A stretch of DNA of 64,000 bases from a bacterium (GTDB lineage: Bacteria > UBP7 > UBA6624): positions 248,001 through 312,000 of the forward strand of contig PBAU01000003.1 of the NCBI GenBank assembly GCA_002716355.1, read 5' to 3'. This document shows, in pieces, positions 1 through 64,000 of this stretch. Made by a program: the position numbers and the translations under genes. The notes below the pieces were generated by a model. That model was not told the DNA's origin. It saw nothing but the letters and a program-made list of their open reading frames with translations, and searched no databases. The stretch's first letter is position 1. The number at the start of each line of letters is the position of its first letter.

Positions 1-570
1 TCTTTTAACTTCTGAAAAATCTGCATTTGGCATGGACAGCAAACAATCAGCACGAGAGTAAGAGCTTCCCCATTCTCTCAATAAGCCTTTTGGGAAAGGT
101 ATCGATGCCTTATTGCCTGAAATAGAAACTATATTCAGGTCAACTTCTATTGATGCCCACTGAAAACCATCTTCTAAAATAACTACGTCACATCCAATTT
201 TTGACAACTCTTCACAAAGATAATCCTTATCTTTTCCAATTGCAATAATCAAACCAGGAACCTCTTTTTTTATCAAGCTTGCTTCATCTCCAACTTCAAT
301 ATCACAAAAATCCTGTCCAGGGCCAAAAATTTTATTATCCCATTTCCTCTTACCACCATAACCTAAAAGTACAATCCCCACATTTTTATACTTTTCTACT
401 AAATATCTTGAAATCAGTATTGAAATTGGTGTTTTGCCTGCCCCGCCTGCTTGAACAGATCCGATACTAATGACCTTAGAAGAAAGTCTTATTGGCTTTT
501 TCCCATAGTGCCTTCGTAGAGATTCCCTCAAGAAAGAATAAAAAATTTCCATTAATCCAGTTTTTTTCAT
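1..570 (-). CDS. lpxK: Tetraacyldisaccharide 4'-kinase LpxK (3' end outside window)
   Basis: LpxK phosphorylates the 4' position of the lipid A disaccharide at the inner face of the inner membrane. I translated the minus strand by hand from ATG at 570-568; 190 codons are present and the frame runs off the window's left edge. Visible are the P-loop-like AGGAGKTP at about residues 41-48, an EDGFQ motif and PFPKGLLREWG, all typical of the family. In-frame TAG and TAA codons lie just upstream of the ATG, so the protein cannot start earlier. That leaves only about 40 residues before the P-loop, against roughly 55 in E. coli, so the usual N-terminal membrane helix is short or missing. A weak ribosome site (AGGAAG) lies 11 nt upstream. 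It is divergent from mraZ across a 129-base gap. Confidence 0.9.
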   Translation of the reverse strand, partial: MKKTGLMEIFYSFLRESLRRHYGKKPIRLSSKVISIGSVQAGGAGKTPISILISRYLVEKYKNVGIVLLGYGGKRKWDNKIFGPGQDFCDIEVGDEASLIKKEVPGLIIAIGKDKDYLCEELSKIGCDVVILEDGFQWASIEVDLNIVSISGNKASIPFPKGLLREWGSSYSRADCLLSMPNADFSEVKR

Positions 571-699
571 TAATTACTACTTCCTATTTTAGACAGGCTT
601 GATTAACTTTTATATATTTTTCCTAACTAAAAATGGAATAAAAAACACTCTAAATACTTGACAGGGGTAATTATGACGTTATATACTAGTGGGTGAAAT
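571..699. other. Divergent intergenic region between lpxK and mraZ
   Basis: This is the longest gap in the window. It carries the mraZ promoter described separately. No tRNA, small ORF or clear hairpin is visible. On the minus strand an AT-rich TATATA stretch could serve lpxK, but I could not pair it with a convincing -35 element. Confidence 0.6.
658..687 (+). promoter_or_regulatory. Sigma70-type promoter of the mraZ-mur cluster
   Basis: A perfect TTGACA (658-663) is followed after 18 nt by TATACT (682-687), one base from the -10 consensus. The expected transcription start near 694-695 is only about 5 nt before the TTG codon at 700, so the message would be almost leaderless. A single GTGGGTG at 689-695 resembles one unit of the repeated TGGG boxes bound by MraZ in E. 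coli; no repeats accompany it. Function is inferred from consensus match and position. Confidence 0.65.
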
Positions 700-1215
700 T
701 TGAAGAAAATGGCAATTATTGGCACACAAATCACAATCGACAAAAATGGAAGATTTGTCGTCCCCTCTGATAAAAGAAGAATTTTTGACAATTCAAGAAA
801 TATCGTTATCGTTCTGGATGATGCAGATGAAATAAGACGAAGAGTTTTAATTTATTCTGGAAAAAGCCATTTAACTCATTTAAATCATCTAAGAAGCCTT
901 GCATCCAAAGGCTTTTTGACAAAATCTGGAGAAAGGTTGACAAAGGCAGAGAGCTTAAGGGTTGTTTCAATGTATGAAGAAAATGCTATTGTTAGAAGAA
1001 TAGATCCGTCTGGAAGGATGTCACTGCCTTTAGAGATTCTTGGATTAGCAGGGATTAAAGATATCGCGTACATTGGAGGAGTGCAAAGAATTGCGCTTTA
1101 TTCTCCTCCAATATGGAAACAACTTGTAGAGGAAAGAGAACATTTATTGAAATCTCTTAGCTACGAACAAAGAGTTGAATTGGCTGAAATACCTTTTGAA
1201 GGCCATGTTGAATAA
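700..1215 (+). CDS. mraZ: Transcriptional regulator MraZ
   Basis: MraZ is a ring-forming DNA-binding protein that regulates the division and cell-wall cluster it usually heads. Two SpoVT/AbrB-like halves are visible, each with the family DxxGR signature: DKNGR followed by FVVP near residues 14-22, and DPSGR followed by MSLP near residues 101-109. The 171 residues are somewhat longer than E. coli MraZ (152). The TTG start at 700 is the earliest in frame after the promoter; ATG at 709 is an alternative. Neither has a good Shine-Dalgarno sequence, which fits a nearly leaderless transcript. The usual next gene, rsmH, is absent. Confidence 0.9.
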   Translation: MKKMAIIGTQITIDKNGRFVVPSDKRRIFDNSRNIVIVLDDADEIRRRVLIYSGKSHLTHLNHLRSLASKGFLTKSGERLTKAESLRVVSMYEENAIVRRIDPSGRMSLPLEILGLAGIKDIAYIGGVQRIALYSPPIWKQLVEEREHLLKSLSYEQRVELAEIPFEGHVE

Positions 1216-1230
1216 AAAATTATGCTAAAA

Positions 1231-1236
1231 AGGAGG
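1231..1236 (+). promoter_or_regulatory. Strong ribosome binding site for the 37-residue protein
   Basis: AGGAGG lies 4 nt before the ATG at 1241. It is one of the best Shine-Dalgarno matches in the window and is the main reason to accept this very short gene. Confidence 0.75.
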
Positions 1237-1240
1237 CATT

Positions 1241-1354
1241 ATGAACAATAACAGAAAACCAGGAACGTTAGATTTCTTTTTCGAGCTACTAGTTCCTGTA
1301 TTTTTTTTAGTAATACTAACTGGTTACTTCATTGTTTCAACACTAGTTGTTTAA
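1241..1354 (+). CDS. 37-residue single-span membrane protein in the cell-wall cluster
   Basis: I found this ORF by reading the gap between mraZ and murE. A polar N-terminus with Arg and Lys (MNNNRKPG) precedes about 25 hydrophobic residues, which suggests one membrane helix with the N-terminus in the cytoplasm. A perfect AGGAGG precedes it, and its stop codon is followed at once by the ATG of the next small gene. No family is recognised. It sits where rsmH, ftsL and ftsI are usually found, but at 37 residues it lacks the periplasmic coiled coil of FtsL. Reality is supported by the ribosome site, tight packing and hydrophobic pattern; function is unknown. Confidence 0.7.
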   Translation: MNNNRKPGTLDFFFELLVPVFFLVILTGYFIVSTLVV

Positions 1355-1459
1355 ATGGTGAAAGATATACCAAAATGGGCTGTAACAATAGCTATTAGCA
1401 CTATTGTTGCGAGCGGGATTCTTTTCCTAGCAGGGTCAATCATGGAGGCTTTAATTTAA
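1355..1459 (+). CDS. 34-residue single-span membrane protein in the cell-wall cluster
   Basis: This ORF begins directly after the previous stop codon and ends directly before the TTG start of murE, so three genes abut without a spare base. The protein starts MVKDIPKW and continues with one hydrophobic helix rich in small residues (ASG, AGS), a spacing common in helix-helix packing. No ribosome site is visible, so translational coupling with the upstream gene is likely. No family is recognised. Its place and size suggest a partner of the preceding 37-residue protein, but this is inference. Confidence 0.6.
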   Translation: MVKDIPKWAVTIAISTIVASGILFLAGSIMEALI

Positions 1460-2887
1460 TTGAATGTAAAAGAATTAATCTCCACGATTGATTGTCTGTA
1501 TCAAGGGGATCTGGATAGTCAAATTTCAAAAATAAAAGAAGATTCCAAAAAAGTACAAAAGAAAGATATATTTATAACGCATGCGGGCATACGCGCACAC
1601 GCAATAGAAGCACAAAGAAAAGGTGCATCAACAGTACTCACTCCAATATTCTTCAAAAACCTAAAGGTAAATCAGATAATTGGAGACACAGCAAAATTGA
1701 AAAAAGACTTAATGAAAAAAGTCTACAAAGAAGCAATCAACAATATGAAAATTATTGGAATAACTGGTACAGACGGAAAAACAACAACCTCACTGCTCAC
1801 AAATAGCATCATCAATCAATCAAAAAGATCAGCCTCTATAGGCACGTTGGGGGTAAGAGGCAATGATATAGACATCAAAACACAACTCACCACTCCTCAA
1901 GCTTCTGATTTACTAAATACTTTAAATAAGCTATACCAAAAAAAATACAAATATGCAACTCTTGAATGCTCATCACATGGCTTGTTTCAAGACAGGATAG
2001 ACCCAATCAAATTAGAAGCTGCTGCAATCAACAGAGTAACAAGAGATCATTTGGATTTCCACGGCAATCAAAAATACTACTTTAAAGCAAAATCTCTAAT
2101 TTTTTCAAAACTGAATAATGGATCACCTGCAATAATCAATTCAAGCTCTCCATGGCTTGAAGCTTTGCAAAAAAAATATCCAAAATTGAATTGGATAACA
2201 TGGGGTAAAGAAAAAGGGGATGTGGTTGGAAGGATAATTTCCAAAACATTAACAAGATCAATTATTCAGATAAATCTTCCTGAAAGGAAAAATATTGAAG
2301 TAGAAACAAGCCTTGTAGGTGATTTCCAAATAGAAAACATCCTTGCATCCATATCTTTATGCCATAGCCTTGGATTTTCTGAATCCGAAATCATAAATGG
2401 AATATATAAACTCAAAAACGTACCAGGAAGAATGCAAAAAATAAAAAATGAAAAAACAAATGTATTTATTGATTATGCTCATACACCAAACGCAATAAAA
2501 AATTCAATTAAATCGTTGAAAACTGTATGCAAAGGAAGAGTTTTTGCTGTATTTGGATGTGGTGGAGACAGAGACAAGGGAAAGAGGCCTGAAATGATGA
2601 AAGCAGGCATGAATGCAGATAAATTATTCATTACATCAGATAACCCAAGAACAGAAAATCCAGATTCAATAATTAAAGATATGTTAAGCCAATGCAAACA
2701 ACCAAAAGGAATTGAGATTGAGAAAAACAGGAAAAAAGCGATTAAAAATGCAATTCAATCAGCAAAAAAAGATGATGTTGTTCTTATTGCAGGAAAAGGT
2801 CATGAAGAGTACCAAATAATAGGCGAAACAAAAAAACCTCATAATGATCTACTTTTTGCTAAGGAGGTACTTGCAAGTTGCGCTTAA
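1460..2887 (+). CDS. murE: UDP-MurNAc-L-Ala-D-Glu:meso-diaminopimelate ligase MurE
   Basis: MurE adds the third stem-peptide residue to the UDP-MurNAc dipeptide in the cytoplasm. The 475-residue protein has the normal three-domain length. The ATP-binding GITGTDGKTTT is near residues 99-109, and the central domain carries HLDFHG. The C-terminal domain contains DNPRTENP, the motif that in characterised MurE enzymes goes with meso-diaminopimelate rather than lysine, so this cell probably makes A1-gamma type peptidoglycan. The TTG start at 1460 directly follows the stop codon of the small gene upstream. The 3' end overlaps murF by 10 nt. Confidence 0.95.
   Translation: MNVKELISTIDCLYQGDLDSQISKIKEDSKKVQKKDIFITHAGIRAHAIEAQRKGASTVLTPIFFKNLKVNQIIGDTAKLKKDLMKKVYKEAINNMKIIGITGTDGKTTTSLLTNSIINQSKRSASIGTLGVRGNDIDIKTQLTTPQASDLLNTLNKLYQKKYKYATLECSSHGLFQDRIDPIKLEAAAINRVTRDHLDFHGNQKYYFKAKSLIFSKLNNGSPAIINSSSPWLEALQKKYPKLNWITWGKEKGDVVGRIISKTLTRSIIQINLPERKNIEVETSLVGDFQIENILASISLCHSLGFSESEIINGIYKLKNVPGRMQKIKNEKTNVFIDYAHTPNAIKNSIKSLKTVCKGRVFAVFGCGGDRDKGKRPEMMKAGMNADKLFITSDNPRTENPDSIIKDMLSQCKQPKGIEIEKNRKKAIKNAIQSAKKDDVVLIAGKGHEEYQIIGETKKPHNDLLFAKEVLASCA
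2861..2868 (+). promoter_or_regulatory. Ribosome binding site deciding the murF start
   Basis: AAGGAGGT lies inside the end of murE, 9 nt before the TTG at 2878. The nearer TTG at 2871 is in another frame, so this site fixes murF translation at 2878. Confidence 0.75.
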
Positions 2888-4239
2888 CACCCCAAAACAT
2901 AATAAAAGCTCTAGGTAAAAAGGGGAGCGGACGGATACCGCCTAGCAATCTTTACATCACAAATGATTCAAGAAAAGTAAAAGAAAATTCTTTATTTGTT
3001 GCAATGAATGGCAAAAAAACAAATGGTAAAAAATTTATCAAACAAGCAATACAAAAAGGTGCTTCAGCAATAATTTCAAATGAAAAACTAAACCTTGGGA
3101 AAAAGATATGGGTATTAAACCACAAAGACCCACAGACTGCATATGGAAAAATAGCAAACACAGCAAGAAAAGAATGGGGTGGGAATGTTATCGGGATAAC
3201 AGGCTCTATAGGAAAATCAACAATTAAGGATCTGACTGCAGCAGCGCTTGGGACAAATGAAGATGTTGCCGCTTCACCCTACTCTTTTAATAATGAAATT
3301 GGGCTTCCTTATTCAATACTTAATGCAAAAGGCACAGAAAAATACATGGTCCTTGAAATGGGTGCAAAAAACCCTGGAGACATCAACTATTTAAAAAAAA
3401 TTGCAGAACCAAACTGTGCAATCTATTCTTTCATATGCAACAGCCACGCAGAATATCTAGGCGGCATACAAGGAGTAATAAAAGAAAAGGGGTCATTAGT
3501 TTCTGGCTGGAAGGAGGATAAAAGCTTAGTGATATCGTCAAAAAACAATCATCACAGAGAAATATCAAAACTTTCATCTGGTGCAAAAATAATCAAATGG
3601 GGACCTGGAGAACAAATCGATTCTGAAGAAATCAAATTGGACAAATATGGAATTCCTAGTTTCAAAATTAAATACAAAAACAAAACATATAAAGTTAACT
3701 TGAGTTTGCCGGGTTCTTTCCAGGTTGGAAATTCTTTAGCAGCATTATCTGCAGCTATTAATTTCAATGTTGATTTAAATAACGCCATAACAAGAATAGA
3801 GAAAGTCAAACCTCTTCCACACAGGAAAGAAATACATGAAATTAGGAATGATGGAATTTTATTAGATGATTGCTATAACGCAGGTGCAAAATCAACAAAA
3901 GAAAGCATTAGATGGGCTTCTTCAATATCTGTTAAACGGCCAAAAGTAATGATACTGGGTGACATTCTAGAAACTGGCAATAATGAAATAAAAATGCATA
4001 AAGAAATCGGAAAAATAATTAAAGATAATCAATATTCTCAATTATTAACAGTTGGAAATTTAGCAAAACATGCATTAAAGGAATCAGGTATAGATGGTTC
4101 ACATTATCAGAAAATTGATGATCTTCTGAATGATTTAAAAAAATATGATTTTTCAGCAAAGGTCATACTTGTAAAAGGTTCAAGATCAATACGGCTTGAA
4201 AAAATTACAAAAAAAATTAGGGAGATTTTTTCTACGTAA
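2878..4239 (+). CDS. murF: UDP-MurNAc-tripeptide:D-Ala-D-Ala ligase MurF
   Basis: MurF completes the UDP-MurNAc-pentapeptide by adding D-Ala-D-Ala. At 453 residues it has normal length. The P-loop is GITGSIGKST near residues 106-115, with Ser where most family members have Thr. EMGAKNPGDI in the central domain and LDDCYNAG in the C-terminal domain are family motifs. It starts with TTG inside the end of murE, behind a perfect Shine-Dalgarno sequence, and is followed 3 nt later by mraY. No D-Ala-D-Ala ligase (ddl) lies in this window. Confidence 0.94.
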   Translation: MRLTPQNIIKALGKKGSGRIPPSNLYITNDSRKVKENSLFVAMNGKKTNGKKFIKQAIQKGASAIISNEKLNLGKKIWVLNHKDPQTAYGKIANTARKEWGGNVIGITGSIGKSTIKDLTAAALGTNEDVAASPYSFNNEIGLPYSILNAKGTEKYMVLEMGAKNPGDINYLKKIAEPNCAIYSFICNSHAEYLGGIQGVIKEKGSLVSGWKEDKSLVISSKNNHHREISKLSSGAKIIKWGPGEQIDSEEIKLDKYGIPSFKIKYKNKTYKVNLSLPGSFQVGNSLAALSAAINFNVDLNNAITRIEKVKPLPHRKEIHEIRNDGILLDDCYNAGAKSTKESIRWASSISVKRPKVMILGDILETGNNEIKMHKEIGKIIKDNQYSQLLTVGNLAKHALKESGIDGSHYQKIDDLLNDLKKYDFSAKVILVKGSRSIRLEKITKKIREIFST

Positions 4240-4242
4240 GAA

Positions 4243-5298
4243 ATGAACTTTTTCAACAAGCACTCTTTTTTTTATACATTGTGCTTTTTGATAATTTTCA
4301 ATTTCATACTTGACCAAAATCCACATAACAGTATTTATATAAGCGACAATTTTCCTAAGCTAAATTACCAAAATCTCTTAATCGGGATATTCATACTCGC
4401 AATATTTTCATTTAATTCATACTTAAAAGTTGCAGGCAGAAAAGGCTGGGGCCAATACGTAAGACGGGAAGGATTAAAAACACACTTGAAAAAAACAGGC
4501 ACGCCAACAGCGGCAGGATGGATATTTTTTGTGATGTCAATTGTCCCACTTTGTATTCTCTTACCCAATTTTCTAATGAATAAAAATATTTTATGGGTAC
4601 CCCTGCTAGCAATAACGGTGATGTTCCTGACTGGACTAATGGATGATCTTTACAAAATAAAAGGAACAAAGGAGGGTCTTCTTGCAAGATATAGGCTTTT
4701 AGCTCAATTTTTAGTTGGCTCTCTTTTAGGGTATTACTTCCTACCTTGGGATTTATATACCAACATAGCTGTTGGTTTCTTATTGTTTGGTACTGCCGTC
4801 AATGGTATTAATTTTACCGATGGATCTGATGGTCTTCTGGCGGCAGTTATCCTTGCAACACCAATTGGGCTTTTAATACTTTATGCCATCTCTCAAACCA
4901 TGGGAATAGGTTTTCCTATCGTAAGCTCTAAGTTTGTTTTTGTTTTATTGGGTTTACTAATGCTCTCATGGATTCCTTTCAATAAATATCCTGCTAAATT
5001 ATTCATGGGTGAAACTGGCTCCTACACAATTGGAGCAATAGTAGGCTTCGTTGCAATATATTCACTACAAAGCGAACCGATAATTACTTTTCTGCTGCTC
5101 TCTGTACCGATTTTCCAAATTGCAACTGTTGTAATTCAGGTTTTCTTTTATAAAAAATTTGGCATAAGGGTATTTCTGATGGCTCCATTTCATCATCATC
5201 TTGAAAAAAAAGGATGGAGTGAAAACAAAATAGCCTACTCAGCTTTCTTTTTTCAATTGCTTTTAACTGTTTCTCTAATAGGGAGTGTTACCTACTAA
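4243..5298 (+). CDS. mraY: Phospho-N-acetylmuramoyl-pentapeptide transferase MraY
   Basis: MraY transfers phospho-MurNAc-pentapeptide to undecaprenyl phosphate in the inner membrane, giving lipid I. The 351-residue protein has about ten hydrophobic segments. Recognisable motifs are GTPTAAG near residue 86 (usually GTPTMGG), the catalytic-type MDDLYK near residue 130, NFTDGSDGL near residue 188, and APFHHHLEKKGW near the C-terminus. murD starts within its stop codon. The next enzyme, MurG, is not encoded nearby, although it normally lies between murD and murC. Confidence 0.95.
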   Translation: MNFFNKHSFFYTLCFLIIFNFILDQNPHNSIYISDNFPKLNYQNLLIGIFILAIFSFNSYLKVAGRKGWGQYVRREGLKTHLKKTGTPTAAGWIFFVMSIVPLCILLPNFLMNKNILWVPLLAITVMFLTGLMDDLYKIKGTKEGLLARYRLLAQFLVGSLLGYYFLPWDLYTNIAVGFLLFGTAVNGINFTDGSDGLLAAVILATPIGLLILYAISQTMGIGFPIVSSKFVFVLLGLLMLSWIPFNKYPAKLFMGETGSYTIGAIVGFVAIYSLQSEPIITFLLLSVPIFQIATVVIQVFFYKKFGIRVFLMAPFHHHLEKKGWSENKIAYSAFFFQLLLTVSLIGSVTY

Positions 5299-6488
5299 TG
5301 AAAACGCTTGTTTATGGCATGGGTATAAGTGGCAAATCCACTGCTGAGCACTTAAAAAGAAAAAGGGAAGATTTTGTTGTTTATGACGATAACAAAAAAT
5401 CAAAAAAATACACCAATTGGAATCAAGATCTTTCTGGGATAAAAACAATAGTGGCTTCTCCTGGGATACCTTCTACGAATACGATTTTAAAAAAAGCTCA
5501 AAATCTGAACATACCAATACATTGCGACATTGGTCTTGCATCTTTTGAGAAGAAACTACCAAAAATAATTTCTGTAACTGGCACTGCTGGAAAGACAACA
5601 CTTGTCAGCCTACTTGTCGATGTTTTAAATGCAAATGGAAAAAAATCAATAGCATTAGGGAACTATGGTCTTTCCCCATTGGATATACTGAAAAGCAATT
5701 ACGAATACTGGGTCATAGAAGTTTCAAGTTTTCAATCAAAAAGACTCGCCTTTTTAAAACCAAACATAGGCATTTATTTAAATCTTTCTCAAAACCATCT
5801 TGATTGGCATGAAACGATTGAAGATTACAAAATTTGCAAAGGAACAATCTTCAAGAACCAAGATGCTGATGATTTGAGAATAGTAAATTCTGATCTTGAA
5901 AAAAAATACATCAAAGGCAAAGCAAAAGAAAAAGAAATAAAGAAAAATGAATTTTCAAATTTAAGAAAAGATATTCATGAAGACACCTTGTCTACTGTTG
6001 GCTTATGCATAAAAGAGTTAAACCTGAATCACGAAATAGCCAAGCAGTCAATCATTAATTTTAAGACGTTAATGCATAGGTATCAAAAAATAACTACAAA
6101 TGATGGGATCCATTGGATTAATGATTCAAAAGCAACAACCCCTCTTGCTACATTAACTGCTATAGAGAGAACTCCTGTTGGATCAATAGTCCTAATGGGT
6201 GGAAGTGACAAAGACCTTGACTACAAAAAAACATTAAAGAAAATAAAAAATAAAAAAATGAAATTAATACCATTTGGTGGTATATCCCATGCATTACACA
6301 AAGAAGCAAGCAAGCTTTCAGTAGATTCATCAAAACCATGTAATTCATTAGAAAAAGCAATTCAAAAAGCAAAAAATAACGGAAAAGGAAAAACCATACT
6401 GCTATCGCCAGGAACAGCAAGTTTTGACGAGTTTACAGGCTACGCACAAAGAGGAATGTACTTTATCGAAAAAATAAAAGGAGGTTGA
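5298..6488 (+). CDS. murD: UDP-MurNAc-L-alanine:D-glutamate ligase MurD
   Basis: MurD adds D-glutamate to UDP-MurNAc-L-Ala. The protein has 396 residues against about 440 in E. coli, with shorter loops. A Rossmann-type N-terminus (YGMGISGKS) is followed by the P-loop VTGTAGKTTL near residues 93-102; the usual Asn before Gly-Lys is Ala here. QNHLDWHE and a late GTASFDEFTGYAQRG are typical. Its ATG overlaps the mraY stop by one base, and its end contains the murC ribosome site. ftsW and murG, which usually follow murD, are missing. Confidence 0.93.
   Translation: MKTLVYGMGISGKSTAEHLKRKREDFVVYDDNKKSKKYTNWNQDLSGIKTIVASPGIPSTNTILKKAQNLNIPIHCDIGLASFEKKLPKIISVTGTAGKTTLVSLLVDVLNANGKKSIALGNYGLSPLDILKSNYEYWVIEVSSFQSKRLAFLKPNIGIYLNLSQNHLDWHETIEDYKICKGTIFKNQDADDLRIVNSDLEKKYIKGKAKEKEIKKNEFSNLRKDIHEDTLSTVGLCIKELNLNHEIAKQSIINFKTLMHRYQKITTNDGIHWINDSKATTPLATLTAIERTPVGSIVLMGGSDKDLDYKKTLKKIKNKKMKLIPFGGISHALHKEASKLSVDSSKPCNSLEKAIQKAKNNGKGKTILLSPGTASFDEFTGYAQRGMYFIEKIKGG
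6478..6484 (+). promoter_or_regulatory. Ribosome binding site deciding the murC start
   Basis: AAGGAGG at 6478-6484 touches the TTG at 6485 but lies 6 nt before the ATG at 6491. The ATG is therefore the likelier start of murC. Confidence 0.7.
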
Positions 6489-6490
6489 TT

Positions 6491-7897
6491 ATGGATAGTC
6501 AAAAAAACATACACTTTATAGCAATGGGGGGAAGCGGAATGGAGCCTCTTGCAAGATGGTGCGCAGAAAAAGGATATAAAGTTTCAGGTTCTGATATTTC
6601 AGAAAAATCAGTAAAAAAACTAAATAAACTTGGTTTCAACTGCAAGCTTAAACACTCTGAAGATAATATTCCGAGCGATTGCAATCTTGTTGTTTATTCC
6701 AACGCAATACCAGAAAACAATATAGAGGTTCAAGAGGCAAAGCAAAGAAACATAACAAGATTACATAGACCAATATTTCTTGCAAAACAATTTAACAAAG
6801 CAGAAAAAAGAATAGCTGTAACTGGAACTCATGGGAAAACAACAACAAGCTCTTTGATATCGTGGATTGTGTATAAGTCCGGAAGGGATCCTAATGTTCT
6901 CATTGGTGGAGAAATGCTTAACTGGAATGCTGGCTATAAAGTTGGAAGAAATAACTATTTTGTTGTTGAGGCAGATGAAAGTAATCCTGAATTTGTAAAT
7001 CTTGATCCAACAACACTTGTTCTAAACAATCTAGATTGCGATCACATGGACACATACAGAACAATGGAAAATCTTGAAAGATACATTACGGATTACATAA
7101 CAAGCCGTGATGAAAAATGCAATTTCGTAATGCCTAGAGAAAAAGGATTAGGAATGTCAAGAATACTTGAAAATAGTTCAATTAGACCGGGCAGCATCAT
7201 CACAACAGCTTTAATCGAAGACGACAAAGAACTTGGTCAAGGAAGCATGGCTGACAGAGCGTTGCTGGAGGGAAAAATAATCAGCGAAGGTGAAAGAGGG
7301 ATGCTAATGAGAGTTTTGTATTATGGCCTTCCATTAGGTGAATTCTTTTTACCTCTTTCAGGAAAGCATAATGCAAGAAATGTTCTTTCAGCAATTGGTG
7401 CATGCTTGACATTAGGGATGGATGAAAATGAAATTTATGAAGGCTTAAGGTCTTTTAAGGGTGTAGGCAAAAGAATGGAAAAAATTGGCGATACTGTTAT
7501 AGGTGAAATTTTTTCAGATTATGCACATCATCCTACAGCTCTTAGAGAAACACTAAAAAGTATTAAAAATAAATATAAAAATAAAAAAATTGGAATCGTT
7601 TTTGAGCCACATAGGTACACAAGATTGCAAAAAACACATGAACAATTTTCAAATGTTTTAAACTCTTTTAAATTCAATCAAAAACTAATATTGCCAATTT
7701 ATACAGCAGGAGAGAAAAAAATTGATGGAATAAGCAGTGAACTGCTTGTAAGAAAAAATCCTGACTGCCAATTGGTAAAACAAGAAGACATAATTGAAAA
7801 TCTTGAAAATGGTGAAAATGATATAGTCGTATTTTTAGGAGCAGGAAGCATACATAAAATTGCTCATCAAACATTTAAACTTTGTCAAATTAACTAA
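6491..7897 (+). CDS. murC: UDP-MurNAc:L-alanine ligase MurC
   Basis: MurC adds the first amino acid of the stem peptide to UDP-MurNAc. The protein of about 468 residues has the UDP-binding HFIAMGGSGMEPLA at the N-terminus, the canonical VTGTHGKTTT P-loop near residue 114, VVEADESNPEF in the central domain and FSDYAHHPTALRET in the C-terminal domain. An Mpl recycling ligase is less likely because of the cluster position and motif set. I prefer ATG 6491 over TTG 6485 because of ribosome-site spacing. The stop codon overlaps the murB start by one base. Confidence 0.92.
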   Translation: MDSQKNIHFIAMGGSGMEPLARWCAEKGYKVSGSDISEKSVKKLNKLGFNCKLKHSEDNIPSDCNLVVYSNAIPENNIEVQEAKQRNITRLHRPIFLAKQFNKAEKRIAVTGTHGKTTTSSLISWIVYKSGRDPNVLIGGEMLNWNAGYKVGRNNYFVVEADESNPEFVNLDPTTLVLNNLDCDHMDTYRTMENLERYITDYITSRDEKCNFVMPREKGLGMSRILENSSIRPGSIITTALIEDDKELGQGSMADRALLEGKIISEGERGMLMRVLYYGLPLGEFFLPLSGKHNARNVLSAIGACLTLGMDENEIYEGLRSFKGVGKRMEKIGDTVIGEIFSDYAHHPTALRETLKSIKNKYKNKKIGIVFEPHRYTRLQKTHEQFSNVLNSFKFNQKLILPIYTAGEKKIDGISSELLVRKNPDCQLVKQEDIIENLENGENDIVVFLGAGSIHKIAHQTFKLCQIN

Positions 7898-8766
7898 TGC
7901 TACAAAAATTTAAAAACTTTGATGGTAAAAATCTAACCACCTTCAAAATTGGTGGAAAGATCGGAAAACTCCTTATTGCATCAAATATAAAAGAACTAAA
8001 AGAAGCAATTCAAATTCTTTCAAATGAAAAAAAATGGCTGATTTTAGGTGCTGGAAGCAATATTTTAATGTCAGACAAAGGGCTAGATGGGGCAATAAAG
8101 CTTAAAGGAGATTTTTTAAAAATTACACATCATAAAAACCTAATATCCTGTGGTGGCGGAGCATTTGGATCAGCAGTAGTTAAATATGCTGAAAATCAAT
8201 CCCTATCTGGAATAGAACCATTTTCAGGACTGCCGGGAACCGTTGGCGGATGGATAGCAACAAACTGCGGCCCAAAAGAAATGAACATTATCGATATACT
8301 GGAATCAGTTACAGTCATAAATAAAAAAACACTTCGGATAAAAACACTTCGGAAAAAAGATTTTGACTATAGTTACAGATACTGTTCGCTAAAAAATCAA
8401 TACGGAATAATCAATGTCAACTTCAAATTGAGGAACAAACAAAAAGAAGAAATAAAACAAAAAAATAAAAAATATATGAAGTACAGATTGTCAACACAGC
8501 CTAAAGGAAGTTCTGTAGGTTGTATATTCAAAAACCCTAAAGGTAAATCAGCTGGAAAGATAATAGATTCATGTGGCCTTAAAGGGTTTAAAATGAAAAA
8601 TTTACAAATTTCAAAAACACATGGAAACTTCATAATAAATCAAGGAAAATCAAAAGCTGAAGATGTATTTGAAATGATAGAGCTTATCAAAAAAAATGTA
8701 TTTTCAAAAACAGGAATAAGGCTAACTGCTGAAGTCGAAAAAATAGGACATTTCAAACATGAATGA
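7897..8766 (+). CDS. murB: UDP-N-acetylenolpyruvoylglucosamine reductase MurB
   Basis: MurB is the FAD/NADPH enzyme that reduces UDP-GlcNAc-enolpyruvate to UDP-MurNAc. FAD-binding signatures LGAGSNIL near residue 51 and GLPGTVGGWI near residue 108 are clear, as is YSYRYCSLK. The length of 289 residues fits the shorter MurB class. In VGCIFKNP the residue aligning with the catalytic Ser of E. coli MurB is Cys209, a substitution that keeps a proton donor. The next gene starts within its last codons (8 nt overlap). Confidence 0.93.
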   Translation: MLQKFKNFDGKNLTTFKIGGKIGKLLIASNIKELKEAIQILSNEKKWLILGAGSNILMSDKGLDGAIKLKGDFLKITHHKNLISCGGGAFGSAVVKYAENQSLSGIEPFSGLPGTVGGWIATNCGPKEMNIIDILESVTVINKKTLRIKTLRKKDFDYSYRYCSLKNQYGIINVNFKLRNKQKEEIKQKNKKYMKYRLSTQPKGSSVGCIFKNPKGKSAGKIIDSCGLKGFKMKNLQISKTHGNFIINQGKSKAEDVFEMIELIKKNVFSKTGIRLTAEVEKIGHFKHE

Positions 8767-9757
8767 TAACTTATTTGGAAAACAAGAAAAAAACAAACTA
8801 GACATAAATGTAAAAATTATTGCTTTAGGAGGTGCAGGATGCAAAATATTAAAAAGGATTAATAGCAGATTGCATAAAAACATTCAAAAGGATGCAATAG
8901 ACACATCAATATCAAGCTTAAACAATCTTTCAGAAGATATCAAAAAATACAACGTAGCAACAGATAGATATGGAGGAAAAGGTACTGATTGTGATTATTA
9001 TGGATTAAAAGAATACCTCGTTGAAGACAGGATGGAAAATATAAAAATTGAAAAAACAGAAAATATTGATTTAATAATTTTTATATCCTGCTTGGGCTAT
9101 GGCAGTGGGTCAGCAATTCTTCCATGGGCGCTTGAACAGCTAGAAGAATCATTGGACCAACTTGGAAGAAAAACAATCAAACTAGGTTTTTTTATCCAAC
9201 CTGCAATAAATGAAAACCCTGACTCTTTAGAAATAATTGACGACTCTTTGAAGCATTCAAATGAAAAACTTGATTCCTACTTGATGATATCAAACGATAA
9301 ACTCTATTCAAATTTTCAAGGAACATTAGAAGATGCCTTGCATAAAGCTGATTCTTGCCTTATGGAAATTATTGACTTAATTATTAAAAATAATTACAAC
9401 ACCATAAATCTAGACAAGGCAAACATACTGGAGTTTTTTAGAAATGCAGGGCAAATACATTTCGGACAAGGAAAATCAAAAGAAGAAACAATGATACATA
9501 TGGCTATTGAAGAATCATTTGAGGGGGCGTTGTTAAGACCATTGCCAATAAACAAACCTCCCCGTAGGGCTTTATGCTGGATAAATGGCCCTCCAATTAG
9601 TGCTTGCCTGCATCAAGAAATAGTGGAAAGCATATCCTCAAGACTATCCCCTTCCATTAATGGAAAACAAGGAAAAGTTAACATATCAATAAATACAATG
9701 AATCAAAAAATGGTCGAAATACACCTGATGCTAAGTAGCAAACAGAGAATTGCATAA
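8759..9757 (+). CDS. Divergent, tailless FtsZ/tubulin-superfamily protein
   Basis: The 332 residues can be aligned by eye with FtsZ over the whole core. A glycine-rich ALGGAGC loop (residues 22-28) matches T1. CLGYGSGSA (111-119) matches the GGGTGTG tubulin signature but has lost two glycines. SNDKL (178-182) matches FtsZ PNDKL. NLDKAN (217-222) matches the T7 loop NVDFAD, with the second catalytic Asp replaced by Asn222. The chain ends right after the core, with no flexible linker or conserved C-terminal peptide for FtsA, ZipA or SepF. The position after murB and before yggS is a normal ftsZ site. It may be the cell's only FtsZ, a paralogue, or a protein with weak or no GTPase activity; the sequence cannot decide. 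Confidence 0.8.
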   Translation: MNDNLFGKQEKNKLDINVKIIALGGAGCKILKRINSRLHKNIQKDAIDTSISSLNNLSEDIKKYNVATDRYGGKGTDCDYYGLKEYLVEDRMENIKIEKTENIDLIIFISCLGYGSGSAILPWALEQLEESLDQLGRKTIKLGFFIQPAINENPDSLEIIDDSLKHSNEKLDSYLMISNDKLYSNFQGTLEDALHKADSCLMEIIDLIIKNNYNTINLDKANILEFFRNAGQIHFGQGKSKEETMIHMAIEESFEGALLRPLPINKPPRRALCWINGPPISACLHQEIVESISSRLSPSINGKQGKVNISINTMNQKMVEIHLMLSSKQRIA

Positions 9758-9758
9758 A

Positions 9759-10349
9759 ATGATAATACCTCCAAGTGTAAAAATTGTTGCAGCTGTAAAA
9801 AACAGAAACGACTTAGAGTTAGAAAGAATCTATTCAAAAGGTATAAATAATTTTGGAGAAAACAGATTACAAGAACATTTAAATAGATCCGAAACAATTA
9901 AAAATAAAAATATACATTGGCATTTCATTGGAAGAATTCAAACGAATAAAATTAAAAAAATATCTAAAGAATTCAAGTTCATACATTCAATATCTAGATT
10001 TTCAGAAATTAAACAAATATCAAAATTAGGACCACCATATCCAATATGCTTGATTCAAGTAAATCTAGGTGATGATTCAAAATCAGGAATCAAGCCAACA
10101 GAACTAAAGCCTTTATTAGACATGACAAAGGAGGAAAATCCAAAACTACCAATCAAAGGCCTAATGACAATGCCTCCTTATACAACAAATCCAGAAGAAA
10201 ATAGAATGTGGTTTAGAGAGGTAAAAAAATTGGGGTATGAAAATTTCAAAAAACCATTATTATCCATGGGAACGACTCAAGATTGGAAAATAGCAATATC
10301 TGAAGGTTCAAACATCATAAGACTGGGGAGAAAAATTTTTGAATTCTGA
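9759..10349 (+). CDS. yggS: YggS-family pyridoxal phosphate homeostasis protein
   Basis: YggS/PLPBP proteins bind pyridoxal 5'-phosphate without known catalysis and balance vitamin B6 and amino acid pools. The PLP-binding Lys lies in VAAVKNRN near residue 13, and NNFGENRLQEH, WHFIGRIQTNK and GLMTMPPYT are family motifs. At 196 residues it is about 30 shorter than usual: the N-terminal helix before the first strand is missing. I chose ATG 9759; a TTG at 9750, overlapping the ftsZ-like gene, adds only three residues. yggS beside ftsZ is a common arrangement in other phyla. Confidence 0.88.
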   Translation: MIIPPSVKIVAAVKNRNDLELERIYSKGINNFGENRLQEHLNRSETIKNKNIHWHFIGRIQTNKIKKISKEFKFIHSISRFSEIKQISKLGPPYPICLIQVNLGDDSKSGIKPTELKPLLDMTKEENPKLPIKGLMTMPPYTTNPEENRMWFREVKKLGYENFKKPLLSMGTTQDWKIAISEGSNIIRLGRKIFEF

Positions 10350-11124
10350 ATGGATTGAACATTTAATACTTGGTTTGATTCAGGGGATTACAGAATTTCT
10401 ACCAATTTCATCTACTGGCCATCTTGTGCTTATAAGAAACTTTTTTGGAATAAACCCAGAATCAAATTCTGCTATTTTAACCATATTACATCTTGGAACA
10501 CTTTCAAGCCTGCTTGTTGTTGAAGGCAAAAATTTAACTAAAATGATATTATCTAAACATCCATTTCGCAATATTGAGTTCCATGCAATATTCATAACAA
10601 CACTTGCAACTTTAATTTTCTACTTATCTTTTCAAAATTTATTCGAATCAAGCTTCCAGGATGCAGGAAGCGTTGCGATAGGTTTAGTTTTCACTGCATT
10701 TATTTTAGTTTACGCAGAATTAAGAAAATCAAAATCATTTAAAAACCTGAGACATACGACCTTTTTAGACTGGATTGCAATAGGTTTCTTGCAGGCAGTT
10801 GCAATCATACCTGGGGTCAGTAGATCTGGAGCGACAATAGCTGGAGGATTACTTATTGGCATGAATAGATATGATTCAGTTAAATTCTCATTTATGCTAT
10901 CAATACCAGTGATACTAGGAGCTACTTTGATAAAACTGGAAAATATAGAATCGTACATTACTGCTAATCCAGGACCTGCAATATTGGGATTTTTGACTGC
11001 TTTTACATTCGGAATATGGGCAATGAAATTCATGTTAAATTATGTCAAAAAAAATAAACTTGAACCATTTGCTATATATTGCTTGATATTAGGATTCCTT
11101 TCAATATTGGTGGTAAGCAGATGA
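10339..11124 (+). CDS. uppP: Undecaprenyl-diphosphate phosphatase UppP (BacA family)
   Basis: UppP dephosphorylates undecaprenyl diphosphate at the membrane so that the lipid carrier can be reused by MraY; it also gives bacitracin resistance. The 261-residue protein has the two active-site motifs, QGITEFLPISSTGHL at residues 14-28 and PGVSRSGAT near residue 156, with about eight membrane spans. It starts with TTG and overlaps the yggS end by 11 nt. Its stop overlaps the ftsK start as ATGA. Confidence 0.94.
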   Translation: MNSEWIEHLILGLIQGITEFLPISSTGHLVLIRNFFGINPESNSAILTILHLGTLSSLLVVEGKNLTKMILSKHPFRNIEFHAIFITTLATLIFYLSFQNLFESSFQDAGSVAIGLVFTAFILVYAELRKSKSFKNLRHTTFLDWIAIGFLQAVAIIPGVSRSGATIAGGLLIGMNRYDSVKFSFMLSIPVILGATLIKLENIESYITANPGPAILGFLTAFTFGIWAMKFMLNYVKKNKLEPFAIYCLILGFLSILVVSR

Positions 11125-13121
11125 GACTAAAAATCAACCTAGAAACTTTTTTGATTTTGTTTGTCATGTATCACACAATTGCAACAACGACACAAATACT
11201 CGATCCACTATCAGAAAACTATAGAGAGTTATTTATTTCTTTATGGGGTAAAAAATCATGGATTTATCCTTTAATTCTTGTTTATCCCATCCTAAATTCA
11301 ATCAATGAAAAAAAATTCATTAGACTTCTTTTGGTTCCCTGGCTATTTTTACTTCTTGGATCTGGAAGTGATTCTGGCATATGGGGAAAAAACATTTATT
11401 CTTTTGTCCGGAGCATAATTGACAATGAAGGAATAATAATGCTAAATATATTTGCCTTCATTTCAATTGGTATTATTTACTTTAATTTACACGAACATGT
11501 AAAAAATGCTTTTCAAGATTTGCATAAAAAAAATAGCTTTGAGAAAGATTTCAATTCTGGCAATTTTGAAAAAGATTATGAATCATTGAAAAAATCTAAA
11601 ATAACAACAAGCACCCTAGTGAAGAAAGATACAAAAAAGAAAATTACTCAAAAAATAAAAATCCAAAAAAATGATAAAAAAACTACTAAAAAGCACGAAG
11701 GCAAGCCAGTAACAAAAGGCTACCATATACCAATAGAACTTTTACATAAACCAGAGCCAGTAATAGAAATGGGGGTGCAGGAAGTCAAAGATATGGCTGA
11801 GACGATTATAAAAACCTTAAAAGATTGTGCTGGATCTGAAACCTTTTATGAAAGCTGTGCTCAAGGACGTTCTGTTGTAAGGTTTGAATTCAGAGTTTCT
11901 CCATCGGCAAATTTATCAAAAATAAGAAGTTCTGCAGAAAATATTGCAGTAGCTATTGCAAGCGTAGGAAAAGTCAGAATAGAAGCGCCTGTTATTGGCA
12001 AAAGCACCATAGCTGTAGAAATACCTCAAAGAAATAAATCGATTCTGAGATTAAGCGAAGTTATAAAAAATCAAAAAAACGCTAATGGTTTAAACTTCAT
12101 AATGGGAGCCCAGGTAGATGGAAGTCTATTTAATGTAGATTTAGCGGCATTACCGCATATGCTAATCGCAGGGGCAACACAATCGGGAAAATCAGTTTTT
12201 GTAAATACATTATTGTTAAATTTAATATACAACAAAAGCCCAAAAGAACTGAAGCTAATACTTGCCGATATGAAAAAAGTTGAACTAACCCTCTATAAAG
12301 ATATTCCTCACCTTTTAGTCCCGATTGTTTCAACCCCAGATCCAGCATTAAATGCATTAGATTGGGCAAGAATGGAAGTTGATCGCAGATACGAGCTGCT
12401 AGAAGAATCCAAAACAAAAAATTTAGAAGAATACAACAAAAAAACTAAAAACAAACTTCCATACATAGTTATAGTCTTAGAAGAGCTTTCAGCACTTTTA
12501 ATAACATCCAAAAACAGAGTAATAGAGTCCTTGTCTGACCTTTCAGAAAGAGCAAGAGCAGCAGGAGTTCATTTAATTGCAACAATGCAAAGACCCGATT
12601 CAAAAAAGCTAGATGGGTCTGTTAAAGCTAACCTCCCTGGGAAAGTTAGCTTCAGATTAGGGACAAGATCTGACTCAATAACAGTTTTTGGCAAAGGTGG
12701 AGCGGAAAATCTTCTAGGCAGAGGAGACCTTTATTTCGATAGTCCAACACACCCTGAGTTAATAAGGTGTCAGGCTCCATTGGTAGAAACAGAAGAGATA
12801 GAAAAAGTGCTTAATTATCTAATTAAAAATTATGGTGAAGCTGAGTATGACAAATCAGTTGAAGGTGAAGTGATCACACCAATAGATGAAATTAATGACG
12901 ACATTTTAGATGGTATGTCAAGCACCGATCGTCAACTAATCAATGATATTAGACAAAGAATCAAAGATGAAGATGCAATAAGCGTGAGTCAGCTTCAAAG
13001 ACTTTTTGGTATTGGATACAATAAAGCATCGAGAATGATGATGATAATGGAGCAATTAAATTGGGTTCATCAAGACCCAAATACATCAGCAGGGAAAAAA
13101 GGATGGGTAGTTGATTTGTGA
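11121..13121 (+). CDS. ftsK: FtsK/SpoIIIE-type DNA translocase
   Basis: FtsK is a septal membrane-anchored motor that pumps chromosomal DNA during division and activates terminal recombination. Starting at ATG 11121 (coupled to uppP as ATGA), the 667-residue protein has about four N-terminal membrane spans, a Lys-rich linker of about 60 residues, the motor domain and a C-terminal winged-helix gamma domain. Walker A is GATQSGKS (351-358), with Gln where Gly is usual. Walker B reads IVLEELSALL, so the usual Asp-Glu pair is Glu454-Glu455. ATMQRPD and GRGDLYF are intact. An earlier TTG at 11079 would put unrelated residues before the first helix and is less likely. Confidence 0.93.
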   Translation: MRLKINLETFLILFVMYHTIATTTQILDPLSENYRELFISLWGKKSWIYPLILVYPILNSINEKKFIRLLLVPWLFLLLGSGSDSGIWGKNIYSFVRSIIDNEGIIMLNIFAFISIGIIYFNLHEHVKNAFQDLHKKNSFEKDFNSGNFEKDYESLKKSKITTSTLVKKDTKKKITQKIKIQKNDKKTTKKHEGKPVTKGYHIPIELLHKPEPVIEMGVQEVKDMAETIIKTLKDCAGSETFYESCAQGRSVVRFEFRVSPSANLSKIRSSAENIAVAIASVGKVRIEAPVIGKSTIAVEIPQRNKSILRLSEVIKNQKNANGLNFIMGAQVDGSLFNVDLAALPHMLIAGATQSGKSVFVNTLLLNLIYNKSPKELKLILADMKKVELTLYKDIPHLLVPIVSTPDPALNALDWARMEVDRRYELLEESKTKNLEEYNKKTKNKLPYIVIVLEELSALLITSKNRVIESLSDLSERARAAGVHLIATMQRPDSKKLDGSVKANLPGKVSFRLGTRSDSITVFGKGGAENLLGRGDLYFDSPTHPELIRCQAPLVETEEIEKVLNYLIKNYGEAEYDKSVEGEVITPIDEINDDILDGMSSTDRQLINDIRQRIKDEDAISVSQLQRLFGIGYNKASRMMMIMEQLNWVHQDPNTSAGKKGWVVDL

Positions 13122-13175
13122 GGAAAGCAATCAAAGCACAAATAATTAAATGTACCAATTTGGGGTCTTTTAAAA

Positions 13176-14060
13176 ATGGATCCTGATTTTTTATCTTTAG
13201 GCGATCTCACAATAAGATGGTACGGCTTATGCATGGCCTCTACTGTATTTATATCCTGGTGGTGGTCCAACAAATGGATAGAGAACAACAAAAAATCCGG
13301 TTTAGATAAAAAAGAATTTGAAGATGGTTTATTTTGGGCTGTTGTGTGGGGGATATTTGGAGCAAGGCTAGTTTATGTTTTAACCAACCTACCCCAATAT
13401 CAAAATCTAACTGAAGCAATGCAGATATGGAAAGGAGGATTGTCATTTCATGGAGCAATTGCTTTTGGTATTTTTTATTGGTCGTTATGGGCAAAAAAAA
13501 GAAATATAAAACTATGCAGGATATTAGACTTACTGGCCTACCCTTCAGCAATAGGTATTATTTTTGGAAGAATTGGCAACCTTATGAATGGAGATGATGC
13601 AGCGGGCAGGCTGACAGATTTGCCTATAGGTTATACATGGCCAGAAAAAGCATATGGCTTTTCAAGCTTTTGTCCTAACATTCAAGAAACTATTGCTACA
13701 TGCTCAACTGAACTTGTCAGGGGTCCAGTTCACCTTTCTCAAGTTTACGGCATGCTTGTTGGATTGATACTTTTTTTAATACTATGGATAGGAACAAGGA
13801 TTCCTAGGCATGAAGGGTGGTTAACTGGCCAATGGTTAATATGGTATTCCTTGTTAAGATCAGTACTAGAGGAGCCTTTTAGAAACAATCCCATATACTG
13901 GAAAGTGTTTGAAAATCAAGAAATTGGCTTTTCTATTTTCACATTGACCCAAATAGCATCCTTCTTAATAATTGCAATAGGTTTATTGGTATTGAAAATG
14001 ACAGAAAAAAACGAGACAAGTCCCTGGACAGGTTTTAATTATTTTAAAATTAAGGAATAA
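13176..14060 (+). CDS. lgt: Prolipoprotein diacylglyceryl transferase Lgt
   Basis: Lgt moves diacylglycerol from phosphatidylglycerol to the lipobox Cys of prolipoproteins in the inner membrane. The 294-residue protein begins with the typical IRWYGL, has seven or so membrane segments, LSFHGAIAFG with the essential His, and the signature GRIGNLMNGDDAAGR containing the key Arg and Asn. A late REGWLTGQ-like segment (RHEGWLTGQW) also fits. A 54-base gap without visible hairpin separates it from ftsK. The next two genes encode proteins with lipoboxes, so they are probable substrates. Confidence 0.94.
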   Translation: MDPDFLSLGDLTIRWYGLCMASTVFISWWWSNKWIENNKKSGLDKKEFEDGLFWAVVWGIFGARLVYVLTNLPQYQNLTEAMQIWKGGLSFHGAIAFGIFYWSLWAKKRNIKLCRILDLLAYPSAIGIIFGRIGNLMNGDDAAGRLTDLPIGYTWPEKAYGFSSFCPNIQETIATCSTELVRGPVHLSQVYGMLVGLILFLILWIGTRIPRHEGWLTGQWLIWYSLLRSVLEEPFRNNPIYWKVFENQEIGFSIFTLTQIASFLIIAIGLLVLKMTEKNETSPWTGFNYFKIKE

Positions 14061-14065
14061 CATAA

Positions 14066-15148
14066 ATGAAAAAAACATTAATAATTATTTTTACATCTTT
14101 GATTTTCTCTTCATGCGGGAAAGTCAATAACGAACACACCCTGCTCTATCTTGTCAATGAAAGGCCAGATGAAGTTGTTATAGTTGACACATCTGATCAA
14201 AAGGTTATCAACAGATTCATGGCTGGAGAGGGCTTGAATGATTTAACTCTTGTTCCAGATCAAGGAATAGGGTTTATAGCAAATCAACATGGCGGTGTAA
14301 TATCTGTTGTTGATTTAAACATGGGGACATTAGAAAGTGAAATACCCACAAATGGCTTCCCTTTACATTTAACCAGTCCTCCTTCTGGAGAAAAAGTTTA
14401 TGCAACTATAGCAAACCCGGAAACACTTCAAGCAAATGAAGTAAGTGTTTTTTCTGTTAGCTCTTCATCTTTTATTGAATCAATACCGATAGGAAACACA
14501 ATAAACAATATAGAAATACATCCTGATGGAAAAACTCTTTATGCCACAAGGGCAAATACTGCAATGCTATTTCTGGTTGACACAACTAAAAAAACAATAA
14601 GAAAAGAAAAAGTTTTGTCTAATTCTCCTGCAGCAATGGCTGTAAGTCCAGATGGGAAATATATTGCTCTGGCTTTAACGCAGACTGACACAGTTCAAAT
14701 ATATGACCAAAATGCAGAAGATTTAATATTCTCCATACCTGTAGGTGATGCTCCAAGAGCAGTAACATTTTCAGATGATGGAAAATTAGTTTTAGCTGCT
14801 GACATGAGAACAAGATTTGTTCATATCGCAAAAACTGAATCAGGAGAAATTATTGGAAAAATAAAATTTGATATGGCTCCAACAAATTTAAGAGTGGTTA
14901 ATGGAAAAGTTTGGGCTACAGTCAAAGCTCCTTTTATATTCGGGGCAGACCTTGAAAGCTTGGAGATAACAGACAAAATACATCTAAACTCTATACCTGT
15001 TACATTTGAAGCAATAGCTCCTAACAAACTCTCATCAAATAATACTGATTCTGGTTTGCCAATAACTGAAATTGCTATATTTTTAGTTATTTTTTATCTT
15101 ATAAAAAAAGCTAAAAAACGAGAAAAGAAAGAAAAGGAAGGAAAATAA
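14066..15148 (+). CDS. Beta-propeller (YVTN/YncE-like) lipoprotein with C-terminal membrane helix
   Basis: The N-terminus has a short Lys-rich start, a hydrophobic core and the lipobox SSC at residues 17-19, so it should be exported and lipidated. The body consists of repeated seven-bladed-propeller motifs with D-G-K turns (HPDGKTLYA, SPDGKYIALA, SDDGKLVLAA), as in YncE-like proteins. Near the C-terminus an apolar stretch (ITEIAIFLVIFYLI) is followed by a strongly basic tail, which looks like a membrane anchor with a cytoplasmic end. Two anchors on one protein would hold it at the inner membrane. The next lipoprotein gene follows directly. Binding partner unknown. Confidence 0.75.
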   Translation: MKKTLIIIFTSLIFSSCGKVNNEHTLLYLVNERPDEVVIVDTSDQKVINRFMAGEGLNDLTLVPDQGIGFIANQHGGVISVVDLNMGTLESEIPTNGFPLHLTSPPSGEKVYATIANPETLQANEVSVFSVSSSSFIESIPIGNTINNIEIHPDGKTLYATRANTAMLFLVDTTKKTIRKEKVLSNSPAAMAVSPDGKYIALALTQTDTVQIYDQNAEDLIFSIPVGDAPRAVTFSDDGKLVLAADMRTRFVHIAKTESGEIIGKIKFDMAPTNLRVVNGKVWATVKAPFIFGADLESLEITDKIHLNSIPVTFEAIAPNKLSSNNTDSGLPITEIAIFLVIFYLIKKAKKREKKEKEGK

Positions 15149-15934
15149 TTGAATAAAGAAATAGGAATATTCCTTCTATTAGCTCTTAGTTCCTGTTCAG
15201 GCTCTCAGCCAACTAGCGCTAGAGTTCCATCGGCTGCAACAAGCACAAAAAATAGACCTCCAGTTATCGAAAGTCTAGAAACAAGTCCAAAATTTGTTTC
15301 TTTTTCAGGTGAAGCAACAACAAGAGCAATAGCTTCGGATCCAGATTTTGACAGATTGGATTTTCTATGGGAAATTACAGGCGGAAAAATCCTGGAAGGT
15401 AAAAACACCCCTTTTGTAAAATGGAAAGCTGATGAAGGTTCTGAAAAAATAAACATAAAAGTCACAGTAAAGGATTCAGATGGTTACAAAGAAGAAAATC
15501 TTGAATTAAAACTTACGAAAAAAAATCTTTTTCTTGAAGAGAAAAAACCTGAAAAAGAAAAACATGGTGAAGAATATAAAATTTTTCTAAAAACAATCAA
15601 TATCGATTCCTTTAGCATGTCCAACATTCAGATTAATTACCCTTCTGAAAAAATAAAATTAAAAAATATTGTCTTTAATGGTTTGGAAAAAAAAGATCAT
15701 GAAGATTGGTATTCGATCATAGATGCTTCAAAAATAGGAAAAATAAAAATAACCCTCCTCCCGAAAGGGGAAAAAGAAAAAAAAGGAGGAAAGATTGCCA
15801 CGGTTAATTTCATCTTAAGGGATGATTCTTACCCTTTGATTAATGATTTTTCCTTTAAACAAACCGGAAAAGAAATAGGATTTTGGAATAAAGTTAAAGA
15901 AATTATTCCAGTAGCCTTGTCAAATCCAAAATAA
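15149..15934 (+). CDS. Predicted lipoprotein with PKD-like domain
   Basis: It starts with TTG immediately after the stop codon of the propeller gene. A signal sequence ends in the lipobox LSSC (Cys near residue 16). Residues 38-115 resemble a PKD or Ig-like fold (SDPDFDRLDFLWEITGG, then VKVTVKDSDG-type strands). The second half, about residues 140-225, has a beta-rich pattern that loosely recalls cohesin-like modules, ending in VNFILRDD; this is a weak resemblance. It is probably an envelope protein that works with the propeller lipoprotein. No specific function is recognised. Confidence 0.65.
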   Translation: MNKEIGIFLLLALSSCSGSQPTSARVPSAATSTKNRPPVIESLETSPKFVSFSGEATTRAIASDPDFDRLDFLWEITGGKILEGKNTPFVKWKADEGSEKINIKVTVKDSDGYKEENLELKLTKKNLFLEEKKPEKEKHGEEYKIFLKTINIDSFSMSNIQINYPSEKIKLKNIVFNGLEKKDHEDWYSIIDASKIGKIKITLLPKGEKEKKGGKIATVNFILRDDSYPLINDFSFKQTGKEIGFWNKVKEIIPVALSNPK

Positions 15935-15946
15935 AACTTAACCGAA

Positions 15947-18745
15947 ATGTCTAAAAATATATTTATACAAGGTGCAAAAATACATAATTTAAAAAACATA
16001 AATGTTGAAATACTATCTAATAAACTAACTGTTATCTCTGGTTTAAGTGGCTCTGGAAAATCCTCACTGGCATTCGATACGCTTTACTCAGAAGGAAGAA
16101 GGCTTTACCTTGACAGTCTTTCAACTTATGCAAAACAATTTTTAGGCGATTTAAAAAAATCAAATGTAGACAATATAGAAGGCATATCTCCAGCAATAGC
16201 AATAAATCAAGCACCTCTATCTAAGAATCCAAGATCGACAGTTGGAACAGCAACAGAATTATTAGATTTTTTAAGATTGTTATATGGCAGAGCTGGAGTG
16301 CCCTACTGCCCAAAATCAAATAAAAAAGCCATATCCCAAAGTTCAGAATCAATATTGAAAAAACTTTTAAGCTACGAAAAAGGAACAAAATACATAATCT
16401 ATGCACCAATTGCAAGATCAAAAAAAGGTGAATTTCAAAATCTCATAACAGCTTTAAAAACTGAGGGTTATTCAAGATTAAGAATTGACAAAAACATCTA
16501 TAGGCTTGATCAGGAAATAAAAATAGAAAAAAACAAAAGACATGATATAGATCTTGTAATAGACAGACTAGTTGCAGGAGGTGATAAAAAAAGAATATCA
16601 AGATCAATAAAAACCGCTCTAGAAAAAGGAAAAGGTCAAATAATTATTGAAAATTTATCAAAAAAACAAGAAAAAACTTACAGTGAATTATTCATATCAC
16701 CAGAAACCGGAGAAACCATACCACCATTAAATCCAAGATTTTTTTCTTTTAACTCACCAGAAGGAGCTTGTAAAAAATGCAAAGGTATTGGTATTGTTGA
16801 GCAGGTTGATATTGATGCATTAATAAATTGGAATGCAAGCTTAATCAATGGTGGTATCAAAGCCTTAAAAGAAAGACTTTTGGACAGATGGCATCAAGCT
16901 TCTGCAAGAGGCATCATGGAGTCTTTCGGGGAAGACCCAAGCAAAAAACTAAAAGATGTGGATGAAAAGATTTTAAATATTATTATTTTTGGATCTGGTG
17001 AAGAAAAAATTTCTTATATTATGAATTCAAGAAGGGGTAAAAAGTATCATTTCAATCACGCTGTCAAAGGAATATCAGCAGCACTTTGGAAAAAAATGTC
17101 AAACACAAAAAGCCCAAGCATTAAAAAAAGAGTGCAAAAATATATATTTCAAAAAGTATGTCCTGAATGTGAAGGACAAAGACTAAAAAAGACCGCTTTA
17201 GCTGCACGTTTTTCCAAAACGAGCTTCTCTGAAATATCACAGATGTCATTAAAGCAAATGCACTCATGGGTTAAAAAAATAAAAATTCAAAAAAGTCAAA
17301 AGCAAATTGCTGAACCGATATTGAAAGAAATCAAAAATCGTCTTGATTTTTTAATCGAAGTTGGTGTTGGCTACCTAGAAATAGACAGGCTTTCTTCAAC
17401 CTTATCCGGCGGAGAGTCAAAAAGAATAAAGTTAGCAAAACAAATTGGAGGCAAGATGTCAGGCGTTCTTTATGTGCTTGACGAACCGACAATCGGCTTG
17501 CACCCTAATGACACATCAAAATTAATAAGATCATTAAAATCTTTGGTTGACCTAGGAAATACTGTGATTGTTGTAGAGCATGATCCCGAAACAATCAAAA
17601 AATCTGATGAGTTAATTGAAATAGGTCCTGGAGCTGGAATTTTTGGCGGCCACATCATTTATCAAGGCACACCGCAAGATGCTACGAAGGATAAAAATAG
17701 CCTTATAGGGCCTTGGCTCAACAAACAACTTCAAGTAAAAAAGAAAAAACGAAAGCTTAAAGCTGGGATAAGGATAAAAAAAGCTAAAGTTAACAATTTA
17801 AAAAATATATCAATCTCAATACCTTCTGGAGGAATGATTGCCTTGTGTGGCCCTTCAGGGTCAGGAAAAAGCAGCCTACTTGAAGGTGTTATAAACAACG
17901 GATACAAAGAAATCAAATCTCAAAAAAAACTATCAAGTGAAATTGCTGAAACCATTGACTCAATAGACATTTATGAAAAAGTTGAATTGATAGACCAATC
18001 CCCAATAGGTAGAACGCCTAGAAGCAATCCTGCCACATATACTGACATATTCACAATAATAAGAAATATTTTTTCAAAAACACATGAATCCCAAAGTCAA
18101 GGTTACAGTTCTGGTTTTTTCTCGTTTAATGTACCTGGTGGAAGATGTGAACATTGCAAAGGTAGCGGTTATCAAGAAGTAGAAATGCATTTTTTAGCTG
18201 ATGTATCTATAAAGTGCCCTTCTTGCAATGGTGAAAGATATGGAGATGAAGGACTTTCAGTAAAGCACAAAGGACTAAACATATCTCAAATATTAAACCT
18301 TTCAGTTGATGAGGCAAAAGATTTCTTTTCAGATGTTTCGATACTTAAAAAAAGACTTGAAACACTATCAAAAGTCGGACTTGGATACATATCCCTAGGT
18401 CACCCAGCCACAACTTTATCTGGAGGAGAAGCTCAAAGACTGAAATTATCCAAACACCTTGGAAAAAAAAGAAAAGGCAAATCGTTAATACTTTTAGACG
18501 AACCAACAACAGGGCTTCATCCAAATGATATAAAGAAGCTTATAAATGTATTTGATGAACTTGTAGATCAAGGTAACACTCTTATGGTGATAGAACACAA
18601 TTTACAAATTCTTTCTTATGCAGATTGGGTTATTGAAATGGGTAAAGAGGGTGGAAAAAAAGGAGGAGAAATTGTATTTGAAGGAGATCTTAATGCTTTA
18701 AAAAGGGCAAACACGCTTACATCAAAAGAAGTAAAAAAATGGTGA
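15947..18745 (+). CDS. uvrA: Excinuclease ABC subunit A
   Basis: UvrA finds bulky DNA lesions and loads UvrB in nucleotide excision repair. The 932-residue protein has the full double-ABC layout: Walker A GLSGSGKSSLAFDT near residue 32 and GPSGSGKSSLLEG near residue 635, signatures LSGGESKR and LSGGEAQR, and Walker B VLDEPTIGLHPND and LLDEPTTGLHPND. Zinc-finger cysteine pairs CKKC, CPEC, CEHC and CPSC are present. uvrC follows after 19 nt on the same strand, so the two repair genes are probably cotranscribed; uvrB is not in the window. Confidence 0.97.
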   Translation: MSKNIFIQGAKIHNLKNINVEILSNKLTVISGLSGSGKSSLAFDTLYSEGRRLYLDSLSTYAKQFLGDLKKSNVDNIEGISPAIAINQAPLSKNPRSTVGTATELLDFLRLLYGRAGVPYCPKSNKKAISQSSESILKKLLSYEKGTKYIIYAPIARSKKGEFQNLITALKTEGYSRLRIDKNIYRLDQEIKIEKNKRHDIDLVIDRLVAGGDKKRISRSIKTALEKGKGQIIIENLSKKQEKTYSELFISPETGETIPPLNPRFFSFNSPEGACKKCKGIGIVEQVDIDALINWNASLINGGIKALKERLLDRWHQASARGIMESFGEDPSKKLKDVDEKILNIIIFGSGEEKISYIMNSRRGKKYHFNHAVKGISAALWKKMSNTKSPSIKKRVQKYIFQKVCPECEGQRLKKTALAARFSKTSFSEISQMSLKQMHSWVKKIKIQKSQKQIAEPILKEIKNRLDFLIEVGVGYLEIDRLSSTLSGGESKRIKLAKQIGGKMSGVLYVLDEPTIGLHPNDTSKLIRSLKSLVDLGNTVIVVEHDPETIKKSDELIEIGPGAGIFGGHIIYQGTPQDATKDKNSLIGPWLNKQLQVKKKKRKLKAGIRIKKAKVNNLKNISISIPSGGMIALCGPSGSGKSSLLEGVINNGYKEIKSQKKLSSEIAETIDSIDIYEKVELIDQSPIGRTPRSNPATYTDIFTIIRNIFSKTHESQSQGYSSGFFSFNVPGGRCEHCKGSGYQEVEMHFLADVSIKCPSCNGERYGDEGLSVKHKGLNISQILNLSVDEAKDFFSDVSILKKRLETLSKVGLGYISLGHPATTLSGGEAQRLKLSKHLGKKRKGKSLILLDEPTTGLHPNDIKKLINVFDELVDQGNTLMVIEHNLQILSYADWVIEMGKEGGKKGGEIVFEGDLNALKRANTLTSKEVKKW

Positions 18746-18764
18746 AGCGGAGATTGTCAAAAAA

Positions 18765-20351
18765 ATGAAAAAAAACATTTCAAACATTCCTAATCTTCCT
18801 GGAATTTATAAATTCATATCTAATAAAAATGAAATCTTATACATAGGAAAAGCAAAAAACCTTAAAAAAAGAATCAAAAATTGGATACATAAAAAAAAAG
18901 AAAGCAAAAAAGAAAAACTATTAGTATCATCAATCAACCAAATTGAATTCACAATTACAAAAAATGAAAACTCTGCACTGATTCTTGAATCTCAAGAGAT
19001 CAAATTGCATAAACCTAAATTCAATATTCTCCTAAAGGACGACAAAACATATCCGTATATAAGCATAGTTGATGATTCGTATCCATATTTAAAAATTTCC
19101 AGAAAAATAAATAAAAAAAATACACAGATTGGGCCTTTCTCCAACGTTAAATCAGTAAGAAAAACTATTTCATTTCTAGAGAGAAATTTTGGAATAAGAC
19201 CTTGCAGATATGATCTTGAAAAAAAATCAATAAAATCTTGTATTTACTATCAAATGCAACAGTGCCCTGCTCCATGTGAAAAAAAAATAGATAAAAAATC
19301 ATACCAAGCAACCGTTAAATCAGCAGTAAATTTTATAAATGGTAAAAAAAATAATATTTTTAAAATTCTTGAAAGACAAATGAAAGAAGCTTCAAGCCTA
19401 AAAAATTATGAATTAGCAGCACAGTTTAGAGACAGAATTATTAATTTAAAATCAGTTGTAAAAGCAAGAAGAGACAGCCTTGGAACAAATATAAATTCTG
19501 ATTTGATTTCATTAATCGAAAATGATTCAAGCATTTTATTTAGCATACTTAAAATTAGAAATGGAAGAGTGTTTGACCCCTTAAAATATACAGTTAAAAA
19601 TCCAATATCAAAAAGCTATGAAAACGTTTTCATCGAAGTGATAGAACAATATTATTCACAAAACAATATTCCAAAAAAAATAATTATCGGAATGGATTCA
19701 AAAAATATTCAAACTTTGAAAAAGATATCTATATTTTCAAAAACAAAGATTAGAGTTCCTTTTTTCAAATGGGAAAAAGAAAAAATGAATGAACTTTACA
19801 AAAATACACTAATCAAAAAAAACCGATCAAATAAAAATAACAAAAAATCACTAAATGAGCTGGCTGAGAAAATAAATATTGGATACCCTCCAAAATATAT
19901 TGAGGGTTTTGATGTATCAAATATCATGGGGGAAAATGCAGTAGCAAGCCAAATCTGTTACAAAAACGGCAAATATGAAAGCAAATTAACAAGAAATTAC
20001 ACAATTAAATCAATCAAAAACATAGATGATCCGCGAATGATTGCTGAAGTGATATCTAGAAGATGCAAACAAATTATCAACAATGGAAAACAACCGGATT
20101 TAATACTTGTCGATGGAGGGATCACCCAACTAAAAGCAACAGTAAAAACGCTTAAAGAACATTTTTTAAATATACCTGTAGTAAGTCTTGCAAAAAAATT
20201 TGAAAAAGTTTATTCAGGAGACACGCTAAAGGAAGTAAAAATCAAAAAAAACTCATCGGCTCACAACCTGTTAATCCAAATAAGAAATGATGCTCATAGG
20301 GTTGCTTTACGACATCATAAAAAATTAAGAAAAAAGAATACTTTTATTTAA
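18765..20351 (+). CDS. uvrC: Excinuclease ABC subunit C lacking the C-terminal HhH domain
   Basis: UvrC makes the two cuts beside a lesion. The GIY-YIG nuclease domain is at residues 8-90 (PGIYKF, ILYIGKA), a UvrB-binding UVR helix pair at about 205-230, and the RNase H-like second nuclease at about 380-490 (GFDVSN, LILVDGG). At 528 residues it is about 80 shorter than E. coli UvrC: it stops at RNDAHRVALRHHKK, just where the tandem helix-hairpin-helix DNA-binding domain should begin. The end overlaps a convergent gene by 8 nt, so no room for the missing domain exists in frame. Confidence 0.93.
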   Translation: MKKNISNIPNLPGIYKFISNKNEILYIGKAKNLKKRIKNWIHKKKESKKEKLLVSSINQIEFTITKNENSALILESQEIKLHKPKFNILLKDDKTYPYISIVDDSYPYLKISRKINKKNTQIGPFSNVKSVRKTISFLERNFGIRPCRYDLEKKSIKSCIYYQMQQCPAPCEKKIDKKSYQATVKSAVNFINGKKNNIFKILERQMKEASSLKNYELAAQFRDRIINLKSVVKARRDSLGTNINSDLISLIENDSSILFSILKIRNGRVFDPLKYTVKNPISKSYENVFIEVIEQYYSQNNIPKKIIIGMDSKNIQTLKKISIFSKTKIRVPFFKWEKEKMNELYKNTLIKKNRSNKNNKKSLNELAEKINIGYPPKYIEGFDVSNIMGENAVASQICYKNGKYESKLTRNYTIKSIKNIDDPRMIAEVISRRCKQIINNGKQPDLILVDGGITQLKATVKTLKEHFLNIPVVSLAKKFEKVYSGDTLKEVKIKKNSSAHNLLIQIRNDAHRVALRHHKKLRKKNTFI

Positions 20352-21456
20352 TTTTAAAAACAAGACCACACTTTTCAAGCCTTCTCAATATATCTTTTGA
20401 AGGAAGGTCAACTTCATGCTTCAACACACCTGATTTCAACTTGCCCTGCATTGCTAACCTTGCTATCTCCGCAGCAGGAAAGCCAGTGGTTCTTTCCATG
20501 GATGTTAAACCTGTTTCTGAGTCATTCTCATCTATCAACAAAATTTCCATTTTTGATTCATTTCCGCTTACTTTAACAAGAAGAATAACCATATCTTCTT
20601 TTGAAGTTGGAATCCTTTCTCCAAGTTTTTCTTCTGCAAAAAATAAAGCATCTTCTTGCCAGTTTGTTTCAAAAAAACCTTCTTCTTTCCATTTGAACAT
20701 CAAATCCCAATGACCAGGCCACCTTAATGTTTTATATTTGTAACTATTTAAAACACCCTGAAAAGTATCTGCCGAAGTGCTTATTCCACCTCTTGTAAGT
20801 GATGCCTCGAGCTTGCCTATCTCATCTATTTCAACTTTCTCTTTTCCGTCCAAGCATTCCCTGACCCTTAATTCACCTTCCTCAAGAATGGTCTCATATC
20901 CAGAATACTCATTAAGAAGTCCTTCAGCAGCAAAAAAAAGATAATGTTTAAATTTATTTTTTAATGGCTTTTTCGGCAAACCTCCACAAAAAATACTTAC
21001 ATCTTGTGCATGCTTTAATCTAGACAAACCGTAAGAAGCAAGGAGTTGCCCTAGCCCAGGTGCTAATCCACAATCAGGAATTACAGCGACACCCTTATCT
21101 AATGCTTCCTGGTTCATGTCATGCTGCAATGCAACAATATCAGGATTCCCTCCAAGATCGACATAGTGCATTTTGTTTGATATTGCATACTTTGTTAATT
21201 TTTGAGAAAACATATATGAAGCTGAATTAACTATAGCATCAGGTTTATACATTAAAACCCAATCCCCTGGACTAGATGCATCTAATGTTTGAAACTGTAT
21301 ACTCGCACTTTCAGGCAGGTATCTATTAGAGAAATTAATAAAATCAGAAATTTTTTCTGAATCATTATCTGCAATAATTATTTCATGATCGAAAGACAGG
21401 TTATAAGCAATTGCCCTTCCCTGCCTTCCTGCTCCCAATATCAAAACTCTTGCCAT
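20344..21456 (-). CDS. Saccharopine dehydrogenase-like NAD(P)-dependent enzyme
   Basis: The 370-residue protein starts with a Rossmann motif, LILGAGRQGRAIA (residues 5-17), followed by an acidic residue in IIADND that favours NAD(H). NSASYMFSQKLTKYA, YVDLGGN and PDCGLAPGLG are typical of the saccharopine dehydrogenase/lysine 6-dehydrogenase family. The substrate is unclear: lysine 6-dehydrogenase, a saccharopine or spermidine-related oxidoreductase are all possible. It stands alone on the minus strand, convergent with uvrC (8 nt overlap) and divergent from mscS. Confidence 0.75.
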   Translation of the reverse strand: MARVLILGAGRQGRAIAYNLSFDHEIIIADNDSEKISDFINFSNRYLPESASIQFQTLDASSPGDWVLMYKPDAIVNSASYMFSQKLTKYAISNKMHYVDLGGNPDIVALQHDMNQEALDKGVAVIPDCGLAPGLGQLLASYGLSRLKHAQDVSIFCGGLPKKPLKNKFKHYLFFAAEGLLNEYSGYETILEEGELRVRECLDGKEKVEIDEIGKLEASLTRGGISTSADTFQGVLNSYKYKTLRWPGHWDLMFKWKEEGFFETNWQEDALFFAEEKLGERIPTSKEDMVILLVKVSGNESKMEILLIDENDSETGLTSMERTTGFPAAEIARLAMQGKLKSGVLKHEVDLPSKDILRRLEKCGLVFKIK

Positions 21457-21535
21457 CTAGACAAATCATACCAACCAGTAATAGAGATTAGGTTTTAGAA
21501 TTGAATTAAAATCAAATAGAACAGGAGTAAAAAAA

Positions 21536-22606
21536 ATGTCTTTAATTTCTTTGTTAATGCTGACAAATCCAAAATGGGGAAATTTTATTATTTACCCATT
21601 TGCAGGATGGTTCATAGGTGTAATACTGCTAGGTCTTTTTCATAAAAAATTAGTATCTTACCTCAGTAAAAAAGGTAAAAAAGAAGCTGAAAAAACTGTA
21701 CATGCTATAGAAAAACCCTTATCCTCATTAATCATCATTCTTGCAACAGAAAAAGGCTGGAGTGACCAACAAGATTCATTACAGCTCACTGAATTCGCTG
21801 AAACAGTAGACAAGATATTCTTTATACTTATAGCAATAGCCGTTGCCAGCTCAACAAAACATATCGTTGATTTCATTTTTGCATCCGTTCTTGAGCCTAT
21901 TGCTGAGAAGAGTAAAGGAAAAATTGACGATCAAATTATTGCAGTTTTAAAAAATTCTTCTGGTGGATTAGTTTGGATAGTAGCGATTGTTGTCATCATC
22001 AGTGGTCTTGGCTATGATGTTATGGGTCTTGTTGCTGGGCTTGGTATAGGAGGTCTTGCATTTGCACTTGCAGCAAAAGACACGCTTTCTCAAGCTTTTG
22101 GAGGCATAGTCTTGTTCATGGATAGACCTTTCGAAGTTGGAGATTCAGTTGAGATAGATGGAGTTAGAGGGGATGTTGAAGAAATAGGATTAAGGTCAAC
22201 TAAACTAAGAGGCTTAGATAAAACTGCAATAATAATACCAAATGCAACAGTCTCATCTGCAACAATAACCAATAGAAGCAGAAGGTCAGGATTTAGACAA
22301 GAGGTTGTCTTGGGTCTTGTTTACAACACATCATTTGAGCTTATAGACAAAGCAAAGCAAACACTTGAAACGATAATAAAAAAACACCCTGAAACACAAG
22401 ATAAGTGCTGGGTTAATCTTTTAGAGTTTGGTGACTCTTCACTAAACCTTGAAGTTGTTTACTGGATTAGAAAAAAATCGGGAGGTGATTTAAGAAAAGT
22501 TAGGCATGAAGTAAACATGACAATACTTAAAGAATTTAATAATCTAAATCTTGAATTCGCCTTCCCAACAACAACAATTGACTGGAACCCTCCAAAAAAA
22601 CCTTAA
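21536..22606 (+). CDS. mscS: Small-conductance mechanosensitive channel, MscS family
   Basis: MscS channels release solutes during osmotic downshock from the inner membrane. The 356-residue protein has about four membrane segments; the pore helix is the Gly/Ala-rich stretch GLVAGLGIGGLAFALAAKD around residues 164-182. The beta domain that follows shows VGDSVEIDGVRGDVEEI and IIPNATVSSATITN, diagnostic of the family. The start ATG has AGGAG about 8 nt upstream. It heads a four-gene run with 1-3 nt junctions. Confidence 0.9.
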   Translation: MSLISLLMLTNPKWGNFIIYPFAGWFIGVILLGLFHKKLVSYLSKKGKKEAEKTVHAIEKPLSSLIIILATEKGWSDQQDSLQLTEFAETVDKIFFILIAIAVASSTKHIVDFIFASVLEPIAEKSKGKIDDQIIAVLKNSSGGLVWIVAIVVIISGLGYDVMGLVAGLGIGGLAFALAAKDTLSQAFGGIVLFMDRPFEVGDSVEIDGVRGDVEEIGLRSTKLRGLDKTAIIIPNATVSSATITNRSRRSGFRQEVVLGLVYNTSFELIDKAKQTLETIIKKHPETQDKCWVNLLEFGDSSLNLEVVYWIRKKSGGDLRKVRHEVNMTILKEFNNLNLEFAFPTTTIDWNPPKKP

Positions 22607-23256
22607 TGAAATTATTTTTTGGATTATATTTTTTGCTTTTTACAATAGCCCCAAAAGAAGAGTCCTCTCTGGTGTTAAAGCCTTTAATAGAAGCTTATAT
22701 TGAGTTTGAAGGCAAACCTCCAGTGAACTGTGAGGAGCTTAGGAAATCTCCTGCCTTTTTTATTACATTGAAAAATAACACAGGTCAAACCCTTGGTTGC
22801 AAAAATTTAAAGTCAAAACCAATCGAAGGCGCTGGGGTTTCAAAATGGGGAATATTTAAAAGCAACAAAACAAAAACAATTAGTTATTTCTCAGAAAAAG
22901 AAAAACTTTTCGAAAAGCCAGAAAGACAACAATGGGAAAAAATTCCATTGGGTCAATCTTTTGCTAGATTTTTAGGAAAGATAGAAAAAATATGGAGATT
23001 TGAAAAAAATAAAAACAACGCTAGGCTCCAGGATCTAAAATCATTTGGAGGAAATTTGTTAAGCAAGTCGATCCCCCATGGCATCTGGGACAATGGAACA
23101 TTAGGAGAAAGCTCAATAGAGGGAACTATAGAAGATGCGATATCTAGATTTGATAAAAACTTACCAGGCTGGATAATAGATATTAAAAATAATTGGGTTT
23201 ATGAAGTGAAAATCACCGATGAAAAAACAGAGATTTCATTTTTTTCCCTAGATTGA
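22606..23256 (+). CDS. Hypothetical exported protein
   Basis: The 216-residue protein is not recognised. It begins with a short signal-like hydrophobic segment (MKLFFGLYFLLFTIAP) and is otherwise polar, with two Cys (near residues 43 and 65) that could form a disulfide, and a Trp-rich C-terminal half ending in an alternating strand pattern. Its ATG overlaps the mscS stop by one base and the CCA-enzyme gene follows 3 nt later, so it is cotranscribed with them. The context gives no functional hint. Confidence 0.55.
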   Translation: MKLFFGLYFLLFTIAPKEESSLVLKPLIEAYIEFEGKPPVNCEELRKSPAFFITLKNNTGQTLGCKNLKSKPIEGAGVSKWGIFKSNKTKTISYFSEKEKLFEKPERQQWEKIPLGQSFARFLGKIEKIWRFEKNKNNARLQDLKSFGGNLLSKSIPHGIWDNGTLGESSIEGTIEDAISRFDKNLPGWIIDIKNNWVYEVKITDEKTEISFFSLD

Positions 23257-23259
23257 AAA

Positions 23260-24627
23260 ATGCTTAAAAAAGAAATCAAAAAACATATACCTGAAAAAAT
23301 ATTTGAACTTGATGATGTTTGGGTTGTTGGTGGTGCAATAAGGGAAGCTATATCAGATAAAAAAAATGTCATAACAGAAATTGATATAGCCTCAAGGCTA
23401 AAAAATAAAGAAAAACTAGAAAAAATATTTCGAAAAAAATATGGCAACTTTTACAAAATTAATAAAAAATTAAAAACTATAAGGTTTCAAAACAATGAAA
23501 TTAATATTGATATTACTTATTTTGACCAATCAATAAAAGATGACCTGTTAAGAAGGGATTTCAAGATGAATGCAATTGCATGGAATAGTAAAAAAGGTTT
23601 TTATGATCCCTTAAACGGATTGAATGATATAAAAAATAAAAAAATTTCAAGCTGCACACCTAGCTCAATAAAAGATGATCCGATTCGAATCCTTAGATCC
23701 TTAAGATTTGCAACAAAAAACAATTTTTCGTTAAGTGTTAGCTTGCAAAATGAAATAAAAAAATATAAATATTTATTAAAAAAATGCGCTGGGGAAAGAA
23801 TCCATCATGAAATAAAAAAAGGATTTGAGTTAAACCCTCATAGATTTGCAGAGCTGATAATAAAAACAAATATTTTAGAAATCATCTTCGAAGAATGGCA
23901 ATACACAAAAAACTGCAAAGCTAATCAAGATTCAAAAATGACTGTTGAAGAGCATTCACTAAAAACTTTAAAAAAATTTCAAGAAGTTGTACTTAATTTA
24001 GATTCTTATTATCCAAAATGGTCAAGGCACATAAAGAATGAAAAAAAATGTGAGTGGTGGTTTTATTTTTCAGTCTTGTTGCATGATGTTGGAAAACCAA
24101 AAACAGCAATTACTGAAGAGCAAAAAATCACATATCCAAAACATGCTCAAATTGGTTTTTCTTTAATAGAGAAAAACCTTCAAGAGCTAAGGTTTTCAAA
24201 TGAGGAAAAAAAAGGAATAGAGCAAACTATATCTGGACATTTGAGAGTTTCACAAATTTCAAACAATAATCAAAATCCAACAAAAAAAGCAATGAATAGA
24301 TTTTTCAAAACTTTCAAAGAAAATTCTATTTTCATGATATTGCTAGATTTTTCTGACGCAAATGCCTATCCAGAAAAAATAAAAAAACAAATATTGACAA
24401 AAGAACATTTAAAAATTCATGATATTCTTTTTGATGCATTTTTCCTCAAAAAAAATGAAATTTTGCCGGAGCCACTGCTTAACGGCTCAGATCTTATAGG
24501 TATAGGTTATCCCGAAGGCCCTTTAATAGGACAGACACTAAATAAAATAAAACATCTTCAAATCAATGATGAAATTACCAATCAAAAAGACGCTCTGGAA
24601 TATGCAACAAAGGAGCTAAACGCTTGA
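23260..24627 (+). CDS. cca: CCA-adding-type tRNA nucleotidyltransferase with HD domain
   Basis: Class II nucleotidyltransferases of this family build or repair the 3'-CCA of tRNA. The head has VVGGAIREA (residues 22-30), TEIDIAS (39-45), LLRRDFKMNAIA and DDPIRILRSLRFA; the C-terminal half carries an HD phosphohydrolase motif (LLHDVGKPK) as in E. coli Cca. At two places where the family has Asp, Glu is seen: GGxxRD is GGAIRE, and the catalytic DxD is Glu40-Ile-Asp42. Acidic character is kept, so activity is possible. A poly(A) polymerase role is the main alternative. Confidence 0.85.
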   Translation: MLKKEIKKHIPEKIFELDDVWVVGGAIREAISDKKNVITEIDIASRLKNKEKLEKIFRKKYGNFYKINKKLKTIRFQNNEINIDITYFDQSIKDDLLRRDFKMNAIAWNSKKGFYDPLNGLNDIKNKKISSCTPSSIKDDPIRILRSLRFATKNNFSLSVSLQNEIKKYKYLLKKCAGERIHHEIKKGFELNPHRFAELIIKTNILEIIFEEWQYTKNCKANQDSKMTVEEHSLKTLKKFQEVVLNLDSYYPKWSRHIKNEKKCEWWFYFSVLLHDVGKPKTAITEEQKITYPKHAQIGFSLIEKNLQELRFSNEEKKGIEQTISGHLRVSQISNNNQNPTKKAMNRFFKTFKENSIFMILLDFSDANAYPEKIKKQILTKEHLKIHDILFDAFFLKKNEILPEPLLNGSDLIGIGYPEGPLIGQTLNKIKHLQINDEITNQKDALEYATKELNA

Positions 24628-25511
24628 TGATAGAAGTTATTACTGGAATAATCCTTCTTGTTTTCGGTGGAGACATAGCTATCAATGCTGCAGATAAAAT
24701 TTCTAAAAAATTTGGAATATCAAACCTAACAATTGGTCTATCTTTAATTGCAATCATGACCAGTCTTCCAGAAGTCTTCACAAACATTGCAAGCGGTATG
24801 CAAAAAGAAGGAGATATAGCTTTAGGAAATGTTTATGGAAGCAATGCTTCTAATGCACTTCTAATAGGCGCAATAGCATTATTTTTTGGCACACATGAAA
24901 AAGAATATAAAAAAATTAGCAACTATCTTGCAATTGGGGCTCCACTATTGCTATACGTGTTTTGCTTAAATGCAGAAATAAGCCAAATTGAATCTTTTAT
25001 TTTGCTTTTAACATACATACTGTTTTCAAAAACATTATTTCCTGGTAAAAAAACAAAAACTAATCAAAAAGGAACAATGGGTTTGAAAATATTTGCTCAA
25101 ATAGCAATATCTATTTTTTTACTTTGGAAAGGTGGAGATATGGCTGTAAGTGGAGCAATAGATCTTTCTCAAAAATTTGGCTGGTCTGAAGTTTTCTCAG
25201 GTTTAATCCTTGGTTTTGGAACAAGCCTACCAGAGCTAACAGTAACTTTTGCTGCTGTTAAAAAAAACAATCTAGCTATCATATCTGGAAATTTAATTGG
25301 ATCAAATATTATTAATCCATTAGTTGCAATGCCTTTTTCTACGATTTCGGGAAATCTTCATATTTCAAATAATGAAAAAATGGCATGGTGGGCAATACTT
25401 GGAACAATTATTTACATTTTTGGAACAACCCAGAATAAAAAAAATAAAAAAATTATTGCAAGCCTTTCATTCTGTATGTTCTTATGGATTATCTTTTCTT
25501 ACTCAGGTTAA
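24627..25511 (+). CDS. Na+/Ca2+ exchanger-family membrane protein (YrbG-like)
   Basis: This inner-membrane antiporter family exchanges Ca2+ or other cations for Na+ or H+. The two inverted repeats are visible: AIMTSLPEVFTN with GNVYGSNASN in the first half, and GFGTSLPELTVTF with GNLIGSNIINP in the second, giving the paired acidic and Asn residues of the cation site. The protein has about 294 residues and ten hydrophobic segments. I start at ATG 24627, which overlaps the upstream stop codon; TTG 24624 is slightly better spaced from AAGGAG and adds one residue. Confidence 0.85.
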   Translation: MIEVITGIILLVFGGDIAINAADKISKKFGISNLTIGLSLIAIMTSLPEVFTNIASGMQKEGDIALGNVYGSNASNALLIGAIALFFGTHEKEYKKISNYLAIGAPLLLYVFCLNAEISQIESFILLLTYILFSKTLFPGKKTKTNQKGTMGLKIFAQIAISIFLLWKGGDMAVSGAIDLSQKFGWSEVFSGLILGFGTSLPELTVTFAAVKKNNLAIISGNLIGSNIINPLVAMPFSTISGNLHISNNEKMAWWAILGTIIYIFGTTQNKKNKKIIASLSFCMFLWIIFSYSG

Positions 25512-25515
25512 AAAT

Positions 25516-25905
25516 TTAGTCTAATAAGCGATCCTGATATTCCTTTTTCTTTAAAGCAATTTCAAGTATCAATTCGGCTGATTTTTTATTCCTTTCATCA
25601 GTGTCAAGACTCCTATCAGTAGTCAGCCTTTCATCAACAAAAAAAACTTCAAAACCTCTCTTTTTTAACTTTTTAGCTATTGACTTAACATGTATCGACA
25701 TATCCGAATCACCACCGCTCATCCTCATAGGCAAACCAATTGCAATCAAGCTAACATCATTATCAACAGCTTCGCTACATATAAGATCAGAAGAAGAATC
25801 TAATATTCTTTTTGTCCAACTTTTTACTACAAATTTTTGACTTGAATCAGACAAAGCAAAACCATGAAACTTTGTACCAACATCACAAGAAATGATTTTT
25901 TTCAC
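25516..25905 (-). CDS. ruvX: RuvX/YqgF-family RNase H-fold nuclease
   Basis: RuvX/YqgF proteins are RNase H-fold nucleases linked to 16S rRNA 5'-end maturation and Holliday junction processing. The 129-residue protein has SCDVGTKFHGFALSD at the start, IAIGLPMRMSGGDSD in the middle and VFFVDERLTT, which carry the conserved acidic residues. It starts with GTG and overlaps the alaS stop by 4 nt (GTGA), so its translation is coupled to alaS; alaS next to yqgF is a conserved pairing. Confidence 0.9.
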   Translation of the reverse strand: MKKIISCDVGTKFHGFALSDSSQKFVVKSWTKRILDSSSDLICSEAVDNDVSLIAIGLPMRMSGGDSDMSIHVKSIAKKLKKRGFEVFFVDERLTTDRSLDTDERNKKSAELILEIALKKKEYQDRLLD

Positions 25906-28439
25906 TTTATATTTTCTTTAATAAATGTAATCGCTTGATCTATACCTTTTCTGTTTTTACCACCACCTTGAGAAAAGCTATCCCTTCCTCCTCCTCCTCC
26001 ATTTAAAAATGGTGAAACATTTTTTAAAATTTCAGATGCATTCAACCCTTGCTCTATCAATGATTTTGAAACAGAAATACAATAATTAAAACTCTCTTCT
26101 CTTGTGGTTAGAAATGCCAAAACAGGCTTTTTGCTATTTGAAAAAGACTTACCTAAATCAATAAGGATATCCTTGTCCACATTTTTATCAACAATAAAGG
26201 CAACATCTTTTACATCTTGTGAAGATATCATTAATTCATCATGATTTTTCTTAATTTTTAACTCGATTAAATTTTTATTTATTTTTCTCAAATCCTTTAA
26301 TTCTTTTTCAAGCAGCAAAACCTTGTTTTCAAATTTATCTTTATTTATGCTCCATTTGTTTGAAATTCTTTTTACTATGCTGTGAGAATTTGTAGCTAGA
26401 TCTTGAGACAAGGAACCAGTGAAAGCTTCGAACCTCTTAACACCTTGTGCAATAGATGAAAAATTTGAAATGATGAAAGATCCAATTTGACTAGTTTTTT
26501 CAACATGTGTCCCGCCACACAGCTCAATGCTGAAGTTCTCGCCTGATTCATCACCTATAGTCACAACTCTTACTTTTTCAGCGTCATACTTCTCACCAAA
26601 CAAAGCCATAGCACCAACAGAACGTGCTTCCTTTAAAGAAGAAAATGAAATGTTCACATTGCAATTAGAGGTTATCCATCCAGAAACCATCTTTTCAATC
26701 TTGGCAATATCAGAATCTGATACATTTTCATTCAAGGTAACATCAAATCTCAATCTATCATTTTCTACAAGGCTGCCTGCTTGTGTAACCGAGTCTCCAT
26801 AAAGCAATCTCAATGCAGCATGAAGCAAGTGAGTTGCTGTGTGAGCCCTTTCACAGCCATATCTATGACCCTTATCAATTTCTATCTTTAAAAAATCACC
26901 TATTTTAAATTCTCTATCAGCACTGCCTTCATGAATCAACTTACCCCTATCCCAAAAAGTTTTTTTTACATCTAGAACTAATTTGCCAGATTGATCTAAA
27001 AATTTACCTTTGTCTCCAATCTGCCCTCCACCCTCTGGATAAAAACAAGTTTTATCTACAATCATCCTGGTTACACCTTTTTTAAAAGAATAACTTTTAA
27101 CTTCAGACTTCAAAATATGGCCTTTTTCTCTAGAGGTTTGATAATTTTCTCCCTTGTAAACCCAAGCATCATTCTTTTTTGCCCTATCGGACTTAGACCT
27201 TTCTCTTTGACTCTTCATTCCTTCCTCAAAACCTTGGTAATCTATTTCAAAACCCTTCAATGAAGCTATATCTTCACAGATTTCTAATGGGAGGCCATAA
27301 GTATCATACATTTCAAAAAGAACTGAACCTGGAACTTTTCCGCCTTTTAAATCTATCAACCTTAGTTCAAATTCCTTTTCACCCCTGCCAACGGTTTTTC
27401 TAAAAAGCAACTCCTCTCCTTCGATTACACTAGAAATAAAATCTTTTTTTTCTTTAAGACCGTGATAAACATTTTCATAAAAAGATATAGAAGGAAGCAT
27501 GTCTTTAAGAAAAGGTTTGCCTATCCCTAATGTTCTTCCAGCCCTTATGGCTCTTCTTAAAATTCTCCTTAAAACATAACCTTTTCCTATATTGGAAGGC
27601 AGGACTCCATCTGCTACAAGAAATACAGAACTTTTCAAATGGTCTGCAATAATCCTTCTACTTTCTTCATTTTCACTTAAAGCTAGAGAATTTAAAAAAT
27701 CAAAAGAATCTTTAAATATGTCAGTATCAAAAACACTGCTTTTTCCCTGGATTGCAGCCGTAATTCTTTCAAGCCCCATTCCTGTATCTATATTTTGAGA
27801 AGGAAGTTTTTCAATCGTGCCATCTTTCAATTTATTTTCTGACATGAAAACTAAATTCCATATCTCCATAAACCTTTCAGAATTATCAGCTGGAGTTTTT
27901 CCTGGATCAAACTCTTCTCCAAAATCATAAAATATTTCTGAACACGGGCCACAAGGGCCAACTGAACCCATTGACCAAAAATTATCATCATCCAAAAAAA
28001 GTAATCTTTCCTTGGGGAATCCAATTTCTTTTATCCATATATCTGCTGCTTCAAAATCATCCTTATAAACGGTTGCCCATAAATTACAAGGATTCAAATT
28101 TAACTCTCTTAAAAGAAAATCCCAAGAAAACTCAATGGCTTGTTTTTTAAAATAATCGCCAATAGAAAAATTTCCCAGCATTTCAAAAAAAGTACAATGC
28201 CTAGGAGTTTTGCCAACAGAATCTATATCAATTGTTCTTATGCATTTCTGACAACTTGCCAATCTTTTATTTGAAGGTTCTTCTTCACCTAAAAAATAAG
28301 GTTTTAATGGAGCCATGCCAGCTGCGTTGAATAAAAGTGTTGGATCTCCACTTATTGGCAAAGGAGCGCTTTCAACAACAGAATGTCCATGATTTTTGAA
28401 ATATTTCAAAAATCTACTTCTTATTTCATGCGATTTCAT
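25902..28439 (-). CDS. alaS: Alanyl-tRNA synthetase
   Basis: AlaRS charges tRNA-Ala and edits mischarged Ser and Gly. The 845-residue protein has the class II core at the N-terminus (FLKYFKNHGHSVVESAPL, then NAAGMAPLKPYF and GNFSIGDYFK), the editing domain with HTATHLLHAAL and CGGTHVEKT, and a C-terminal DHHA1 domain ending in a Gly-rich NGGGGGRDSFSQGGG segment. It is slightly shorter than E. coli AlaRS (876). It lies between polX (11 nt) and ruvX (overlap) on the minus strand. Confidence 0.97.
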   Translation of the reverse strand: MKSHEIRSRFLKYFKNHGHSVVESAPLPISGDPTLLFNAAGMAPLKPYFLGEEEPSNKRLASCQKCIRTIDIDSVGKTPRHCTFFEMLGNFSIGDYFKKQAIEFSWDFLLRELNLNPCNLWATVYKDDFEAADIWIKEIGFPKERLLFLDDDNFWSMGSVGPCGPCSEIFYDFGEEFDPGKTPADNSERFMEIWNLVFMSENKLKDGTIEKLPSQNIDTGMGLERITAAIQGKSSVFDTDIFKDSFDFLNSLALSENEESRRIIADHLKSSVFLVADGVLPSNIGKGYVLRRILRRAIRAGRTLGIGKPFLKDMLPSISFYENVYHGLKEKKDFISSVIEGEELLFRKTVGRGEKEFELRLIDLKGGKVPGSVLFEMYDTYGLPLEICEDIASLKGFEIDYQGFEEGMKSQRERSKSDRAKKNDAWVYKGENYQTSREKGHILKSEVKSYSFKKGVTRMIVDKTCFYPEGGGQIGDKGKFLDQSGKLVLDVKKTFWDRGKLIHEGSADREFKIGDFLKIEIDKGHRYGCERAHTATHLLHAALRLLYGDSVTQAGSLVENDRLRFDVTLNENVSDSDIAKIEKMVSGWITSNCNVNISFSSLKEARSVGAMALFGEKYDAEKVRVVTIGDESGENFSIELCGGTHVEKTSQIGSFIISNFSSIAQGVKRFEAFTGSLSQDLATNSHSIVKRISNKWSINKDKFENKVLLLEKELKDLRKINKNLIELKIKKNHDELMISSQDVKDVAFIVDKNVDKDILIDLGKSFSNSKKPVLAFLTTREESFNYCISVSKSLIEQGLNASEILKNVSPFLNGGGGGRDSFSQGGGKNRKGIDQAITFIKENIK

Positions 28440-28450
28440 TAATTATTATT

Positions 28451-30007
28451 TTAGATTTGATAATTGAAATTCAATACAGATGAACCATCTAGACCAGCCC
28501 TTCTTGCTTGATTTACAGCCATTTTCATAAAATCTAACTGCTTTATCGAATGAGCATCTGTGTTCAAAGATAACTTTACACCTGCTTTACTTGCATTTTT
28601 AGCAATGCTTGAATCAACATCCAATCTTTCAGGGTTTCCATTAATCTCAAGAGCAACATCTTTTTCTAGAAGCCTTGGAAAGACTTTATCCCAATCAACA
28701 TAATAACCTTCTCTGGTTAATAATTTTCTTCCTGTTGAATGACCTAAAACATTAACATGTGGATTTTCAAGAGCCTTCAATATTCTTTCGGTTTGATCTC
28801 CATTTAAATTCTGATGAATGCTTGCAACAACCCAATCAAGCTTCTCTAAAACAGAATCATCATAGTCAAGAGATCCGTCATTTAAAATATCACATTCAGT
28901 TCCAGCAAAAACTTCCATATCCCAATTTTTATTTTTTATGTAAGACAACTGCTCAAATAAACTTTCTTCTTTCAACCCTCCTGCATAAGAAGCACTTTTG
29001 CTATGGTCGGTAATAGCTATCCTAGAGTAACCTTTTGCATGAGATGCACACACCATATCGTCTATTGAATCAAACCCATCACTCCAATTGGTATGCATAT
29101 GCATATCCAAATTTATATCATCAACATCCAAAAGTCTAGGAACGCCTTTTTTAAATTCAAGAGGGCTCCATATTCTTAACTCAGGCGGAATATAAGGATA
29201 TCCATTAAGCTTGTAGATTTCCTCTTCGGATTCGACTTCATGCAGCTTTAAATTGTCTAAATGTTCTTTTGTGGACGTTGTTTCAAGCCACCTCTTGCCA
29301 AAATCGTTCTTTCTCGAGATTGAAATTTTTACCAATCTGCCATTATGCGAAAACTCAACCTCTTGACCTTGAGCTCTACCTTTAAAAATGGAAGCAAGAT
29401 TACTAATGTTGAAATCAGAATCACAAACATGAATTAATTCAACACAATCTAAAATCTCATCACATCTTCTCAATCCACCAGTTGCTCTAAAATTAATATT
29501 CCTGTATTTATCTTGTATTTGTTCAAAAATATTCTGCCCTTCTGGTAATAAAAATTTGCCTTTATAGTTTTCATAAAATTTAATCCCTCTTCTTATGTTT
29601 TCATTTTGAGATTTGGAAAAAAAAGCCAAATCATTTTTAAAAATATTTTCTTTCAGCCTTTCGTAACTAAATATTTTTTCTTTAAATAATTTTTTCATAG
29701 ACCCAAGACCTATGCCTCGAATTTTTGACAACTCCCAAAAAGCAGTTGGTATTTTGTCATCCAACTCATCAAGCTCTTCAAGTCTTCCTGTTTTTTTTAT
29801 TTCTGATATTTTTTTTGCTATTGAAGGGCCAATTCCTGGAATTTTCTGATAATCATCTATAAGCTGAATTGAATCATTTAAATTAGCTAAAACATTTGAA
29901 GCTTTTCGTATTGCTGAAACTTTGAAAGGATTGCTTCCTGTTAACTCTTTTGCTTCAGCTAATCTAGATAAAATTTTAGATATCTTTACGTTCAAAAAAT
30001 CAGGCAT
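28451..30007 (-). CDS. PolX-type protein with PHP domain and degenerate polymerase site
   Basis: Bacterial PolX proteins join a family X polymerase to a PHP exonuclease and act in DNA gap repair. Residues 1-110 hold two helix-hairpin-helix motifs (IPGIGPSIAKKI, IRGIGLGSMKKL). The palm motif is TGGLRRCDEILDCVEL at 176-191: where the family has DxD, only Asp187 is left, followed by Cys188 and Val189, so polymerase activity is doubtful. The C-terminal PHP domain is intact, with DMHMHTNWSDG (301-311), ITDHS (332-336), ASIHQN and NTDAH for metal binding. It probably works mainly as a nuclease or phosphoesterase. Confidence 0.88.
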   Translation of the reverse strand: MPDFLNVKISKILSRLAEAKELTGSNPFKVSAIRKASNVLANLNDSIQLIDDYQKIPGIGPSIAKKISEIKKTGRLEELDELDDKIPTAFWELSKIRGIGLGSMKKLFKEKIFSYERLKENIFKNDLAFFSKSQNENIRRGIKFYENYKGKFLLPEGQNIFEQIQDKYRNINFRATGGLRRCDEILDCVELIHVCDSDFNISNLASIFKGRAQGQEVEFSHNGRLVKISISRKNDFGKRWLETTSTKEHLDNLKLHEVESEEEIYKLNGYPYIPPELRIWSPLEFKKGVPRLLDVDDINLDMHMHTNWSDGFDSIDDMVCASHAKGYSRIAITDHSKSASYAGGLKEESLFEQLSYIKNKNWDMEVFAGTECDILNDGSLDYDDSVLEKLDWVVASIHQNLNGDQTERILKALENPHVNVLGHSTGRKLLTREGYYVDWDKVFPRLLEKDVALEINGNPERLDVDSSIAKNASKAGVKLSLNTDAHSIKQLDFMKMAVNQARRAGLDGSSVLNFNYQI

Positions 30008-30049
30008 AATGATTTAATTCTAAATTTACCCAAGTGTTTAACAACTAAA

Positions 30050-31696
30050 CTAAAAATCATCATCAGAAAGAATCCTGTAGTTAACACCTAATGAATCAAG
30101 TCTTTTCAAGCCAGCTTGCCATCTCTTCAAAAAGCTATCATAGTTTTTAAATTCTGGCAAAGTCCAAACTACTTCAGCCATTGCTGCAGATCTAGGAAAA
30201 GCCATATACATAAGCTTGTCCCAATCATAAATATATTCAGTCCATAAATTGCCTTGAGCTCCCAAAACTCTATCAAACTTGCTTTTATCCAATTCTTTGG
30301 GGATGGGATCAAATGAATAAACTTTTTTTAATGGAAGGTATCCACCAATTGCTTCAGGTTCATTCTCAGAAACGCCTTGATAGTAATCAAAATACGAATG
30401 AGAAGTTGGAGACATAACAATATCATGACCTTTGTTTGCTGCATCTATTCCGTATTGCCAATTTCTCCAAACCATCATTGCAGCATTTGGAGCCAAGCCT
30501 CCCTCTTGAATTTCATCCCAACCAATCAAACGTCGATTATTCTTATTTAAAAATGATTCTATTTTTGAAATATACCAGCTTTGCAAGCCATGCTCATCAA
30601 TCAATCCTTCTTTTTGAATAAACTCTTGAATTTCAGGGTTGTTTTTCCATGGACCCTTAGGAGCTTCATCTCCTCCAATATGTATAAATTCTGAGGGAAA
30701 AAGTTCCATAACCTCAGAAAGAACATCTTCTAGAAAAAGAAAAGTCTCTTCTTTTATGTTGTAAACCCCATCAGAAACACCCCATCTGGTCAACACTTCA
30801 GTTGGCCCATTAGGATTTCCAAGCTGTGGATAAGATGCAATTGCAGCAGAAGAATGTCCGGGGATTTCTATTTCGGGAACAATATTAATAAACATTTTTT
30901 CTGCGTACTTGACAACCTCTTTAATTTCATCCTGAGTGTAAAAACCACAATACTCAATTCCATCTCCAACATTTCTGTTTCCCCTTTGTGGGGATTCAGC
31001 TCTACAGCTTCCAAAGCTAGTCAACCTTGGCCATTTCTTAATCTGAATTCTCCAACCCTGATCTTCAGTTAAATGCCAATGAAAATTATTAAATTTATAT
31101 AAGGCCAAAAGATCTAAGAATTTTTTAACTTCTTCAACAGTAAAAAAATGTCTACCTACATCAAGATGCATTCCTCTCCATTTAAATCTTGGATAATCTT
31201 CAATAATTAAACCTGGCAAATAACAGCTAGAAAAAGAACAGAACTCTGACTTTTCAGAATCAGAAAAGGGCAAAAGTTGTTTAATGGTTTGAAAAGCATA
31301 AAAAATTCCCTTTACAGAATTAGCTAAAATTTTCACATGTTTTGAACTTACATCAAGTAAATATCCTTCTTCTCCGAGCAATGGATCATCAAGGTCGTCT
31401 GCAATATAAACATACTTTTTACTATTATCAAAATTTAAAAAATTTGCAATCTTATCTTTTTTGAGGTGACTTTGCACAAAATGAAAATTTGCTTCACTGT
31501 CAGCGTTCACCATTGTCAAAAATTGATTCAAAAGCTCATGTGAATTTTCCCTAGATAAAGAATGAAGAAATTGAACATCCTCATCAAAATAAAAAATCTG
31601 GTCAGTCATTGTTATATTGTTCGGTTGAGGAATTATTGAAACTTGCTGTTTGTCCATTTCAAACAAAAAAAGAAAATAAAGAAAAATTGAATACAT
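30050..31696 (-). CDS. Beta-N-acetylhexosaminidase, glycoside hydrolase family 20
   Basis: GH20 enzymes cut terminal GlcNAc or GalNAc from chitin fragments, glycans or peptidoglycan pieces by substrate-assisted catalysis. The 548-residue protein has a hydrophobic N-terminal stretch (MYSIFLYFLFLFEM), a GH20b-like domain, then the barrel with RGMHLDVGRHF, FHWHLTEDQGWR and the catalytic HIGGDEA with Asp343-Glu344. WGWDEI-type IGWDEIQEGG and a late NLWTEYI complete the sugar site. The ATG at 31696 has AGAGGT 7 nt upstream; starting at Met14 would remove the hydrophobic leader. It is divergent from a large exported hydrolase. Confidence 0.9.
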   Translation of the reverse strand: MYSIFLYFLFLFEMDKQQVSIIPQPNNITMTDQIFYFDEDVQFLHSLSRENSHELLNQFLTMVNADSEANFHFVQSHLKKDKIANFLNFDNSKKYVYIADDLDDPLLGEEGYLLDVSSKHVKILANSVKGIFYAFQTIKQLLPFSDSEKSEFCSFSSCYLPGLIIEDYPRFKWRGMHLDVGRHFFTVEEVKKFLDLLALYKFNNFHWHLTEDQGWRIQIKKWPRLTSFGSCRAESPQRGNRNVGDGIEYCGFYTQDEIKEVVKYAEKMFINIVPEIEIPGHSSAAIASYPQLGNPNGPTEVLTRWGVSDGVYNIKEETFLFLEDVLSEVMELFPSEFIHIGGDEAPKGPWKNNPEIQEFIQKEGLIDEHGLQSWYISKIESFLNKNNRRLIGWDEIQEGGLAPNAAMMVWRNWQYGIDAANKGHDIVMSPTSHSYFDYYQGVSENEPEAIGGYLPLKKVYSFDPIPKELDKSKFDRVLGAQGNLWTEYIYDWDKLMYMAFPRSAAMAEVVWTLPEFKNYDSFLKRWQAGLKRLDSLGVNYRILSDDDF

Positions 31697-31739
31697 ATAA
31701 AATACCTCTTGTTGATAAAAAAATCATAATACAAAGTCT

Positions 31740-34418
31740 ATGCTAATAAAAACACTAATAATATTATTTTTCTTACCCTCTCTGTTCCTGAAAGATCCTT
31801 GTGTGAAAATTGGAACCACCGGTGCAAAGTGGAATATGAAAAAAAATTGCTATACTGTTACTCTTTCCAAAGAAAAAATCATCAATGAGCCGAGAGGGAT
31901 AGATGGGATAATATGGGTAGATGAATGGGATGTAATTGGCCCATTTCCAAGCGGATCGAGAGAGCTTGGCATGGATCCTTTTTTATCCTTCGATGATATA
32001 TATAAAGAAGAATTTGACTTTACAAAAACCTACCCCAGCGAACTGGCAGACGGAGGCATGATATCCTGGAGAAAAATTAAATCAAAAAATGATGGTTGGG
32101 TTAATGTCTCGTTCCCAAATACAAGATGGGAACCACTTCAGGATCATCATGGATGGGCTGGAATACTATTTAAAGGATGGGCAATGGGTAATTTTTTTGT
32201 TGAAGAATCGGGAAAATACCTAGCACAATGCCTATCGACATCTAAATTTTTAATTGACAATCGAATTATCAATGGCGACATTTATGCAGATGGGTATGGA
32301 TGGTTTCTTGTTGACCTGAAACAAGGAAAACATTCAATAAAGGTGCCTTTAAGTGGCTTTGAATCAGATTCTTTTAAGTGCCATTTCAAAAAAGCAAATG
32401 ATAATTTTTTTATATTACCCGGAGACACCATTGTTCCTGATTTTCTTGAAGGTGAACTTGTTTCAAGTTATTTATCAGTACCAATCATAAACACCTCTAA
32501 TAATTGGATAAATGAAATAAAAATAGATATAAAAAAACCACTAGAAGCAAAAAGCAACACTTTAAAGGTGAAAATAGCTCCTGGTCAAGTTTATCCAATC
32601 GTAATCACATTAAAAGAGACAGCTAACCATTCAGGATACTGCCCTTTAGAATCAACAATTAAAATTTCAACAAACAATGAAGATCAGCAAGATCACAATT
32701 TCCATATAAGATGTAGAAAAATAGAGCAATCTTTTCGATATACGTTTATAGGTCAAGATGGAAGCGTTCAATACGCATCCGCAAGAGCTCCACTTAAAGA
32801 ATGTGAAGAAGACTATATGAATGATCAAATTCTTAAATTTTCATGCCCTGTAATACTCACCACACACGGAGCTGGCGTAAAAGCAGAAAGCCAAGCAGAG
32901 GCATACTCTTCAAAAGAAAATGCTTGGATTTTAGCGCCTACAGGAAGAAGAAGATTTGGATATGATTGGGAAGGCCCTGGAAGAATTAACGCAATGAAGG
33001 CATTAAACGCATTGCCAACACATATCGAAGCATTAACCAAAAGGAAGCATGACCCTTACAGGGTTATCTTTACAGGTCATTCAATGGGAGGGCATGGCGC
33101 CTGGAGCCTTTCTCTGCGCTATCCTGATAGAGCGATTGCTTCTGCTCCTGCTGCCGGATGGATCAAGTTCCAGCATTATGTTTCTTATTTCCTTAGACCT
33201 GGAGACAGTTATATAGATCCGATATTAAAGGGAATTCTAGAAACATCAATATCGGAACATAATAATGATTTATATGTCTCAAACATGAAAGGCATTCCTG
33301 TGCTTGCAAGAGTTGGCGGAGATGATGAATCCGTTCCTCCATGGCATTTAAGAAGAATGTCCAGGATGCTATTAGAAGAAGAAGTTGATTCAAGTGTTTC
33401 TGAAATACCTGGAAAAGGCCATTGGTGGGGAGGAGTTGTAGATGATGAAGAAATGAATATTTTTTTTAATTCTCATATTCTGTCCAAACCTCAAACAACA
33501 AACAAATTCTCCATTACAGTTTTAAATACTTCATCTTTTGAATCCAAGGGAGGTATAAAACCTTTGCAATTAAATACACCTTACAGGATTGGAAAAGTGC
33601 AAGTTAATATAGAGAAAGAAATACATTATTTAGAAACTACAAACATAAAGAGCTTAAAAATACTACCAAGAGAAAAAAACATCTACACAGAAAGAATAAG
33701 TCAAATTAATATTGATGGAGAAAATTTCTCCATAGAAGGGGAATCTTATTTTTGCAAATCAGAACAATTGAAAACCTGGTATGAATGTACGAAAAAAGAA
33801 ATCGAATCCAAGCATGAAAGGATGCCAGAAAACATGGGTCCTGCAAGACAAATACTTGAAAAAGATTTTGTTATAGTATACGGATCAGCTGGAAGTCAGG
33901 AGCAAACGAAAAACAGAATGGAAAGAGCAGTCTTTATTGCAAATGATTGGTTTTTAAGAGGTAGAGGTTCTGTTGAAATTTACTCAGATAAAGAAATAAT
34001 GAATTTGAATTTACAAAATAAAAATTTAATACTTTTGGGTGGACCAAAAACTAATCTTGTTTCAAATATATTTATACAAAATAACTCTTTTATATCTTAC
34101 GAGCATCAAAAAAATACAATAAAAATAAATGAAGCTGGCATCTTTGGTGATCCAGGAACAGGCTTTCAATTTTTAACATTTTCAGAATATAAAAATAATA
34201 AAACATTAGCATTGATAATAGGTGGAATTGATGAAAAAGGTTTTTCAAACACCTTTGAAATATTTCCATTTTCATCAGGTGTAACAGTTCCTGATTTCAT
34301 GATAATAAATAACAAATTCAAATCAAAAGGATCAGCTGGCATATTGGCTGCTGGCTTTTGGTCAAATGATTGGAGCTTTAATCCAGCAATAGGATATTCC
34401 GTCAATCAAGAAAAATAA
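31740..34418 (+). CDS. Large exported alpha/beta hydrolase, prolyl-oligopeptidase-like
   Basis: The 892-residue protein starts with a signal-like segment (MLIKTLIILFFLPSLFL). Residues 40-330 are beta-rich and may bind substrate. The hydrolase core has the nucleophile elbow GHSMGGHG with Ser448, GGDDESVPP with Asp528 or Asp529, and GKGHWWGG with His561, a complete Ser-Asp-His set in the order expected for S9-like peptidases or esterases. A further domain of about 300 residues follows. The substrate is unknown; the adjacent divergent GH20 gene suggests degradation of extracellular polymers. No ribosome site is seen before the ATG. The 3' end overlaps a minus-strand gene by 13 nt. Confidence 0.75.
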   Translation: MLIKTLIILFFLPSLFLKDPCVKIGTTGAKWNMKKNCYTVTLSKEKIINEPRGIDGIIWVDEWDVIGPFPSGSRELGMDPFLSFDDIYKEEFDFTKTYPSELADGGMISWRKIKSKNDGWVNVSFPNTRWEPLQDHHGWAGILFKGWAMGNFFVEESGKYLAQCLSTSKFLIDNRIINGDIYADGYGWFLVDLKQGKHSIKVPLSGFESDSFKCHFKKANDNFFILPGDTIVPDFLEGELVSSYLSVPIINTSNNWINEIKIDIKKPLEAKSNTLKVKIAPGQVYPIVITLKETANHSGYCPLESTIKISTNNEDQQDHNFHIRCRKIEQSFRYTFIGQDGSVQYASARAPLKECEEDYMNDQILKFSCPVILTTHGAGVKAESQAEAYSSKENAWILAPTGRRRFGYDWEGPGRINAMKALNALPTHIEALTKRKHDPYRVIFTGHSMGGHGAWSLSLRYPDRAIASAPAAGWIKFQHYVSYFLRPGDSYIDPILKGILETSISEHNNDLYVSNMKGIPVLARVGGDDESVPPWHLRRMSRMLLEEEVDSSVSEIPGKGHWWGGVVDDEEMNIFFNSHILSKPQTTNKFSITVLNTSSFESKGGIKPLQLNTPYRIGKVQVNIEKEIHYLETTNIKSLKILPREKNIYTERISQINIDGENFSIEGESYFCKSEQLKTWYECTKKEIESKHERMPENMGPARQILEKDFVIVYGSAGSQEQTKNRMERAVFIANDWFLRGRGSVEIYSDKEIMNLNLQNKNLILLGGPKTNLVSNIFIQNNSFISYEHQKNTIKINEAGIFGDPGTGFQFLTFSEYKNNKTLALIIGGIDEKGFSNTFEIFPFSSGVTVPDFMIINNKFKSKGSAGILAAGFWSNDWSFNPAIGYSVNQEK

Positions 34419-34882
34419 AAATTTAAAATTTCCAAAGTGAATGAAATAGGAACTAATATAACGGTTAAAATGAGCGGAATCAAAACAAAATCACATCTTA
34501 AACAATTTTTTTTACTTGCCTCAACACCTTTAATTTTATTTTCTATTTCATAAGAAATTTTGGTACAAAATTTCAAACTTGCAGCTTCAATCAATATCGC
34601 AATAATAACGACAAGCAATTTGATTTTTATTGCTGAAGAAGTAATTACATAAGAAATAAAAACTGGGTTCTCAAAAAAAAGTATTATTGAGGCCAAAACA
34701 GGAACAACTGTCATTAAAAATATTTCACAACGTCTCATTGGCCCTTCGAGCCTTCTGGCTTTTTCAAAATCATCTTTTTGAATTTTTTTCACATAAGAAA
34801 ACCTATAAAAAACAAAACAAAGCCACAAAAGAGAAAATAGATTTTGAACTTGCCATAAAGCAATATTTGATGAAGACTCCAT
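34406..34882 (-). CDS. Small four-span membrane protein, unknown
   Basis: The 158-residue protein has four hydrophobic segments and a basic loop between the first and second. The size, topology and a motif-like RRLEGPMRRCEIFLMT recall HemJ or CopD-type proteins, but the conserved His expected in HemJ is absent, so I do not assign it. Its ATG overlaps the apgM stop by one base, which argues for cotranscription with the glycolytic gene. Confidence 0.55.
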   Translation of the reverse strand: MESSSNIALWQVQNLFSLLWLCFVFYRFSYVKKIQKDDFEKARRLEGPMRRCEIFLMTVVPVLASIILFFENPVFISYVITSSAIKIKLLVVIIAILIEAASLKFCTKISYEIENKIKGVEASKKNCLRCDFVLIPLILTVILVPISFTLEILNFYFS

Positions 34883-36066
34883 TAGCTTAAATAAGTTTTC
34901 AACCTGGAGGCATTAGCAAGGACCAAAGGCATAATATCCTTTGCGTAAATTGAACCAATAGAACCTTTTTTTGCTTCAATTTCATTAAATCTCAAAAGGC
35001 TATCTCCTTGAACCTTTCCTCCATGTATCAGAATTGGAACTCTGTGCCATGAATGACCTTTATATGAACATGGAGTGCAATGGTCTCCAGTTACAACCAA
35101 AACATCGAAATTAGAATTATCCATAATTTTTCTAATAATTGAATCAGCTTCTTCTACACATAAAGTTTTTCTTTTAAAATCACCATCTTCACCGGCGGCA
35201 TCAGTATCTTTATAATGAAAGAAAACAAAATCATCTTTAGCATTTATGGTTTCTTCAATTCTTTTATCTATATCATTTGGGTATTTTTTTGCATCCATTC
35301 CTAAATATTTTGCAACACCAATATAACAAGGATAGTTTGCTACGGCCTTACAGGTGAGCAAATGCTTTCTCTCCAGTGTCGTAACTGGCCTTAAAACATC
35401 CGCTCCTCTCAACAAAACACAATTTGCTTTTTTTTCATTCTTTATTAAATCATTAGCAAACTCTACCCAAGCAGACATGACTAACCTTGATCTTCTTAAG
35501 CTGCTTTCCACTGAAGGGAAAAAAGGTTCTACATTTGTTTCTCCGGAGTCATTTCCTGGCAAAGGACCGTTCAAGCCCTCTCCTTTAAAAACCACAGAAA
35601 ACCTATGTCCTTTTCCTTGAACAACCTCAACAGAGCAACCTTCTACTTGAATTTTTGAAATTTTATTCAAAATCCCTGAAGCTTCACTTGTTCCTATTCT
35701 TCCAGCCCTTCTATCAATAATTTTTCCATTTTCAGAAAAAGCTAGATTCCCTCTAACAGCTAAATCGCCTGGAGAAAGGTTGAAACCTAAACCAAGGGCC
35801 TCAAAAACTCCACGTCCTACAGGGTTCCTCAAAGGGTCGAAACCAAAAAGAGCCATATGTGCCATTTCAGAACCTGGAGTAATGCCTTCATCAATTGGAA
35901 GATGCATGCCCATAGAGCTTTTTGGTGAAATCGAATCAAGATATGGAGTTTTTGCTTCTGTTAATGGAGTTTTGAAATTCTTATCAGGAATATCTCCAAC
36001 TCCATCAATAACAAAAAATAAAATACGTCCACCGTTTGTTGACAACTGATTCCAATCCAAACTCAT
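34882..36066 (-). CDS. apgM: 2,3-bisphosphoglycerate-independent phosphoglycerate mutase, archaeal type
   Basis: ApgM interconverts 3- and 2-phosphoglycerate in glycolysis and gluconeogenesis and belongs to the alkaline phosphatase superfamily. The 394 residues show VIDGVGD for metal binding near the start, TPGSEMAHMALFGFDP with the phosphorylated Ser, GKGHRF, DTDAAGEDGD and VTGDHCTPC with late metal ligands and GHSWHRVPI. The form is common in archaea and also found in scattered bacteria. ATG 36066 is chosen; a TTG directly before it adds one residue. It follows the ferredoxin stop closely in a likely four-gene operon. Confidence 0.92.
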   Translation of the reverse strand: MSLDWNQLSTNGGRILFFVIDGVGDIPDKNFKTPLTEAKTPYLDSISPKSSMGMHLPIDEGITPGSEMAHMALFGFDPLRNPVGRGVFEALGLGFNLSPGDLAVRGNLAFSENGKIIDRRAGRIGTSEASGILNKISKIQVEGCSVEVVQGKGHRFSVVFKGEGLNGPLPGNDSGETNVEPFFPSVESSLRRSRLVMSAWVEFANDLIKNEKKANCVLLRGADVLRPVTTLERKHLLTCKAVANYPCYIGVAKYLGMDAKKYPNDIDKRIEETINAKDDFVFFHYKDTDAAGEDGDFKRKTLCVEEADSIIRKIMDNSNFDVLVVTGDHCTPCSYKGHSWHRVPILIHGGKVQGDSLLRFNEIEAKKGSIGSIYAKDIMPLVLANASRLKTYLS

Positions 36067-36069
36067 CAA

Positions 36070-36321
36070 TTACTCAAAATACTTTCTATTTATCTCTATA
36101 TAACCGCTCCATTCATCAGGGAGGTCCTCTTCAGGAAAAATAGCTTCAACTGGGCAGACAGAAACGCAAGCACCACAATCAATACATGTATCAGGATCGA
36201 TATAACATTGATTCTCACCCTCATCATCCTCTTCCCTTGGATGTATACAGTCAACAGGGCAAGCATCAATACAGGCTCTATCCTTCTCTCCTATACAGGG
36301 TTCAGCAATGACATGGGGCAT
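36070..36321 (-). CDS. fdxA: Seven-iron ferredoxin ([3Fe-4S][4Fe-4S])
   Basis: The 83-residue electron carrier closely resembles FdxA-type ferredoxins of actinobacteria in spacing and wording (VIAEPC, ACIDACPVDC). Cys9-x7-Cys17-x3-Cys21-Pro is the seven-iron pattern, and the second motif is Cys46-x2-Cys49-x2-Cys52-x3-Cys56-Pro. By analogy with Azotobacter FdI, Cys9, Cys17 and Cys56 would hold the [3Fe-4S] cluster. Its ATG overlaps the stop of the upstream Fe-S carrier fusion by one base, so carrier and client are made together. Confidence 0.92.
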   Translation of the reverse strand: MPHVIAEPCIGEKDRACIDACPVDCIHPREEDDEGENQCYIDPDTCIDCGACVSVCPVEAIFPEEDLPDEWSGYIEINRKYFE

Positions 36322-36890
36322 TATGAAAAGGAGCTTCCGCTACCGCAGCCGCAACCACCACTTTTAGCACTATTTGGATTCGAAAGCTTCAAACCGGCAC
36401 CTTGAACACTCATTACATAATCCATCCTTGTGCCTTTTATCTTCGGTAAAGAATCTGGGCCTATCCCTATCCTTAAACCATGTTGCTCCACTAAATGAGC
36501 ATCATTAGAAAAATCTTTAACAAATTTAAAATGATACTCAAAACTGCAATTACAGTTAACGCTTACTTCAATCTGCAATCCAAGATATTCGGGATCCTCT
36601 TCGCTCATAGTTTCCAAAATAACTTTAGCAGCTCTTTCAGTAACAACAAAAACCGCATCTTTCATTTCTGATATCATCAAATTAATTTCTTCTAAAATTT
36701 CATCAAGTTCCTCTTTTTTTCTGCCATGGCCTAAAACTCCTTGCTCTAAGGTTTCATAACTTGAAACACCACATCCAACACAATTAATGCCCTTGGATTT
36801 CAAAGCATCTGCAGCATAAGGGAATTTGTCAATAATAGCTGAAATCGTCATATCTTTTGTAACAGCATTTTCAATATCTATAGAACTCAT
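36321..36890 (-). CDS. DUF1858 domain fused to A-type iron-sulfur carrier (IscA/ErpA/HesB family)
   Basis: A-type carriers deliver Fe-S clusters to target proteins. Residues 10-70 match DUF1858: TISAIIDKFPYAADALKSKG followed by Cys37-x2-Cys40 and GHG, as in the N-terminus of ScdA/RIC iron-centre repair proteins. Residues 80-189 are an A-type domain: VTERAAKVI at the start, Cys115 in the usual first position with an extra Cys113, and Cys180-Gly-Cys182-Gly-Ser at the end. The extra redox or metal-binding CxxC could tie cluster delivery to nitrosative or oxidative stress; this is inference. A strong GGAGGT site precedes the ATG. Confidence 0.85.
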   Translation of the reverse strand: MSSIDIENAVTKDMTISAIIDKFPYAADALKSKGINCVGCGVSSYETLEQGVLGHGRKKEELDEILEEINLMISEMKDAVFVVTERAAKVILETMSEEDPEYLGLQIEVSVNCNCSFEYHFKFVKDFSNDAHLVEQHGLRIGIGPDSLPKIKGTRMDYVMSVQGAGLKLSNPNSAKSGGCGCGSGSSFS

Positions 36891-36893
36891 AAA

Positions 36894-36899
36894 ACCTCC
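36894..36899 (-). promoter_or_regulatory. Ribosome binding site of the DUF1858-IscA fusion
   Basis: The minus strand reads GGAGGT, 3 nt before the GTT-T-ATG junction at 36890 (TTGGAGGTTTTATG), a near-perfect Shine-Dalgarno sequence in a 33-47 base gap. It marks this gene as the first of the four-gene group that runs to 34406. Confidence 0.65.
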
Positions 36900-36923
36900 A
36901 AATAAATCAATCTTAGTCTTATT

Positions 36924-39077
36924 CTAAATCTTAAAAAACAGAAAAAGACAAAATAACAACAATGTAGAAAGGCTTAAATAAAAAACATAAGGATAACCAG
37001 GCAACACATACTCATACGTTCCAAGTGATTTTGGTAGTCCCAAAAAAGCATGCCCTACCCTTGGCAATTCTTTCCCTGCTGGATTAGAGCTCCAGCCGGG
37101 ATACCACCAAATTGAATTAAAAACTATACCTTCAGAAAAACCATCATGACTTATGTCTATAAAATCGTTTAGATTGCTAGTAAAAAGCTTAGAGAGCAAA
37201 ATGACCCTATTGTCTTCTGATGACTGGATCAACTTATCTTCAGAGAAGAAAAACGTCTCTTTCGGTTCTAGTATTTCTCTTTTATATCTATAAAAAATTT
37301 CTCCCGCAATAAAATGTTCCTCTGGAGAAAAATCAATATCTAATTTTGTCCTAGACCAAATCTCGCTAAGTTTGATCAAGTCCGAAATTGTTGGATTCTC
37401 TAAGCCTGTCGAAGGTATGAAAAAGTCTTGAAATTCAACAGCCCAAACAGATTGCAATGGTGAATTTAGCTGAAACCTAACAGGTTTATGCGCGCAATTA
37501 GAAAAAATTGGATCGTCCCATAAGTATCCATTGGGGCTGCCAACATAAGCAGCAAAAGGTTTTTTCATGTCTATACTTTCTTGCTTCAGGTTTTCTGAAT
37601 ATGTATCAATAAACCAAACTGATGTACCGACTTCAGGGCAATCACTATTCGAAATGAAACTAATCTCATTCTCAGGAAAATATTCATAAAACCTAACATT
37701 CCAACGCCAAAATATACCTATAAATGTTTCCAGGATTAAAAAAACACCTAAGTAAAGATGAAGATTTTTCTGTTTATTTTTCATTACCAATATTAACAAA
37801 AAGATCAATGGCAGAACCAAATTTAAACTAAATTTAAAAAATGTAAATCTCGACCAATCAAAAAATAAATTCTGGACATCCTCTGAACCTTGCATGAAAA
37901 TAAAGATAAGAAAAAAGAAAAAAAAAGAAAAAATTGCCTGTTTGGGATTAAATTTGAAATGATTCTTCTTAAGAAGTTCAGCAATATACAAGCAAAAAAA
38001 GAATAAAACTCCAAGCATAAACCTATGAAAATCTCTAAACAAACCTAAAAAAGGAATAATCTTTACAAGCATTCCATAGCCCGGACCCCAAGAAAAGAAC
38101 AAAGAGAGCAAAATCCCGAACAGATAAATATTCCTTATTGAACTTGATTTGAAACTAAAAAATAAATAAAGTAAAAATATTGGAAACAGAATAGAGAGGT
38201 AAGATGAAGCAACCGGATCATAAGAAGCAATATCATCCAAGCCAAGCAAAGGAAAAAACCCATTTAAAATTGTTTTTAAATCAATTCCGCCTTGAGTTCC
38301 CCAAAAAAAATTCTCCCTTACTGAAGTGCCCGATAACGAAAAAGTCGCAAAAATTTGAGGTATTGCTATAAGGAAGGAAATAAAAATGCAAGAGGAAAAG
38401 ATTAAAAAAAGTCTTTTAAAAAAAGGCCCTCTAAAACCAAATAAATACACAAAAGCAATAAAGATTATTATTACGCTACCTTGAATCTGACCTGCTAAAA
38501 ATGAAGAAACAAAAGCCAAAACCAACCAAAAAATTTCCTTTTTTGGGAATTTTCTTTTTGATATATTCTCAAAAATTTCATCAATAAGAATGATTATCCA
38601 TGGGAGAATGGCGCTAGATAAAACCAAATTAATATTTGTAGATTGCGATTGGTGAAATCCATAATTGCAAAAAATTAAAGTTGGAATCCAAACAGCCCAA
38701 CCTCTGCAACCTTTCAAACGCAAAAGGCTCATCATTCCATAGCACATGATTAAATTTGCAAGAATTAACAAAAAAACATATTCGCCAGCGATAGCCAAAA
38801 CATCACTTGAGTCTGGCCATGGAGGCAACAGGTAAACCAACCAACGTAAAGGATGGAAGAAGCCAATTTGACCTTCGGCAATCAATGGAAATGAACCATT
38901 TAAAGAACTTACACCCCAAGAAAAACTTTCTACCTGCTGATAAAAAACCCTTGTGAAGGCCAATCCAAACTCAAGATCGTCACCATTTAATGGGTACCTG
39001 TTGAAAAAAAAGGGGAAGTGTTGAATTGCAACAAGCCCTAAACTTAACCAAAAATCTTTTAAATTAAATTTTTGCAT
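36924..39077 (-). CDS. YfhO-like polytopic membrane protein (GT-C-like)
   Basis: The protein of about 717 residues has a dozen or more membrane segments. A DDLEFGLAFTR segment after the first helix and a soluble part of about 250 residues before the final helix, with WWYPGWSSNPAGKE, match the YfhO family, which in Firmicutes takes part in glycosylation of surface polymers. Donor and acceptor are unknown here. I start at the ATG at 39077, which has AGAGGA 5 nt upstream and overlaps the flavoprotein gene by 14 nt; the ATG at 39116 would force a 53-nt overlap. Confidence 0.75.
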   Translation of the reverse strand: MQKFNLKDFWLSLGLVAIQHFPFFFNRYPLNGDDLEFGLAFTRVFYQQVESFSWGVSSLNGSFPLIAEGQIGFFHPLRWLVYLLPPWPDSSDVLAIAGEYVFLLILANLIMCYGMMSLLRLKGCRGWAVWIPTLIFCNYGFHQSQSTNINLVLSSAILPWIIILIDEIFENISKRKFPKKEIFWLVLAFVSSFLAGQIQGSVIIIFIAFVYLFGFRGPFFKRLFLIFSSCIFISFLIAIPQIFATFSLSGTSVRENFFWGTQGGIDLKTILNGFFPLLGLDDIASYDPVASSYLSILFPIFLLYLFFSFKSSSIRNIYLFGILLSLFFSWGPGYGMLVKIIPFLGLFRDFHRFMLGVLFFFCLYIAELLKKNHFKFNPKQAIFSFFFFFLIFIFMQGSEDVQNLFFDWSRFTFFKFSLNLVLPLIFLLILVMKNKQKNLHLYLGVFLILETFIGIFWRWNVRFYEYFPENEISFISNSDCPEVGTSVWFIDTYSENLKQESIDMKKPFAAYVGSPNGYLWDDPIFSNCAHKPVRFQLNSPLQSVWAVEFQDFFIPSTGLENPTISDLIKLSEIWSRTKLDIDFSPEEHFIAGEIFYRYKREILEPKETFFFSEDKLIQSSEDNRVILLSKLFTSNLNDFIDISHDGFSEGIVFNSIWWYPGWSSNPAGKELPRVGHAFLGLPKSLGTYEYVLPGYPYVFYLSLSTLLLFCLFLFFKI

Positions 39078-40032
39078 AAATATCCTCTGCAATTGGCTTT
39101 CCGTGCAGTCTTCCATTTTCTATAAAAACTCTATGGTTGTTCATGCCTTCAACCAAAGCTCCACCAACATAAATGCCCTTTAATTCAGTTTCATAAGTTT
39201 TAATGTTGTGTTTTGGAATCTGAAGATCTCCTTCCAACCTTAAACCACAACCGTTTATTAGAAATTTTTTATCTGGCCTATATCCTGTTAGCAAAAAACA
39301 ATGGTCAAAATCAAAATTAAAAATTAATGAATTTTGAACTTTGAATGAAGCATAGGAGTTTTCTAATGAAGTCAACCTTGAATCACCCAATAAAGTTATT
39401 TTTTTTGAGTTTATTGAATTCAAAAAATCAGGATATATCCATTTTTTAATTCTTGAAGGGTTTGGACTTGACCGCCTGCAACTTAACAATACATTGTTAT
39501 TTTTGCTCAAATCTAAAGCTGCCTCTACTGCAGAATTGCCTGCGCCAACTATTAATACATTTTTATTTTTAATCAAGCTTGATCCTGAAAAATAGTGACT
39601 CACATTGGAGCTATCCTCACCAGGAACGTTTAAATAATTTGGATTTGAATATATCCCAGTTGTCAAAACAACTTTTCTTGCATGGATTTTTTGACCATCT
39701 TTAAGTGATAAAGTAAAATCATTGTCTTCGCCAGAAACGCTTTCCACTTCTGAAAAATTTAAAATATTTAAATTATGCCTAGCTGCAAAAGATTCATAAT
39801 AATCACAAGCTTCTTTCAGGGTTGGATTAGAACCATTCTTGGACTTCATTTCAAATCCATCTAAAGTTAACTTCTCTGAAGTTGAAAAGAAAATCATATC
39901 TTTAGGGTAACTTCTTATATGGTTACAAGTATCACCTTTATCAAGACCTACAACCTTTAATGAATATTTGCTCAATTGATACAAAACCGAAAGCCCATTC
40001 GGACCCATCCCTACAACAACAACATCAAACAT
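39064..40032 (-). CDS. ypdA: YpdA-like FAD/NAD(P)H oxidoreductase
   Basis: The 322-residue flavoprotein has an N-terminal FAD motif VVVGMGPNGLSVLYQLS, a second dinucleotide motif VLIVGAGNSAVEAALDLS near residue 160, and TTGIYSNP. The segment YPKDMIFFSTSEKL closely matches YpdA/Bdr, the bacillithiol disulfide reductase of Firmicutes. Like YpdA it has no thioredoxin-reductase CxxC between the two domains. The thiol substrate in this organism is unknown, and no bacillithiol synthesis gene (bshA-C) is in the window. It overlaps the SNF2 gene upstream by one base. Confidence 0.8.
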   Translation of the reverse strand: MFDVVVVGMGPNGLSVLYQLSKYSLKVVGLDKGDTCNHIRSYPKDMIFFSTSEKLTLDGFEMKSKNGSNPTLKEACDYYESFAARHNLNILNFSEVESVSGEDNDFTLSLKDGQKIHARKVVLTTGIYSNPNYLNVPGEDSSNVSHYFSGSSLIKNKNVLIVGAGNSAVEAALDLSKNNNVLLSCRRSSPNPSRIKKWIYPDFLNSINSKKITLLGDSRLTSLENSYASFKVQNSLIFNFDFDHCFLLTGYRPDKKFLINGCGLRLEGDLQIPKHNIKTYETELKGIYVGGALVEGMNNHRVFIENGRLHGKPIAEDIYAKI

Positions 40033-42782
40033 TAAATAATATGCATTTTCAAAACCGCAAAAACATCAAGATCAACAGAAACAGAAAAATCCCTTCTAGA
40101 GCTCCTTACATTTTCAAGCTTTGCCAAATCCTTTTTTAATTTTGAACTCTTAGTCAATATGCTGGTTCTTTCTTTTTTTAATTTAATTAATTCGTTCTTT
40201 TGATCTTCGTTTAAATCATGGTTTTTAGAAAGGCTCATGACTTTGATATGAATCTTATTAAATTCCATCTTGTAATCATCAATTGCATCAGAAATTCTTG
40301 ACTTTAAATTATTGAATCTAAAATCCTCTAATTCAACTAAGTGTTTAAAGGCATTCTTTTTTTTGCTTAAAAAAGTATCTTCGATCGAATCTATTTTATT
40401 AAAAAATGGCTCAAGAGAAAAATCATCAGAAATTCTGCATGGTATTTCAGCTGGCCATAATAAACTATCAGGGATTTTATCGAGAATCAAAAAGTCATTC
40501 GAATCTGTCAGAATGACAAAAACATCCTCAAAATTCTCTTTCTTATAGCTCCATCTTATTTTTGAAAAAAAAGCCACACAGCAATTAGATAATGTATCAA
40601 AACCTATTTCTTTCAAATCGCTTCTTTTGAAAACTGAAAATGACAAAGGAGACTCAGTGACATCTTTTATAGATGAGGTTAAGAATGGATGGTTAATTGT
40701 TAGATAATCAATCCAAGTTCTTGACAGTGCAATGTCTTTTGAAAAAGTTCCTCTGATTAACTCTGGAAAGAAACGCAATGAACCTTCTTTTAAAAAGTGA
40801 GGTATTGAAAACTTCAATTCAAAATCATCTGAGTCCTTAAGGCAATTGTATTTATCCAAAAACTCAGAAAAAGCAAGTTCAACTATTTCACCATCATTAA
40901 AAAACTTTATATTTTCTAAATTGTTTAAGTTTTCTGGCCTCAAGTCAATACCACTCTTTGCAAACGATGACTCTAATGATTTGTCTACTTTTTTTATTGA
41001 AGAATCCAATGAAGAGTCTAATTTTTTTAATTTTCTTTTACTACCATAAGAATCAACAAAAGCTTCCATCACCACTGATTCAGGATCGTTCTCTGATGCC
41101 ATATAGCCTAAAATTGTTTCCAGCTCCCCAATAGTATTTTTGAATAAATCTAATTTTTTTTCTAAAATTTTAACCAAGTGATCCTCTATCGTTTTTTTAG
41201 CAATCAGATTTACTATAAGAACTTCTTTCTTCTGTCCCAATCTATGCACCCTTCCTATTCTTTGCTCAATTTTCATTGGGTTCCATGGAAGGTCATAATT
41301 AACAACAACATTAGCAAATTGCAAATTACGACCCTCGCTTCCTGCCTCTGTGCTTACCAATATTTGACCTTTTTGAAAATTTTCAATTATTTCATTTTTT
41401 TCATGAACAGACATTCCGCCTCTGTAAATTTGAACATCAAAACCTGATTTTTTTAAAATTTCACATATCGTATCTTGGGTTTTTAAAAATTCTGTAAAAA
41501 TTAAAATCTTGGATGTTTTGTCCTTTTTGTACAGCTTTCTTAAAAACCTTAACAAAACATCCATTTTATTCACATCAGAAACGCTTTGACATTCTTTCAA
41601 TATTTCAGATATTGAATCAATCTCCAAATTCAATTCTTTCTCTAGCGTTTTTTTGTTATTTTTTTTCTTAGATATTGGCAAAAAGTCCAACACTTCCTTT
41701 GGATTAAAAGTATTTAAATTGGATTTAATCTCAAGCAATCTTGTTTTTCTTTTTCTCAAACTTGAAACAAAAGAACCTTTACTGCTAGTTAACATTCTTT
41801 GAAGAGTCATAAGATAAAAAATATAAGAAGAATTATTATTTGTGACACTTTTCTTATATCCATTAATGGCATATCTGCTCACCCTGTCATAAAGTTTCAA
41901 ATAATCTTCACTTAACGAAACACCAAGCGTTTCTGCTTTTCTTGGCGGAAGCTCATCAACACCTCTTATATCAGATCGTCTTGACCGAACCATAAGGCTT
42001 TTTAAAATTGACTTCAATGAATTAATGGTTTTTTTATTAAAATTTTTAGCAAACCTTTTGCCCATTTCCGCTATATTTATAGCGTGAGGAGAAACTAAAT
42101 TTACTAAATTGAAAAGTTCAGTAAGTGAATTTTGTAAAGGAGTAGCAGTTAAAAGTAATATTTTTTTTGCTTTTAAAGACTTAACGAACTTGTAATTCAT
42201 CGTGTTTACATTTTTCAAATGATGAGCCTCATCAACAATAACAATATCCCATTGCTTTTCAAAAAAAGAATCCCTGTAACCTTCTCTCTTAGCGTAAGCT
42301 AAAGAGGTTACAACCATGGAATTATTTTTCAAAAATTCATTCAACGAATAGCCAACCCTCCCATCAACAACCGGAATGGTTATATTGAATTTATCTAAAA
42401 GCTCTTCTTTCCATTGCTCTGTTAAACCAGATGGAACAACGATCAATACATTACTAGCCTCTTTTCGCAAGATATACTCAGTTAATATCATTCCGGCTTC
42501 AATCGTTTTCCCCAACCCAACCTCATCAGCCAATATGGCTCTTCCGCTCATCCTGTTGATAACAGTTTCACAAGTAGATATCTGATGAGGGAAAGCAGAA
42601 GTTCTGCTTGAAACAGGAGAGATTAAAACTTTTTTATCAAATTTTCTAGATAAAATTTTTGAAAAAACGCTCAATCTAAAATCCTGGAAAGAGCTATACC
42701 AGCCTTTTTCATCTTTGTTTAAAAATAAATCTTTACTAGCATTGTTGCTAAAAAGTCCATTTGAAAGGCTTTTATTACTCAT
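40032..42782 (-). CDS. SNF2-family helicase/ATPase (RapA-like)
   Basis: SNF2 ATPases move along double-stranded DNA; bacterial RapA frees stalled RNA polymerase. The 916-residue protein has motif I DEVGLGKTIEAG near residue 92, motif II VDEAHHLKN, motif III LLTATPLQN, and the C-terminal lobe with TEFLKTQD, VSTEAGSEGRNLQ and EQRIGRVHRLGQ. About 250 residues after the helicase core form a poorly recognised region, with a predicted coiled coil near the end (residues 850-900). It lacks an obvious Tudor-like RapA N-terminus. It starts the flavoprotein and YfhO-like gene group and is divergent from the ClC gene. Confidence 0.85.
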   Translation of the reverse strand: MSNKSLSNGLFSNNASKDLFLNKDEKGWYSSFQDFRLSVFSKILSRKFDKKVLISPVSSRTSAFPHQISTCETVINRMSGRAILADEVGLGKTIEAGMILTEYILRKEASNVLIVVPSGLTEQWKEELLDKFNITIPVVDGRVGYSLNEFLKNNSMVVTSLAYAKREGYRDSFFEKQWDIVIVDEAHHLKNVNTMNYKFVKSLKAKKILLLTATPLQNSLTELFNLVNLVSPHAINIAEMGKRFAKNFNKKTINSLKSILKSLMVRSRRSDIRGVDELPPRKAETLGVSLSEDYLKLYDRVSRYAINGYKKSVTNNNSSYIFYLMTLQRMLTSSKGSFVSSLRKRKTRLLEIKSNLNTFNPKEVLDFLPISKKKNNKKTLEKELNLEIDSISEILKECQSVSDVNKMDVLLRFLRKLYKKDKTSKILIFTEFLKTQDTICEILKKSGFDVQIYRGGMSVHEKNEIIENFQKGQILVSTEAGSEGRNLQFANVVVNYDLPWNPMKIEQRIGRVHRLGQKKEVLIVNLIAKKTIEDHLVKILEKKLDLFKNTIGELETILGYMASENDPESVVMEAFVDSYGSKRKLKKLDSSLDSSIKKVDKSLESSFAKSGIDLRPENLNNLENIKFFNDGEIVELAFSEFLDKYNCLKDSDDFELKFSIPHFLKEGSLRFFPELIRGTFSKDIALSRTWIDYLTINHPFLTSSIKDVTESPLSFSVFKRSDLKEIGFDTLSNCCVAFFSKIRWSYKKENFEDVFVILTDSNDFLILDKIPDSLLWPAEIPCRISDDFSLEPFFNKIDSIEDTFLSKKKNAFKHLVELEDFRFNNLKSRISDAIDDYKMEFNKIHIKVMSLSKNHDLNEDQKNELIKLKKERTSILTKSSKLKKDLAKLENVRSSRRDFSVSVDLDVFAVLKMHII

Positions 42783-42812
42783 ATTTCAACTCTTAATGCT
42801 AACATTTATTAA

Positions 42813-44510
42813 TTGAAAACTGTTAAAAAAAGCTTAAGAGAGAATGTTTTAGTAAGCAGGCTCAGACCCTTTAAGGAGTCCAAGCTGTTTATACTCTTGC
42901 TCTCTTCTCTGCTTGGAATGTTTGCCGGCTATCTTTCAATCATCTTTAGAAAAGCAGCTAATTTTGGGACGTACTTATTTGAATCCAGTCAAAAAATTGG
43001 AAATTTTTCTTTTGCAGACTTGAGTATTTATATACCTATTTTTGTTTCAATTATATTTGTCGCCATTTATGCAAATACAGCCTTTTGGGGTGCTAGAGGT
43101 TTTTCAAGCATACTTAAGGCTGTTTTTAAAACTCATGGCCATCTTAGCCTTAATAACTCATTCAAAAAGCTTGGGTTATCGCTTTTGTCGATAATCGGAA
43201 AAGGATCTGTTGGAAGAGAATCAATGATAGCACAATGCTCAGGTGGTTTTGGCTCATGGCTTGGAAGAGTCTTTCACCTTAACTCAAAAAAAACAGTTAG
43301 GCTTATTGTTTCATCAGCAGCTGCAGCAATAGCTGCAACGTATGGAGCCCCTATTGCAGGTATATTATTTGCAATAGAACTTTTAGCTGAAGAGGTGCAT
43401 GTTTCTCTTGCTCCTATGATTGTTGCCTCGCTAAGCGCTAGCCTGATTGTTAAAAGTTATGGATTAGACCCTGTGATAGACATAAATACATGGACCCATG
43501 TGGCAGGAAAAGATTTATACATATTTGCAATTCTAGGTATCTTAAGTGGTATGTTTGGAGCACTGTATTCGCACGCTTCAAATATAGCTTCAAAAAAATT
43601 ATATGAAAAAAAATTCTCCCCATTGATTGCTGGTTTCGGAATTTTTGCCTTACTAATCTATCTTCCGGATTTAACAGGAGGAGGTTACGAACAAGCTTCA
43701 TCAATGATCCAATCAAACTCAACCATCAATGAAATGCTTGTTTATGCACTAGGGAAAGCGTTAATAACAATTCTTTGTATTAATTCTGGCTGGGCTGGAG
43801 GCCATTTTGGACCAATATTTTCAATAGGGATTGCGCTTGGCTTAATTTTTGGTGCAAAATTTTCATACATAAGCGCGTCTCTTGCTATCGCTGGCGCAGC
43901 AGCTCTTTGTGCATCAATAACACATGCCCCTCTTGCCTTAATAATACTCACATGGGAGATGACAGATAGTAGTGATGTTTTTATCCCGGTAACTATCTGT
44001 GTAGTTGCAGCTATACTTGTAAGAGATTTTTTCAACGTAAGAAACCTTTACGAATCACCTTTAATCGATCTTCTTTCAAAAAAAACAAATAAAAAAAATC
44101 AAAAAACCATTAAAGAAATAATGGAAAAAAAGCCTGAAACTGTTAATTCAGATCAAAAAATAAAAGATGTTTTGTATTTAACAAGAACGAAAAAACAAAC
44201 ATATTTTCCTGTTTTAAAAAATGAGAGACTGAATGGAATAATAACAAGAGCAAATGTTTTACATGCTCTTGAAGCAGATTTGCATGGGAAGATAAACAAA
44301 GAACACCTAAACGATAAAGTTGGAAGATGGAAATCTTCTATAGAGGAAATATTAATAATAAAAGAAAATGATCTTGTAATTGACACAGCTCATAAAATGC
44401 GCGTATCCGGAATCAACATATCACATCTCCCCGTAGTAAATAACCTAGAAGAAATGAAAATTGTTGGGGTTTTGCACAGTGAAGATGTTTTAAAAGCTCT
44501 AGATGTTTAA
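42813..44510 (+). CDS. ClC-family chloride channel/transporter with CBS domain pair
   Basis: ClC proteins carry chloride or fluoride across the inner membrane, often in exchange for protons. The 565-residue protein has about ten or more membrane segments. GKGSVGRESM contains the gating Glu of the GREG motif, and GAPIAGILFAIEL and AGGHFGPIFS are the other ion-path motifs. The C-terminal 150 residues hold two CBS domains (IMEKKPETVN and an ISHLPVV strand), which usually bind adenine nucleotides. It starts with TTG at 42813 without a visible ribosome site, 30 nt from the divergent helicase gene. Confidence 0.87.
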   Translation: MKTVKKSLRENVLVSRLRPFKESKLFILLLSSLLGMFAGYLSIIFRKAANFGTYLFESSQKIGNFSFADLSIYIPIFVSIIFVAIYANTAFWGARGFSSILKAVFKTHGHLSLNNSFKKLGLSLLSIIGKGSVGRESMIAQCSGGFGSWLGRVFHLNSKKTVRLIVSSAAAAIAATYGAPIAGILFAIELLAEEVHVSLAPMIVASLSASLIVKSYGLDPVIDINTWTHVAGKDLYIFAILGILSGMFGALYSHASNIASKKLYEKKFSPLIAGFGIFALLIYLPDLTGGGYEQASSMIQSNSTINEMLVYALGKALITILCINSGWAGGHFGPIFSIGIALGLIFGAKFSYISASLAIAGAAALCASITHAPLALIILTWEMTDSSDVFIPVTICVVAAILVRDFFNVRNLYESPLIDLLSKKTNKKNQKTIKEIMEKKPETVNSDQKIKDVLYLTRTKKQTYFPVLKNERLNGIITRANVLHALEADLHGKINKEHLNDKVGRWKSSIEEILIIKENDLVIDTAHKMRVSGINISHLPVVNNLEEMKIVGVLHSEDVLKALDV

Positions 44511-44551
44511 ATGTTCGTTAATGCGGAATTTTATTTTACAATTTCTATCTT

Positions 44552-45814
44552 ATGTCATTGCTTATAAAAAGATGGATTTGGATAATAGGTGTTATTTCAG
44601 TATTCAGCATTGCTCCTATTTTAAAAATTGCAGATAACAAAAACCCTCTTAGCTTAGGTTTGGATTTATCTGGAGGTGTGGACATATTGATAAAAGTAAT
44701 ACCTCCACCTGAAGAAAATCTGGATGAAATTGTTCCTGGTGTAGTTGATGTCATGTCGAAAAGACTAGACCCACAAGGAGTTTTATCAATATCAGTACAG
44801 CAAGTATCCGAAGACAGGATAAATATACAGGTTCCATCTTCATCTGGGGAAAGCCCGGAAAGAGTGCGAAGACTTATAGAGCAATCTGCTCATCTCGAGT
44901 TGGTTGATACCGGTTTTGTGTCATATCTAGCAGGATCAAAAGCCTGCAGAAACGATGGTCAAAGTTATGAAAATTGCGATCTTGTATACACTAAAGATCA
45001 AGTTGTTATAGAAGGTGGAGACCTTAAAAGAGCAACAGTTTCACCAAACCCAAATGGTGGTTGGCAAGTTGATTTTGAACTTAGTGAATCAGGGTCAAAT
45101 GCTTTTGCAAGACACACAGCTTCACATATATCTCAATATTTAACAATAGTTCTTGATGCTAATGTTGTGTCAAGTCCAATAATCAATTCTGCAATTTTTG
45201 GCAATGGAAGCATCAGTGGAAGCTTCAGTATAGAAGAAGCAAACGAACTTGCCTTGCTTTTGAATGCTGGAAGGCTGGATGCAGATATAGACATATTAAA
45301 ACTTTCTTCTGTTGGAGCTGCCTTAGGCAAAGACTCTTTAGAAAAAAGCATCAAAGCAGCATGGATAGGTCTCATCCTTGTTGCCATATATATGCTTGGA
45401 TGCTACAAAAGAAGAGGTGTTGCTGCAGTCTTCTCTTTAGTAATATTTTCAAGTATTCTTTTTAGCTTATTTAGCAGCCTCAATATAACTTTAACACTTC
45501 CGGGAATAGCAGGTTTAATTCTTTCAATAGGAATGGCTGTTGATGCAAATGTTATTATTTTTGAAAGAATAAAAGAAGAGGAGAGATCTGGAAAAAGTGG
45601 ACTTTTGGCACTAGAGGAAGGTTTTTCAAATGCATTATCAGTAATAACTGATGCAAATGTCACAACATTCCTAATTGGTCTTGTGCTGTACGCTCTTGCA
45701 ACTGGACCTGTTAGAGGTTTTGCAGTAACCCTTTTAATAGGCATAATGGTTTCTGTTTTTGCTGCCCTGGTTGTAACTAGAGCCATTATGGAGACATGGG
45801 AAAATAATGAATAA
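44552..45814 (+). CDS. secD: Protein translocase subunit SecD
   Basis: SecD with SecF uses the proton motive force to pull secreted proteins out of the SecYEG channel. The 420-residue protein starts with one membrane helix, then LGLDLSGGVDILIKV (motif D1), a periplasmic domain of about 220 residues with the P1 head reduced, and five more helices with SIGMAVDANVIIFERIKEE. It is shorter than E. coli SecD (615) because the periplasmic part is compact. The end overlaps secF by 8 nt; yajC is not adjacent. Confidence 0.94.
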   Translation: MSLLIKRWIWIIGVISVFSIAPILKIADNKNPLSLGLDLSGGVDILIKVIPPPEENLDEIVPGVVDVMSKRLDPQGVLSISVQQVSEDRINIQVPSSSGESPERVRRLIEQSAHLELVDTGFVSYLAGSKACRNDGQSYENCDLVYTKDQVVIEGGDLKRATVSPNPNGGWQVDFELSESGSNAFARHTASHISQYLTIVLDANVVSSPIINSAIFGNGSISGSFSIEEANELALLLNAGRLDADIDILKLSSVGAALGKDSLEKSIKAAWIGLILVAIYMLGCYKRRGVAAVFSLVIFSSILFSLFSSLNITLTLPGIAGLILSIGMAVDANVIIFERIKEEERSGKSGLLALEEGFSNALSVITDANVTTFLIGLVLYALATGPVRGFAVTLLIGIMVSVFAALVVTRAIMETWENNE

Positions 45815-46703
45815 AGAACTAAATTTTTTAAAAATGAGCAAAATTACAGTTTGGGTAAGTTTGTTAATTTTAACCATGGGTATATTTTCAATGATCCAAA
45901 ACACAAAGACATTCAAAATGGAAAAAGCAGATGGGACAATATCCTCTCTGCCTTTAAATCTAGGTATTGAATTTACGGGAGGAAGCGTTTTTGAGGTTAA
46001 CCTAGGGGAAGAATCGTCCACTACAGAATTACGAGAATTACTTTCTGAGAGCCTTACCAAAAACCCTCAAATCCAAAAAAGCGGCGATGTTTACATTATA
46101 AGAACTGAATTTATATCAAACCCTGATGAAATTTATCTTTTACTAGAATCAAAATACAAAAATTTCAACAAGGACGAAGATGTTTCTTCAGAAAGAATAG
46201 GGCCTTTATTTTCTCAAGAGCTTGCAAAGCGTGCTTACCTAGCAACATTTATAGGAATGTTGGTTATCTTGCTTTACATCAGCATCAGATTTAGTTTCAT
46301 CTTTGCACAAGGAGCATTAGTAGCACTTGTTCACGATATACTTTTTGTTCTGAGTTATTTTGCAATATTCAAAGTTGAAATAGGCTTGCCATTCGTGGCA
46401 GCAATTCTGACAATTCTTGGTTATTCAATCAATGATACTATAGTTGTTTTTGACAGGATAAGAGAAAACATGAATAAACTCAAAAATGAGAAATTTTCTA
46501 AAATATGTGAAACAAGCCTCTGGCAAACGCTTTCAAGAACAATAAACACCACTACAACAACACTTCTTGCAATAATGGCTATACAAATATTTGGAGGAGC
46601 CACGCTTAAACCCTTCACAACGGCTTTGATAGTTGGATTTATAGCAGGAACATATTCTTCAATCTTTATTGCAACACCTTATGTAAATTCGAAACAAAAA
46701 TGA
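45807..46703 (+). CDS. secF: Protein translocase subunit SecF
   Basis: SecF is the partner of SecD in the inner membrane. The 298 residues show the first helix, LGIEFTGGSVFEV near residue 52, a short periplasmic domain, and five C-terminal helices with TILGYSINDTIVVFDRIREN, the most conserved SecF signature. The start codon lies within the last codons of secD. The next gene begins directly after its stop codon. Confidence 0.95.
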   Translation: MNKELNFLKMSKITVWVSLLILTMGIFSMIQNTKTFKMEKADGTISSLPLNLGIEFTGGSVFEVNLGEESSTTELRELLSESLTKNPQIQKSGDVYIIRTEFISNPDEIYLLLESKYKNFNKDEDVSSERIGPLFSQELAKRAYLATFIGMLVILLYISIRFSFIFAQGALVALVHDILFVLSYFAIFKVEIGLPFVAAILTILGYSINDTIVVFDRIRENMNKLKNEKFSKICETSLWQTLSRTINTTTTTLLAIMAIQIFGGATLKPFTTALIVGFIAGTYSSIFIATPYVNSKQK

Positions 46704-48065
46704 ATGTCTAAAAAACAGCAAGAATTCAGAAAAAAATTACTAAAATATTGGAATATAAAAGAAGAAGAAGATGAACAAACAAGAGTTCCTTCCCTTTCAA
46801 CATTAACAAAAAAAATTCCACCAAATACAAAAAAATTCGTCCAAAGAATGGTGAAAGCCTCTCAGAAAAAAGAAAATATACTTATTTTTGGTGATAATGA
46901 TCTTGATGGCTGCATGAGTGCAGCAATACTTTTAGACTCAATTCAAAACATTGGATGCAATGCAAAGGTAATATTTGCTAAACATCATCATAATGATGGA
47001 CCTGGAATCAGGATGAAACATATAAAAGGAAATTTAAAAAATATTGACATCGTAATAACAATAGATTGTTCCGTAAGGGACAAAGAAGCAGTTGATCAGC
47101 TTGCAAAAAAAAATGTAGATTTATGGACAATAGATCATCACCCTTATCAATTCGGAATCAAAGAACAATGTGTAAACTGTACTTTTGAAGGAGAGCATTT
47201 TAAATACTACTGTGCAGCTGGATTAGCTTTTCGAATATCATTAGAGTTGCAAAAAATAAAACAAGATAAAACCAAGATCAAAAACCATCTTATTGGATGC
47301 ATGCTTGCAACGATAGCAGATCATGTTCAATTAAGGGAGGACAATAGAGCAATAGTCATATGTGGAATCCAAGAATGGTTCAAAACAGATCTTCCAGTAT
47401 TTAAAATATTACATTCAGAAAATAAAAACGATATCGGAAAAAATTTCCATAATATAAGAAAAAAAGCTGTCTCTCCTTTAAATTCTTGTCCTAGATATGA
47501 TGACCCTTATACAACAGTTGAATCAATATTCTGCAAGGATGAAAAAAAAGCAATCAGCATAGTTGAAAAAATCAAAAAATATAATTCAAAACGAATAAAT
47601 GAAGCAAAAAAAATGACCTCCCTGATGGAGGGGCAATCTTTAAAAAAAGACTGCATAAACGTTTTTTACAAAGAAGGCTTTTCAGCAATGTACGTTAGTC
47701 AAATTGCAAGCAGGATATCTTTTAAAGAAAATTTACCTTCTGTAATTTTTGCAAAATCAAACGATGGATGCCTAAGAGGCTCCGCACGAAGTCCTGATGG
47801 ATGTGAAATAAGAGATTTAGTCATTGAGGCTTTAGGTGAAATTGCAATAGACATAGGCGGACATCCGCAAGCATTTGGCTTAACAATAAAGGAGTCTGAC
47901 TACAAGGAAGCAAAAAAAATTATAGAAAGTTTAAAAATAAAATTTAATAAAGAGATTTACCAAAGCATAGATTTAAATGGTCTTCCATTAGAGGAAGCTT
48001 TAAATATCATAAAAGAATACGAACCTTTTGGTTCGGCTTTCAAAAAACCTAAAATTCATGAATGA
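46704..48065 (+). CDS. RecJ-like DHH/DHHA1 phosphoesterase
   Basis: DHH phosphoesterases include the RecJ 5'-3' single-strand exonuclease and nucleotide-processing relatives. The 453-residue protein has the metal-binding GDNDLDGCMSA near residue 65, TIDCS, and the name-giving TIDHHPY, and a C-terminal DHHA1 domain with RGSARSPDGCEI and IGGHPQAFGLTI. It lacks the C-terminal OB fold of E. coli RecJ (577 residues), so archaeal-type RecJ or a NrnA-like role is also possible. It starts right after secF and overlaps rel by 8 nt. Confidence 0.82.
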   Translation: MSKKQQEFRKKLLKYWNIKEEEDEQTRVPSLSTLTKKIPPNTKKFVQRMVKASQKKENILIFGDNDLDGCMSAAILLDSIQNIGCNAKVIFAKHHHNDGPGIRMKHIKGNLKNIDIVITIDCSVRDKEAVDQLAKKNVDLWTIDHHPYQFGIKEQCVNCTFEGEHFKYYCAAGLAFRISLELQKIKQDKTKIKNHLIGCMLATIADHVQLREDNRAIVICGIQEWFKTDLPVFKILHSENKNDIGKNFHNIRKKAVSPLNSCPRYDDPYTTVESIFCKDEKKAISIVEKIKKYNSKRINEAKKMTSLMEGQSLKKDCINVFYKEGFSAMYVSQIASRISFKENLPSVIFAKSNDGCLRGSARSPDGCEIRDLVIEALGEIAIDIGGHPQAFGLTIKESDYKEAKKIIESLKIKFNKEIYQSIDLNGLPLEEALNIIKEYEPFGSAFKKPKIHE

Positions 48066-50265
48066 TGAAAAAATATTCCCAATACCGAAAATAAAAAGTA
48101 AAGACTTTTCAAAAGAGAAAAAAGACTTTTCAAATTGGCTGAAGAAAATTAATAAAAAATATCCAAAAAAAGTAAACACGCCATTATTGAAAGACGCATT
48201 CAGTTTATCTCTTTTTGCACACAGGGATCAAAAAAGAGAAAATGGTGACAATTACATCAGTCATCCTTTAGCTGTTGCAAAAATAATGACCGAAGAAGTT
48301 TATGTTGATAATGAAACCGTATGCGCTGCCCTTCTGCATGATGTTTTAGAAGACACCAAGATAACAAGAAGTCAAATAAATTCTTATTTTGGTGAACCAA
48401 CTTCAATGCTGGTTAACAATGTTACAAAAATGACAAACATAATCAATGAATCTTCAACATTAAGAGAAGAAAATCTGAAAAAAATATTTTTATTAACATT
48501 TTCTGACCCAAGAACATTAATGATTAAAATTTCTGACAGGATACACAACTTAAGCACATTAGATGGGATAAAAGAACCAAAAAGAATCGAAAGAATAGTT
48601 AGAGAAAGTTCTAATTTTTACTCCCCTCTTTCTTCTAGATTTGGATTAAACAACTTAAAACAATCACTTGATGATCAGATATTTAAAATATTAAATCAAG
48701 AAGAATACGATGAAACTTACAAAACAATTAAAAATATAGCCCCTAGGAAAAAAAGAGCTCTTTCTGTTGTTTCAAAAAAAATACAAAATAAAATTAAAAA
48801 AGATTTTCCAAAATGTGAATTCAAAATAAAAAATCGAAAAAAAAGTATCCATAGCATATGGAGAAAAAAAATTGAACAAAACTTAAATTTTGAAGAAATT
48901 AGAGATATTTACGCAATAAGAATAATTGCCAAAACAAAAAATGACTGCTATAAAATTTTAGGATCAGTACATTCTCAATATGAACCACTGCAAGGTTTTT
49001 TTCACGACTATATAGCTGCGCCAAAAAATAATGGCTACAGATCAATACATACTGTGATAACAACAAAGATAATGCCTTTCATTGAAGTTCAAATAAGAAC
49101 AACAGAAATGAATGAAATCTGCGAATGGGGTGAAGCTGCACATTGGATATATAAAAAAGATGCAATGAATCCATCTATAGAAAAAAATCTGAACAAGATG
49201 CAAAAAGCAAGGGTCAATTTCAAATTTGGAATAAAAAAAGACGAAACTAAAGGTTTTGTTGATGAGTTAAAAAATAATTTCTTTCAGGAAAGAATATTTG
49301 TATACACTCCAAAAGGTGACAAAATCAGTCTTCCAAAAAATTCAACTGCCTTAGATTTTGCTTTTGCAGTTCATTCAGAGTTGGGATCCAAAACAAAAAA
49401 AATAAAAATCAACGGAAAAATAGAAAAGCTTCATAAAAAATTAAAAATTGGAGATGAAGTTGAAATAATTAAAAATTCAAAAACTTCAATTAAGCCAAAT
49501 TGGATATTCAAAACAATTACATCTCAAGCAAAAAGAGAGATTAAAAATCATCTTAAAAAAATCAATAAGACAATGATTGAAAAATCTGGGAAAATGAAAC
49601 TAAATGAAATAATCAAAGAAAAAGGCCTGTATCATCTGCACCTCACAAATAGAGATAACTTAAAAGATAGTAAAATTTTTAATGATCTTTTGATCCAAGA
49701 CAAAAATGATCTTTTTTACAAGATTGGAGTTGAGGCTATAGATCCAGAAGAATTATTGGAAAAACTCCTTTCCGAAAAGCATGAAAAAATAAAAAAAGGC
49801 AAAATCCCAACACGCAAAAAAGATCCTACATTAAATGAAAAAAGATTTATATTTAAAAAAATAAAATACAAAAAAATATCAATATGTGAAAAAACAAGAC
49901 CAATACCAGGCGACAACATTATTGGAATTTTAAAAAATCAAAATTTAATCATCCAAAGAAAATTAAATCAAAAATTAACAGAACACATAAAGGTGAAATG
50001 GAACAAAAAAGAAAAATATATATATCAGTCTGAAATAATACTGACCTTGCTAAATAGAAAAGGTTCGCTTTTTGAAGTTTTACAAACGTTAAAAAAGCTA
50101 AATATAAACATATTGAATTCTGTTACAGAAGTTAAACCAATTAAACCTGAAGTTGGTTATGTAAAATGCATGATAGAAGTAGAAAATTTATCTGTGTTAA
50201 ACAACGTATTAAAAAATCTAAGAAAAGCTGAGTGTGTAATAGAGGCAAGAAGGTCTGTTTCATAA
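48058..50265 (+). CDS. rel: Bifunctional (p)ppGpp synthetase/hydrolase, Rel/SpoT family
   Basis: This enzyme makes and breaks the stringent alarmone (p)ppGpp. Using ATG 48058 the protein has about 735 residues. The HD hydrolase domain is complete (HPLAVAKI, LLHDVLEDT, KISDRIHN). The synthetase domain has NNGYRSIHT and EVQIRT. The loop motif that is RxKD in bifunctional Rel and ExDD in RelA reads FFHD here. A TGS domain (FVYTPKGDKI) and a C-terminal ACT domain (LLNRKGSLFEVLQTL) follow. An earlier TTG at 48028 is possible but would overlap the upstream gene by 38 nt. dtd follows by one-base overlap, a common pairing. Confidence 0.93.
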   Translation: MNDEKIFPIPKIKSKDFSKEKKDFSNWLKKINKKYPKKVNTPLLKDAFSLSLFAHRDQKRENGDNYISHPLAVAKIMTEEVYVDNETVCAALLHDVLEDTKITRSQINSYFGEPTSMLVNNVTKMTNIINESSTLREENLKKIFLLTFSDPRTLMIKISDRIHNLSTLDGIKEPKRIERIVRESSNFYSPLSSRFGLNNLKQSLDDQIFKILNQEEYDETYKTIKNIAPRKKRALSVVSKKIQNKIKKDFPKCEFKIKNRKKSIHSIWRKKIEQNLNFEEIRDIYAIRIIAKTKNDCYKILGSVHSQYEPLQGFFHDYIAAPKNNGYRSIHTVITTKIMPFIEVQIRTTEMNEICEWGEAAHWIYKKDAMNPSIEKNLNKMQKARVNFKFGIKKDETKGFVDELKNNFFQERIFVYTPKGDKISLPKNSTALDFAFAVHSELGSKTKKIKINGKIEKLHKKLKIGDEVEIIKNSKTSIKPNWIFKTITSQAKREIKNHLKKINKTMIEKSGKMKLNEIIKEKGLYHLHLTNRDNLKDSKIFNDLLIQDKNDLFYKIGVEAIDPEELLEKLLSEKHEKIKKGKIPTRKKDPTLNEKRFIFKKIKYKKISICEKTRPIPGDNIIGILKNQNLIIQRKLNQKLTEHIKVKWNKKEKYIYQSEIILTLLNRKGSLFEVLQTLKKLNINILNSVTEVKPIKPEVGYVKCMIEVENLSVLNNVLKNLRKAECVIEARRSVS

Positions 50266-50696
50266 TGAAATGTATACTCATGAGAGCAAAAAATATAAAA
50301 ATAACAGCAAATAAAAAAAATCATTCATTTTCAAAAGGTCTCATTCTTATATTAGGCATAGAAAAAAATGACACAAATGAGAAAAGTATAAAACTTTCCA
50401 AGCTCGTAAAAAAAACAGCAATATTTAATGATCATGAAAATAAAATAAAAATAAGCCCTAAGAAAAACACAAACATTCTTGTTGTTCCAAATTTCACACT
50501 TGCTGGAGAAATCAAGAAAGGAAAAATACCAGATTTTTCAAACTCCATGAAAGGCGTTAAGGCAAATACCATTTTCAGAAACGTTTGCGAAAAGCTAAAA
50601 AACGAAAAATTCAAAGTTTTCACAGGCTTCTTTGGTGAACACATGCAAATAGAAAATACTGTAGATGGTCCAGTTATCTACTCTTTCGAATTATAA
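50265..50696 (+). CDS. dtd: D-aminoacyl-tRNA deacylase Dtd
   Basis: Dtd removes D-amino acids wrongly attached to tRNAs. The 143 residues include GLILILGI, VVPNFTLAGE (usually SQFTLY), FKVFTGFFGEHMQI and VDGPVIYSFEL, which carries the C-terminal Gly-Pro motif. In the usual N-x-GPV motif the first Asn is replaced by Val. I start at ATG 50265, which overlaps the rel stop by one base; an upstream in-frame start at 50232 inside rel would add 11 basic residues that the family lacks. Confidence 0.88.
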   Translation: MKCILMRAKNIKITANKKNHSFSKGLILILGIEKNDTNEKSIKLSKLVKKTAIFNDHENKIKISPKKNTNILVVPNFTLAGEIKKGKIPDFSNSMKGVKANTIFRNVCEKLKNEKFKVFTGFFGEHMQIENTVDGPVIYSFEL

Positions 50697-50698
50697 AA

Positions 50699-51352
50699 AT
50701 GAAAAAATACAAAGATATAACAATAAGAAAATTTGAACAACCTCCCTTTGGGACAAACACTTATCTTCTAACCATTGAAAACAAAAAAGAAGCTATTGTT
50801 TTTGATCCAAGTGGTAATCCAGACGAAATAATCAACAAAGCAAAAGAAGAAGGACTAAGAATAAAAGATATATATTTAACACATGGGCATTTAGATCATT
50901 GGATTGGTTCAAAAAAAATACAAGATTTTTTTGAATGTGATATTCACCTTCACGAAAAAGACTTCAACCTTATCAATCCTGATTCAGGAAAAATGTTTGG
51001 ATTATTCAATCTACCTATTCCAAAAAATATAAAAAAAATTAATTTAAATCAAATTCAAATTTCAACAAAAAAAACTTTACAAGTTTTAGAGACCCCTGGT
51101 CATTGTCCTGGACATCTGACATTTACTGGAGATGGCTATGTTATATGTGGAGACTTAATTTTTCAAAACTCTATAGGGAGAATGGATCTTCCTGGAGGTA
51201 ACGAGAAGCAAATGAAGAAATCTTTAAAAAAATTTTTAGACAAGACTCCCAAGGGATATGATTTGCTGCCTGGACATGGCCCAATCACTCAATTAAAAAT
51301 AGAAATTGAATACAATTTATATCTAAAAAAAGGATGGCTAGATCAAAAATGA
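50699..51352 (+). CDS. Metallo-beta-lactamase-fold hydrolase, glyoxalase II-like
   Basis: The 217-residue protein has the zinc-binding [10 protein letters not shown] near residues 60-69, [30 protein letters not shown] and LLPGHGP, all typical of the YcbL/glyoxalase II group of metallo-hydrolases. It lacks the C-terminal substrate domain of true GloB, so the thioester substrate is open. It lies 2 nt after dtd and overlaps ahcY as ATGA. Confidence 0.88.
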
Positions 51353-52812
51353 AGAAAATAAATTGCAATAAAAACATAATTAAACAATCTATTAAAGCTA
51401 ATATAGGAAACCTTATTGCTTCAGATTGCGAAGAGATGATTAAGCTTGGAGAGAAAGATATAAGAATCTCAAAAAGAGAAATGCCTGGATTGACAGAACT
51501 TTCAAAAGAGTACAAAAAAAAACAACCCCTTAAGGGAGCACGTATAACAGGTTGTTTACATATGACAGTTCAAACAGCGATACTTATTGAAACGCTAGTT
51601 GATTTAGGAGCTGATATAAGATGGTCTTCATGCAATATTTTTTCAACACAAGATCATGCAGCTTCATATATTGCCTCAAAAAATATCCCTGTATTTGCAT
51701 GGAAGGGTGAGACTTTAGAAGAATATTGGTGGTGTGTATTCCAATCATTAAACTGGCAAGGAAAAGGTCCTGATCTTATTGTTGATGATGGAGGGGATGT
51801 AACACTGCTAATACATCAAGGAGTTGAATTTGAGAAAAATGGAAAACTTGAAAATGAGACCAGCCTAGATCAAAAAACAATAAATGATTTACTTAAAAAA
51901 GTTCATAATGAATATGGTAATAAATATTGGCATCAAATTTCAAAATCAATTAAAGGAGTCAGTGAGGAAACAACTACGGGTGTTTTAAGATTGAATCAAA
52001 TGCATAATTCTGGAACCCTCCTGTTCCCCGCAATTAATGTGAATGATTCGGTAACTAAAAGTAAATTTGACAATATATACGGATGTAGGCACTCACTAGT
52101 TGATTCATTAAACAGAGCAACGGATAATTTAATAAGCGGAAAAAAAGCTCTTGTTTGTGGATATGGCGATGTTGGAAAAGGTTCATGTGAATCATTATTA
52201 GGTCAAAATGCTATTGTTGCAGTTGCTGAAATAGATCCAATATGTGCACTACAAGCCTGTATGAAGGGCCTAAGAGTAATGACTGTTGAAGAAGCTGTAA
52301 AAGAAAATTTCGATATATTTGTAACAGCTACAGGTAACAAGGATATTATCAATGTTGAACATATGAGAAAAATGAAAACCAATTCAATAGTCTGCAATAT
52401 AGGTCATTTTGACAATGAAATAGATATGGCTGGACTTGAAAAAATGCTAAAAGAAAAAAAGGCAAAAAAAGAAGAAATAAAAGAAAATGTTCACCTGTGG
52501 AGCTTTGAAGAAGAAAAAACTTCAATAATAATACTCGCTGAAGGAAGGCTTGTTAATCTGTCTTGTGCTACAGGGCATCCCTCGTTAGTTATGTCATGCT
52601 CATTTGCCAATCAGGTTTTAGCTCAAATTGACTTATTTAACAATAAGCATAAAATAGAAGTAACAACATTAAGCAAAAAATTAGATGAAAAAGTTGCACG
52701 ACTACATATGAAACACTTTAATGCAAATCTCACAGAACTAACTGAAATTCAAGGAGAGTATATACAAGTTCCGATTGAAGGTCCATACAAATCAGAAGAA
52801 TATCGCTATTAA
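51349..52812 (+). CDS. ahcY: S-adenosylhomocysteine hydrolase
   Basis: AhcY splits S-adenosylhomocysteine to adenosine and homocysteine in the methyl cycle, using a tightly bound NAD+. The protein of about 487 residues has [43 protein letters not shown]-like [11 protein letters not shown], the NAD motif [11 protein letters not shown] and the typical KSEEYRY C-terminus. I prefer ATG 51349, coupled to the upstream stop as ATGA; ATG 51334 lies 1 nt behind a possible ribosome site, too close to use it. E. coli uses Pfs/LuxS instead, so the route taken here is the one-step one. Confidence 0.95.
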
Positions 52813-52814
52813 AA

Positions 52815-53819
52815 ATGCATAAAAATGTTCTGATTACCGGCGGTTGCGGCTTTATCGGCAGTGCTTTTTTAAGAAAATTTGTACCAAAATACAAAAATAC
52901 AAACTTTATAAACCTAGACTTATTAACATATGCCGGAAACAAAAAAAATGTTGAAAAAATAAAAAAGTTCAATAATTACAGATTCATACATGGCGACATA
53001 AGGGATAAAAAAAAATTAAAAAAAATTTTTAAAAATATTGATTCTGTTATTCATTTCGCTGCTGAATCTCATGTTGATAGATCTATAGACAATTCTGATG
53101 AATTCATAAAAACAAACATACTTGGAACACATTGTCTTCTTGAAGAGTCAAAAAGAAATAATGTTGCTAAATTTATTGCAATAAGCACTGATGAAGTCTA
53201 TGGATCTCTTTCAGAATCAGATAAAGCTAGTACAGAAAACGACAAACTTCAACCAAGATCGCCCTACTCTGCATCAAAAGCATCATCAGATCTTCTTTGT
53301 CTTTCATATCATGAAACATTTGGAATGCATGTATGCATTACTCGATGCTCAAACAATTATGGCCCATATCAATATCCGGAAAAATTAATACCTGTACTTA
53401 TCAAAAAAATATTAAACAATGAAAAGGTACCTATATATGGAGATGGAAAAAATATTAGAGATTGGATTCATGTTGATGATCACGTAGAAGCTATAGAAAA
53501 AATTTGGCAAAACGGATCTGCTGGAGAGATTTACAACATTGGAGGAGATTCTCCGAAAAGAAACTTGGAAATAGCAAAAAAAGTATTATATCTTTTAGAA
53601 AAAGATGAAAAGAATATTCAATTTGTAAAAGACAGACCCGGTCATGACTGGAGATACGAAGTTAATGATAAAAAAATAAAAACAAATCTAGGCTGGAAGC
53701 CAAAAATTGATTTTTTACAAGGTATTGAAGATACGGTTAAATGGTATATTGAAAATCAAGACTGGTGGAAACCTTTATTAAAAGAAGCAGGAGGAAGAAG
53801 GGGCTTAAAGAATGAATAG
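52815..53819 (+). CDS. rfbB: dTDP-glucose 4,6-dehydratase RmlB
   Basis: RmlB turns dTDP-glucose into dTDP-4-keto-6-deoxyglucose, the branch point to rhamnose and other deoxysugars of surface polysaccharides. The 334-residue SDR enzyme has GGCGFIGSAF, LDLLTYAGN, HFAAESHVDRSI, STDEVYGSL and the catalytic YSASKASSD. The other rml genes are not in the window. It begins 2 nt after ahcY and overlaps the channel gene by 8 nt. Confidence 0.94.
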   Translation: MHKNVLITGGCGFIGSAFLRKFVPKYKNTNFINLDLLTYAGNKKNVEKIKKFNNYRFIHGDIRDKKKLKKIFKNIDSVIHFAAESHVDRSIDNSDEFIKTNILGTHCLLEESKRNNVAKFIAISTDEVYGSLSESDKASTENDKLQPRSPYSASKASSDLLCLSYHETFGMHVCITRCSNNYGPYQYPEKLIPVLIKKILNNEKVPIYGDGKNIRDWIHVDDHVEAIEKIWQNGSAGEIYNIGGDSPKRNLEIAKKVLYLLEKDEKNIQFVKDRPGHDWRYEVNDKKIKTNLGWKPKIDFLQGIEDTVKWYIENQDWWKPLLKEAGGRRGLKNE

Positions 53820-54759
53820 AAAAAAAATAAGCAAACTTCTAGGAGCTCTTCTTTTAATAATATTCATTGGAACTGAAGCTTTCAAAAAGTGGGAGGGACT
53901 AGAAACAGCAGATGCACTTTACCTAACTGTAACAACGATAAGCACTGTCGGCAATGTTGCTGGACCTGAAACAAACCCAGGAAAACTCATAGGAATGCTT
54001 TTGATAATGAGTGGTCTTTCTGTTTTTTCACTTGTTGTTATAGAGACGACAAAAGCAATTTCAGATGGACATTTTCAGAAAATCTACAGGAGAGGAAAAA
54101 TGGAACAAACAATAAAAAAAACATCCAAACACGTCATAATATGCGGACTAGGAAGAATGGGTTCAAAAGTGATGGACGAGCTCCAAAAATCAAATAAAAA
54201 ATTTGTCATTGTTGAAAAAGATCAAAAAACAGTAGAGAGTCTCGAAAACCAAAACACTCTATATGTTTTAGGTGATGCAACAATTGATGAAGTTTTAATT
54301 AAGGCAGGTGTGGAAAAAGCTAGTGGGTTAATAGCATGCCTTGGATCTGATTCAGAAAATGTTTTCCTAACACTTGCAGCAAGGAACCTATCCCCAAAAA
54401 TATCGATAGTTGCTAGAGCTTTTTCAAAAGATGCTGTTGCAAGGCTTAATCAAGCTGGTGCAAACAAGGTTATATCTCCATTTGAGCTTATCGGACCATG
54501 GTTAGCAAGAGCTGTTAAAAATCCAGAAAAACACGATTTCTTAGAGATAATCACTAATTCAAGTTCCAAAAATCCAATACATGAATTAGAAGTTGGTTCA
54601 AATTACCTTAACAATAAAACAATATTCGAAAGCAATATAAGAGAAAAAGAAAAAGGAATAATTCTTGCCATAAGAAGAAAGGGCAAAACACATCTCAACC
54701 CATCTCCTGAATTCAAACTTAAAGAAAAAGATAAAATCTTCATACTGAAAGAAAACTAG
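53812..54759 (+). CDS. Two-span ion-channel-like protein with RCK (TrkA-N/TrkA-C) domains and altered filter
   Basis: The layout is that of a bacterial 2-TM potassium channel: helix at about 8-21, pore helix, helix at about 57-75, then an RCK NAD-binding domain (HVIICGLGRMGSKVMDEL) and a TrkA-C-like domain at about 245-315. The selectivity filter, normally TVGYGD, reads Thr45-Val-Gly-Asn-Val-Ala50, so Tyr-Gly-Asp is lost. The fold is clear; potassium selectivity is doubtful. It may conduct another ion or act as a ligand-sensing membrane protein. It has 315 residues and its gene is followed after 1 nt by the pyrophosphatase gene. Confidence 0.82.
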   Translation: MNRKKISKLLGALLLIIFIGTEAFKKWEGLETADALYLTVTTISTVGNVAGPETNPGKLIGMLLIMSGLSVFSLVVIETTKAISDGHFQKIYRRGKMEQTIKKTSKHVIICGLGRMGSKVMDELQKSNKKFVIVEKDQKTVESLENQNTLYVLGDATIDEVLIKAGVEKASGLIACLGSDSENVFLTLAARNLSPKISIVARAFSKDAVARLNQAGANKVISPFELIGPWLARAVKNPEKHDFLEIITNSSSKNPIHELEVGSNYLNNKTIFESNIREKEKGIILAIRRKGKTHLNPSPEFKLKEKDKIFILKEN

Positions 54760-54760
54760 A

Positions 54761-55363
54761 TTGAAAAAAATACTTTTCGCAACACATTCAAAAGGTAAAA
54801 CAGAAGAATTTCAAAGGTTCATTAAAAATTGTAAAATTTTCTCTTTGAGTGATTTAGATTTGAAAGATATTCCTGAAGAAAATGGAAAAACATTTGAAGA
54901 AAATGCGCTTATTAAAGCAAATTATTGGCAAGATAAAATTGACCATTCATTTGTAATTGTTGCGGAAGACGCTGGAATAGAAGTTGATGCTATGAATGGA
55001 AAACCTGGGGTACATTCTGCAAGATATGCAAAAAATGATAAAGAAGCAAATCTAAAAATGCTTAAAGAGCTGAAGGATGTTCCAGAATGCAAGCGAGCAG
55101 CTAGATATGTTTCTGTCTTCGCGATAGTGCAGCATGGGGAACCAAACATTATTTGGAGATCAACATGCGAAGGTTCAATATTAAAAAAACCTTGCGGAAA
55201 TAAAGGCTTTGGCTATGATCCTATATTTTTCAGCAAATCCCTAAACAAAAGTTTTGGCAATGTTTCTCCTGAGCAAAAAGACACTGTGTCCCATAGGGGT
55301 AAAAATCTTAAAAAACTACAAAAATGGATAAATTTACAAACAACTAGCCAATCATCTTTCTGA
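54761..55363 (+). CDS. rdgB: RdgB/HAM1-family dITP/XTP pyrophosphatase
   Basis: This house-cleaning enzyme hydrolyses non-canonical purine triphosphates such as dITP and XTP to monophosphates. The 200 residues start with ILFATHSKGKTEEF, then ENGKTFEENALIKA, VAEDAGIEVDAMNGKPGVHSARYA split over the active site, and GNKGFGYDPIFF with a late SHRGK. The start is TTG, 2 nt after the channel gene. Its 3' end overlaps the convergent carA gene by 20 nt, the longest tail-to-tail overlap in the window. Confidence 0.93.
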   Translation: MKKILFATHSKGKTEEFQRFIKNCKIFSLSDLDLKDIPEENGKTFEENALIKANYWQDKIDHSFVIVAEDAGIEVDAMNGKPGVHSARYAKNDKEANLKMLKELKDVPECKRAARYVSVFAIVQHGEPNIIWRSTCEGSILKKPCGNKGFGYDPIFFSKSLNKSFGNVSPEQKDTVSHRGKNLKKLQKWINLQTTSQSSF

Positions 55364-56405
55364 ATTTAGAAAAAATATCCAAGCTATCCAACGGTCCCGG
55401 ACTTGCTTCAGGATGAAATTGAATTGCCATTGCTGGTAGATTTTTATGAGCTATTCCCTCAACAGTATTATCATTTAAAGCTGTATGTGTTACATAAAGA
55501 TCAGTGTCTTTCAAGCTGTCTGGATCAACAGAATATCCATGGTTTTGAGTTGTTATAACAGCCTTACCAGTTGCACTCTCACAGACAGGATGATTTCCAC
55601 CTCTATGACCAAATTTTAACTTAAATGTGTTTCCTCCAAAAGCTAAAGCAAGAAGCTGATGCCCTAAACAAATTCCTAAATAAGGTTTTGACTCGGCAAG
55701 AATCTTTACGGTTTTTAAAATACTCCCAATTGCCTTTGGGTCACCTGGACCGGGACTCACAACAATTCCGTCAGGATTATCATTAAGAATATCCTCTGCT
55801 GATGTTGAATAAGGATACTGAACAACATTAAAACCTTCATCTAAAAGATAATTAATAATTGATTTTTTAACTCCAAGATCCAAAAGAGCCACAGTAGGAC
55901 CTTTACCCTTGTGCACAATCTTCTTTTTAGTGCTAACATCATGAACCAAATTTAAACTTTCAATAGGTGGTGAATCTTTTACAAGGCTCAAAAGCTTATC
56001 ACCATCTTGAATTGATGAGATTCCACCAGGAACAACACCTTTTGATCTTATTTTTTGAGTTAAAGATCTTGTATCTATTTCAGATATACCTGTGATGTTT
56101 TTGTCTTTTAGCCACTTATCTAAACCTTCTCTTTTTTCAGTTTCCAAGCCATGAAATTCTTTGATTATCAAACCTTTGGCAGCTTTGCAGTCAGATTCGT
56201 TAAACTCTTCTGACACTCCATAATTACCAATCATAGGATATGTAAAAGTGACAATCTGACCAGCATACGAAGGATCAGTCAAAACCTCTTGATAACCAGT
56301 CATATTAGTTGTAAATACGATTTCACCTAAAACAGTTCCTTTTTTACCTATGGCTAAACCTTCATAAACAGAACCATCATCAAGTGTTAAAAAAGCTTTA
56401 TCCAA
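55344..56405 (-). CDS. carA: Carbamoyl-phosphate synthase small subunit
   Basis: CarA is the glutaminase subunit that supplies ammonia to CarB for carbamoyl phosphate used in pyrimidine and arginine synthesis. The 353-residue protein has TGYQEVLTDPSYAGQ in the N-terminal domain, the class I amidotransferase nucleophile GICLGHQLLALAFGG, and the His-Glu pair in QFHPEASPGP. The TTG start at 56405 follows AAGGAGG by 5 nt, inside the end of pyrB, so CarA is made next to the enzyme that uses its product. carB is not in the window. Confidence 0.95.
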   Translation of the reverse strand: MDKAFLTLDDGSVYEGLAIGKKGTVLGEIVFTTNMTGYQEVLTDPSYAGQIVTFTYPMIGNYGVSEEFNESDCKAAKGLIIKEFHGLETEKREGLDKWLKDKNITGISEIDTRSLTQKIRSKGVVPGGISSIQDGDKLLSLVKDSPPIESLNLVHDVSTKKKIVHKGKGPTVALLDLGVKKSIINYLLDEGFNVVQYPYSTSAEDILNDNPDGIVVSPGPGDPKAIGSILKTVKILAESKPYLGICLGHQLLALAFGGNTFKLKFGHRGGNHPVCESATGKAVITTQNHGYSVDPDSLKDTDLYVTHTALNDNTVEGIAHKNLPAMAIQFHPEASPGPLDSLDIFSKFRKMIG

Positions 56406-57297
56406 AATGCCCTCCTTCGCTTAGGTATTTTATTATTGCCGCTCTTCCATACAAGCCCCAATTTACCTGATCAAAAATCAAGGATCTTTCATGCTTCAAA
56501 AGATCTGAAGATATATCAACACCAGGCATAACAGGACCTGGAGCCATCAGATACTGATTTTCATTTAAAGACTTTACTGTAATATCAGAATAAGATTTTA
56601 AAATTTCAGAATCTCCAGGATCCCATCTTTCAGACTGAGGTCTCAAAACATATAAAACATCAGAATGATTTTGTGCCTCCTGAAGAGTTTTAAAAGAATT
56701 TAATTTGCTTTCATAATTTGATGTTGGCAATAAAGACAAATCAACACCTAAAGATGGCCATAAGTTAATCAAAGAATGAGCTACTCTGCTATGCTCAACA
56801 TCCCCAATAATTGTTATTTTCTTACCATTTAAACCTATTGAATTCATTAAACAGAAAGTATCTCCAACCACTTGTGTTGGATGTTCACCTTTACCATCTC
56901 CTGCATTAACTATCCACATGTCGATATCGTTTAAAGCTTTAAGCTTAGATGGCAAAGATTCTTGAGATGATCTTAGAACAATACCATCCAATTCTAAAGA
57001 GTTTAAATTCAAGACAGTTTCTTCTAAAGATTCACCTTTGGTCAAAGAAGAGTTTTTAATATTGAAATCAATTGCCCTGCCACCCAATGCAAAAATCGCT
57101 TCATTAAAAGATGTTTTTGTTCTTGTTGACGGTTCTTGAAATATCAATGCTACAGTACCAACAGAATGATCGGATTTCAAACCCCGTAACAATTTGTTTT
57201 TACCAGTATTCTTTAGGTGTAAAGCCAAAGAAAATAAAAAATCTAATTTATCCTTATCTAAATCTTTAGAACTTACTAAACCTCTCAAATCAACCAA
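56398..57297 (-). CDS. pyrB: Aspartate carbamoyltransferase catalytic subunit
   Basis: PyrB joins carbamoyl phosphate and aspartate, the first committed step of pyrimidine synthesis. The 299 residues contain the carbamoyl-phosphate site [24 protein letters not shown], and [11 protein letters not shown] near the end, which favour aspartate over ornithine. There is no pyrI regulatory subunit in the window. The start is TTG without a ribosome site, overlapping hppA by 8 nt; the 3' end overlaps carA by 8 nt. Together they form an hppA-pyrB-carA run. Confidence 0.93.
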
Positions 57298-59329
57298 TAA
57301 AAGGAGCTATAACCAAACTTACAACTGCCATTAACTTCAATAAAATATTCAAACTTGGACCCGCAGTATCCTTAAAGGGATCTCCAACGGTATCACCGAC
57401 AACAGCAGCCTTGTGAGCTTCTGAACCTTTTCCTCCATGTGCACCTTTTTCTATATATTTTTTTGCATTATCCCAAGCTCCACCTGAATTAGCCATAAAT
57501 ATAGCCATCATCACACCACTGGTTAAAGAACCAGCAAGTAATCCTCCTAACATTTCAGCTCCTCCAAGTTTTCCAACAAGAATTGGAGACAATATAGCAA
57601 GCAAGCCTGGGGCAACCATTTGCCTTAAAGCTCCTTGTGTTGAAATATCAACACAACTAGCATAATCTGCTTGAGCTTCTCCTTTTAGCAACCCTGGAAT
57701 TTCTTTAAATTGTCTTCTAACCTCTTCTACCATGTCGTATGCAGCTTTACCCACAGCTGTCATAGCCATTGAGGAAAACAAAAATGGCAACATTCCACCA
57801 AGAAGCATTCCTGCTAATGTTTGTGGGTTTGCAACATCCAAAACATTCAATTTTGCAGCAGCCATAAAGCCTGCGAACAATGCTAAACTTGTCAATGCAG
57901 CAGAACCTATCGCAAAACCTTTCCCTACAGCAGCAGTCGTGTTTCCAACAGCATCTAATTTGTCAGTTCTTTCTCTAACCTCTTTTGGTAAACCAGCCAT
58001 TTCTGCTATACCTCCAGCATTATCAGCTATAGGCCCATAAGCATCTACAGCTAGTTGGATACCAAGTGTTGCAAGCATACCAACAGCAGCTATAGCAATT
58101 CCATATAATCCCATCAATGAATTAGCTGTTATTATTCCTGCGCATATTGCAATCACTGGATATGCTGTACTAACCATACCAACAGATAAACCTGAGATTA
58201 TATTTGTTGCACTTCCGGTTAAAGAATCTTTTGCAATTCCTTGGGAAGGTTTTGTTTCATCACTTGTGTAATACTCAGTTAATTTTCCAACAGCTATACC
58301 TACGGCTAAACCAGAAACAACTGTCCAAAATATATTTTGACCATCATTTGTTGGAATCCATTTATGTGTTAAAAAGTAAGAGCTAGCAATAAATAAAATA
58401 CCGGCAGTCATGGAACCTTTATCTAAAGCATGTTGAGGATTTCCACCCTCTTCTGTTTTAACCATGAATGTTCCAATAACGCTACAAATAATACCTATTG
58501 AAGCAAATGCCAATGGCAGCATGACATGACCTAAAGTGTAATTTTGAATACCAAAAGCAAGAATCATAGCACCTATGATCGCACCTACATAAGATTCAAA
58601 AAGATCGGCTCCCATTCCAGCAACATCTCCAACATTGTCTCCAACATTGTCGGCAATAGTTGCAGGGTTTCTAGGATCATCTTCTGGGATATCCATTTCA
58701 ACCTTTCCAACCAAATCAGCACCTACATCAGCAGCTTTTGTATAAATCCCACCGCCAACTCTTGCAAATAAAGCAATTGAAGAAGCCCCTAACGAAAAGC
58801 CAATTAATATATTTACAGCTTGCTGTATATCACCTGAATAAACGCCTTTGAGCCAGCCGTAAAGAACTGCAATTCCAAATAATGCTATACCAACAACATT
58901 CATCCCCATAACAGATCCACCAGAAAAAGCAACTGAAAGAGCTTTATTTAAACCCTTTTGAGCAGAATAAGCTGTCCTGTAATTAGCGTCAGTAGCAACT
59001 CTCATACCTAAATAACCAGCTATCGCAGAACAAAAAGCACCAAAAACAAAAGGAATGACAATTTTCCAGTCACCTTCATTCAGACCATTGTATATAAACG
59101 CCAAGCTTGCACCAACAATTAAAACAAACCAAATAAGCAAGCTATATTCTCTTTTTAGGAACATCATTGCGCCATCTCTTATATGACCAGCGATTTCTTC
59201 CATTTTTTTATTATCAACTTTTACTGATTTAACTTTTTTAGACTGAGATAAAGCAAAACAAATTGCAAAAATACCAATATAAAGGGCATAAGCAGGTACA
59301 TTATCTACATAGTTATTTATGATTTCCAT
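57290..59329 (-). CDS. hppA: Membrane-bound ion-pumping pyrophosphatase
   Basis: This enzyme couples pyrophosphate hydrolysis to H+ or Na+ export. The 679-residue protein has about 16 membrane helices and the acidic substrate site [23 protein letters not shown]-region near residues 195-217 with DNVGDNVGD. In the later motif [14 protein letters not shown], Ala and Gly stand where K+-independent enzymes have Lys and Thr, so it should be K+-dependent. Sequence motifs read by eye do not settle H+ versus Na+ pumping. The ATG has AAAGGAGAT upstream. Pyrophosphate from nucleotide and tRNA synthesis can thus be used for energy. Confidence 0.95.
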
Positions 59330-59371
59330 TTTTAAAATCTCCTTTTTTTTAGAACCTAAACTTCAATTCTA

Positions 59372-60661
59372 CTATTTAAAAACTTTTTCTAACAACTCAT
59401 TAAGGGAATCAATTTTGATTCTGTCTTGCTTTCCAGTATCTCTATACCTAACAGTTACAGAATCGTCATTATTTGTATCGCCATCAACAGTAATACATAT
59501 GGGTGTCCCGATTTCATCCTCTCTATAATATCGCTTTCCAATCGAGCCTGAGATTTCGATTTTTTTCCTGTATGAGCTATGTAGCCTATCTTTAATTTCA
59601 ATGGCTTTTTCAGGCATTCCATCTTTCTTAACTAATGGAAGTATAGCAACCTGAATATTTGCAAGCTTTGGATTGATTTTAAGGATAATATGATTTGGAT
59701 CTGAAACATCAAGAGAATCACAAATAACTGCTAATAATGTTCTGTCGACCCCCGCTGAAGATTCAATTACAGATGGTACAAATTTACCTTTTTGAGGATC
59801 TGAAAGAGTTAAATTCTTTTTACTATGCTTCATATGTTGCTCCAGATCAAAAGAACCTCTATTTGCTATACCTTCTAACTCTTTTAAACCAAAAGGGAAA
59901 TCATATTCAACATCCCTGCACGAAGCAGCATAGTGAGCAAGCTCTTCCTTTCCATGATCTCTGAAATGCAATTTTGCACTATCCATACCTAAAGATTCAG
60001 TGTAGAAGGACATCCTTCTTGAACACCATTCTTCAAAAAAATCAGGAGCATCATCAGGATGGCAAAAAAATTCAATTTCCATTTGAGTAAATTCACGAAC
60101 CCTAAAAAGAAAATTTCTAGGAGTTATTTCATTTCTAAAAGATTTACCAATTTGAGCTATCCCAAAAGGAGCATTCATTCTTGAGTTTCTTGCAACATTA
60201 ATAGCATTAACAAAAATACCTTGAGCTGTTTCTGGCCTTAAATAAACCTGTTTTGCAGAATCTTCCATTGCTCCAATTTTTGTAGAAAGCATAAGATTGA
60301 ATTGACGAATATCAGTCCAATTCTTCTCTCCGCAATCAGGACAATTTTGATTTATGTCAATCTGATCTTCTCTATATCTTGATTTACAACTTTTGCAATC
60401 AACCATAGGGTCATGAAAGCCAGAAACATGCCCACTAGCTTGCCAGACTTCATTTCTCATCAATATTGAAGAATCAAAGCCAATTATATTTTCTTGATTT
60501 TCAACATTTTCATTCCACCAAATATTCTCAATTCTTCTTTTTAATTGAGCCCCATTTGGACCATAGTCATAACAACCTGACAAACCGCCGTAAATTTCAC
60601 TACTTTGGTTTATGAAACCCTTTCTTGTACAAAAAGATATAACCTCTGAAAGGTTAGGCAT
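59372..60661 (-). CDS. glyS: Glycyl-tRNA synthetase, homodimeric type
   Basis: This class II enzyme charges tRNA-Gly and is the single-chain alpha2 form found in eukaryotes, archaea and many bacteria, not the alpha2-beta2 form of E. coli. The 429 residues include YGPNGAQLKRRIENIWW, a zinc ribbon with CKSC and CPDC, the motif 2 region FRNEITPRNFLFRVREFTQ (read FRNEI...REFTQMEIEFF), and the anticodon-binding C-terminal domain. It is about 30 residues shorter than many relatives. rpsT lies 3 nt upstream on the same strand. Confidence 0.95.
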   Translation of the reverse strand: MPNLSEVISFCTRKGFINQSSEIYGGLSGCYDYGPNGAQLKRRIENIWWNENVENQENIIGFDSSILMRNEVWQASGHVSGFHDPMVDCKSCKSRYREDQIDINQNCPDCGEKNWTDIRQFNLMLSTKIGAMEDSAKQVYLRPETAQGIFVNAINVARNSRMNAPFGIAQIGKSFRNEITPRNFLFRVREFTQMEIEFFCHPDDAPDFFEEWCSRRMSFYTESLGMDSAKLHFRDHGKEELAHYAASCRDVEYDFPFGLKELEGIANRGSFDLEQHMKHSKKNLTLSDPQKGKFVPSVIESSAGVDRTLLAVICDSLDVSDPNHIILKINPKLANIQVAILPLVKKDGMPEKAIEIKDRLHSSYRKKIEISGSIGKRYYREDEIGTPICITVDGDTNNDDSVTVRYRDTGKQDRIKIDSLNELLEKVFK

Positions 60662-60664
60662 GGT

Positions 60665-61015
60665 TTATTTAGCTTTTGTTGCCTTGGCTTTTGTTGCCTT
60701 GGCTTTTGTCGCCTTGGCTTTTGTCGCTTTCTTTTTTGCGGTTGGTTTTGCCAAACCAGAAAGATTCAGCTTCTTCATTAACCTAGAAGATATCCTTGAG
60801 GCCTTATTTCTATGTATAACCCCTTTAGATGCTGAATGTGCAGCTAAAGAAACAGCCTCTCTCACAAAATCTGAAGAACTGTCTGACTTTGAATCAATAG
60901 CCTCTTGAGCCTTTCTCAAAGCAGATCTTAATTTAGATCTATGCTGTCTATTTAAATCTCTTCTTTCCAGAGCCTGTCTAGCCCTTTTATTTAAAGCACC
61001 AATTGGTTTTACCAT
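60665..61015 (-). CDS. rpsT: 30S ribosomal protein S20 with Lys/Ala repeat tail
   Basis: S20 is a primary binding protein of 16S rRNA. Residues 5-90 form the family's helical bundle, with many Arg and Lys, and the conserved AHSASKGVIHRNKASRISSRL. The C-terminus is extended by a Lys-rich tail, PTAKKK followed by four copies of ATKAK, giving 116 residues against 87 in E. coli. Cationic tails of this kind can bind RNA or DNA; its role here is unknown. The ATG at 61015 is 17 nt after the acyl-CoA dehydrogenase gene. Confidence 0.93.
   Translation of the reverse strand: MVKPIGALNKRARQALERRDLNRQHRSKLRSALRKAQEAIDSKSDSSSDFVREAVSLAAHSASKGVIHRNKASRISSRLMKKLNLSGLAKPTAKKKATKAKATKAKATKAKATKAK
60668..60727 (-). 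repeat. Four tandem 15-bp repeats coding for ATKAK
   Basis: On the coding strand the unit reads GCAACAAAAGCCAAG, with only synonymous or single-base differences between the four copies (GCG/GCA, AAG/AAA). It forms the last 20 codons of rpsT. Near-identical units suggest recent slippage growth or active homogenisation, so copy number may vary between strains. Confidence 0.9.
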
Positions 61016-61032
61016 TCCTCTATTGTAACTCC

Positions 61033-62181
61033 TTAATTCCTAAAAGCATCCATTCCAGTTAGCAATCGACCTATCAAAAGCTTGTGTACTTCTGTTGTTC
61101 CTTCAAAGATTGTTAAAACTCTAGAATCTCTATAAAATCTTTCAGCTGGAAATTCGTTTGAATAGCCATAACCTCCATGAACCTGAACACATCTGTCAGA
61201 AGCTGTAACAGCTGATTCGCTAGTAAAAAGCTTTGCTATTGCTGCTTCTTTTGTGAACTTTTTTGAATCCTCTAGCTTTTTTACTGCTTTTTCAAAAAGA
61301 AGCAAGCCTGATTCTAGATTCACAGCAACATCTGTAATCATTTCCTGTATAAGCTGAAAAGATGCAATTGCTTTTCCAAACTGTTCTCTTTCTTTTGCGT
61401 ATTTAACCATTGAATCAAATGCTGCCTTATGTATACCTAGAGAAACAGCGGAGATTCCCAATCTACCATAATCAAGACCCTCTAAGGCAATCGAGAGTCC
61501 TTTGCCTGGACTCCCTATCATCATTGATTCATGAATGACAACCTTGTCAAAAACTAAAATCGAAGAATCACTAGTCCTCATGCCAAGTTTTCCATTAATT
61601 TTCTCACTTGAAACACCTTTTAAGTCATGGGGAACCAAAAAAGCAGAAATGCCTAAATTCTCACCATTTTTAATAGTGTTTGCATAAAGAATACTAAAAT
61701 CAGCAACAGAACCAGATGTGATCCACATTTTCTCTCCATCAACTATCCAGCCTCCATTATCCCAAGTTGCAGTTGTCTTCATTGAAGAGGGGTCACTTCC
61801 AGCATGATTCTCAGTTAAAGAATAAGCCCCTATAACACTTCCTTTCGCTATTTTTGGCAACCATTCTTTTTTTAACTCTTCAGAAGCATTCCTAAAAATC
61901 ACACCTCCACAAAGCCCAGAATGCACGGAGATTGTTACAGCCATTCCAGGATCGAAATAAGATAACTCTTGAATTGCTGCCAAAAAAGCAGAAGGAGGCA
62001 ATCCTGATCCGCCAAATTCCCTAGGGAGACTTAAGCCCATGATGCCCTTTGAAGCCAATTCAGTAAAAATATCCTTTCTGAACAATTCGTTTTCATCCGC
62101 TTCAATCAACCCAGGTTTTAGTAATGTTTCACTTAATTTTGAAGTTAAATTTCTAATCTTGTCTACAACTTGATTTTCCAT
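61033..62181 (-). CDS. Acyl-CoA dehydrogenase
   Basis: Acyl-CoA dehydrogenases oxidise acyl-CoA to trans-2-enoyl-CoA with FAD, passing electrons to electron-transfer flavoprotein. The 382-residue protein has AYSLTENHAGSDPSSMKTTA for FAD binding, WITSGSVADF, the RVQVHGGYGYSNEFPAERFYRD-like segment (QVHGGYGYSNEFPAERFYRD) and the catalytic-base region FEGTTEVHKLLIGR. Chain length and substrate, fatty or branched acyl, cannot be told. No other beta-oxidation genes are near, so it stands apart between rpsT and tsaB. Confidence 0.92.
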   Translation of the reverse strand: MENQVVDKIRNLTSKLSETLLKPGLIEADENELFRKDIFTELASKGIMGLSLPREFGGSGLPPSAFLAAIQELSYFDPGMAVTISVHSGLCGGVIFRNASEELKKEWLPKIAKGSVIGAYSLTENHAGSDPSSMKTTATWDNGGWIVDGEKMWITSGSVADFSILYANTIKNGENLGISAFLVPHDLKGVSSEKINGKLGMRTSDSSILVFDKVVIHESMMIGSPGKGLSIALEGLDYGRLGISAVSLGIHKAAFDSMVKYAKEREQFGKAIASFQLIQEMITDVAVNLESGLLLFEKAVKKLEDSKKFTKEAAIAKLFTSESAVTASDRCVQVHGGYGYSNEFPAERFYRDSRVLTIFEGTTEVHKLLIGRLLTGMDAFRN

Positions 62182-62186
62182 GATGC

Positions 62187-62807
62187 TTATTCTATATTTT
62201 TAATTGGAAATGAATACATTATCAAAGGTTCTGATTTTGATAAATTGCTTTCTTCTACACAATCAGAATGAATCCATATTGCCTCGAACTGAGGGAGCAT
62301 AACTTTTTCAAAATTAACATTTTTTAAAGTTGAAATTTCATCAAAATAATCACCGATACACAATCCTGGCTTTTTCTTAATCATCTCTAAAAGATCAAAT
62401 TTATTAGCAACATTAGGCTTGCCTCCATTGAACGAATAAAACATATCGTCTCTAATTGAGTTCATAATTGTCCAACAAGGTTTGTTGCTCCCATTTGAAA
62501 AATAAATAGCATCTAAGCTTGAAACTGTTTTAAATTTCAATTCTCTTCCTTGAGAAAAGCCTTTTATCCATGAGAAAGCTATCCTTAAACCCATGATTGA
62601 ACCTGGACCATTTACAAGAATAACACCTTTCACATTACCCAGAACCCTATTGAAAGAATTAAAAAAGTCATTAATTTTTAATAAATTTTCGAAAAGAAAA
62701 TTTGATTGAAAAACCTTAGAGGCAATAATTGAATCTTTTTCAGCAATTGAAAAACCTGAAAAAGGACCTGTTGGATCTATTATGAGCCAAGTGCCTTTAT
62801 CTTTCAT
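62187..62807 (-). CDS. tsaB: tRNA t6A biosynthesis protein TsaB
   Basis: TsaB is a scaffold partner of TsaD in making N6-threonylcarbamoyladenosine at position 37 of tRNAs. The 206-residue protein is divergent, but VNGPGSIMGLRIAFSWIKGFSQG-like residues (GPGSIMGLRIAFSWIKGF) match the family's GPGSFTGLRIG signature, and the N-terminal LIIDPTGP fits the ASKHA fold. It overlaps tsaE by 11 nt; this pairing strengthens the call. Confidence 0.85.
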   Translation of the reverse strand: MKDKGTWLIIDPTGPFSGFSIAEKDSIIASKVFQSNFLFENLLKINDFFNSFNRVLGNVKGVILVNGPGSIMGLRIAFSWIKGFSQGRELKFKTVSSLDAIYFSNGSNKPCWTIMNSIRDDMFYSFNGGKPNVANKFDLLEMIKKKPGLCIGDYFDEISTLKNVNFEKVMLPQFEAIWIHSDCVEESNLSKSEPLIMYSFPIKNIE

Positions 62808-63210
62808 TTTTTAAAACCGAAATATGCCTTTTGCCATTGATCTCATTAATATTAATCACCACAAAACCACTGGATATTTCATGACCCCATTCAACAAATA
62901 TTAAATGAGGATCTTGCTCTAGATATTCAATGATGAATGATTGCATAAAACTTTTACTTTTTTTATATTTATAAAAATCAACATGAACAACAAAGCTATT
63001 AGGAATCAAGTAACTTAGAGCACTTAAATAAGTTGGGGATTGAACATCGTCTACAGAGCCACCTAAAGCTTTGACAAACCCTTTAACCATCTCTGTCTTC
63101 CCTACTCCAAGATCACCATTAAGAAATACAACATCACCTTTCTTCAGGCCTTTAAGAATCTTCTCTGCTGCCTGATGTGTTTCATTAACGCTTTTGCTTA
63201 CTATCGCCAA
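62797..63210 (-). CDS. tsaE: tRNA t6A biosynthesis ATPase TsaE
   Basis: TsaE is the P-loop ATPase of the t6A complex. The 137 residues include the Walker A GDLGVGKTEMVKGF, the switch-like VQSPTYLS and a late FVEWGHEI, all typical. It begins with TTG inside the end of thiL and overlaps tsaB at its own end. The order thiL-tsaE-tsaB gives a compact run. Confidence 0.93.
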   Translation of the reverse strand: MAIVSKSVNETHQAAEKILKGLKKGDVVFLNGDLGVGKTEMVKGFVKALGGSVDDVQSPTYLSALSYLIPNSFVVHVDFYKYKKSKSFMQSFIIEYLEQDPHLIFVEWGHEISSGFVVININEINGKRHISVLKNER

Positions 63211-64000
63211 ACTATCTCACTTCCCTTGCCATACCAGTCAGGAACATTGCCTTTTTCCATTTTTCCAATAATTGAAAAAGGCAAATCTAAACTTTTAGCA
63301 ATATCTTTTACTTTTTTTTTGTTCTTTTCCTCAAAGGTTAAAAGAAACTCGTAATCTCCTCCCTGTTTATAAAACATTTCAGGATCTAAATTCAACTCAG
63401 AAAAAATATTTTTCATGGAATCAGAATATGGAATTTCAGAAAAAATATTTGGTTTCAAATTTGATTTACGGCAAATGTTAGCAAGATCAAAGCCGATACC
63501 GTCAGTTATGTCAGTCATTGCTGAAGCATATCTTGCAGCCATTATTGGAAATTTAATATTAGGACAAGGCTTTAAAGCCTGTTTTACAAAATCACGGTAT
63601 CCTTCAATTTTATTGATGGCTAAATACCAACCTAAAGGCCTACTCCCTATCCATCCAGTAACACCTATCAAATCCCCTTTCTTTGCTGAAGACAAACCAG
63701 GACCGACAGCATTAAAACCTATAACGGAGATTGAGAAAACAATATCACTAGAGGTTTGTGAAAGATCCCCTCCAACAACACTTAAATTAAAATATTTTGA
63801 AACATCACTTAAAGCTTTTACAGCTTTTTTTATAACTGATTCATCAGTCCTGCTAGGGAAACAAAATGAAGCCATGATTAATTTTGGATTCGATCCAACA
63901 GCTGCAACATCAGTTATAGCTCCTGCAACAGAATTCCAAATGCCTTCCTCAATCCAATTCTCTCTATCTAAAAGAAAATGCCTTCCTTGTATTGAGGAGT
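63201..64000 (-). CDS. thiL: Thiamine-monophosphate kinase ThiL (5' end outside window)
   Basis: ThiL phosphorylates thiamine monophosphate to the cofactor thiamine diphosphate. I extended the frame by hand upstream of the ATG at 63875: it stays open to the right edge, giving GRHFLLDRENW and AITDVAAVGSNPK, which match the family's HFLLD and LSDLAAMGA. Downstream are VVGGDLS, TGWIGS, MTDITDGIGFDLANI and QGGDYEFLLTF with metal and substrate Asp residues. About 50 N-terminal residues are missing from the window. A start at 63875 would cut away the nucleotide-binding part and is wrong. Confidence 0.9.
   Translation of the reverse strand, partial: SSIQGRHFLLDRENWIEEGIWNSVAGAITDVAAVGSNPKLIMASFCFPSRTDESVIKKAVKALSDVSKYFNLSVVGGDLSQTSSDIVFSISVIGFNAVGPGLSSAKKGDLIGVTGWIGSRPLGWYLAINKIEGYRDFVKQALKPCPNIKFPIMAARYASAMTDITDGIGFDLANICRKSNLKPNIFSEIPYSDSMKNIFSELNLDPEMFYKQGGDYEFLLTFEEKNKKKVKDIAKSLDLPFSIIGKMEKGNVPDWYGKGSEIVWR

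Follow-up and report, generated by a model that had tools for sequence, protein, structure and literature searches.

GTP-driven treadmilling and tail-mediated anchoring are held to be central to FtsZ, and the FtsW-FtsI pair to the septa of walled bacteria. In C. difficile, a class A PBP builds the vegetative septum without the canonical FtsW/FtsI pair (PMC10693644), and Chlamydia divides without FtsZ via MreB and FtsK, according to two reports (PMC7029139, PMC11975371). Spiroplasma, a member of the Mollicutes, uses SepF (PMC11987601). FtsZ-like 1 proteins (FtsZl1; Tubulin_2, PF13809) are ~1000 amino acids long, contain coiled coils and keep the signature GGGTG(S/T)G (PMC2875224). In S. aureus FtsZ, the substitutions D46A, R143Q, N208L, D210N and D213N each abolish assembly, and Q48A and R143K lower GTPase activity about six-fold and stabilise straight filaments (PMC8936486).

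The UBP7 locus described here lies in a stretch of 64,000 nucleotides (the window) taken from a 367-kb contig; the genome measures 1.26 Mb and is 86.6% complete. As in C. difficile, a canonical FtsW/FtsI pair for division is lacking and PBP1, PBP2 and RodA remain; C. difficile, however, keeps dcw-encoded SpoVD/SpoVE and conserved divisome parts that act in sporulation, whereas UBP7 has no dcw SEDS-PBP pair whatsoever. Chlamydia is likewise a walled lineage with a reduced divisome, MreB and FtsK, but UBP7 is its mirror image in retaining an FtsZ relative without the septal synthase pair. In the Mollicutes (Mycoplasma, Spiroplasma), too, FtsZ is found with a division cluster that is very short, but these cells lack a wall, whereas the Mur pathway of UBP7 is complete. 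FtsZ-like 1 is another divergent member of the tubulin superfamily, but the window protein fails the Tubulin_2 model.

Residue changes in a tailless FtsZ relative

The gene, a divergent and tailless ftsZ (8759..9757, + strand) recognised by its translation, PF00091, AlphaFold2 (AF2) model and dN/dS, starts with ATG, encodes 332 amino acids and has 8-base overlaps with murB (5′) and yggS (3′). Its product matched the Pfam Tubulin family PF00091 with 45.8 bits (E 1e-11; cut-off 33 bits) and scored 56.3 bits against the FtsZ equivalog TIGR00065, for which the cut-off is 295.2 bits. The protein has a tubulin fold and is nearest to FtsZ. An AF2 model built with 14 sequences (pLDDT 76.9, pTM 0.82) aligned with S. 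aureus FtsZ at Z 30.4 and rmsd 3.1 over 299 residues (VIA-align), and the best 50 Foldseek matches to the model were all FtsZ (E ~1e-22, TM ~0.75).

In E. coli and S. aureus FtsZ a linker and a C-terminal peptide follow the core, whereas the UBP7 chain ends about five residues past the last core strand (319-327 in the AF2 model). The peptide for FtsA, ZipA or SepF is absent in all three UBP7 species, whose chains stop at the core, and the FtsA or SepF partner was not found in their genomes. The nearest named records are the UBP7 MAG UBA7824 (93% identical protein) and the MAG NIOZ-UU106 (35%), the latter from another genus of the same family, with a GC content of 52% versus 33%. The sister species (L003/L056) has a tailless protein of 332 amino acids and the second genus (L057) one of 340 with a GTG start, both at the equivalent locus and in independent assemblies. 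A sequence-only reading of this DNA had described an FtsZ homologue in the ftsZ position with a changed GTPase signature and no C-terminal tail, and had proposed structure prediction as a check; PF00091, the T4 and T7 residues, the gene order, the predicted fold and the independently assembled relatives all bear this description out.

Alignment showed that nucleotide-binding elements are partly kept. The T1 phosphate loop GGAGC (residues 24-28; 8828..8842, this and all following features on the + strand) is intact, as is the guanine-pocket Asn in Asn179-Asp180 of SNDKL in T6 (9293..9298), and the T1 glycines, E138, N165 and the first T7 Asp, D209 (E. coli numbering), are shared by ordinary FtsZ and all three UBP7 proteins. 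Other sites differ from ordinary FtsZ. In the T2 loop, D48-T-S50 (8900..8908) places Asp and Ser at E. coli N43 and D45, sites that are Asn and Asp in 26/26 ordinary FtsZs. Instead of GGGTGTG, the T4 tubulin signature reads CLGYGSG (residues 111-117; 9089..9109), a form restricted to the window genus, and SLGGATG in the second genus; in the alignment its last glycine is replaced by Ala in all three proteins. Ser156 (9224..9226) occupies the site of the catalytic Arg (E. coli R142, S. aureus R143; role in PMC8936486). The NxDxxD pattern of the T7 synergy loop is lost, with N217-L-D219-K-A-N222 (9407..9424) in the window protein, where Asn222 stands for an invariant Asp (E. coli D212, S. aureus D213), and EIDPGH in the second genus. 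Common to all three proteins are the missing tail, the lost second T7 Asp and the changes N43 to Asp, D45 to Ser, Q47 to Ser/Asp, R142 to Ser/Ala and D212 to Asn/His; D45, Q47, R142 and D212 are inter-subunit active-site residues.

These departures lie far outside the range of ordinary FtsZ. In an alignment of 26 FtsZs (25 from different families plus E. coli), 32 positions are invariant in all 26, of which 15 differ in the window protein and 13 in that of the second genus; ordinary FtsZs, each left out in turn, depart at 0-2 positions, with a single outlier at 7/39. BLASTP against E. coli FtsZ gave no match for the window protein, versus 167-321 bits for the 25 other FtsZs. MurC, MurD, MurE, MurF and MraY from the same operon match their E. 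coli counterparts (27-34% identity, 99-202 bits), which indicates that the change is specific to FtsZ.

Four of the six sites mutated in S. aureus are replaced in every UBP7 protein, the Asp to Asn change at 213 being identical in the window protein, and the N208 site is additionally replaced in the second genus. Since loss of D46, R143 and D213 should abolish assembly by the S. aureus data, filament formation in UBP7 is not to be assumed. These replacements leave two possibilities, a rebuilt subunit interface or a protein that has stopped assembling in the usual manner.

We give an even chance to the reading that the UBP7 bacterium has this gene as its sole, resident ftsZ, altered far beyond the FtsZ norm while the remaining divisome shrank. 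A less probable, somewhat unlikely reading is that no division filament exists and that the protein is a GTP-binding (or GTP-shaped) scaffold or regulator tied to the Mur/uppP/FtsK operon, division being carried out by MreB-directed wall synthesis, FtsK or other means, as in the FtsZ-less Chlamydia. The loss of residues required for assembly in S. aureus is consistent with this, as is the presence of MreB, an MreCD-like pair, PBP2 and one SEDS protein. However, both genera retain the guanine-pocket residues and D219 of T7, and the T7-H8-S8 stretch, which contacts the next subunit in FtsZ, is about as conserved between the genera as the rest of the protein (41% versus 35%). Purifying selection on ftsZ (dN/dS 0.045 versus the sister species) is also as strong as that on its essential neighbours (range 0.044-0.143; lgt 0.044, uppP 0.051, uvrA 0.057, ftsK 0.077).

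A stripped division cluster

Both genera share the order mraZ-(rsmH)-murE-murF-mraY-murD-murC-murB-ftsZ-yggS-uppP-ftsK, followed by lgt. In the window, mraZ (700..1215) is separated from murE (1460..2887) by a 244-bp gap at the expected site of rsmH-ftsL-ftsI, and rsmH lies divergently just upstream of mraZ. Next come murF (2878..4239), mraY (4243..5298) and murD (5298..6488), with murC (6485..7897) directly following murD and no ftsW or murG in between, and then murB (7897..8766), which overlaps ftsZ by 8 bases and leaves no place for ddl, ftsQ or ftsA. Downstream of ftsZ are a PLP enzyme of the yggS (ylmE) family (9750..10349; TIGR00044, 134.6 bits), uppP/bacA for undecaprenyl-diphosphatase in the same operon (10339..11124) and the DNA translocase gene ftsK (11079..13121; PF01580/PF17854/PF09397), with hydrophobic N-terminal segments by hydropathy; ftsK is a retained divisome gene, close to ftsZ in both genera. 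In many phyla yggS is a frequent downstream neighbour of ftsZ and sepF is often nearby; no sepF lies near this yggS.

Compared with the E. coli cluster, both genera lack ftsL-ftsI 5′ of murE, ftsW-murG between murD and murC, and ddl-ftsQ-ftsA 5′ of ftsZ. An FtsA reading frame lies within ~1.5 kb of ftsZ in 22/27 sampled ordinary bacteria. The sequence-only reading had noted that FtsA is missing from the cluster, which holds and extends to all three genomes, where nothing scored above the cut-off; it overlooked the loss of ftsL, ftsI, ftsW and ftsQ from the cluster.

In the second genus one orphan ORF of 272 amino acids (L057:9181-9999, +) is inserted between murB and ftsZ, at the ftsQ/ftsA site and with 8-base overlaps with both genes. 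It matched no Pfam family, reached a probability of 0.1 in hhalign against an FtsA profile and gave an AF2 model of pLDDT 34 without an alignment; the window genome has nothing equivalent between murB and ftsZ. Beside lgt, at window positions 14066-15934 and at the same place in the second genus, is a conserved pair of putative lipoproteins, one a beta-propeller-like repeat protein and one starting SGSQPxxAR.

Family searches of the three genomes returned no FtsA above the cut-off, the best matches being MreB and two open frames of ~600 amino acids, probably DnaK/HscA by size, and they found no SepF, POTRA_1/FtsQ or ZapA. The genome search for FtsA and SepF that the sequence-only reading had suggested therefore recovered neither, in three incomplete genomes. 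The same searches of the three genomes found one SEDS protein, whose scores against RodA (165.9 bits) and FtsW (163.8 bits) do not separate the two, and we call it RodA because a second copy is absent. The single class B PBP scores as MrdA (363 bits) and is encoded beside mreB in the window genome, and the single class A PBP is PBP1A. Between mreB and the class B PBP gene are three small ORFs (L044:5323-6820; 204, 179 and 119 amino acids) without a Pfam match, at least two of which have N-terminal or multiple hydrophobic segments; presumably they are very diverged mreC/mreD. The murG gene, which completes the wall pathway, sits elsewhere in the genome beside a MurJ-like gene. A 29-kb contig of the window genome (C12; L159, G000) with the order eno-ftsB-amidase-murI-folC-rho carries a DivIC/FtsB-like gene (55 bits); the GC content of this contig (27.6% versus 32-37%) and its outlying tetranucleotide profile indicate that it is probably a contaminant in the MAG.

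All three genomes are MAGs (86.6, 78 and 62% complete) representing two independent lineages, which could suggest that the absent divisome genes went unassembled along with an ordinary FtsZ and that the 332-amino-acid protein is a second copy. We consider this improbable, as it requires that a canonical FtsZ, FtsA, SepF, FtsQ and FtsW/FtsI pairs were each missed by all three independent assemblies (~1% for any one gene with randomly placed gaps), and in both genera the dcw cluster is contiguous on a single contig without those genes.

Family, flanks and selection

A PF00091 search gave one match above the cut-off in each of the three UBP7 genomes, so that the whole-genome search for a canonical FtsZ proposed in the sequence-only reading yielded none besides this gene. 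The gene is single-copy and lies 3′ of murC-murB, the dcw site after murB that it shares with bacterial FtsZ, and its flanks, murB on one side and yggS/uppP/ftsK on the other, indicate a resident dcw-type ftsZ and not an imported paralogue. Being the sole PF00091 protein, with ancestral flanks in two genera, it lends no support to the earlier alternative that a paralogue without a role in division had taken over the former ftsZ site.

The idea that a known side family (FtsZl1/Tubulin_2, CetZ, TubZ or PhuZ) moved into the ftsZ site is very unlikely. Similarity to Tubulin_2 amounts to 12 bits in the T1 loop only, below the 27-bit cut-off for PF13809, and a profile search of solved structures favoured FtsZ (up to 77 bits) over CetZ2 (38), CetZ-type entries (30 and 18.5) and TubZ (15, not significant). 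Searches of phages and plasmids yielded no closer relative. The profile and fold searches group the protein with FtsZ and not with CetZ or TubZ, and this speaks against the suggestion that it could form a new tubulin-superfamily group.

The second UBP7 genus, and only that genus, also encodes a 1062-amino-acid Tubulin_2 (FtsZ-like 1) protein (L160:468-3656 on contig C8 of G002; 128.6 bits), followed by genes for a 759-amino-acid protein and a 447-amino-acid membrane protein. A horizontal origin of the window gene from a phage or plasmid tubulin was rejected, with no close relative among phages, plasmids and IMG/VR. IMG/VR contigs (L068-L133) carry many viral FtsZ genes; representatives are ~310 amino acids long and consist of the core only, without the C-terminal peptide and with a normal GTPase core, and these may be phage division modulators.

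That the gene is a pseudogene decaying from an FtsZ-based past, as might be suspected from the many positions, constant in ordinary FtsZ, at which its residue has been lost, is refuted by its dN/dS of 0.045, its full-length frame in three species and its preserved start/stop overlaps.

A possible minimal divisome

Of the two options in the sequence-only reading, a reworked Z-ring without the normal anchor is the better and is our candidate reading. Most likely the protein belongs to a minimal divisome as a derived FtsZ whose GTPase activity is weak or absent, a slow or passive scaffold acting by a mechanism that we infer as follows. The UBP7 FtsZ would still bind GTP and, at the division site, would form filaments or patches that are slow or do not hydrolyse it. 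Its tether would not be a C-terminal peptide with FtsA, SepF or ZipA but another contact, perhaps of an NLFG segment with a protein in the membrane, for example FtsK, which is encoded nearby. NLFG (residues 4-7; 8768..8779, +), a candidate short linear motif, is identical in all three UBP7 proteins and sits within an otherwise variable, low-confidence N-terminal extension (pLDDT <50, AF2); as a motif it is weak, because only two independent lineages share it. NLFG and the adjacent FtsK are therefore guesses at the membrane anchor, drawn from three sequences.

By analogy with C. difficile, the septal wall might be made by PBP1A, by the single RodA-PBP2 pair or by both, no other synthases having been found, although septal genes could fall in the missing parts of genomes that are 62-87% complete. 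We propose, tentatively and with doubt prevailing, that the UBP7 phylum is walled and divides with a tubulin-type filament lacking standard GTP hydrolysis and a C-terminal tether, without FtsA, SepF, FtsQ, FtsW or FtsI, and makes its septum with the elongation synthase, a class A PBP or both. Such a minimal divisome, if true, has not been described before. A lineage with a full peptidoglycan pathway, an altered FtsZ and an apparently dropped FtsW-FtsI would reveal which divisome parts are dispensable, would make UBP7 a natural test of FtsZ as a slow or passive scaffold, and would extend the C. difficile finding of septa without FtsW/FtsI to a distant uncultured phylum.

A three-sequence profile run against the genome contigs recovered nothing beyond the other two UBP7 species except one fragment of an ordinary FtsZ from Bacteroidota. 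In a tree of 29 FtsZs, a fully supported stem of great length leads to UBP7, and long branches make its placement among phyla impossible in this tree. The ordinary FtsZ closest to UBP7 (L005, G029) differs at 7/39 invariant positions and keeps all its catalytic residues and the C-terminal peptide; it is possibly an intermediate or a long-branch effect.
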